The notes beneath the pieces were generated by a model. That model was not told the DNA's origin and searched no databases. It saw nothing but the letters and a program-made list of their open reading frames with translations. Positions 1 through 33,112 of a stretch of DNA of 33,112 nucleotides are shown piece after piece; positions within the stretch are counted from its first letter, which is position 1; every line of letters starts with the position of its first letter. The translations under genes were made by a program, and so were the position numbers. The DNA is taken from contig JBAXGN010000080.1 of the NCBI GenBank assembly GCA_037139415.1, positions 1 to 33,112 of the forward strand, given 5' to 3'. The stretch comes from Verrucomicrobiota bacterium. Its GTDB lineage: Bacteria > Verrucomicrobiota > Verrucomicrobiia > Limisphaerales > Fontisphaeraceae.

Positions 1-273
1 GGCCATTAAGGCGGGCCGGCTGGTGGAACCCATTAAAAAAAAGTGAACCGCTGGCGAGGCATTACCTCCGGAACACCGTCCAATTAACCCAATGCATCCT
101 GAAAGGATGCCAGAAACCGTGCCCGATAAGGTCCCATGCCCATGGGCGACATCGTTTTGCAGTTGACCGATGGGGGCGTTTTAGGGATGGTAGTGCCATG
201 ATAACAAACTGGCACCCGAAAACAATGAACGGGAAAGGCGTTCAAGAATACTGTTCGGGCTTGCACTAAAAGC
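1..273. other. Left-end stretch with no supported gene
   Basis: No start codon, ribosome binding site and recognisable protein occur together here. One plus frame is open from about 3 to 269, but its translation is rich in Arg, His and Cys and resembles nothing I know. The minus-strand open frames crossing this stretch also look random. It could hold the end of a decayed gene cut by the window edge. Confidence 0.4.
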
Positions 274-627
274 ATGCGAAAGAAATTGACCATTTCGTCG
301 GTTATCGTCGTGGGCATTGCTGTCGTCTTGTTTGCCTGGCTGCGACCAGCATACAAAGACGCTCGCACGAACCAATGCATCAATTATCTGCGGCAGATTG
401 ATGCCGCCAAGCACCAGTGGGCGCATGAGAATCATAAGTCGGCAGGCGAGGTCGTGACGTGGAGTGATTTGGTGGGGCCGCAGAAATCTATGCCGACGAT
501 GGTTGAATGTCCATCGGGCGGCACTTACACCCTAGGCAGGGTCGATGAGGGGCCGAGTTGTTCCGTTCCGGAGCATAGACCGCCCGAACTAAACGCTCCA
601 GCGAATGGCGCTTCGCGCCATCGCTGA
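274..627 (+). CDS. Small pseudopilin-like membrane-anchored protein
   Basis: A 117-residue protein with a positively charged start (MRKK) and one hydrophobic segment at about residues 5-23, followed by a soluble domain. The soluble part has the pattern NQCINYLRQIDAAKHQW at about 33-49, a TWSDLVGP block near 62-69 and a CPSGGTYTLG block near 79-88, with cysteines at 35, 79 and 96. This layout matches small type II secretion/type IV pseudopilin-like proteins common in Verrucomicrobia and Planctomycetes, from memory of the family. The usual prepilin peptidase site (Gly-Phe-Thr-Leu-x-Glu) is missing, so the N-terminus probably stays as a plain membrane anchor. The tail beyond residue 100 is low in pattern. 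It stands alone, with no secretion genes nearby. The family call is moderate and the function is unknown. Confidence 0.6.
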   Translation: MRKKLTISSVIVVGIAVVLFAWLRPAYKDARTNQCINYLRQIDAAKHQWAHENHKSAGEVVTWSDLVGPQKSMPTMVECPSGGTYTLGRVDEGPSCSVPEHRPPELNAPANGASRHR

Positions 628-897
628 GTTTGGATCATTAGCCCATACCAACGCCTCAAGGATTGTTCTTAAAGCCATTCCCCCAACCTCTCTGGCACCT
701 GCTCCGGGGTGCATTCGTCTTTTCTCCGCGTTTCCGGTGGTCGCGCCCCGTGCCCCTCGCGACCGGACCGGCTACACTCTGTCAATCCTCTCGGATTGAG
801 GGAATCCAATCCATCATCCCGCATGGGATGAAAAAAATCTCTTAAAACCGGCAATTAAAGCGGCTATAGGCATTCGTATGCTTGGAAAGGTAATATT
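628..897. other. Intergenic stretch with a short perfect inverted repeat
   Basis: No gene is supported. At 815-830 there is a perfect 6-bp inverted repeat (CATCCC, loop GCAT, GGGATG) followed directly by seven A residues. Read on the plus strand it lacks the U tract of an intrinsic terminator. The leader of the next gene contains GGAAAGG shortly before its ATG, a plausible ribosome binding site. Short open frames here (605-799, 663-845) have no family likeness. Confidence 0.35.
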
Positions 898-1305
898 ATG
901 AGTACATTTGATCCAAATATCCCGGCGGACGATGCCATTGCTTATGCCGCCGATCTGCGCAGACAACTCAACGCCCTCAAGGCCCTGCATGACGCCCAGA
1001 GCGCCCTCATTAGCGCACTGGCCGCGCAAATCGCCGCCATCCCCGCCGGACCGCCCGGACCGCAAGGCATTCCCGGCAATGACGGCCAGCCCGGCCAACA
1101 AGGCCCAATGGGCGAGATCAGCGCGCAGAATCTGGCCGACGCCCTGAACAACCTCAGCGCGGCCATCCTGGCCAACAGCAGCGCCAACAGCAACAGCGTG
1201 GCCACGATGGACTGGACCGTGAGCGATCCGCCCACGCAATGGGAGGTGGGCACGATCTTGAATACGATCAATGCCCTGATCCTGGCCTTGCGCCGGTCGG
1301 CCTAG
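898..1305 (+). CDS. Short coiled-coil/collagen-like repeat protein
   Basis: A 135-residue protein. Residues about 10-49 form an Ala/Leu-rich amphipathic helix likely to be a coiled coil. They are followed by about seven uninterrupted Gly-X-Y triplets at residues 51-72 (GPPGPQGIPG and onward), the signature of a collagen-like triple helix. The C-terminal half contains a second helical Ala/Asn/Ser-rich part and ends in a hydrophobic helix (about 120-133). There is no signal peptide. Bacterial collagen-like segments usually occur in trimeric surface or phage tail-fibre proteins, and a helix-collagen-helix order fits a small trimer. No phage or surface-anchor genes are adjacent, so the role is unknown. 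Start ATG 898 is preceded by a purine-rich GGAAAGG. Confidence 0.65.
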   Translation: MSTFDPNIPADDAIAYAADLRRQLNALKALHDAQSALISALAAQIAAIPAGPPGPQGIPGNDGQPGQQGPMGEISAQNLADALNNLSAAILANSSANSNSVATMDWTVSDPPTQWEVGTILNTINALILALRRSA

Positions 1306-1401
1306 TGACGGAGGAAGCGGTTGCCCGTAGCCGTCGAGGTAAGGAGACGGATTGCTTGCGCGCCGCGAAAAATCATTCCCTTGCTGGGAAATGAGGGTAT
1401 A

Positions 1402-1794
1402 GTGGCTGCAAATGAAGATTGTTCACGAATGCTGCTAAGCGCCATTGCAGGTATGATCACTACATTCACAGTCTGTTCATGGTTGCTCGTCGGACTCGGT
1501 GTTGGGATGACTATTTGGTTGTACCCGAATCCCATCGCGTTTGTTCCATACGTCCTGCTTGCTGTAGCCATTAGGTCCGCGCGTCGTCTTGGGACGCGAG
1601 CAGTGGTCCTCGTGCTTACGCTGGCTTCAGTGTGCATCGGTTTTTGGTATTTCTGGGATGCCGCATTTATTCGCCTTTCCACCATGAACTTCATCCCATT
1701 TCAGGTTGCGATTGGCGAATCATTGGTTGCAGGGGGCGCGTTAATTGTAGTTTGGCGCGCTGAGAGAATGACACATGAAACCGGTGATGAATAA
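1402..1794 (+). CDS. Small multi-pass membrane protein, function unknown
   Basis: Unrecognised protein of about 130 residues with three to four hydrophobic segments, ending in the soluble tail RAERMTHETGDE. I chose GTG at 1402 because a GAGGG motif lies 4 nt upstream. ATG at 1429 and TTG at 1321 are in-frame alternatives, and the residues before 1402 look like untranslated leader. The tail and the spacing of the helices give no family clue. It stands alone between the collagen-like gene and a decayed minus-strand fragment. The reading is supported mainly by the long run of plausible transmembrane residues. Confidence 0.45.
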   Translation: MAANEDCSRMLLSAIAGMITTFTVCSWLLVGLGVGMTIWLYPNPIAFVPYVLLAVAIRSARRLGTRAVVLVLTLASVCIGFWYFWDAAFIRLSTMNFIPFQVAIGESLVAGGALIVVWRAERMTHETGDE

Positions 1795-1802
1795 CCATTC
1801 GG

Positions 1803-1955
1803 CTACAGGCACGCAGGGACCGCGTCCACGAGCCTTTTCGCATTGACCCGAGGGGCCTTTTGTTCCTGGAGGTCCGCCGGGTAGCGGCCTTCCATGGCGT
1901 AGAATTGCTGCACGTTCTGCCGGAGCGCGACTTCTTCGGCGTTGGCGCGGCGTGC
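1803..1955 (-). pseudogene. Remnant of a pseudopilin-like gene
   Basis: Reading the minus strand from 1955 to the stop at 1803 gives about 50 residues containing NVQQFYAMEGRYPADLQE. In Verrucomicrobia and Planctomycetes this pattern (ALRQN.QQFYA.EGRYP.DL.EL) sits in the soluble part of small pseudopilin-like proteins, from memory of the family. Here the match starts without a membrane segment, and right after DLQE it turns into unrelated sequence and stops. No credible start codon with a hydrophobic helix is found upstream. I read it as a truncated, probably frameshifted remnant. The open frame continues far upstream through lysA on the opposite strand, which is not meaningful. Confidence 0.4.
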
Positions 1956-2099
1956 GGATGGTGGCGCGGGGTTCTTTCGGTGAAGCGAGGTTCGGGGAAG
2001 TCCCAGCTTGGCCGAACCCCGATTCCGTTCTTGGCTTGGTTCAGATTTCGCGTCGTTTTTAATTCCATTTTGGCTGGGACTTTGGCATAACCTCGCGCC

Positions 2100-3398
2100 A
2101 TGCATGATTTTAATTATGTTGGGAATGAGTTGTACTGCGAAGCCGTGCCGGTGAAAACGCTGGTCAAACAGCACGGCACGCCGCTGTATATTTACTCCCA
2201 GCACACCATCGAAGCGCATTTCGGCAAGCTGCACACGGCGTTGGCATCGCTGGATCACCTGATTTGCTTTGCCATGAAAGCGAACTCCAATCAGGCCATC
2301 CTGCGCACTTTGGCCAAGGCCGGCAGCGGGTTTGACATTGTCAGCGGGGGCGAGTTGCAACGGGCCATGGCGGCGGGGGGTGATCCGGGCAAATGCGTGT
2401 TTGCCGGCGTCGGGAAAACCGAGGGCGAGATTGAATTTGCCATCCGCCAGGGCATTTACTGCTTCAATGTGGAAAGCGAGCCGGAATTGATTCGGATCAA
2501 CCGGGTCGCCGCCCGCTTGCGGAAGGTGGCGCCGGTGGCGGTGCGGGTGAACCCCAACGTGGACGCCCATACCCATGCCAAAATCACGACGGGCACTTAC
2601 GAAAACAAATTTGGGATTGCGATTGAAACCATCGAAGGCGTTTATGCGCGGGCCAGCCGGCTGAAGCATTTGCGGTTGCGCGGGCTGCAAATGCACATCG
2701 GATCGCAATTGACGGAGACCACGCCGTTTGCCGAGGCGGTTAAAAAAGTTGCGCCGTTGGTGGCGCGGCTGGCGGCTAAATATCAATTCGAGTTCTTCAG
2801 CATTGGGGGCGGGTTGGGCATTGTGTATCGTTCCGCTTTGGCCAGCGGCAAGGCCGCCTGGTGGCGCGGGCCGGAGGGGCGGGGCATTTTGACGCCGGCG
2901 AACTATGCGGAGGCCGTGGTGCCGTTGCTTAAACCGTTGGGGCTGCGGATACTGATTGAGCCGGGTCGTTTTATCGTCGGCAATGCCGGCATCCTCGTTA
3001 CGCGGGTGGAGTATTTGAAACAAACCGGGAAGAAGAATTTTGTGATTGTGGATGCGGCCATGAATGACCTGATCCGTCCGGCGTTCTATGATTCGTATCA
3101 TGAGATCGTGCCGACCGCCAAAAGGCGCGGCGCACTCGTCCAGAGCGACGTGGTGGGGCCAATCTGTGAATCCGGCGATTATTTTTGTAAAGATCGTCCG
3201 TTGCCCAAGGTCGGGGAGGGGGATTATCTGGCCCTGTTGAGTGCTGGCGCCTATGGTTCTGTGATGGGGTCCAACTATAACACCCGGGCCTTGCCGGTCG
3301 AGGTGCTGGTGAATGGCGAACAATCGGCAGTCGTCCGCCAGCGTCAACCGGTGGACAAAATTTGGGAACTGGAGAAGGTGCCGGATTGGCTGAAGTGA
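2100..3398 (+). CDS. lysA: Diaminopimelate decarboxylase
   Basis: A 432-residue fold-type III PLP enzyme that decarboxylates meso-diaminopimelate to L-lysine, the last step of lysine synthesis in the cytoplasm. Visible marks are the PLP lysine K60 in FAMKANSN, HIGSQ at 199-203, the phosphate-binding GGGLG at 236-240, EPGR at 287-290, the second-subunit active-site motif CESGD at 356-360 and YGSVMGSNYN from 385. Length fits the family (about 415-430). A short extra segment at about 243-265 (Ala/Gly/Trp-rich) lies after the glycine loop, where many LysA proteins are shorter. ATG 2100 gives the normal N-terminus; no good Shine-Dalgarno is visible. A CHAD-domain gene follows 18 nt downstream on the same strand and is probably co-transcribed. 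Confidence 0.95.
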   Translation: MHDFNYVGNELYCEAVPVKTLVKQHGTPLYIYSQHTIEAHFGKLHTALASLDHLICFAMKANSNQAILRTLAKAGSGFDIVSGGELQRAMAAGGDPGKCVFAGVGKTEGEIEFAIRQGIYCFNVESEPELIRINRVAARLRKVAPVAVRVNPNVDAHTHAKITTGTYENKFGIAIETIEGVYARASRLKHLRLRGLQMHIGSQLTETTPFAEAVKKVAPLVARLAAKYQFEFFSIGGGLGIVYRSALASGKAAWWRGPEGRGILTPANYAEAVVPLLKPLGLRILIEPGRFIVGNAGILVTRVEYLKQTGKKNFVIVDAAMNDLIRPAFYDSYHEIVPTAKRRGALVQSDVVGPICESGDYFCKDRPLPKVGEGDYLALLSAGAYGSVMGSNYNTRALPVEVLVNGEQSAVVRQRQPVDKIWELEKVPDWLK

Positions 3399-3416
3399 CG
3401 CGCGAATTGTGGCGGT

Positions 3417-4232
3417 GTGGTCGAACGTGCAACCGTGAAACCGAAACTCGACATCAAGCGGTATGCCAAGCGGCTCAAGCAACTCCAGTTGGCCTTGGCC
3501 GCCGCCGGGAGAGTCGGTTGCCGCCGGGGGACGTGCGAGAGCATTCATCGGCTGCGTGTGATTTTGCGGCGGGTGCGGCTGTATTTGCGCCTGGGCCGCT
3601 TTCTGTTCAAGGGTGATGACGTAAAGAATTTTAACCGCTGGTCCAAGCACACCTCGGATGTGTTGGGGCCGGTGCGTGATCGGGATATGGCGCTGGCATG
3701 GTTGAGAGAGCATCCGGTGGCGCAAGGTCTGACGCTACGCGTCCAAGCGCAACGCCGCCAGTCATGGGAAGCCGCCCGCAAACGGCTGAAAGACATGCCC
3801 GCATTTCCCACCGTCAAAAACTGGAAACACGGTGATCAATCAAAAGCCGGGAAAAAGTTGTCCAAGCGTCTTAGCCGTTCAATTCAGATGGCGCGCGAAG
3901 TGGTGATTGTCTATAAGGAGCCGTTCGATCCACATCATTCAGAAGGCTGGCATAAACTGCGTCGCGTGGTCCGGCGTTGGCGCTATCTGCATGAACTGCA
4001 ACGTTCCAAACAGGAATTAAAAACCGACGCAATTCTGTCGGCGCAACTAGCCCTTCAGGAGCAACTGGGGGAAGCGCAGAACCTCAACGCCGTATGGCTG
4101 ATGGTTCGCGCCGCCGCCCCGGAAGCGTCGGCGGGGGAAATCAAAGTGCTGCTGGAGCAAGAGCGGCAGGACTGGCTGATCAAGGCGCAGGCGGCTTTGA
4201 CGGCCTTGCAGCGGCAGACGCAAATTGACTGA
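3417..4232 (+). CDS. CHAD domain protein
   Basis: A 271-residue, very basic, all-helical protein. It carries the two-fold repeated CHAD pattern: HRLRVILRRVRLYLR near residues 43-57 followed by VLGPVRDRDMALAWL, and in the second half HKLRRVVRRWRYLHE. The conserved His, Arg and Lys of these helices bind inorganic polyphosphate in characterised CHAD proteins. No CYTH triphosphatase domain is fused and none is encoded nearby. The start is uncertain: GTG 3417 is the first in-frame start after lysA, and GTG 3435 is an alternative. It converges with comEC, with a gap of only 10 bp. A role in polyphosphate binding or granule association is inferred from the family. Confidence 0.85.
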   Translation: MVERATVKPKLDIKRYAKRLKQLQLALAAAGRVGCRRGTCESIHRLRVILRRVRLYLRLGRFLFKGDDVKNFNRWSKHTSDVLGPVRDRDMALAWLREHPVAQGLTLRVQAQRRQSWEAARKRLKDMPAFPTVKNWKHGDQSKAGKKLSKRLSRSIQMAREVVIVYKEPFDPHHSEGWHKLRRVVRRWRYLHELQRSKQELKTDAILSAQLALQEQLGEAQNLNAVWLMVRAAAPEASAGEIKVLLEQERQDWLIKAQAALTALQRQTQID

Positions 4233-4233
4233 G

Positions 4234-4263
4234 AGCGGCACGCTATTTTCCAGCGGTGCCGCT
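4234..4263. terminator. Hairpin between convergent CHAD and comEC genes
   Basis: An 8-bp perfect inverted repeat (AGCGGCAC at 4234-4241, GTGCCGCT at 4256-4263) sits exactly where the two convergent genes end, overlapping the last codons of comEC. The loop holds a further GCT/AGC pair. There is no T run on either side, so it is at best an atypical bidirectional terminator. Confidence 0.3.
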
Positions 4264-6690
4264 GGTTTCCAATCCCCGCATGGTGCGTACCGTCCAACCA
4301 TTTCTGGTCACCGTGATGGTGAAGGCCCCTTGCTCATGACCATAGAGGACCGGAATCCCGGTTTTGGAAAGCCGCTCGCGCAGGTTGGGACTGGCTCGTG
4401 CCGAGGCGGGAAACACGGAATCGGCCAGGAGTATGATTTTGGGCTGAATGGCATCCAATAAAGGTCCGGCCAGCGGTTCACCGTCTTCCAACATGCCGGC
4501 CACCACAATGTCCGCCTGCAAGTCGTTTGGCGGATGGCGTTCCAGCAACGCGCTTTGACCGCGCCGGCCCAGTTCAAACAGAAACAGCAGCCGGGTGCCT
4601 CCCATCTCCGCGCGCAGCACAAACGAGGAATCATCGGATCGTGAAAAGTGATCATCCGCCTCTGGGTGCATGACATGGAAGGGGCCAAACGTATCGCCAC
4701 TGATGAGTTCGTACTGGCCTGGGATGCAGGCGGCCAGGTCTTGTTTAACGCTTTGGTAGGCTTTGGAACGGAACGCCACCGGACTGGTGTACATGCGCGC
4801 CGGGAAAAAGTTCGTCGCGATGACCATCGCGCCGCCCACCTGCCGGGTGTCGCCATGGGTCAGCAGAAGGGCGGAAAGCCTGTCCCACCCGCGCGCGAAT
4901 AAGAAAGGTTTTATCATCCACTCGGCCACATCGTGTGAGCCGCAATCCATCAACATTTGGTCCCGGCCATTCCGCCCTTCATAAAATACCGCGTGACCGC
5001 TTTTGAATGGCAGCACGGTAAATCGCGCCTGAATTGACTCTGGACGGACGAGACCACCCCAGGACAGCCATAGCGCGACGAGCAGGATTGGCAAACCCGT
5101 TCGCCAGCGCCATGGGGCGTGGAATAACCAGCCGGTCAACAGTAGAACCAATAAAACGTAGAATACTGCAATGAAGGCAAGTCCGGGTTCCGTGACATAA
5201 AACCAACCACCCGGACATTCCGCCAGCCACCGGCTGATTTCCACCATGCATTTCATCAGGCCCCATCCGCTGTGGTTGAATAGCTCCGCTGCTGAGGGCA
5301 ACCAAGCAGTCAGAAACAAGGTGGCGATTCCGCACGCCAGCGCGATGCTGCTCAGGGGGACAATCACCAGATTCGCCAGCAGGCTGATTGGAGTCACAAG
5401 ATGAAAGTATTGCGCAATAATCGGCAGAGTGCCTAAAAACGCCGCCAGGGAGGTTGCCAGGCTGGTTCCGAGGTGGCGCAAGGGGGATTCCAATGCCCGC
5501 TGCCAGGCTGGTCGCAAATCGTCTGGCAACAATGGGTCGGGTTGGAAAAGTCTTTTTTGCCAGCTTTCCAGTGGCGGCATGAACAAGGCAATGCCCAGCA
5601 CGGCCAGGAATGAAAGTTGAAAACTGACTTGGAAAAGTTGTTGTGGTTGCCAGAGCACGATGATTCCGCCGGCGGCAAATAGGGAATTAAGCAAGTTGGA
5701 AGGGCGCTTCAATGAATAGCCTGCCAGCAGCACCGTGGCCATGATGGCGGAGCGGATGGCGGAAGGTTGCCAGCCGGTGACTCCGGTGTAGAACCAGATC
5801 AAGGGTATGACCAGCCAGCCACGCAACCAACGCGGCATATACATCACCTTGAATACGGCGAGGAGCATGGCTGCGATCAGCGCCACGTGCAATCCGCTGA
5901 TGGCAAAAATATGCAAGGTGCCGGTCCGCATGAAGGCATCGGATACCTCGTCGTTCAAACCCGGTTTCCAACCCAGCACCATGGCCCATTGCAAGCGCAA
6001 CGATTCATCCTCTTCCGGCAGACCCTTGCCCATGGACGTGCGCCCCCATTCGAGGAATCGTTCGGAAAACGGCAACCGGGCCAGGGCGTGATTCGTTGCC
6101 GCCAGTCGCCAGCCGTCTGGGGTACGGATGTTCAGTTGGTGATAAATCCCTTGCCAACGCAGGTAGGATTGGTAATCGAATAATCCAGGCACCGGCGGCG
6201 GGGGAGGTGGTTGCATGGTGCCTTCAATTTCCACCACTTGACCGCTGAAAAACACGGCTGGGAGTTGTCCGGTTGTTCGGGTGATTACGCGTCCGCGTGC
6301 CGGCTGCCAATCCTGGCGAAGCAGTTTGATGGCCTCCACCTCGATTTGCACGGTGGTCCGCCAGATGTCCTCCGGGTCATGCGGAATGGCTTTCATGGAC
6401 GGCATTTCCAGCAGGGTACCGCGCACGGTTACCGGTTCGATATGAGTTCCGACCAAGGCGCGCAAATCCTCCGGATGCCACACGGATTCACGCCAGGTCA
6501 GGTTGCTCCAACCAAAGAATACGGCGCTGGCCCACAGCAACCACGTCCGGCGATTTGGCAAATAGACCGCCGCCATGACGCACAGGCTGGCCACCGTCAA
6601 TGGCCAGGCGACCAGGATGGTCGCGTAGCGTGCGACCAGAATCCCGACGGCGAAACAACTCGCCGGCACGATGAGCGGATATTTGATCAA
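4243..6690 (-). CDS. comEC: ComEC/Rec2-family DNA uptake channel
   Basis: An 815-residue inner-membrane protein of the family that carries transforming single-stranded DNA into the cytoplasm. The order is: N-terminal hydrophobic segments (about 5-60); the soluble DUF4131/OB-like part (about 85-195); the Competence domain beginning at TGTLHIFAISGLHVALIA (256-273) with many helices to about 545; then a C-terminal metallo-beta-lactamase-like domain (about 555-800). In that last domain the usual HxHxDH metal motif is replaced by THGDTRQVGG (HGD at 612-614), so only part of the ligand set remains. Nuclease function of this domain is therefore doubtful. The gene is last in a long co-directional minus-strand run, 72 bp after the chain-length-factor gene, so it may have its own promoter. 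No other competence genes are present. Confidence 0.9.
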   Translation of the reverse strand: MIKYPLIVPASCFAVGILVARYATILVAWPLTVASLCVMAAVYLPNRRTWLLWASAVFFGWSNLTWRESVWHPEDLRALVGTHIEPVTVRGTLLEMPSMKAIPHDPEDIWRTTVQIEVEAIKLLRQDWQPARGRVITRTTGQLPAVFFSGQVVEIEGTMQPPPPPPVPGLFDYQSYLRWQGIYHQLNIRTPDGWRLAATNHALARLPFSERFLEWGRTSMGKGLPEEDESLRLQWAMVLGWKPGLNDEVSDAFMRTGTLHIFAISGLHVALIAAMLLAVFKVMYMPRWLRGWLVIPLIWFYTGVTGWQPSAIRSAIMATVLLAGYSLKRPSNLLNSLFAAGGIIVLWQPQQLFQVSFQLSFLAVLGIALFMPPLESWQKRLFQPDPLLPDDLRPAWQRALESPLRHLGTSLATSLAAFLGTLPIIAQYFHLVTPISLLANLVIVPLSSIALACGIATLFLTAWLPSAAELFNHSGWGLMKCMVEISRWLAECPGGWFYVTEPGLAFIAVFYVLLVLLLTGWLFHAPWRWRTGLPILLVALWLSWGGLVRPESIQARFTVLPFKSGHAVFYEGRNGRDQMLMDCGSHDVAEWMIKPFLFARGWDRLSALLLTHGDTRQVGGAMVIATNFFPARMYTSPVAFRSKAYQSVKQDLAACIPGQYELISGDTFGPFHVMHPEADDHFSRSDDSSFVLRAEMGGTRLLFLFELGRRGQSALLERHPPNDLQADIVVAGMLEDGEPLAGPLLDAIQPKIILLADSVFPASARASPNLRERLSKTGIPVLYGHEQGAFTITVTRNGWTVRTMRGLETSGTAGK

Positions 6691-6762
6691 GCGATTATGG
6701 ACTTGGAACGATTCACCGATGGTCGCTGGTCGTGGTTTTAATCCCCATCCTCGTGTCAGGAC

Positions 6763-7452
6763 TCAACTTGGTTTGCCGCCGCACAATTCACGGCAAAGTT
6801 GGCGCAAATTGAGGCCGGACAACGGATACTCCCTGGCCTCGCCACGTGGTTTCCCCAAGAGGAGCGCACCGGCGCGCCAATCGCCCGGTCGCAGTCCACC
6901 CGGCAACGGAACCGTCGCGGCCAGCGTTTGATCCACGGCTTCGCACTGGAGGCAGAGACAGGCTTCGGCGTCATTTTGGGTCAGCCAGGTCACGGCTTCC
7001 CGCAGCACCGATTCCTGGGCGGGACTTTCGGAGATCAGGCATAACACCGGGCCTTTCAAGCGGTAGCGGATGCACAGTTCGCCGATGACCGTGCTGGGCA
7101 GCGTGTACGTGAACAAGGTGGGTTTTGGGGTTTGCAAAAAACGCACATCCGTCGCCAGGGAACCGGCGCAGGTTTCCACACAAACCCCGACGCGCTCGCG
7201 ACGGGCGGAATCCCATCCTTCGAGGCCACTTTCCAGAAGTTCCGCAGCCATGAGTCCCAGGCGGCACATCAGATCCATGCGCGCAATGCGTGAGGAGTCC
7301 GAGGGAAAAAACCAGGACCAATGCAGTTCGGTCAGGTCGCCCCGTTCAAATGAGGCGGCTAACTTCGCCGGCCAGGGACGCAGGCCGACTTGATCGTTGC
7401 CATGTCCTTCAGGCCCCAGGTAACTTGCGGCAAGGATGACAGGAGAATTCAT
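6763..7452 (-). CDS. Beta-ketoacyl synthase chain-length-factor-like protein
   Basis: A 229-residue protein resembling the stand-alone N-terminal ketosynthase-like family (Pfam Ketoacyl-synt_2, often named chain length factor in aryl polyene and related loci). The best match is the block KPTLFTYTLPSTVIGELCIRYRLKGPVLCL at about 109-138, which follows the family pattern of Phe-x-Tyr-Thr-x-x-x-x-x-x-Gly-Glu-x-x-Ile ... Gly-Pro. No catalytic Cys-His-His set is present, as expected for a non-condensing partner. It lies 12 nt downstream of a complete ketoacyl synthase, so a KS-CLF heterodimer is likely. Such pairs set acyl or polyene chain length. The product of this locus is unknown. Confidence 0.7.
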   Translation of the reverse strand: MNSPVILAASYLGPEGHGNDQVGLRPWPAKLAASFERGDLTELHWSWFFPSDSSRIARMDLMCRLGLMAAELLESGLEGWDSARRERVGVCVETCAGSLATDVRFLQTPKPTLFTYTLPSTVIGELCIRYRLKGPVLCLISESPAQESVLREAVTWLTQNDAEACLCLQCEAVDQTLAATVPLPGGLRPGDWRAGALLLGKPRGEAREYPLSGLNLRQLCRELCGGKPS

Positions 7453-7464
7453 GACGATTCCAGG

Positions 7465-8670
7465 TTAGGCGAGTGCTTTGGCGGTCAGGTTTTGCGGTTG
7501 CTCTAATACGAGCGCCGCGTTTGTGCCGCCAAAACCACAGTTAATTTTAAGGGCGTACCGCACGCGTGTGCCGTGTTGCGGCTGGCTCAGCAAGGAAGCC
7601 GGCGCGGCGGGATCGCGTTCGCGCAAGCGGGGGGTGCCCGGTAAAAGCCGGGTACGCAGGGCAATCAGGCAGACAATTGTTTCGATAATTCCGGCAGCGC
7701 CAAGGCAATGACCGAGCATCCCTTTGCTGGAACTGAACGGCGGTACGTTCTCCCCGAAAACTGTGCGCATGGCCAGGGACTCCATGGCGTCGTTATACGG
7801 GGTGCCGGTCCCGTGGGCGTTCAGGTAATCAATCGCATCTGGTGCAATTGCGGCACGGGCAAGCGCGCGTGTCATTGCGAGCGCCAACCCTGCGCCGTCA
7901 CGCGATGGTCCCGTCAGATGGTTGGCATCATTGCTGACTCCCCAACCAAGAATGCGCGGGGCAGGGGATGCCAGTAAATCTTCCCGGACCAAGAGCAAGG
8001 CCCCCGCGCCCTCTCCCAGGCTGAGGCCCATACGCCCGGCATCAAACGGATGGCAGCCATCTGGTTCAAGCGATTTGAGCGTGGAGAATCCAGCCAGCAC
8101 AAAGTGGGAGATCAAATCCACGCCCACGACTGCGACTACGTCGGCTTGCTCTCGTTGGATAAGCGTCGCCCCTTGCTGGATCGCCAGCAGGCCGGAAATG
8201 CAGGCGGCGGAAACGCACTGCACCGGACCGGCGATGGACCATTCCGCCGCCAAATCCGCCGCTAATAAAGCGGGATGCCAATGACGCTCCGCGAGCGGGG
8301 AACCGGCGGTGTGGTTGAGTTTGCGTTCCAACGCCTCAATATCCGCCTTGGTCGTGGAGAGCACCAAGCCGCGGCGGGTTGGGTTGATGGATTCAAAGAA
8401 CGGGAGCGCCTCAAGGCAGGCTTGGCGCAAGGCATCCAAGGATAACAAAAAGGCACGGGCATCGGCGTATGCCGGACTTGTCGAGCGCAGCGTCTCAAGA
8501 ACACTTTCCGGCACCCATCCGCCGACTGCCGATTGATAACCCCGGTGTGCCATGCGCTCATTATGCCGCAGCCCACTGGCATTGGCAGTGATGGCAAGTT
8601 CCAGTCCGGCAATCCCGGTGCCCAAAGCCGAGACAACCCCGCAGCCGGCGATGGCAACCGGAGAACTCAC
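7465..8670 (-). CDS. Beta-ketoacyl-[ACP] synthase (KAS II/FabF-like)
   Basis: A 401-residue condensing enzyme of the thiolase fold that extends acyl-ACP with malonyl-ACP. Counting from the GTG at 8670, the active-site Cys is C157 (in VSAACISG), the first His H286 (NAHGTGTP), the lysine K316 and the second His H321 (SSSKGMLGHCLGAAG). The triad is therefore complete and the enzyme should be active. I chose GTG 8670 because it forms a GTGA overlap with the thioesterase stop; ATG 8697 would add nine residues of poor likeness. It is followed by the chain-length-factor protein. The surroundings (thioesterase, CLF, prenyl synthase) point to a specialised lipid pathway rather than housekeeping fatty acid synthesis, where fabF usually follows acpP. 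Confidence 0.88.
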   Translation of the reverse strand: MSSPVAIAGCGVVSALGTGIAGLELAITANASGLRHNERMAHRGYQSAVGGWVPESVLETLRSTSPAYADARAFLLSLDALRQACLEALPFFESINPTRRGLVLSTTKADIEALERKLNHTAGSPLAERHWHPALLAADLAAEWSIAGPVQCVSAACISGLLAIQQGATLIQREQADVVAVVGVDLISHFVLAGFSTLKSLEPDGCHPFDAGRMGLSLGEGAGALLLVREDLLASPAPRILGWGVSNDANHLTGPSRDGAGLALAMTRALARAAIAPDAIDYLNAHGTGTPYNDAMESLAMRTVFGENVPPFSSSKGMLGHCLGAAGIIETIVCLIALRTRLLPGTPRLRERDPAAPASLLSQPQHGTRVRYALKINCGFGGTNAALVLEQPQNLTAKALA

Positions 8671-9164
8671 GCCGGTTGTTTCCACAAGGGTTCCCATGCT
8701 TTGAACCGCTCGACCAGATACCCTGGCCAGGTCAATAACAGTTCCCCGGTGATCGAAGTGAACACCTGGGTGGTGCTGCCGGTCACTAACAAGGCGCGAT
8801 CCGCTTGCCGCCGGATTTCGTATTCAAAGTCCAGTTTGGCGGCCTCTGATTTTAGCAACCGGGCGGTTACTTCCAGCACATCCGCCATCCGGGCGGAGGC
8901 CAGGTAATCCACCTGTAGCCGCACGACCGGGGCGGGCGTGTTCTGGGCGAAAAATTCTGTGTAATCTATCCCATATTTTCGGCCAAAGGCCCGGCGCCCT
9001 TCCTCGAAATAATTCACATAATGACCGTGCCATACCACCTGCATGGCATCCACTTCATTGAAACGAACGCGCACCAGGGTCGTTTCTTCCAGGAACGGCA
9101 GTGCGGGAGCCCGGCACCGGCGGCCAGCCACATTTTTCAAGCGAATTGGTTGCGCGGTATTCAT
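8667..9164 (-). CDS. 4HBT-family acyl-CoA/acyl-ACP thioesterase
   Basis: A single hot-dog fold domain of about 165 residues. The catalytic pattern is RFNEVDAMQVVWHGHYVNYFEEGR. Its Asp followed by VVWHGHY matches the Asp-containing active site of 4-hydroxybenzoyl-CoA thioesterase/YbgC-type enzymes, which hydrolyse acyl thioesters. I prefer ATG 9164; a TTG at 9188 would add eight residues with no Shine-Dalgarno. The stop overlaps the downstream ketosynthase GTG by 4 nt, which indicates translational coupling. Together the two genes suggest release or editing of a chain built by the KS-CLF pair. The substrate cannot be read from sequence. Confidence 0.85.
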   Translation of the reverse strand: MNTAQPIRLKNVAGRRCRAPALPFLEETTLVRVRFNEVDAMQVVWHGHYVNYFEEGRRAFGRKYGIDYTEFFAQNTPAPVVRLQVDYLASARMADVLEVTARLLKSEAAKLDFEYEIRRQADRALLVTGSTTQVFTSITGELLLTWPGYLVERFKAWEPLWKQPA

Positions 9165-9217
9165 GGTCCTGGGAACGCGAATGTTCAACTCAAACTACGG
9201 GCGCGTGTGTGCGGCCA

Positions 9218-9664
9218 TCAGTTCTTATCGGCGGTTGAATTCATGGCGACGGATGGCACTGGCGCATCTGCCTTCAGTTTTTCCGTCTGTTTCTCGTTCC
9301 AAGTGATGATGCCCGCGCCCAGCATGATCAAGGAAACGCCAATCCAGCGGGCGGGGGTGACATGTTCCTTCAAATACAGCACTGCGGCCAGAGTGGTCAC
9401 CACGAAACTCAAGGAGGTGAGCGGCCAGATAAAGCTGATGTCCTTTTGACTCATAAGGTAGAGCAGGCAGGCAAAAAACACCGCCTCGAAGAACACGCCC
9501 AACAGAATCTTGATATTGACCACCCCTTTGAGAAAGAGGGGGAGAATATTGACCAAGGTCACGTCGCGGCCTTTGCAGATCCCGTCAATCCCATCTTTGA
9601 GCAGCACGACCCCGATGGCTTCACAGACCAGCCCAACAAATAAAATCACAAGTATTTTCGTCAT
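9218..9664 (-). CDS. SMR/EamA-like four-helix transporter
   Basis: A 148-residue protein with four hydrophobic helices (about 3-22, 50-70, 80-100, 105-122) and a hydrophilic tail. The first helix contains VCEAIGVVLLK with Glu at residue 15, the position of the essential Glu14 of EmrE-type small multidrug resistance proteins. Members of this drug/metabolite superfamily also flip lipid-linked sugars (ArnE/ArnF). It starts 1 nt after the stop of the hpnK-like gene, so it is translated with it. A role as a lipid or amine flippase for the product of this locus is inference. Confidence 0.75.
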   Translation of the reverse strand: MTKILVILFVGLVCEAIGVVLLKDGIDGICKGRDVTLVNILPLFLKGVVNIKILLGVFFEAVFFACLLYLMSQKDISFIWPLTSLSFVVTTLAAVLYLKEHVTPARWIGVSLIMLGAGIITWNEKQTEKLKADAPVPSVAMNSTADKN

Positions 9665-9665
9665 A

Positions 9666-10499
9666 TCACAAATCCTGATAGCGTATGGTTTGAATGCGTA
9701 GTTGGTCCACCAGCGTCCTTACTCGTGGGCTTACCAGCGCATCCAGTTCGTGTTTAAAAGTATCCAATGAGGGATGAGAGTAAAGCTCATACGTTCCCGG
9801 CGTGAGTTGGGGCAAAAGCCCAAGGACATACGCCTCGTCCACATGCGCATCCTGCAATTGGCCAAACACGGCATCGGTAAAGCGGATGCCACGCTGTTGC
9901 AGTGCGCGCCGTTGGCGGGCGGAGAGCACGGCAAAAATCCACGAATGCAACGCGCGTTGGAAAAATCGCCCTGAAACCGCCCGCAAATTGGGGCGCAATG
10001 GTTCGTTAGTCAGGCGGAAGTGGCGAATGCCCCACCGCTGCGCGTTTTCCATCAGGATGCCGAAAATGACCGGTTGCATGTGCAGATGCATGTGGCCATT
10101 CACATGGTCCATTTTGAGGCCGGTCGCCGCGAACTTTTGAAATTGCGCCTCGATTTCCCGCCGCAATGGTTCGCGCAGACGGCGTTGGAAAAAATAGTTG
10201 AATCCCAATTTCACCGGGTCAGTGCCAAAATATCCCTGCGCGTCCACCAGACCGGAAAGCGCGGATTGGCTGAGCGCCGCGCGGCCCATGATTAGCACCA
10301 GGTGCAAACCCACGCCCAAGGACGGATTTGCTTTTGCCAATTGCACCGCGCGGCCCGCCTCCGGTTCATTGACCATGAGGCTGGCACTGGTCAGGATGCC
10401 TTCGTGGTGCGCTTGGATAATGGCGGTATTAATGCTGGCGGAACGACCCAAATCATCCGCATTGACGATGAGTCTGCGCGCGGAGTCAGGGCGTGCCAT
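9666..10499 (-). CDS. hpnK: ChbG/HpnK-family carbohydrate deacetylase
   Basis: A 277-residue YdjC-like protein. Metal-site motifs are IVNADDLGRS (D15, D16), VGLHLVL near residue 62 and MDHVNGHMHLHMQP near 130, all typical of the YdjC/ChbG fold that removes N- or O-acetyl groups from sugars. In hopanoid clusters the homologue is called HpnK. The order prenyl synthase-HpnK-transporter supports that name, but no squalene-hopene cyclase is in the window. Start ATG 10499 gives a 14-nt overlap with the upstream synthase gene; ATG 10520 would overlap it further. It would act on a sugar or amide on the isoprenoid product, a role that is inferred. Confidence 0.82.
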   Translation of the reverse strand: MARPDSARRLIVNADDLGRSASINTAIIQAHHEGILTSASLMVNEPEAGRAVQLAKANPSLGVGLHLVLIMGRAALSQSALSGLVDAQGYFGTDPVKLGFNYFFQRRLREPLRREIEAQFQKFAATGLKMDHVNGHMHLHMQPVIFGILMENAQRWGIRHFRLTNEPLRPNLRAVSGRFFQRALHSWIFAVLSARQRRALQQRGIRFTDAVFGQLQDAHVDEAYVLGLLPQLTPGTYELYSHPSLDTFKHELDALVSPRVRTLVDQLRIQTIRYQDL

Positions 10500-11355
10500 A
10501 GGTGGATTGGCTGATGCCACACATAAAACGGCACCAAGCGCGGAGGATTAACAGGATTTTGTGCCCTTTGCTGAGCTTGACGGGAACCGAGCTAAAGACG
10601 TCAAACCGGTGCTGTTCCAACTTTTTCAGCAATTGCCAATATACCGAGCCCATCAATTCGGCGGCCACCATGGCCCGGCGTTCCCCTTCCGGAAGCGTCG
10701 TGCGGGCGAGTTGATAGTAATGCCGTGCTCTGGTCGCGACCGTGGTGGCCACTTGCTGATAACCGGGGGAATACTGGTGACTTAAAATGTCTGCCGGTTT
10801 TACCTGATGTTGTTGCAATAATTCCAAGGGCAGATAAATGCGACCGCGGTTGGCATCGGTACTGACATCGCGCAGAATGTTGGTAAGCTGCAAAGCCTTG
10901 CCCAGATAAATGGCATAATCGGTGCAGGCCGGGTTTTGGTACTCGAAAATTCGGATACTGAGCAAACCGACTACGGAGGCCACGTGGTAACAGTACTTTT
11001 CAAGCTCCTCAAGGGTGGTGTACCGGAGGGTATCCAGATCCATTTCACAGCCGAGAATCAGGGCGTCAAAGTGTTCGAAGGAAAGACCATAGCGGGCGAT
11101 GACGGGTTGGAGTTCCTGATTGACTGGGAATTGCGGTTTGCCGCCGGAATAAGCCAGTTTCAGATCCGCACGCCATGCCGCCAAGCGCGCCCGCCGTTCC
11201 GGGGTGGGAACCGTATCTTCGTCCGCAACGTCATCGACTTCCCGACAGAAGGCGTAAAGCGACGCCATGGCCGCGCGCTTTTCCCGGGGCAACATGACAA
11301 AGGCCAACGCTAGGTTGGAGTTGCTTTTGCGGGTGATGGCTTGGCTGGACTGCAT
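10486..11355 (-). CDS. hpnD: Squalene/phytoene synthase family protein (HpnC/HpnD-like)
   Basis: A 289-residue head-to-head prenyl transferase. Both Asp-rich motifs for Mg-diphosphate binding are intact: REVDDVADE (D41, D42, D45) and NILRDVSTDANRGRIYLP (D163 and D167). Length and motifs fit HpnD or bacterial phytoene synthase, which join two farnesyl- or geranylgeranyl-diphosphates into presqualene or prephytoene diphosphate. The next gene is HpnK-like, so HpnD is the better name, although carotenoid CrtB-type activity cannot be excluded. No HpnE-type oxidoreductase or cyclase is adjacent. ATG 11355 is preceded by AGG; TTG 11367 is an alternative. It follows the small TM protein gene after 33 nt. 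Confidence 0.85.
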   Translation of the reverse strand: MQSSQAITRKSNSNLALAFVMLPREKRAAMASLYAFCREVDDVADEDTVPTPERRARLAAWRADLKLAYSGGKPQFPVNQELQPVIARYGLSFEHFDALILGCEMDLDTLRYTTLEELEKYCYHVASVVGLLSIRIFEYQNPACTDYAIYLGKALQLTNILRDVSTDANRGRIYLPLELLQQHQVKPADILSHQYSPGYQQVATTVATRARHYYQLARTTLPEGERRAMVAAELMGSVYWQLLKKLEQHRFDVFSSVPVKLSKGHKILLILRAWCRFMCGISQSTYGTP

Positions 11356-11388
11356 GTGGCCTGACAATTGGAACCACAGCCTGGGTGA

Positions 11389-11760
11389 CTAGGCGGGGGG
11401 AGGATTTACCGATTCATCCTCCCGCACTGGCGGCAGCCCGCCGGTATCTGCCAGACTGGGGTTACGCGGCCGGTGTTTACGGTATTTGCGGCGTCGTTTG
11501 CCGAATAAGCGAAATCCGCCGGAAGCAGCATTCTCAAGTTGATATGGATTTTTCTCAGGCTCCACATTGTCTTGCCCGGTGGCGTACCTGTTTCGGCGGG
11601 TAAGATATACCAATAGGAATAGCAAAACGCCAATGGCTAACGCCACTAGCACTACGATTCCGACCTGCCACATGGCATCGCTCTGTCCGCCAGTTTGTGT
11701 GCGGACTATCCCCTCAACTTCGGGTGGGGGCGTATATTTAAATGCTGCGCCTAGTATCAT
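11389..11760 (-). CDS. Small single-TM protein coupled to the response regulator
   Basis: An unrecognised 123-residue protein with a short N-terminal part, one strong hydrophobic helix at about 33-53 (VGIVVLVALAIGVLLFLLVY) and a cytoplasmic tail with a dense basic patch (GKRRRKYRKHRPR) at about 87-99, then a Pro-rich acidic end. By the positive-inside rule the tail is cytoplasmic. Its ATG overlaps the stop of the sigma-54 activator by 4 nt (ATGA), so the two are translated together. It could be an accessory part of the two-component system or simply the first gene of the lipid set. There is no family likeness to decide. Confidence 0.65.
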   Translation of the reverse strand: MILGAAFKYTPPPEVEGIVRTQTGGQSDAMWQVGIVVLVALAIGVLLFLLVYLTRRNRYATGQDNVEPEKNPYQLENAASGGFRLFGKRRRKYRKHRPRNPSLADTGGLPPVREDESVNPPPA

Positions 11761-13190
11761 TTTGCCTGATCCTTTCCAATCAGGTTGGTGTCTTCTTCGC
11801 TTTCCACACCGGTACTCAGGTCCAATCGTTGCATCCGGTATCGTAAAGCATGCCGGGTTATCTTCAACTGTTCGGCGGCTTTAGTCAAACTGAACTTGTT
11901 CTTTTCCAACGCCGCTGTAATGAGTTCGCGCTCGTAGTTGGACAGGGCGTCTTCCAGTGACAAATCCATAGTCACCGGCGTCACATCTTCCCGTCGCAGG
12001 CGCATTTCTAGCCGAAAATCGGGCAGGTTGGCCGCTTGGATTTCGGTTGAAAACTCCAGAATAACCGCCCGTTCAATGACATTGCGTAATTCCCTCACGT
12101 TTCCCGGCCAGTGATGGCCCATTAATTTTTGCTGGGCGGAGGCACCGATAGTCTGGATGTGCTTCTTCATTGCCAAATTGAACTGCTTGAGAAAATGATC
12201 CGCCAGCAATACCACATCTTTGCCCCGTTCCCGCAGTGGCGGGGGGCGCAGTTGCACGACGTTGAGACGATGGTATAAATCTTCTCGGAAATGGCCTTCT
12301 TGAATGGCCTGGATGATGTCCCGGTTGGTAGCCGCCAGCAGGCGCACATCCACGCGGTGCTCCTCGTTGCCGCCGACGCGGGTAAAGGAGCCATCTTCAA
12401 GGAAACGCAGCAGTTTGGCTTGCAATGGTCGGCTCATGTCTCCGATTTCGTCCAGAAATATGGTTCCGCCATTGGCTTCTTCCACCCGCCCCAGCTTTTG
12501 CCGGATGGCACCGGTAAACGCTCCTTTTTCATGCCCAAACAGTTCGCTCTCAAGCAGGTTCTCAGGAATCGCTGCACAATTGATGCGAACATAATTGGCT
12601 TCACGCCTGGCGCTCAGGTGATGCAAGGCACCGGCAATGAGTTCCTTTCCAGTGCCGCTTTCGCCCAGAATAAGCACGGTGGCGTTGGAAATGGCCACCG
12701 TTTGGATCAGCTTTTTCAGGTCGCTCATGCGCTGGGAATCCCCGATAATATTCTCCAGTCGGGCAATTTCAGATGTTTTGGCCCGTAATTCGGCATTTTC
12801 CTGCAATAAACGATAGCGCTCGGCACAATTCGCGACGGCGTGTAACAGTTCTTCGGGCGCAAATGGTTTGGAAAGGTAATTCATCGCGCCGGCCTGGATC
12901 GCCTCGACCGCCAGTTTAGGTGTTGCGTAGGCCGTGATCATCAGCAGTGGCAAACGGGGCCAGCGTTGGTGAGCCTGGCGCAGAAATTCATAACCGCTCA
13001 TGCCGCCCAGCCGCGCATCGGTGATGACCATGAAGAATTCATGGGTGGTCAGTTGTTGGAGAGCTGCTTCAGCCGATTCCACCGTCTCCGCCAGATAGCC
13101 CTCCGCGCTGAGCGCTGCGTGCAGCGAAAGCCGCATGTTTTTTTCATCGTCCACAATCAGCAGCGGGGGAAGCGGTTGGTTATGATTCAT
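11757..13190 (-). CDS. NtrC-family sigma-54 response regulator
   Basis: A 477-residue transcription activator with the classic three parts. The receiver (about 8-125) has D14, D15, phospho-acceptor D58, T87 and K108. The AAA+ domain (about 145-385) has Walker A GESGTGKE at 176-183, the sigma-54 contact loop GAFTGA at 223-228 and Walker B FLDEIGD at 245-251. The C-terminal Fis-type helix-turn-helix is LTKAAEQLKITRHALRYRMQRL at about 435-456. All key residues are intact, so it should open sigma-54 promoters when phosphorylated. It overlaps the histidine kinase gene by 4 nt upstream and the small TM gene by 4 nt downstream. Its targets are not known; I saw no convincing GG-N10-GC sigma-54 promoter in a manual look. 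Confidence 0.95.
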   Translation of the reverse strand: MNHNQPLPPLLIVDDEKNMRLSLHAALSAEGYLAETVESAEAALQQLTTHEFFMVITDARLGGMSGYEFLRQAHQRWPRLPLLMITAYATPKLAVEAIQAGAMNYLSKPFAPEELLHAVANCAERYRLLQENAELRAKTSEIARLENIIGDSQRMSDLKKLIQTVAISNATVLILGESGTGKELIAGALHHLSARREANYVRINCAAIPENLLESELFGHEKGAFTGAIRQKLGRVEEANGGTIFLDEIGDMSRPLQAKLLRFLEDGSFTRVGGNEEHRVDVRLLAATNRDIIQAIQEGHFREDLYHRLNVVQLRPPPLRERGKDVVLLADHFLKQFNLAMKKHIQTIGASAQQKLMGHHWPGNVRELRNVIERAVILEFSTEIQAANLPDFRLEMRLRREDVTPVTMDLSLEDALSNYERELITAALEKNKFSLTKAAEQLKITRHALRYRMQRLDLSTGVESEEDTNLIGKDQAK

Positions 13191-14596
13191 ATTCTGATTT
13201 CTTGATTGGCTTTGGTCGGAAACTCCAGGATAAAACGCGCGCCTTTATCCGGCACGGATTCCACGCGGATGGTGCCACCATAAATATCCAAGCTCCGGCG
13301 TACAATGGCGAGGCCCAGACCGGTGCCTGTATGTTTGGTCGTATAATAGGCTTCAAATACTTTTTCAACCCGATCGGGGGGAATTCCGGGGCCCGTGTCC
13401 TCGATTTCCATTAGCACACGATTTGCCTGGGCGTGTACGCGCAGGCGAATTTTACCATGTCCATCCATGGCTTCGCGTGAGTTTTTCAGAATGTTCACCA
13501 GAATCTCTGACAAGTGTCCCCGCTGCATCATCAGGATGGGCAGGTTTGGCGGAAGGTCACGTTCGATGGTCACGGCGTACTGAGCCGCCGGTGGGAAAAC
13601 GCGCTCGATGGCGTTTTCCAATTCGGCAGACAGGTCCAGTTTTTCGACCGGCGATTGGGTAAGCTTGGAATAGCCGAGGAGTTCGGTGATAATTCGATCC
13701 GCCCGTTCCACCTCTTCGCGGATAATTCCAATTTGTTGTTTGGCCGGTTCGGTGGCGGGGTTCAGCATTCGTTGCAGGTTAAAGGCGGCATTGTTGATGA
13801 TGCTGAGCGGATTCTTGATTTGGTGCGCCACTTCGGCGGCCAACCGCGCGGCGGCATTCAATTGCTCCTGGCGCAAGGTGAACTCGTGACTTTCTTCGAC
13901 CGCCACCCGTTGCTTTTCAAACAAGACTTGCAGCCCGTAGCAGATGAACGTCATGAAAAATAAAATGATCAATCGCATTAAAAACGGTTCCGTTGGGTTT
14001 TCCTGGATGCCCAATCCCAGCGAGCGCCCTGTCGCCGCGTCGAACGGGAAGGACTCATATTGGTTGAAGGTTACATCCAGGATTCCCGCGAGCAAATAGC
14101 ACCCGCTTACGGCGAAATTCATGGTCAATTGTTGCGCGGCCAGCGGAATGCTCAGGGCGTTGCGCAGAATCAGGGCGGGGAAAAACCAATAGAGAATGCT
14201 GTCAAAACCATTGGTGATGAGCGTTAACGATGCCAATAACAGTCCGTCCAGCAGCCCGCTGATAAACATCAGCCACTGCATTACCGCCAGCGGAATACGA
14301 TGCATCACGATCAGCAGGGCCGCCGCCACGATATTGAACCCCACGTAAGGCAGGAAAAACTTTTGGATGCCCTCGAAGGCCACCTCGCGCGTGGTTGAGA
14401 TCGCGCCCATCCAGTTGGTGGAGTACAAATAATGGGCTAGCACCGTGAGCAATACCAATTTCACCGGCAACATGATTTCCCGCTCCACCGTGCGCAATTG
14501 CTTGGCCTGCCGCGCGGGATCGGGTGGCGGCGGACGCAACAACTCCAGCAATTGCTGCAGCGTCGTCAGCCGCGTGATGGAGGAAAAGGAAAACAT
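13187..14596 (-). CDS. Membrane sensor histidine kinase
   Basis: A 469-residue kinase. The N-terminal half (about 43-225) is a bundle of about six hydrophobic helices without a large external domain, so the signal may be in or at the membrane. Then come a short coiled linker, the HisKA box AAEVAHQIKNPLSIINN with phospho-acceptor H258, and an ATPase domain with the N box (EILVNILKNSREAM), G1 (DTGPGIP), an F-box-like FEAYYTT and G2 (GTGLGLAIV). It is the cognate partner of the sigma-54 regulator immediately downstream (4-nt ATGA overlap). ATG 14596 starts 7 nt after the stop of the mutarotase-like gene. Confidence 0.92.
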   Translation of the reverse strand: MFSFSSITRLTTLQQLLELLRPPPPDPARQAKQLRTVEREIMLPVKLVLLTVLAHYLYSTNWMGAISTTREVAFEGIQKFFLPYVGFNIVAAALLIVMHRIPLAVMQWLMFISGLLDGLLLASLTLITNGFDSILYWFFPALILRNALSIPLAAQQLTMNFAVSGCYLLAGILDVTFNQYESFPFDAATGRSLGLGIQENPTEPFLMRLIILFFMTFICYGLQVLFEKQRVAVEESHEFTLRQEQLNAAARLAAEVAHQIKNPLSIINNAAFNLQRMLNPATEPAKQQIGIIREEVERADRIITELLGYSKLTQSPVEKLDLSAELENAIERVFPPAAQYAVTIERDLPPNLPILMMQRGHLSEILVNILKNSREAMDGHGKIRLRVHAQANRVLMEIEDTGPGIPPDRVEKVFEAYYTTKHTGTGLGLAIVRRSLDIYGGTIRVESVPDKGARFILEFPTKANQEIRI

Positions 14597-14603
14597 GTTC
14601 CTG

Positions 14604-15746
14604 TCATTCCAGGAAATCCAACACCACCGGTGCGTGCGCTGTTTTGCCGTTCTTGGCGGTGAACAGGAGGCCGTGGGGATCCGCCTTTACCGTCGCCACT
14701 CGGTCGAATCCCGTCGGAATTGCTGCTACGCCAAGGATATAGGGGATGGAGAACGGTTCATCTGGTTTCAACTGAATTGCGGTTGGCAGTCCTTTGTGTG
14801 CGAGCGGATTGGGGTTGGCGGATTCCGCCAGCCCGTAATGAAAATTCGCCGTGACATCTTCAATGCCCATGACGTTGACATGGCGGCCATTCCAAGGGTG
14901 ATAGTGTCTCCCCCGGTTGCTGATCCAGAAGACCGTGTTGCGCAAAATACGGGGGTTCTTCAGCGCGAACCACAGATATCCTTCCTTCGGGAATGTTACC
15001 GTGGTCCAGGCAAAGGGCAGTTTGGGGTCGCTGACGATCATCACCAGGTCTTCAAAGCCTTGTCGGGCCGGGTACACGGTCAAATCCGCGTTGCCACCGG
15101 TGGCCAGCGGCACCTTGTTTAGCGAGGTGAACGTCGCGCCCGCTTTCAGACAGGAGTAACCGCCTTGCGCCGGGTTTTCAAATTGCCCTGGGAAGACTTG
15201 CCCATACACGAATCGGCTGGTGGAGATGAGGCCGCTGCCGGGTGTCTCGGGAAAACGCAGCATGGCATGATGTCCCAATGCCATGGGACCTTTGAATCCG
15301 GAGAGAACGTGGCGGCAGTACACGGCTGGATGGCCTTCGCGCAGAAAGAGGACCTTATCCACATGGCCCGGGCGGGTTTTGGTGTCCAGCGTGAGGTGCA
15401 GGCAACGGGTTCCTGCCTCGCTCAGCGCGGCCTCGCAGCTCCACTTATGGTTGGCGGTATCGCCATGCACCGGGTGCTTTTCGCCTTTCCACGGCGTGCC
15501 ATTGCCACCAAAGGGCAGGCAAAAGAAGTCGCCGCGAAGGACTTGCAGGATCGGGGGGAGCGCGCGGTCCGGCGGTTCCTGACTCCAGGGAGCAATGTGG
15601 AAGGGTTGAATATTTCGGTTCCCCAGCTTGAAGCTGACCGGCCCAAGGTGCCCACCGGTTTCGGTGATAAATGCCTCGACAGTTTTGGAGGCCAGCCGCC
15701 AGGAGCGCTGCCCGTGCATGACGCGTAACGAATCAGTCGTCTTCAT
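14604..15746 (-). CDS. Hypothetical protein, possibly galactose-mutarotase-like
   Basis: A 380-residue protein without signal peptide or membrane segment. It is rich in beta-type sequence and has aromatic/His motifs such as QPFHIAPWSQEP, RGDFFCLPFGGN, HPVHGDTANHKW, LGHHAMLRFPE and HYHPWNGRHVNVMGIED. His-Gly-Asp and Gly-Asp-Phe-Phe-Cys-x-Pro-Phe-Gly strings recall aldose 1-epimerase (galactose mutarotase) superfamily proteins, so a carbohydrate-binding or epimerase-like role is a guess. I chose ATG 15746 (MKTTDSLRVMHG); the open frame continues upstream through the intergenic region and the antisense of purS and purQ without coding sense. It is the first gene of the minus-strand run, divergent from purS. 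Confidence 0.7.
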   Translation of the reverse strand: MKTTDSLRVMHGQRSWRLASKTVEAFITETGGHLGPVSFKLGNRNIQPFHIAPWSQEPPDRALPPILQVLRGDFFCLPFGGNGTPWKGEKHPVHGDTANHKWSCEAALSEAGTRCLHLTLDTKTRPGHVDKVLFLREGHPAVYCRHVLSGFKGPMALGHHAMLRFPETPGSGLISTSRFVYGQVFPGQFENPAQGGYSCLKAGATFTSLNKVPLATGGNADLTVYPARQGFEDLVMIVSDPKLPFAWTTVTFPKEGYLWFALKNPRILRNTVFWISNRGRHYHPWNGRHVNVMGIEDVTANFHYGLAESANPNPLAHKGLPTAIQLKPDEPFSIPYILGVAAIPTGFDRVATVKADPHGLLFTAKNGKTAHAPVVLDFLE

Positions 15747-15890
15747 GCCGCGCAGTGTATACCTCCGGCGGTTTTTCTGGAACAAAAATTTATCGTAATC
15801 CCGCGTAATATTTTCCTCGCAAGCGGGCGGGACTTTGCCCAACATCCTGTCCATATTTTTAAACGGGGATTCACCCCGGAGACTAATGCG
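15747..15890. promoter_or_regulatory. Divergent promoter region between purS and the minus-strand gene run
   Basis: This 144-bp AT-richer gap must carry start signals for both directions. For purS, TTGCCC (15835-15840), 17 nt and TTTAAA (15858-15863) form a plausible sigma-70 promoter. Just after it lies a 5-bp perfect hairpin, CGGGG (15864-15868), loop ATTCA, CCCCG (15874-15878), which touches the first G of the GGAG Shine-Dalgarno at 15878-15881. No known riboswitch fold or PurR box is recognisable. Confidence 0.35.
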
Positions 15891-16133
15891 ATGAAAGCAA
15901 AGATTATTGTGACGCCGAAAAAGGCTGTCGTAGATCCGCAAGGCAAGACCGTGCAGACCGCGCTGGAGCACATGGGGTATCAAGGCGTGGCCTCGGTGCA
16001 TGTGGGCAAGTACCTGGAGATTGACCTGCACGGCACGGATAAGGAAGCGGCGCGCAAGCAGCTTGATGAGGCCTGCCACCGGTTCCTGAGCAATCCCGTG
16101 ATCGAGGACTATAAGCTCGAAATCACGGACTAA
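15891..16133 (+). CDS. purS: Phosphoribosylformylglycinamidine synthase subunit PurS
   Basis: An 80-residue small subunit that bridges PurQ and PurL in the FGAM synthase complex (formylglycinamide ribotide plus glutamine to FGAM, de novo purine synthesis). Typical marks are the N-terminal KAKIIVTPKKAVVDPQGKTVQTAL and the VHVGKYLEIDL strand; length is normal. GGAG lies 9 nt upstream of the ATG. It is followed by purQ after 54 nt and then purL, the usual three-part order in bacteria with the small form of PurL. Confidence 0.95.
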   Translation: MKAKIIVTPKKAVVDPQGKTVQTALEHMGYQGVASVHVGKYLEIDLHGTDKEAARKQLDEACHRFLSNPVIEDYKLEITD

Positions 16134-16187
16134 CTGCGACCGGGGCTGCCGCTGCGGCGACCCGCGAACTTTGACCCTGGATTCCCT

Positions 16188-16886
<699 letters not shown>

Positions 16887-16937
16887 CCCCTGGAGTTTCG
16901 TCCATCACGTTTAAGATTGAATTTACCTTTACCTGCC

Positions 16938-19253
16938 ATGACCGACCCCGCCATTACTCCCGAACTGGTGCAGAAGCACGGATTAACCCCCGACGAATTC
17001 GCGCAGATCAAACAGATCCTTGGCCGCGAGCCCTCGTACACCGAGTTGGGCATCTTCTCGGTGATGTGGAGCGAGCATTGCTCCTATAAGAACACCCGCC
17101 CGCTGCTCAAGACGTTCCCCACCAAGTCGCCCAAGATCCTCGTGGGCGCCGGCGAGGAGAACGCCGGCATTATTGATATCGGCGACGGTCTGTGCATCGC
17201 CTTCAAGATGGAATCGCACAACCATCCCAGCGCGGTCGAGCCCTTCCAGGGCGCGGCCACGGGCGTCGGCGGCATTGTGCGCGATATTTTCACCATGGGC
17301 GCGCGGCCGGTCTGCGCGATTGATTCGTTGCGGTTCGGTGAACTGTCCTCCCCGGAAGTGCGCCGCCTGTTCAGCGGCATCGTCAGTGGCATCGCCCATT
17401 ACGGCAATTGCTTTGGTATCCCGACGATTGCCGGCGAGGTGTATTTCGACAAATCGTACGAAGGTAATCCGCTCGTCAACGTGTTCTGCCTGGGCGTGCT
17501 GCGCCACAGCCAGATTGCGCGCGGCGCCGCCAAGGGCGTCGGCAACCCGGTCTTTTACGTCGGCCCGGCCACCGGGCGCGATGGCCTGGCGGGCGCGGCC
17601 TTCGCGTCGCAGGATCTCACCGAGGCTTCCGCTGAGAAACAGCGCGGCGCGGTGCAGGTGGGCGATCCCTTCATGGAAAAGCTGGTCGCGGAAGCCTGTT
17701 TGGAACTGCTGGCCACCGATGCTGTGGCGGGCATCCAGGACATGGGCGCGGCGGGCTTGACCTGTTCCACCTGTGAGACGGCGGCTCGCGCCGGCACGGG
17801 CATCGAGATCGAGCTGGCCAAGGTGCCGCAGCGCGCGCCCAACATGAGCAGTTACGAGATCATGCTCAGCGAATCGCAGGAGCGCATGTTGATCATCGTC
17901 AAGAAGGGCCGCGAAGCTGAAGTTCAGCGCATTTTCGACAAATGGGATTTGCCGTGGGCCCAGATCGGCACGGTCACGGATACCGGCCGCATGGTGGTCC
18001 GCTGGAACGGCAACGTGGTGGCCGATGTCCCTGCCGCCAAGCTGGCCAATGACGCGCCGATTTACCATCGGGAATCCTGCGAGCCCGCTTATTTCAAGGA
18101 AGTCCGGGCTTTCACGTTGGATATGGTGGCGGATACCACCGATCCCTTGGCGAACCTCACCGCGCTGATGGGCTGGCCGACGATCGCTTCCAAGAATTGG
18201 GTTTATCGCCAGTACGACCACATGGTGCGCGACGGCTCCGTCGTGTGCCCGGGCTCGGACGCCGCCGTGATCCGCATCAAGGCCGATTCCCTGCCGGTGC
18301 TCCCGGCGGATTCCCCGCTGAACAACGTGCCGGTGCCGGAGAAGTTCGTGGCGATGACCACCGATTGCAACGCGGGCTACGTGTACCTCGATCCGTACGA
18401 GGGCGGCAAGATCGCCGTCGCCGAGGCGGCCCGCAACCTGGCCTGCTCCGGCGCAACGCCGCTGGGCGTGACGGATAACCTGAATTTCGGCAACCCGCAC
18501 AACCCCGAGCTGTTCTATCAGCTCAAGGAATCCGTGCGCGGCCTGGGCGAAGCCTGCCGATTCCTCGACACCCCGATCACCGGCGGCAATTGCAGTCTCT
18601 ACAACCAGAGCCCGGCGGGTCCGATTGACCCCACGCCGACGGTCTGCATGGTCGGGCTGATTGAGAAGCCCGAGCACATCACCACCCAGTATTTCAAGGA
18701 CAAGGGCGACGCGATCGTGCTGCTGGGCGACGCGGTGGACTTCTCCGATGCGCTCCAGGGTTTGGGCGGCTCGGCCTTCCTGCAAGTTGTTCACGGCAAA
18801 AAGACGGGCACGCCGCCGAAGTGCGAACTTGCCAAGGAAAAGATGCTGCACGACGCCTTGCGCACGCTGATCAAGGCGGGGCTCGTGAAGAGCGCACATG
18901 ATTGCAGTGAGGGCGGCTTGGCTGTGGCCCTGGCGGAGAGCTGCGTCTCGCAGCAGACCGCGCGGCACACCCCGCGCCTGATCGGCGCGCAGATTAATTT
19001 CATCAAGCTCAAGGGCGTGCGGTTGGACGCGCTGCTGTTCGGGGAAACCCAGAGCCGCGCCGTCATCACCACCACGGCGGAGAATGCGGCCAAGGTCATC
19101 GAGCAGGCCAAGCAGCTTGGCGTCCCGGCGGTGCTCATCGGCAAAGTGGGCGGCCAAGCCCTCAAGATCAAGACCGGCAAAGGCACCTTCACCTGGTCCC
19201 TGGAGAAGCTCCACGACCGCTGGTGGAACAGCATCGCCCAGGCGATGCGCTAA
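16938..19253 (+). CDS. purL: Phosphoribosylformylglycinamidine synthase subunit PurL
   Basis: A 771-residue small-type PurL, the ATP-dependent synthase subunit. Early residues carry [20 protein letters not shown], then [37 protein letters not shown], the nucleotide and substrate-binding region of the PurM/PurL fold. The second half repeats the fold with [26 protein letters not shown] and GGNCSLYNQ, and ends with [18 protein letters not shown] 16938 gives the expected N-terminus; TTG 16917 would add seven residues. It is longer than many small PurLs (about 720-760) but much shorter than the fused form, which fits the separate purS and purQ just upstream. A long antisense open frame here is a composition effect. 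Confidence 0.96.
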
Positions 19254-19262
19254 GCGGCCGTT

Positions 19263-19315
19263 GTTTTGGAGTACGGCGGCAAGGTGGGGTAAAGAGGCCG
19301 CGACGCCGTTTTGGA
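19263..19315. repeat. Short element flanked by 8-bp direct repeats
   Basis: Just after purL, GTTTTGGA occurs at 19263-19270 and again at 19308-19315, enclosing a GC-rich 37-bp core with GGCGGCAAGG and GGCCGCGACGCCG. Length, direct repeats and intergenic position fit a small dispersed genomic element. I have a vague, unverified impression that similar stretches recur between genes in related genomes. No coding potential is seen in 19254-19444. Confidence 0.3.
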
Positions 19316-19444
19316 TCAGCGCGCTCAAACCAGCCCCGCCACCATTGCGGCGCAAACCTCCACGCGAGCTGCCCACCGGAAAATCCAAGGAAACGGTCCC
19401 GGTAGGCCCGAAAACGGGTGGTTGGGCACTTTGTTCCGAGCGGC

Positions 19445-19667
19445 GGAACACGTGTTCCGTCGGATGGGACAAAGTTCCGGGGCATGGAACATGTGTTCCG
19501 TCGCATGAGACACGTGTCTCACCGGTTGGGACACGTGTTCCGCCGGATGGAACACGCTCCCGGCCCATGAAACACGTGTCTCGGCCCATGGAACACGTGT
19601 CTCGGCCCATGGAACACGTGTCTCGGCCCATGGAACACGTGTCTCGGCCCATGGAACACGTGTCTCA
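19445..19667. repeat. Array of eleven 21-bp palindrome-containing repeats
   Basis: Units begin at 19445, 19466, 19486, 19507, 19528, 19549, 19569, 19590, 19611, 19632 and 19653. The period is 21 bp, with two steps of 20 bp. Each unit has a 14-bp palindrome-like core, GGAACACGTGTTCC at 19445-19458 being perfect, followed by a 7-bp link. Later cores read GGAACACGTGTCTC or GAGACACGTGTCTC, and the link in the last five is GGCCCAT. The second unit (AAAG instead of ACGTG) and the sixth (centre shortened) are degraded. The last four units are nearly identical while the first six vary, which suggests growth by recent tandem duplication at the right end. It is not a CRISPR because the links are too short and not unique. 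The function is unknown. Confidence 0.9.
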
Positions 19668-19668
19668 T

Positions 19669-19892
19669 GGGGTGGAAAGTGGTTTTGACCGTTTGGCTCG
19701 CCCGGAATAGGTTCCCAGCCATGCGCTCACTGGAATTACGATGAGTCGTTACGCTGCCGCCTTGGGGTTGGCAGCTCGGGACGGAACCGGGAGAAGAAAT
19801 AAACGGGTGGTCCGGCCTCGGATTGCGGTTTAAATCACAACCTCCCCTGAAAACTTGCGCTGCACCTTAAAAGTGGGCTAGATTAGTTGGCG
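19669..19892. other. Intergenic stretch between the repeat array and the small gene
   Basis: A degenerate twelfth repeat may begin at 19669 (GGGGTGGAAAG). The rest holds no supported gene. TTGCGC (19855-19860), 18 nt and TAGATT (19879-19884) could be a weak promoter for the following small gene. No ribosome binding site of note is visible. Confidence 0.3.
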
Positions 19893-20093
19893 ATGACACC
19901 TGAAGCGGCATTGGCAAAACAGATTGAACGATATCGGCAAATGACGGGGGAAGAGCGCCTCGACATTGCATTGCGTTTGCACGAACTGGCATGCGATCTT
20001 GCCCGGGAAGGTATCCGTCGTCAAAAGCCCGATGCCACCCCGGAGGAAGTCGATGGATTTTTGATTAAACGCCTGCAATTGGTACGGCAATGA
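19893..20093 (+). CDS. Small helical protein of a nucleotidyltransferase-linked two-gene module
   Basis: A 66-residue helical protein with the pattern KQIERYRQMTGEERLDIALRLHELACDLAREGIRRQKPDATPEEVDGFLIKRL (written without gaps it spans residues about 9-61). Small proteins with Arg-Tyr-x-x-Met-(T/S)-x-x-x-Arg-(L/A) ... Leu-His-(E/D) ... REGIR recur directly upstream of AbiEii-like/minimal nucleotidyltransferase genes in Planctomycetes, Cyanobacteria and Verrucomicrobia, from memory. ATG 19893 is chosen over TTG 19887. Its stop overlaps the next start by 4 nt (ATGA), typical of such pairs. The partner here is broken, so this gene may be a leftover. Confidence 0.6.
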   Translation: MTPEAALAKQIERYRQMTGEERLDIALRLHELACDLAREGIRRQKPDATPEEVDGFLIKRLQLVRQ

Positions 20094-20342
20094 TAACCGA
20101 ACGTGACCTGTTGGAGTAAGGAGCCAGCTTGGATCGCCACACCCGAAGATGTGATTTTACACAAGCTCTTTTGGAATCAGATCAGCCCCTCTGATCGTCA
20201 ATTGGGTGATGCTGCTGGAGTTGTGGCCATTCAAAACGATACACTTGATCTGGCTTACCTGCATCGTTGGGCCAAAGAACTGAATGTAACTTCGAAACTC
20301 GACGATTTGTTGCAAGGGAAAATCCGGCCCAAACAATCATGA
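20090..20342 (+). pseudogene. Nucleotidyltransferase-like gene with its middle deleted
   Basis: ATG 20090 begins MITERDLLE and meets TAA at once. In another frame, from about 20121, the sequence resumes as WIATPEDVILHKLFWNQ, then SDRQLGDAAGVVAIQ and LDLAYLHRWAKELNV, and ends at 20342. Known proteins of this family begin with a similar (T/E)RDLLE helix and end with ATPEDVIL.KL.W ... SDRQW.D..GVL ... LD..YLRRWA. The catalytic nucleotidyltransferase core in between (Gly-Ser ... Asp-x-Asp, roughly 110-130 residues) is missing. So the N-terminal tip and C-terminal end are kept, but a large internal deletion with a frame change has removed the active site. The intact family resembles minimal nucleotidyltransferases of toxin-antitoxin type. 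Confidence 0.6.
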
Positions 20343-20506
20343 GCAGACTGTGGTTTCGGATTTAGCCCAACCCGCTTACCTCTCATTCCCCTTCTTATCC
20401 TGCACACTGGTTTCTGCGGAACCAGGCGTCTTATTGGCCGCCAGCCGGTCCTCGTGCAGGTTCGTTATACGATGCTTCGTTTCATATTCGGTCCTTTCAA
20501 GTTTGG

Positions 20507-22231
20507 TTACCAATGCCTGGCTTTCGCCTCACGATAAAGCTGCGCCAGTTGCGAGGGCGTGACGAACACCATGTCCGGGTCGCGCTGTTCGTAAATGCGC
20601 GCCAGGTCATCCATATTGAAAGTCCAGCAGTGGACAAATCCGTTCACAAAGGCCGGACGTTGTGCGCCGACCTGCTCCCGAATTTCCCGCAGAAACCCTT
20701 CCTTGCCGTAGCGCCAACTCGTCACTGAGCGAAAGACCGGCATCCCCGATGGGAGCGAGTACGTCAGGTTGGTGATTCCCGAGCGCCCGGAGTACCGCCC
20801 CATATCGGCAAACATGCTGTGGCAGAAGGGCAGGGCACTGGCAAAGCGAGTGACGTTCTCATCGCTGCCCCCGACCGTGCGGATGGTGCGCTGACCCAGG
20901 GGCTCCATCAGCCGCCGCGTCCATTCGAGGTAGCCGGACCACACTTTTTCGCGGTCCACATACGCCTCCGCGTAATGATCCGGCTGCATGTAACCGGCCC
21001 CGGAGACATCGGCAAAAAATTCCGTGGCCGGCGTGGCATGCTCGAAATACCACTGGGCAAGCCCGGGCTGCAACTCCCGAATCGCCGGCCCCATCCCGAA
21101 TGCCAGCGGGAACTTACCAAAGGCGGCATGCTCAAAATACCCCCGGTAAAATCGCGGCCAGAGAATCTGGTTGTCGCCGTCGGACATGGCCAGCGCGATA
21201 TACATCTTGTCGCACGCCAGCGCGGGGGCGGGCGGTGCCTTGGGTGGTTCCAGCCGTTCAACCCGAAAGCCGCTTAACATCGAGTAGTTGCCGCCATGAT
21301 TATTGCAAACCAGCGACTTTCCGTAGCGGCTCAGCAATTCCACCCCAGGCGGTTCGCCCATGCCCTCACCTTTGCCATGCGCCGGAAAGCCGACGCACAC
21401 CCCGTTCACCGGTAGCTCGGAGAGAATCCTGGCCATCAGCCGATGCTCCGCCAGCCGGTCCGCGCCGGGCTTGGCTTCCTCCTCGGCCCCGGCCACCCAG
21501 AACATCAGCGCCCGCCATTGGTACCCGTAGTCGAAGGTGCCGAACCGCAGCAGCCCGGGATGCCGGAAATCGCAGAGGTGCGGGTTCAGCTTGCCTTTGT
21601 AGTTATCCCACAGCCATTGCAGGCCCTCGGCGTATGTCTTGAAGCGTCCGCGCAAATCCACTTTCACGGGCAGGCCCAGCCGGGCTGCCAGTTTCGGCGA
21701 AGCGACAATCAAATCGTCACACGCCGCGACATTCACTGCCAGCAGATCGCCGCGAAAGAGCTGCTCATCCGGGATCACCGCCCCCTTCACCGCCGCGCCG
21801 AACTGCTGAAACAGCACGGGCCAGTTGGTGACGGTCTCAATCCGGTCCACGTGTCCCTTGGCCTTGTGCCAATCCATCCAGAAGGGATCCTCGTTGTTGC
21901 GGATCAGCCACAGGCGCGGCTGTTCCCGCGCCACCAACCCCTGCAAACAGGTGAGCGCCACCCGCTCATCGGATTTCAATCCGTTCAGCGATACTGCCAG
22001 CGCCTCCCGGGCCGGCGGCTTGGATTTTGGCAGAAAGGTGTCACCCCAATTGCGCGGCGCTTCCTTCACGGTCAACCCCGCCGGCAGATCGGTGGGTCTC
22101 ACGGGTTTGCTTTTGGCTTTTGTCGGGGTGGGCTTGTCCGCCGCATGGATGACGGACGTGACTAATAACAATACTGCGGCCAAGCGCGTATAACGCTGAA
22201 AATTGGCAATGTTCGAGAGAAAGTGTCGCAT
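20507..22231 (-). CDS. Secreted GxGYxYP-family protein (putative glycoside hydrolase-like)
   Basis: A 574-residue protein starting MRHFLSNIANFQRYTRL, followed by a hydrophobic stretch and VIHAADK, a good signal peptide with cleavage near residue 30. The N-terminal part (about 75-330) fits the GxGYxYP N-terminal domains, with GLKSDERVALTCLQGLVAREQPRLWL and a SDGDN motif at 350-354. The C-terminal part carries the name-giving motif as GAGYMQP at 411-417, with Gln where Tyr is usual. The family is thought to have a TIM-barrel hydrolase-like fold but no firmly known reaction, as far as I recall. ATG 22231 is chosen because the 23 residues before it, from 22300, precede the signal peptide. hypE lies 111 bp upstream on the same strand; no functional link is evident. 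Confidence 0.8.
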   Translation of the reverse strand: MRHFLSNIANFQRYTRLAAVLLLVTSVIHAADKPTPTKAKSKPVRPTDLPAGLTVKEAPRNWGDTFLPKSKPPAREALAVSLNGLKSDERVALTCLQGLVAREQPRLWLIRNNEDPFWMDWHKAKGHVDRIETVTNWPVLFQQFGAAVKGAVIPDEQLFRGDLLAVNVAACDDLIVASPKLAARLGLPVKVDLRGRFKTYAEGLQWLWDNYKGKLNPHLCDFRHPGLLRFGTFDYGYQWRALMFWVAGAEEEAKPGADRLAEHRLMARILSELPVNGVCVGFPAHGKGEGMGEPPGVELLSRYGKSLVCNNHGGNYSMLSGFRVERLEPPKAPPAPALACDKMYIALAMSDGDNQILWPRFYRGYFEHAAFGKFPLAFGMGPAIRELQPGLAQWYFEHATPATEFFADVSGAGYMQPDHYAEAYVDREKVWSGYLEWTRRLMEPLGQRTIRTVGGSDENVTRFASALPFCHSMFADMGRYSGRSGITNLTYSLPSGMPVFRSVTSWRYGKEGFLREIREQVGAQRPAFVNGFVHCWTFNMDDLARIYEQRDPDMVFVTPSQLAQLYREAKARHW

Positions 22232-22342
22232 TCTTATGCTTCTTTGAATTTCGTGTGCGCGAATTTCGGCTCTCGCCGCCAGAGGATGCCATAAGTACAC
22301 ATATTCAGCCCCATAATAGTTACCGGCGGCTCTGAAATCGGG

Positions 22343-23389
22343 TTAGCAGATTCTTGGTAATTGCTCTCCGCTGAGCATATCCACGACTCGCAGTGCGCCA
22401 ATCCGGCTGCGCAAGTGGACCCGTCCGCGTCCGGTTTGCGTCACGCGTCCGGCCACGCAGGCCTCCCGTCCGTGGGGATGCGCGCGCATCACCGCCAGCG
22501 CGGCGTCCGCTTGGCTTTCAGGCACGAACAAGACCATCCGGCCTTCATTCGCCACATACAACGGGTCAAAGCCCAGAATTTCACACGCTCCGCGCACATC
22601 CTCACGCACTGGAATGGCCGTTTCCTCGATCTGCATGTCCAGCCCGGCAGCCTCGGCGATTTCGATCAGGCCGCTGGCCATCCCGCCGCGCGTCAGGTCA
22701 CGCAGACAATGCAGTTCGATCTTGGCATCGAGCAGTTGCATCACCAGTTCGCCCAGCGGGGCGGTGTCGCTTTCAATCGTCGTCTCGAAGGCCAATCCCT
22801 CGCGCACCGCCATGATCGCAATGCCGTGCCGTCCCAGATCGCCATTCAGCAGAATGACATCTCCAGGCTTGACGCTGGAAGGTGCGATAGTCAGCGGCGT
22901 CTCGACGATGCCGATGCCGGCGGTGTTGATGTAAATGCCGTCCCCCTTGCCTTTGTCCACCACCTTGGTGTCGCCGGTGACCAATTGCACCCCGGAGTTC
23001 AAGGCAGCCTGTCGCATGGATTGCACCACGCGCCACAGGGTCTCCATGGGGAACCCCTCTTCCAGGATGACGCCGGCGCTCAGGTATTTCGGGCGGGCAC
23101 CGCACATGGCCAGATCATTTACCGTACCATGGATGGCCAGTTGCCCAATGTCGCCCCCTGGAAAAAAGATTGGACGCACCACGTATGAATCCGTGGAAAA
23201 GGCAACCCGTACACCATTCAAATCCAGCACCGCGCCGTCTTGGCGGCGATCCAGCGCCGGGTTGTCGAACGCGGGCAGGAACATCTTTTCGATTAAATGA
23301 TGCGAAAGCTTGCCGCCGCCGCCATGCGCCAGCAGCACCTGCGGATACTCCGATTTAGGAATCGGACAACTCATTTCAGTCAAATCCAT
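22343..23389 (-). CDS. hypE: Hydrogenase maturation protein HypE (carbamoyl dehydratase)
   Basis: A 348-residue PurM-like protein that dehydrates a carbamoyl group carried on its C-terminal cysteine to make the cyanide ligands of NiFe hydrogenases. Marks are the N-terminal [79 protein letters not shown] and the diagnostic end GEQLPRIC with terminal Cys348. All key parts are present, so it should be active with HypF. No hypF, hypC, hypD, hypA/B or hydrogenase gene is in the window, which is unusual since hypE normally sits in a hyp cluster. It is divergent from nadE across 159 bp. Confidence 0.92.
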
Positions 23390-23548
23390 TGCCGCGGTAG
23401 CGTACCATGATGCCCACCGGGGGCAAATAGCAAAACCGCAAAGATCAACGAGTCACTGATACCTGTGAATGACTCACCTACTGCTGCTTTCCCCACTGCT
23501 CCATTTGATTGACGTTTGCCATCGGCTATGGACAATAGGCCGCGAGCT
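23390..23548. promoter_or_regulatory. Divergent intergenic region between hypE and nadE
   Basis: This 159-bp gap separates two outward-facing genes and should hold promoters for both. I see no clear -35/-10 pair, operator or riboswitch. TTG 23516 and ATG 23528 are in frame with nadE, so the true gap may be a little shorter. Confidence 0.3.
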
Positions 23549-25186
23549 ATGAAAATCGCGATTGCTCAAATTAATACGACGGTGGGCGACTTTGCGGGGA
23601 ACCAGCAGAAAATCCTCGCCGCCTATCGCCGTGGCGTGGAGGCAGGCGTGGAGGTGGTGGTCTTTCCCGAATTGGCGACCACCGGCTATCCGCCGCGCGA
23701 CTTGCTGGGCCGGCGGCAGTTCGTGGAGAAGAACCTGGAACTACTTCAGACCTTGGCCACCGCCACCGGCAAGACCGGATTGATCGTGGGTTTTGTGGGG
23801 AAACATGAGAAGCGCCCGGGCCGCGAGGCCACCAATAGCGTCGCGCTGTTGCAGCATGGGCAGGTGCTGGCCACGCGCGGCAAGATGCTGCTGCCCACCT
23901 ATGATGTCTTTGATGAGGATCGTTATTTCGAGCCGGCCCATGATAATACGCCGGTCTCGTTCAATGGCCGCCTGGTCGGCCTGACGATTTGCGAGGATGT
24001 CTGGAACGATGAGGATTTCTGGCAGGACCGCCGTTATCGCCGCAACCCGGCGGTGGAACTGGCCGAGGCTGGCGCGGAGATCATTTTCAATTGCTCGGCT
24101 TCCCCCTGGAACCTTGGGAAGAATCAGACTCGCTACGAAATGATCCGGAGTCTGGCGGATAAGATTCAGATCCCGGTCGCCTATTGTAATTTGATCGGCG
24201 GCAATGACGAGTTGGTCTTTGACGGAGATAGCCTGGTGTTTAACGGCGCAGGCCGGTTGGTCGCGCAGGGTGCCAGTTTCCAGGAAGACTTTCTGGTGGT
24301 GGATATTGCCCAAGCCCCCGCGATTGCCTTTAACGTGCCGGTGGCGGAGCAATTGGTGCATGACGCACTGGTGCTGGGTTTGCGCGATTACTTGCACAAA
24401 TGCGGGTTCAAGTCCGCCGTGTTGGGTTTGAGCGGCGGGATTGATTCCGCGCTGACCGCCTGCTTGGCGGTGACGGCGCTTGGCCGGGAAAATGTGCGCG
24501 GGTTCTCGTTGCCCTCACAGTATTCGTCCCAAGGGAGTTTGGACGACGCCCGCGTGCTGGCACAGAATCTCGGCATTCAATACGACGTGATTCCGATCCA
24601 ACCGGCGTTCCTCGCGGCCAAAGGGCAGTTGAAGGACGTCTTCGCCGGGCGAGCCGAGGATGTCACCGAGGAAAATATTCAGGCCCGCCTGCGCGGCGTC
24701 ATGTTGATGGCGATTTCCAACAAGTTCGGAGCGCTCCTGCTGACCACCGGCAATAAAAGTGAAACGGCGGTGGGTTACTGCACGCTGTACGGCGATATGT
24801 GCGGGGGATTGTCGGTCATCAACGATGTGCCCAAGCAGATGGTGTATCGCCTTTCCCGCTGGATTAATCGCGAGCGCGAAATCATCCCGCTGGATTCCAT
24901 CACCAAACCGCCGTCTGCCGAGTTGCGCCCAAACCAGACGGACCAGGATTCGCTGCCGCCGTATGAAGTGCTGGACGCGATCCTGGAAATGTACGTTGTG
25001 CAGGGCAAGTCGGCGGCGGAAATCCTGGCCTCGGGCTTTGCTGAGGCGGACGTTAAGCGGGTGCTGAAGCTGATTGACATCAGCGAGTACAAACGCCGCC
25101 AAGCCGCGCCCGGATTGAAGGTAACTACCAAGGCGTTCGGCGTCGGACGCCGCGTTCCCATCGCCAATAAATACCGGGAGATATAA
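23549..25186 (+). CDS. nadE: Glutamine-dependent NAD+ synthase
   Basis: A 545-residue two-domain enzyme: the N-terminal nitrilase-fold glutaminase and C-terminal NAD synthetase convert deamido-NAD, ATP and glutamine to NAD+. The glutaminase triad is E41 (FPELATTGYPPRDLL), K112 (RGKMLLPTYDVFDE) and C148 (LTICEDVW). The synthetase P-loop is LGLSGGIDSALTACLAV, with SGGIDS at 295-300, followed by LLTTGNKSETAVGY and the tail EYKRRQAAPGLKVTTKAFGVGRRVPIANKY. ATG 23549 gives the standard N-terminus MKIAIAQINTTVGDF. hemL follows after 45 nt. The use of glutamine rather than free ammonia is clear from the fused domain. Confidence 0.96.
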   Translation: MKIAIAQINTTVGDFAGNQQKILAAYRRGVEAGVEVVVFPELATTGYPPRDLLGRRQFVEKNLELLQTLATATGKTGLIVGFVGKHEKRPGREATNSVALLQHGQVLATRGKMLLPTYDVFDEDRYFEPAHDNTPVSFNGRLVGLTICEDVWNDEDFWQDRRYRRNPAVELAEAGAEIIFNCSASPWNLGKNQTRYEMIRSLADKIQIPVAYCNLIGGNDELVFDGDSLVFNGAGRLVAQGASFQEDFLVVDIAQAPAIAFNVPVAEQLVHDALVLGLRDYLHKCGFKSAVLGLSGGIDSALTACLAVTALGRENVRGFSLPSQYSSQGSLDDARVLAQNLGIQYDVIPIQPAFLAAKGQLKDVFAGRAEDVTEENIQARLRGVMLMAISNKFGALLLTTGNKSETAVGYCTLYGDMCGGLSVINDVPKQMVYRLSRWINREREIIPLDSITKPPSAELRPNQTDQDSLPPYEVLDAILEMYVVQGKSAAEILASGFAEADVKRVLKLIDISEYKRRQAAPGLKVTTKAFGVGRRVPIANKYREI

Positions 25187-25231
25187 CGTTCCTGATCACC
25201 GTACCGCATAAAACTGAACTATTCCCAATCT

Positions 25232-26518
25232 ATGATCTCACATGCCAAATCTGAAGCGCTGTTCGCTGAGGCGCTCCGTTACATTCCCGGCGGTGTCAAT
25301 TCCCCCGTGCGCGCGTTTCGCGCGGTGGGTGGCAAACCGTTCTTTGTGAACCGCGCGAAGGCAGCGCACGTTTTCGACGTGGATGGTAATGAATACGTGG
25401 ATTACGTCGGCACATGGGGGCCGGCCATCCTGGGGCATGCGTATCCCAAGATTATCGCCGCCGTGCAAAAGACGGCTGAAAACGGCACGAGCTTTGGGAT
25501 ACCGAACCCGCTGGAGGTCACCATGGCGAAACTGATCACCTCGGGGATTCCCAGTGTTCAGAAAGTCCGCATGTGCAACTCCGGCACGGAAGCCTGCATG
25601 TCGGCGATCCGGCTGGCGCGCGGGTTTACCCGCCGCGATAAGATCATCAAGTTTGATGGCTGCTACCATGGCCATGCGGATTCGTTACTGGTCAAGGCCG
25701 GTTCTGGTGCGCTGACGTTTGGCCATCCGGATAGCGCCGGGGTGCCCGCCGCCTTTACTCAGCACACGATCGTGTTGCCCTATAATGATGTGGACGCGGT
25801 GAAAGCCGCGTTTGCCGCGAATGTCGGGCAAGTGGCTGGTATCATCGTTGAACCGGTGCCGGGCAATGCGGGGCTCTATTTGCCCCGTCCGGGTTATCTG
25901 GAATTCCTCCGCCAAATCACGGCAGAGCAGGGGAGCTTGCTGGTTTTCGATGAAGTGATGACTGGCTTCCGGTTGGCGTTCGGCGGAGCGCAACAGCGTT
26001 TTGGCATCAAACCCGACCTGTCCTGCTTCGGAAAAATTATCGGCGGCGGCTTGCCCGTGGGCGCATTCGGCGGACGGGCGGACATCATGGATTACCTGGC
26101 TCCGTTGGGGCCCGTCTATCAAGCGGGAACCCTCAGCGGTAATCCCCTTGCGATGGCTGCCGGGATTGCTGCTCTGGAGGAATTACAGGACGGTACGGTT
26201 TACCAGCAACTGGAGGAGAAATCACGGCAACTCGAAGCCGGCTTGCGCGAGGCCGCGAAAAGTGCGGGCGTGCCCGTGCAGTTCAACGCCTGCGGCTCCA
26301 TGTTCTGCGGCTACTTCTGCGCCTCCCCGGTGCATAACCTGGCCGATGCCATGCACAGCGACCGGGACCGGTTTGCCCGCTACTTCCGCGGCATGCTGGA
26401 GGAAGGCGTTTACTTGGCACCGTCCCAGTTCGAGGCCGGCTTCCTGTCTGCCGCCCATACGCTGGAAGATATTGAGAAAACCGTGCGCGCCGCCCGCAAA
26501 GTCATGGCCACTCTATAA
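25232..26518 (+). CDS. hemL: Glutamate-1-semialdehyde 2,1-aminomutase
   Basis: A 428-residue PLP enzyme that makes 5-aminolevulinate from glutamate-1-semialdehyde in the C5 route to heme and related tetrapyrroles. It has [12 protein letters not shown] at the start, [36 protein letters not shown], the Asp-containing [12 protein letters not shown] and the PLP lysine K268 in [16 protein letters not shown]. Length and motifs are standard, and no key residue is missing. It sits between nadE (45 nt) and ruvX (6 nt), so the three probably form one transcript. Confidence 0.96.
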
Positions 26519-26524
26519 CCGATT

Positions 26525-26941
26525 ATGCGCATTCTTGCATTGGATCACGGAACCGTTCGCGTCGGCGTCGCCCTCAGCGACGAACTGAAGATGATTGCTT
26601 CCCCCTTGGAGTTCATCCCGGCGGAACCGTTTGCGAACCTACTCGCCCGCATCAAGGAATTAATTCGGGAAAAGGAAGTGGAACTGATTCTGGTGGGCAT
26701 GCCGCGCAATATGGATGGCAGCTACGGACCGGCAACGCTGAAAGTTCAGGCATTTGTGGCGGTATTAAAAGACGCCATCACCATCCCGATCAAGACTTGG
26801 GACGAACGCCTGACCTCCACCCAGGCGAACCGATTTCTCATTGAGGCTGACGTCCGCCGTTCCAAGCGCAAGGAGAAGGTGGATAAGACCGCTGCTGCCA
26901 TTCTTTTGCAGAGCTATCTGGATGGACTGGCTCAAGGGTGA
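26525..26941 (+). CDS. ruvX: YqgF/RuvX-family Holliday junction resolvase-like nuclease
   Basis: A 138-residue RNase H-fold protein. It has MRILALDHGTVRVGVALSD at the start with the first catalytic Asp (D7), ILVGMPRNMDGSYGPA, TWDERLTSTQANRFLIEADVRRSKRKEKVDKTAAAILLQSYLD with the further acidic residues. The family (RuvX/YqgF) is needed for pre-16S rRNA 5'-end maturation in E. coli and has Holliday-junction nuclease activity in some species. It is 6 nt after hemL. A small hairpin directly follows the stop. Confidence 0.94.
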   Translation: MRILALDHGTVRVGVALSDELKMIASPLEFIPAEPFANLLARIKELIREKEVELILVGMPRNMDGSYGPATLKVQAFVAVLKDAITIPIKTWDERLTSTQANRFLIEADVRRSKRKEKVDKTAAAILLQSYLDGLAQG

Positions 26942-26957
26942 GATTTCCCCGAAATCT
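26941..26957 (+). terminator. Small hairpin at the end of ruvX
   Basis: AGATTTC (26941-26947), loop CCC and GAAATCT (26951-26957) form a perfect 7-bp stem that begins at the last base of the ruvX stop codon. It is followed by GATTTCGCTCTTT, not a true T run. It may weakly end or protect the nadE-hemL-ruvX transcript. Confidence 0.3.
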
Positions 26958-26982
26958 GATTTCGCTCTTTACCTGCGGGCAT

Positions 26983-27004
26983 CTTCGCCCCCGTGGGGGA
27001 GAAG
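26983..27004. repeat. GC-rich inverted repeat, possibly an intergenic repeat element
   Basis: CTTC-G-CCCCC (26983-26992) and GGGGG-A-GAAG (26995-27004) pair with a two-base gap and one G/A mismatch. After it, G-rich DNA (GATGGGATGAGGGGG) continues to about 27020. Purine-rich G strings of this type often belong to dispersed intergenic repeats. No T run follows, so it is not a standard terminator. Confidence 0.35.
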
Positions 27005-27072
27005 GATGGGATGAGGGGGTATTGGGAGGATGAGAATCCTGCTTTGCGCCGGGAACCATCGTATTTCCTGCG

Positions 27073-27103
27073 AATAGACAAATTTTGTTAAGAAATAGAC
27101 AAA
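27073..27103. promoter_or_regulatory. Paired AATAGACAAA boxes upstream of the PFOR gene
   Basis: AATAGACAAA occurs at 27073-27082 and again at 27094-27103, exactly 21 bp apart on the same face of the helix. The first box overlaps the inverted repeat ACAAATTTTGT at 27078-27088. This could be a tandem operator for a dimeric regulator. The pair is about 185-215 bp before the PFOR start. No known box consensus matches. Confidence 0.3.
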
Positions 27104-27225
27104 GCAGGGTTGGGCGTGCGGGGCAGACTGGTCTTTACTACTCTGGAAGTGTGCATGAAAGCGCTGGTTCCATGTAAAGTGGCGGTTGGACATTTTTTGG
27201 ACAATCACCTTGGGCGTGGGTGGTT

Positions 27226-27255
27226 TTGTGCGCATCAAACAGTCGAATTTATAAC
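27226..27255 (+). promoter_or_regulatory. Candidate sigma-70 promoter of the PFOR gene
   Basis: TTGTGC (27226-27231), 18 nt and TATAAC (27250-27255) make a fair -35/-10 pair 33 nt before the ATG at 27288. AGGAA at 27278-27282 then serves as the ribosome binding site. It was found by eye only. Confidence 0.35.
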
Positions 27256-27287
27256 AGACATACGCTGGTAAAAAAACAGGAACATTC

Positions 27288-30200
27288 ATGAGCAGACCGA
27301 TGATAACCTTGGACGGCAACGAAGCGGTGGCATACGTCGCCTATCGTTGCAACGAAGTCGCCGCCATTTACCCCATTACTCCCTCATCCAACATGGGTGA
27401 ATGGTTTGACCAATGGGCGTCGGAAGGCGTCAAAAACCTTTGGGGCTCGATCCCTTCCGTGGCCGAAATGCAGAGCGAGGCCGGCGCAGCCGGTGCGGTG
27501 CATGGTTCGTTGCAAACCGGCGCGCTGACCTGCACCTTTACCGCCTCGCAAGGGTTGTTCCTCAAGGTCCCCAACATGTACAAGATCGCGGGCGAACTGA
27601 CGCCCACCGTCTTCCACATCACCGCCCGCGCTCTGGCCTCCCACGCGCTGTCCATCTTCGGCGATCATAGCGACGTGATGATGGCCCGTACCACCGGTTT
27701 CGCCCTGTTCAGCTCGGCCTCCGTTCAGGAAGCCATGGACTTCGCGCTCATTGCCCAGGCGTCCACCTTGGAATCGCGCGTGCCGTTCATGCATTATTTC
27801 GACGGTTTTCGCACCTCGCATGAAGTTTCCAAGATCACCATGGTGACCGAGGAAGATATGCGCGCCATGATCAACGAAGATCATGTGGTGGCGCATCGCC
27901 AGCGCGCCATGAGCCCCGATCATCCCGTGCTGCGCGGCACCGCCCAGAACCCGGACGTGTTCTTCCAGGCCCGTGAACGCTGCAATCCCTTCTATGATGC
28001 CTGTCCGGATATCACCCAGAAGCAGATGGACAAGTTCGCCCAGATTACGAGCCGCAAGTATCAACTGTTCCAATATGAAGGCGCGCTGGATGCCGACCGC
28101 ATCGTGGTGCTGATGGGTTCCGGCTGCGAAACCGCGCATGAAACGGTGGATTACCTGAATGCCAAAGGCGCGAAAGTCGGCGTGTTGAAGGTGCGCCTGT
28201 ATCGTCCGTTTGACACCAAGCGTTTTCTGGAAGCCATCCCGGCCTCCGTCAAGAGCATCGCGGTGCTGGATCGCACCAAGGAACCCGGTTCCTCTGGCGA
28301 ACCGCTGTACCAGGACGTGTTGACCGCGTTGGTCGAAGGTATCGCCAATGGCCAAGGCAATCTTAAAACCATGCCAAAGGTCCTCGGCGGCCGTTATGGG
28401 TTATCCTCCAAGGAATTCACCCCGACGATGGTCAAGGCGGTATTTGATAACCTCGCTGCCGCCCAACCCAAGAATCATTTCACCGTTGGTATCGAAGACG
28501 ACGTTACTGGCCACAGCTTGCCCTACGATCCCGATTTCTCCACGGAATCCGAAAAGGTTGTTCGTGCCATGTTCTACGGCCTGGGTTCAGACGGCACGGT
28601 CGGCGCCAACAAGAATTCGATCAAGATCATCGGCGAAAATACTCCGAACTACGCTCAAGGTTACTTCGTGTATGACTCGAAGAAAGCCGGGGCGGTCACG
28701 ATCTCGCATTTGCGCTTTGGCCCCGCGCCGATCCGTGCGACTTACTTGGTAACCCAGGCTAACTTCGTGGCCTGTCACCAACCGATCTTCCTCGAACGGT
28801 ACGACATGCTCAAGCAGTTGGTTACGGGCGGCACGTTCCTCCTCAACACCGCGCATTCCAAGGAACAAATCTGGGCAACGCTGCCTCGCCCTGTGCAGGC
28901 CAGTCTGATTCAGAAGAAGGCCAAGTTCTACGTGATTGATGCGCTCCAGGTGGCCCGCGATACCGGCATGGGCGGACGCATCAACACCATCATGCAAACC
29001 TGCTTCTTTGCCTTGTCCGGTGTGTTGCCGCGCGAAGAGGCCATTAGCCAGATCAAATACACGATCAAAAAGACCTACGGACGCAAGGGTGAAGAAGTCG
29101 TCAAAAAGAACATCGCGGCGGTGGATCAAACTCTCGCCAACCTGTTCGAAGTGGCGGTGCCAGCGCAGGTCACCAGCACCATGGAATTGCCGCCGCCGGT
29201 TACAGCCAACGCTCCGACCTATGTCAAGGAAGTCCTTGGTCGCATTTACGGTAATGATGGCGATGCCCTGCCGGTCAGCGCCTTTAGCGTGGATGGCACC
29301 TTCCCGACCGCCACCGCGCAGTACGAAAAACGCAACTTGGCCATCGAGATTCCCGTATGGGACGAGAAGACCTGTATCCAATGCGCCAAGTGCGTGGTCA
29401 TCTGCCCGCACGCGGCCATCCGCATGAAGGCCTACGAGCCCCAGCAGTTGCAGGGCGCTCCGGCCACCTTCAAGTGTACCGATGCCCGCGCCCCAGAGTG
29501 GAAAGGCATGAAGTGGTCGCTGCAAGTCGCCGCCGAAGATTGCACCGGGTGTATGTTGTGCATCGAAGTCTGTCCTGCCAAGAATAAGACCGAGGCCAAG
29601 CTTAAGGCCATCAACATGCAGCCTCAGGCCCCGTTGCGCCTCGCGGAACGCGACAACTACAACTTCTTCCTTTCGATTCCGGACATGGATCGCCGCAAGG
29701 TGAAGGTCGGCCAGTTGCGCCAGCAGCAGGTCATGCGTCCGCTGTTCGAGTTCTCCGGTGCTTGCGCGGGCTGCGGTGAAACCCCGTATCTCAAGCTGCT
29801 CACCCAGTTGTTTGGCGATCGCATTGTGGCGGGTAACGCCACCGGTTGCTCCTCCATTTATGGTGGTAATTTGCCCACGACTCCGTATGCGATGGATCAT
29901 AACGGTCGCGGTCCGACGTGGAATAACTCGCTGTTTGAAGACTGCGCCGAATTTACCCTCGGCTTCCGGTTGTCCATTGACAAACAGGCCGAATTCGCCC
30001 GTGAACTCGTGAAGAAGCTGGCCCCGCAGATCGGCGACGATCTGGCGACTGGCATCCTCAACGCCAATCAGCGCGATGAAGCCGGCATTTACGATCAACG
30101 CGAGCGCGTGGTTGCCTTGAAACAAAAACTGCAAGGCATCAAATCCAGCGAATCGTTGATGCTCGGCGGTGTGGCTGACAGCCTGGTGCGCCGCAGCGTG

Positions 30201-30872
30201 TGGGGCATCGGTGGTGACGGTTGGGCCTACGACATCGGGTACGGCGGCTTGGATCACGTTATCGCCAGCGGCCGGGACATCAATCTCCTCGTGCTCGACA
30301 CCGAAGTGTATTCCAACACCGGTGGTCAGGCCTCCAAGTCCACCCCGCGTGGCGCGGTGGCCAAGTTTGCTGCGGGCGGCAAGCCGCTGCGCAAAAAGGA
30401 CCTGGGCCTCATCGCCATGAGCTACGGCAACGTCTATGTGGCCAGTGTGGCCATGGGTGCCAAGGATGAACAAACCCTGCGCGCGTTTATCGAGGCGGAA
30501 TCCTATGAAGGACCGTCGCTGATCATCGCGTACAGCCATTGCATCGCCCACGGCATCGAACTGGATCGCGGCGTTGGCGCTCGCCAGCAGAAGCTCGCGG
30601 TTGAGTCCGGCCAATGGCTGCTCTACCGGTATGACCCACGGCGCGCCGATCGCGGCGAGAACCCGCTGCAACTGGATTCCCAGGCCGCCAAGTCCAAGGT
30701 CTCGGATTTCCTCATGTCGGAAGTCCGCTTCAAGATGCTCACCAAGAGCAAACCGGAGGACGCCAAGCGCTTCATGGATCAATCGCAGAAGGATGCAGAT
30801 ACCCGCTGGCAGTTGTACTCATACATGGCCGCCCGCAAGGGTGAAGGCGCCTCCGCCGCTCCCGCTGTATAA
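27288..30872 (+). CDS. nifJ: Pyruvate:ferredoxin (flavodoxin) oxidoreductase, single-chain
   Basis: A 1194-residue homodimeric-type PFOR that oxidises pyruvate with CoA to acetyl-CoA, CO2 and reduced ferredoxin, or runs in reverse. Domains in order are the pyrimidine-binding part (about 1-255, with YPITPSSNMGEWFDQW and the SEAGAAGAVHG region), the CoA-binding domain, the gamma domain, the ferredoxin domain with two 4Fe-4S sites (C696, C699, C702, C706 and C752, C755, C758, C762), and the TPP domain with proximal cluster ligands C826, C829, C854 and C1085. The TPP/Mg motif GDGWAYDIGYGGLDH and VYSNTGGQASKSTP are intact. Nothing is missing. The next gene, 37 nt on, is a DHOD-like flavoprotein. 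A plausible promoter and Shine-Dalgarno precede it. Confidence 0.97.
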   Translation: MSRPMITLDGNEAVAYVAYRCNEVAAIYPITPSSNMGEWFDQWASEGVKNLWGSIPSVAEMQSEAGAAGAVHGSLQTGALTCTFTASQGLFLKVPNMYKIAGELTPTVFHITARALASHALSIFGDHSDVMMARTTGFALFSSASVQEAMDFALIAQASTLESRVPFMHYFDGFRTSHEVSKITMVTEEDMRAMINEDHVVAHRQRAMSPDHPVLRGTAQNPDVFFQARERCNPFYDACPDITQKQMDKFAQITSRKYQLFQYEGALDADRIVVLMGSGCETAHETVDYLNAKGAKVGVLKVRLYRPFDTKRFLEAIPASVKSIAVLDRTKEPGSSGEPLYQDVLTALVEGIANGQGNLKTMPKVLGGRYGLSSKEFTPTMVKAVFDNLAAAQPKNHFTVGIEDDVTGHSLPYDPDFSTESEKVVRAMFYGLGSDGTVGANKNSIKIIGENTPNYAQGYFVYDSKKAGAVTISHLRFGPAPIRATYLVTQANFVACHQPIFLERYDMLKQLVTGGTFLLNTAHSKEQIWATLPRPVQASLIQKKAKFYVIDALQVARDTGMGGRINTIMQTCFFALSGVLPREEAISQIKYTIKKTYGRKGEEVVKKNIAAVDQTLANLFEVAVPAQVTSTMELPPPVTANAPTYVKEVLGRIYGNDGDALPVSAFSVDGTFPTATAQYEKRNLAIEIPVWDEKTCIQCAKCVVICPHAAIRMKAYEPQQLQGAPATFKCTDARAPEWKGMKWSLQVAAEDCTGCMLCIEVCPAKNKTEAKLKAINMQPQAPLRLAERDNYNFFLSIPDMDRRKVKVGQLRQQQVMRPLFEFSGACAGCGETPYLKLLTQLFGDRIVAGNATGCSSIYGGNLPTTPYAMDHNGRGPTWNNSLFEDCAEFTLGFRLSIDKQAEFARELVKKLAPQIGDDLATGILNANQRDEAGIYDQRERVVALKQKLQGIKSSESLMLGGVADSLVRRSVWGIGGDGWAYDIGYGGLDHVIASGRDINLLVLDTEVYSNTGGQASKSTPRGAVAKFAAGGKPLRKKDLGLIAMSYGNVYVASVAMGAKDEQTLRAFIEAESYEGPSLIIAYSHCIAHGIELDRGVGARQQKLAVESGQWLLYRYDPRRADRGENPLQLDSQAAKSKVSDFLMSEVRFKMLTKSKPEDAKRFMDQSQKDADTRWQLYSYMAARKGEGASAAPAV

Positions 30873-30909
30873 ACAATGTGACTCAAGAATCTATTAACCA
30901 AGAAAACGT

Positions 30910-31908
30910 ATGGATCTCTCAACCACTTATCTGGGACTGAAACTGCGCAACCCGTTGGTGCCTTCCGCCTCGCCGCTGAGCGAGGATATTGGCAACCTGC
31001 GCAAAATGGAAGACAACGGCGCGGGCGCGGTCGTGCTGCAATCGTTGTTCGAGGAACAATTGAGCGCTGAGGCGGATGATATCAATGTCGGCCTGCATCA
31101 GGGCGATGGCATCAGCGCCGAAGCACTCAGTTATTTCCCCGAGCCCAGCACCTTCAAATTCGGGCCGGAGGAATACCTGGAGCACATCATCAAGGCCAAA
31201 CAGGCGTTGAAAATCCCCGTCATCGCCAGCTTGAACGGCGCGTCCGTCGGTGGCTGGATTGAGTACGCCAAGCAGATTCAGAAGGCCGGCGCGGACGCCT
31301 TGGAACTGAATATCTATTACATCCCCACCGATGTGACCGAAGACGGTGCCCAGGTGGAGAAGCGGTATCTCGACATCGTCAAGACGGTGCGTGCCGCAGT
31401 CAACATCCCGCTCGCTGTCAAACTAAGCCCATACTTCAGCAGCGTGGGCCACATGGCCAAGCGTCTGGATGACGCCGGGGTCAACGGCCTGGTGCTCTTC
31501 AACCGCTTTTACCAGCCGGACATCAATCTCTCCACGCTCGAAGTGGAGAATACCGTGCTGCTCAGCACCGCGCAGGCGCGCCGCCTCCCGCTGCGCTGGA
31601 TCGCACTGCTTTACGGACGCGTCAAGGCCGATCTCGCCGCGACCAGTGGCGTGCATAGCGCCCAGGACGTGTTGAAAATGCTCATGGCGGGTGCCCGCGT
31701 CACCATGTTCTGTTCCGCGCTGATGAAGCACGGCATCGAGCACCTCAAGGTGGTCGAACGTGAAATGCAACTCTGGATGCAGGAGCACGAATACGAATCC
31801 GTGCGCCAAATGCAGGGTAGCGTCAGCCAGCTCAAGTGTGCCGATCCCAGCGCCTTCGAGCGCGCCCAATACATGAAGGTGCTCAAAACCTTCAAACTCG
31901 CGGTGTAA
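30910..31908 (+). CDS. Dihydroorotate-dehydrogenase-like flavoprotein
   Basis: A 332-residue TIM-barrel FMN protein of the DHODH superfamily. It has LGLKLRNPLVPSASPLS at the start, VIASLNG, the FMN-contacting K171 in LAVKLSP, and GVHSAQDVLKMLMAGA near the phosphate site. The catalytic loop that reads N-x-x-C-P-N in class 1 DHODH is NIYYIP at 134-139, so the Cys base is replaced by Tyr; orotate formation is unlikely. Such proteins often lie directly beside single-chain PFOR genes, and here the gap is only 37 nt. A redox or electron-transfer partner role is inferred, and the substrate is unknown. The transcript ends at a strong terminator 22 nt after the stop. Confidence 0.88.
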   Translation: MDLSTTYLGLKLRNPLVPSASPLSEDIGNLRKMEDNGAGAVVLQSLFEEQLSAEADDINVGLHQGDGISAEALSYFPEPSTFKFGPEEYLEHIIKAKQALKIPVIASLNGASVGGWIEYAKQIQKAGADALELNIYYIPTDVTEDGAQVEKRYLDIVKTVRAAVNIPLAVKLSPYFSSVGHMAKRLDDAGVNGLVLFNRFYQPDINLSTLEVENTVLLSTAQARRLPLRWIALLYGRVKADLAATSGVHSAQDVLKMLMAGARVTMFCSALMKHGIEHLKVVEREMQLWMQEHEYESVRQMQGSVSQLKCADPSAFERAQYMKVLKTFKLAV

Positions 31909-31930
31909 CCCGCCCACGCGTTTTTTCATC

Positions 31931-31964
31931 TCCCCGGAGTGTTCCCTCGCTCCGGGGATTTTTT
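31931..31964 (+). terminator. Intrinsic terminator after the PFOR operon
   Basis: TCCCCGGAG (31931-31939) and CTCCGGGGA (31950-31958) form a perfect 9-bp stem with a 10-nt loop, followed at once by six T residues (31959-31964). This is a textbook rho-independent terminator for the nifJ and DHOD-like transcript. A short T run just before the stem may also help termination from the other side. Confidence 0.92.
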
Positions 31965-32092
31965 ATGCCCGCTGCGATTGAAAGTGCAATTGCATAATGA
32001 AAATGGCGTAACATCTTCTCGACGGATTTTCCCCAAGATGTCTTCCGCGACACCGTTTTTACAGGGCAGGGGATGTAGGTTTTTCGCCATTT

Positions 32093-32491
32093 TTACCGCT
32101 GAAACGCTCGCAGCCAGCCCCACAGCGGCGTGGAAATGAGACTCAGCGGGAGAAACAGGACAAAGCCGATTCGCAGGAATAATAATTCACCACGGCTGGT
32201 CGTCTTGGGACGGCGCAGGAGAATGGGTGCAACTGCAATCCACCAGGCTCCCGCTGCAAAGCCAACGATCGAAGCTATGAAACCACCATCCAGAATTAAA
32301 CTTGCCAATAACATCAGCACGAACTGCAGACCGAGATTCCCTTGCACCGCTTTCCAAACCTCTGGACTGAATCGTGAGGGTTGCTCACCAGCGATTGGCC
32401 GGTTCCACCACGCTGTCCCTGGTTGGACAATGGGTTTATTCCACCACGCTGGCTTTTGCTTATCGTGACACATTGGCTTGATATATTCCAT
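32093..32491 (-). CDS. Small membrane protein with an N-terminal AWWN duplication
   Basis: An unrecognised 132-residue protein. The N-terminal soluble part carries a 12-residue tandem duplication, AWWNKPIVQPGT then AWWNRPIAGEQ (about 15-37), mirrored in DNA by two copies of TTCCACCACGCTG 36 bp apart on the plus strand. Two to three hydrophobic segments follow (about 55-91 and 107-128). Trp-Trp-Asn-Lys-Pro repeats of this kind suggest a short adaptor or membrane-proximal binding motif. ATG 32491 lies 31 nt downstream of the zinc-ribbon gene, so the two are probably co-transcribed. No function can be assigned. Confidence 0.6.
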   Translation of the reverse strand: MEYIKPMCHDKQKPAWWNKPIVQPGTAWWNRPIAGEQPSRFSPEVWKAVQGNLGLQFVLMLLASLILDGGFIASIVGFAAGAWWIAVAPILLRRPKTTSRGELLFLRIGFVLFLPLSLISTPLWGWLRAFQR

Positions 32492-32522
32492 CCATCATCA
32501 TTCGACGTGATAAAAATTTCTA

Positions 32523-33044
32523 TTATTCCCACGGGTTTCCCCCGGTTAATCCGGTAGGGAATCGTTTTTCATCATTATCAATCGCAGTAGTACTGTTTTC
32601 ATTTTGACGACGACAATTCCAGCAGGAACCAAAGCCAATGGGATTTTCTTCACCGCATGCTGAGCACTTCCATACGTCGGTCAAAGCAAGGAAGTCTTTA
32701 AGAAATCGGGCTGGTATTGATCTGAGTTCCTTTTGGTACGATTCATATCCTAGTTTTCCCTCTTCCAAAAGAGCCGTCAACGACATGATCTGTTCCAAGT
32801 AAAACTGTTCAGAAGTGGAGGCGCTGAAATCGTAGCTGCACCCGAGACAGCGCAAATCGAACATTGTGTGTGGTCTTTCAATTTTAACCCCTAATATTTT
32901 GAAGGCAGCATCTCTTTGAATTAGCTGAAATGACTGCTTTTTGCGACATTTAGGACACGCCCAAACAAGGGCAATTCCATAAGGTTTTTCAGTAAACCCT
33001 AATTGAACCGAAAAGTGACTTAGAATGTGGAAAAATGGATTCAT
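32523..33044 (-). CDS. Protein with two zinc-ribbon-like cysteine sets
   Basis: A 173-residue protein with two Cys-x-x-Cys pairs at each end. An N-terminal set, CPKC (about 30-33) and CLGC (about 66-69), can form one zinc ribbon around a beta-rich segment. After a helical linker with EEGKLGYESYQKELRSIP, a second set, CSAC (about 126-129) and CWNC (about 140-143), has the look of a RanBP2/double zinc-ribbon finger (WKCSACGEENPIGFGSCWNC). The order zinc-linker-zinc is unusual. The function is unknown; nucleic-acid or protein binding is the general guess. ATG 33044 begins just inside the AT-rich right end, and a membrane protein gene follows. Confidence 0.65.
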   Translation of the reverse strand: MNPFFHILSHFSVQLGFTEKPYGIALVWACPKCRKKQSFQLIQRDAAFKILGVKIERPHTMFDLRCLGCSYDFSASTSEQFYLEQIMSLTALLEEGKLGYESYQKELRSIPARFLKDFLALTDVWKCSACGEENPIGFGSCWNCRRQNENSTTAIDNDEKRFPTGLTGGNPWE

Positions 33045-33112
33045 TCAGGATTGACTAAGGTTTTGTAAATATAATTGTGTAAATGTTTTTTTGTTTTGTT
33101 TTTTGTTGTTTT
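33045..33112. other. AT-rich right edge
   Basis: The last 68 bp are strongly A/T-biased, with T-runs and TTTTGTTTTTTGTTGTTTT-type low complexity. It could hold the promoter of the leftward zinc-ribbon gene (for example TATATT on the minus strand) or mark a contig end. No gene is visible. Confidence 0.4.

Follow-up and report, generated by a model that had tools for sequence, protein, structure and literature searches.

Intergenic arrays of dyad-symmetric units recur with a 21-bp period in a Verrucomicrobiota genome

The window analyzed here, a 33,112-nucleotide stretch of a Verrucomicrobiota genome (contig C80), carries a tandem array downstream of purL that our analysis confirmed to be real and to be one of many intergenic arrays in the host whose mirror-symmetric units follow an exact 21-base rhythm. 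Comparison of these arrays suggests that the spacing, rather than the sequence, is what is kept in them. We tentatively propose (probability, about 0.4) that the arrays are helically phased palindromic satellites whose register would be held either by a putative symmetric protein or by DNA shape.

RESULTS

An 11-unit array lies between purL and an antitoxin-like ORF

Eleven units were found at 19445 to 19666 on the forward strand, each consisting of a degenerate dyad, GRRACACGTGTYYC, and a link of ~7 bp. The units start at 19445, 19466, 19486, 19507, 19528, 19549, 19569, 19590, 19611, 19632, and 19653, with spacings, in order, of 21, 20, 21, 21, 21, 20, 21, 21, 21, and 21 bp. The first-pass annotation, which had been made from the sequence alone, was thus right about the coordinates, the unit number, and the period (eight spacings of 21 bp and two of 20 bp). 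The repetition exceeds chance, as the TRF score reached up to 244 and a two-unit motif at the array spacing (≤2 mismatches) matched six times in the window but in none of 100 dinucleotide shuffles.

The core ACACGTGT, around which every unit had been thought to be built, is present but does not occur in all units: in two, the core is 13 bp long and has a different center, and one unit reads ACATGTGT. Similarly, 19445 is the correct start of the units, but the feature itself reaches further left, to a flank of ~37 bp (19408 to 19444, forward strand) that aligns across all three genomic copies described below and whose sequence in them is CCGAAAAC.GG.GGTTGGGCACTTTG.TCCGAGCGGC. Units 1 to 6 (19445 to 19568, forward strand) are diverged, and units 7 to 11 (19569 to 19666, forward strand) are nearly identical. 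The last four units, already singled out as alike, are in fact identical to one another, each having the form GGAAC...GTCTC with two mismatched dyad pairs.

The array is outside any called gene. purL (16917 to 19253, forward strand; AIRS, AIRS_C, and FGAR-AT_linker domains) stops ~190 bp before it, and an Rv0078B-related antitoxin-like ORF (19893 to 20093, forward strand) lies downstream. The closest relatives of this PurL come from Verrucomicrobia and Limisphaerales MAGs, the top group being 71 to 79% identical in the best segment, and on this basis the host was provisionally placed among the Verrucomicrobiota near Limisphaerales. A coding reading of the array is broken by the two 20-bp units, which disrupt the frame. 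An antisense open frame of 889 codons (16983 to 19652, reverse strand) spans both the array and purL; codon usage together with the 21-bp period probably accounts for it, rather than a gene.

At the right end of the window (33059 to 33085, reverse strand) lies an A-rich sequence, CATTTACACAATTATATTTACAAAACC, that follows CAAAA-type repeats. The identical sequence is found at 17 host contig ends, this one included, and resembles the terminus of a high-copy element at which the assembly broke. It adjoins a 21-bp array at five of these ends (C45, C58, C64, C237, and C274).

The array is part of a block with three dispersed copies

The C80 array belongs to a block of ~270 to 380 bp that is present in three dispersed copies in the host genome, the others being at C49:1820-2200 and, on the opposite strand, at C122:12116-12418. 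The left flank and units 1 to 7, including the six diverged units, are common to the three copies in the same order, and the copies differ by 22 to 26 substitutions and 0 to 1 gaps over ~195 columns (~88% identity). Given that the units within an array share on average only 0.52 (C80) or 0.65 (C49) of their bases, the array is older than the copying of the block. The number of homogenized right-hand units varies among these paralogous copies of a single genome, which bears out the earlier suggestion that the array expanded at this end. The similarity of C80 to C49 and C122 ends with the start of the right flank (19667 to 19677, forward strand); rightward of this shared flank, C49 and C122 add about four 20- to 21-bp steps of the AAAAACGGGGGTTTTGG type, while C80 diverges.

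The C49 copy is flanked by genes for a PQQ_2 protein and a DUF4190-like protein and the C122 copy by genes for an addiction-module component and another DUF4190-like protein (both DUF4190-like matches are below the Pfam cut-off). The block had no match in the 96 other genomes searched or among the plasmids and phages searched, and one two-unit pattern had no exact match among viral contigs. Neither a plasmid nor a phage origin of the block was supported.

The first-pass annotation had also proposed that changes in the flanks of the core compensate one another and so keep the dyad. This proposal was not borne out. Perfectly palindromic cores were found in 2 of the 11 units (unit 1, GGAACACGTGTTCC; unit 4, GAGACACGTGTCTC), and when six orthologous units were compared pairwise among the three copies, 18 dyad pairs had a change on a single side and no pair had changes on both sides, in a count that is confined to 14-bp cores (two 13-bp units and the extra homogenized units being left out) and that enters shared changes more than once. 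Transitions made up 16 of the 18 base differences in the orthologous cores. A degenerate GRRACAY in both orientations is a better description of the half-site of the family than a base-paired stem. Dyad-symmetric sites on one helix face were found in this family, with the symmetry being borderline in C80 (P = 0.053, permutation of unit columns) and significant in C49 (P = 0.002).

Arrays with a 21-bp period and mostly unrelated sequences recur across the host genome

The host genome comprises 7.9 Mb in 378 contigs, of which 16% (1.3 Mb) was sampled as 65 stretches of 20 kb each. These were the first 20 kb of every contig from C1 to C66 other than C49 and C64 and, in addition, a further stretch from C1. 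Arrays were defined by 84-bp windows that were ≥60% identical to the sequence 8 to 89 bp onward (the search was also run at 55%). Nineteen strong tandem arrays were found outside genes: 18 that passed and one on C45, which had been counted as half inside a gene because a single weak gene call covers the array and was added as the nineteenth. The period was 21 bp or a multiple of it in 16 of the 19, located on C21 (62/42/21), C22, C31, C33 (84), C36, C40, C41, C43, C45, C48, C52 (twice), C58 (twice), C60, and C66, and the remaining periods were 41 (C26), 33 (L236), and 18 bp (L237). Nine arrays within genes had leading periods of 18, 33, 36, 42, 66, or 69 bp. Five of the 16 (C33, C45, C52a, C58a, and C60) are at contig starts, where repeats break assembly and which the sampling favors; extrapolation from 11 to 16 arrays per 1.3 Mb gives roughly 70 to 100 arrays in the whole genome.

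The unit sequences of these arrays are mostly unrelated (CAAACCATGGTTTG, TTCCTGAAAGGAA, CCTAGG, TCCGTNACGGA, GTTCCGAAC, CCCCGGACCGGGG, and GGGTAATTTACCC, among others). A rotation- and strand-aware comparison, in which the 12 closest pairs were tested, revealed a few pairs of similar unit profiles, such as C41/C58b and C36/C64, and within most arrays only ~40 to 70% of the bases are common to the units. Among the arrays, higher-order repetition at 42, 63, and 84 bp was observed, as were runs of identical units at one end. The core of the C80 array is itself rare in the genome, being found in the three homologous arrays and in one unrelated array on C64. The genome-wide recurrence that the first-pass annotation had put forward as a check therefore holds for the 21-bp period and the dyad-symmetric units, which mostly recur with unrelated sequence, but not for the core.

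Dyad symmetry was significant (P < 0.05, permutation of unit columns, with C80 standing for its family) in 11 of 18 host array families, compared with 1 of 10 control arrays, and was not significant in the other 7 families. The combined Fisher P value of ~1e-14 is approximate, since the borders of the arrays were drawn manually and since C41 is related to C58b.

Three further observations were made during this survey. The array at C64:54-165 (L189), which is unrelated to the C80 family, has a 21-bp period and a CACGTG core, GCACACGTGTATTTGGCAAAA (dyad P = 0.0025). The array on C26 (L256:11317-11656) contains eight nearly identical 41-bp units, in each of which two dyads, 20 and 21 bp apart, can be seen by eye. 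Lastly, 558 kb of host sequence contained 18 short 7-bp tandem arrays, many of the CGGAATG/CATTCCG type (e.g., L254:15742-15797 and L247:10565-10597).

The arrays have a regular 21-bp register and show no coding constraint or orientation bias

Across 20 host arrays, 194 of 200 unit steps were 21 bp and 6 were 20 bp, with none of 19, 22, or 23 bp, as fitted by a path model that allows steps of 19 to 23 bp and penalizes those other than 21 bp, hence favoring 21. This model gave one 20-bp step in C80, relative to two by direct reading, and the C122 row was poorly registered. Since the copies of the C80 family likewise differ by few gaps relative to substitutions, the rarity of indels is no proof of selection.

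With a period divisible by 3 and open frames in many arrays, a protein-coding repeat was considered but rejected, as pN/pS ratios were 0.67 to 1.33 in all frames of six host arrays other than the C80 array. Eleven array sets were analyzed in all; the other five span 0.38 to 2.31, with the lowest value coming from a Spartobacterial array. A codon-trained gene caller left 20 of 21 arrays free of genes, the exception being the weak call over C45. The orientation of neighboring genes was assessed for a set of 21 arrays, 17 of them sampled (the 41-bp array included) and 4 found by sequence. Among the 15 with both neighbors called, 5 lie between divergent, 6 between co-directional, and 4 between convergent genes, and no bias was detected relative to the intergenic background (shares of 0.32, 0.54, and 0.15, respectively).

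The AT profiles of 18 host arrays carried a larger share of their power at 10.5 bp than did random intergenic 21-mers (0.23 versus 0.12; P = 0.0002), and this was the strongest AT harmonic in 7 of the 18. The 10.5-bp signal was absent from the C80 family, as represented by C49, and no constant AT phase relative to the dyad was found in the host arrays. The third harmonic (7 bp) was somewhat raised (P = 0.08). A derivation of the 21-bp unit from three 7-mers was unsupported, as 7-bp arrays are common, 14-bp arrays rare, and 28-bp arrays absent in the host sample.

Similar arrays are patchily distributed in other genomes

The distribution of arrays among other genomes is patchy. Genome G247 contains an array of 25 CANNTG-type cores (L175:1647-2180) in which 23 of 24 spacings are 21 bp (dyad P = 0.0005); the remaining step is 20 bp, and AT-rich and GC-rich links tend to alternate. 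Twelve units were found in a Spartobacteria MAG (L026; dyad P = 0.0125) and 15 in G250 (dyad P = 0.27), while periods of 41/42/83 bp were seen in arrays of G007 and a period of 42 bp in a weaker array of G004. No array was recognized outside genes in 420 kb of G002, which is in the same family as the host. G002 does carry a 2.8-kb array with a period of ~72 to 78 bp (C1, ~1700725-1703555; L283:725-3555) that is possibly a CRISPR array.

When three CACGTG motifs at 21-bp spacing were searched for (≤2 mismatches), at least 50 of 320 genomes matched, but the reversed control pattern also matched many genomes, and only the long G247 and G250 arrays were taken on. Arrays in G240 and G253 were excluded as either uniform or likely coding repeats, and those in G269, G016, G120, and G074 resembled 7-bp repeats by eye. 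An intergenic 21-bp array of the AGTCGGAATAAAC type was observed in Pseudoneobacillus rhizosphaerae (L051:6622-6740; dyad P = 0.23), indicating that two-turn periods are not confined to the Verrucomicrobiota.

DISCUSSION

Our preferred reading is that the host carries a class of tandem arrays of ~3 to 20 mostly dyad-symmetric units, two turns of B-DNA (21 bp) apart, with each array having its own sequence. The units would multiply through local duplication, as in satellites, and the 21-bp register would persist because a candidate dimeric protein, of the architectural or nucleoid type and with little sequence specificity, acts on the same face of every unit; alternatively, DNA shape arising from the phased symmetry may hold the register. 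Both protein binding and selection on the spacing are inferred from the pattern of the arrays. This reading is favored by the prevalence of the 21-bp period and steps in arrays of unrelated sequence, the dyad symmetry, the 10.5-bp AT signal, the pN/pS ratios, and the regular spacing in G247. Weighing against it are the weaker dyads of C80 and the missing 10.5-bp signal of its family, the inconstant AT phase, the seven families lacking significant symmetry, and the 420 kb of G002 in which no array was recognized.

The strongest rival, which we consider a serious possibility though short of an even chance, is that the arrays are neutral satellites with a built-in ruler, in which hairpin-prone palindromes would provoke slippage or template switching with a two-turn duplication step and no function for the host. 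The higher-order repeats and identical end runs are typical of satellite turnover, and the lack of context bias, the patchy distribution, and the copy-dependent unit number likewise speak for this reading. Slippage set by polymerase contact length is reported to have been proposed earlier for heptanucleotide repeats (PMC4679880). However, this reading does not itself account for a step of 21 in unrelated sequences, nor for a register that survives when about half of the bases differ between units. The first-pass annotation had linked a neutral satellite to a rare core, asymmetric changes, absence or free variation in close strains, and a lack of protein binding. Here, the core is rare, the changes are asymmetric, and 96 genomes lack the array, all of which point to a satellite, but the period shared by most intergenic arrays is left unexplained by a plain neutral one. 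Phased and neutral satellites remain close as explanations, with the rarity of indels favoring the former without being decisive.

We consider it improbable that the arrays function in RNA, with each unit forming a short stem-loop. The palindromic units would allow such folding, and some arrays, such as C22, show unequal numbers of G-T and A-C mismatches. Covariation was mostly absent, with excess pairing at P < 0.03 in 3 of 36 tests (C22, C40, and C41), and pairing in G247 exceeded expectation around the links (P = 0.0005). However, unit classes of 42 or 84 bp occur in the arrays with positive tests and can by themselves mimic covariation, and the G247 cores do not covary (core, P = 0.92; arms, P = 0.63). 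The complete lack of two-sided changes among the 18 altered dyad pairs of the C80 family also argues against a stem, as does the absence of any Rfam match at the gathering threshold in the window and 17 other array-bearing loci.

Slightly less credible still is that each array is an operator for its own sequence-specific dimeric regulator, controlling a neighboring gene. Dyad sites on one face of the helix, and the two-orientation half-site of the C80 family, are what such a regulator would use, but the same block stands beside unrelated genes and promoter sides are not preferred. Since the arrays have unrelated sequences, one sequence-specific operator is excluded as their shared explanation. 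An operator for purL in particular is unlikely, given the unrelated neighbors of the block and the same rhythm with many other cores. Least likely of all, arrays spread by or attracting transposable elements would fit the copying of the C80 family as a block and the A-rich sequence adjoining arrays at contig ends, but C45, C58, and C64 had prompted the search for that sequence (leaving 2 independent cases among the 14 other ends), no target duplication was seen by eye around the three blocks, and the eight Y1 transposase matches in the host are not unusual among 20 genomes.

The arrays do not fit the repeat classes that we considered, in agreement with the first-pass annotation, and no such class was found in the open-access literature searched (most subscription papers and all preprints lay outside it). 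They resemble CRISPR arrays in their regular spacing and partly palindromic unit, but links of ~7 bp are far too short for unique spacers of ~30 bp and are themselves repeated. Plasmid iterons and heptad centromere arrays are phased repeats of about two turns on which protein is bound side by side. In contrast to these, the C80 family consists of three chromosomal copies beside unrelated genes; a plasmid iteron is unsupported given these neighbors (purL and the PQQ_2, DUF4190-like, and addiction-module genes) and the lack of a plasmid match, and dozens of arrays are not explained by origin-specific proteins. The verrucomicrobial LexA box is TGTTC-N4-GAACA, whereas TGTTC and GAACA are ~9 bases apart by eye in the array, not 4, and a LexA operator is unsupported. 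VNTR or satellite DNA is similar in its head-to-tail units, higher-order repeats, homogenized end, and variable unit number but differs in that many host arrays of mostly unrelated sequence share a 21-bp period and dyads.

Two published classes are also similar in part. The heptanucleotide arrays of Beggiatoaceae, e.g., of TAACTGA, are short, intergenic, and numerous in a genome and have a preferred unit length, but they are direct repeats of one 7-mer family, whereas the host units are 21 bp long, dyad symmetric, and specific to each array (PMC4679880). REP/BIME elements and GTAG palindromes are intergenic, sometimes clustered, and reported from Verrucomicrobia, but the host arrays have no common consensus, GTAG tag, or long stem-loop and instead have a fixed 21-bp head-to-tail spacing (PMC3733652). 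REP/GTAG elements with a RAYT were also rejected in view of the three copies of the C80 family, the different cores of the other arrays, and the number of Y1 matches, which is not raised.

Returning to the phased satellites, we advance as a speculation, and as a rather unlikely one, that some Verrucomicrobiota carry ~70 to 100 arrays per genome in which the sequence is free and the two-turn rhythm and dyads are kept, the arrays acting as an architecture signal for a predicted symmetric, sequence-tolerant protein that would line one face of the DNA. Such a bacterial signal would be somewhat like the phased signals of nucleosomes. If a period of 21 bp and dyads are indeed maintained independently of sequence, they would point to a physical ruler, which may be either a DNA-wrapping or -bridging protein or a mechanism of two-turn duplication. 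To our knowledge, neither such a ruler protein nor such a duplication mechanism has been described in bacteria, and the many unrelated arrays within one genome make the question of the ruler directly testable.
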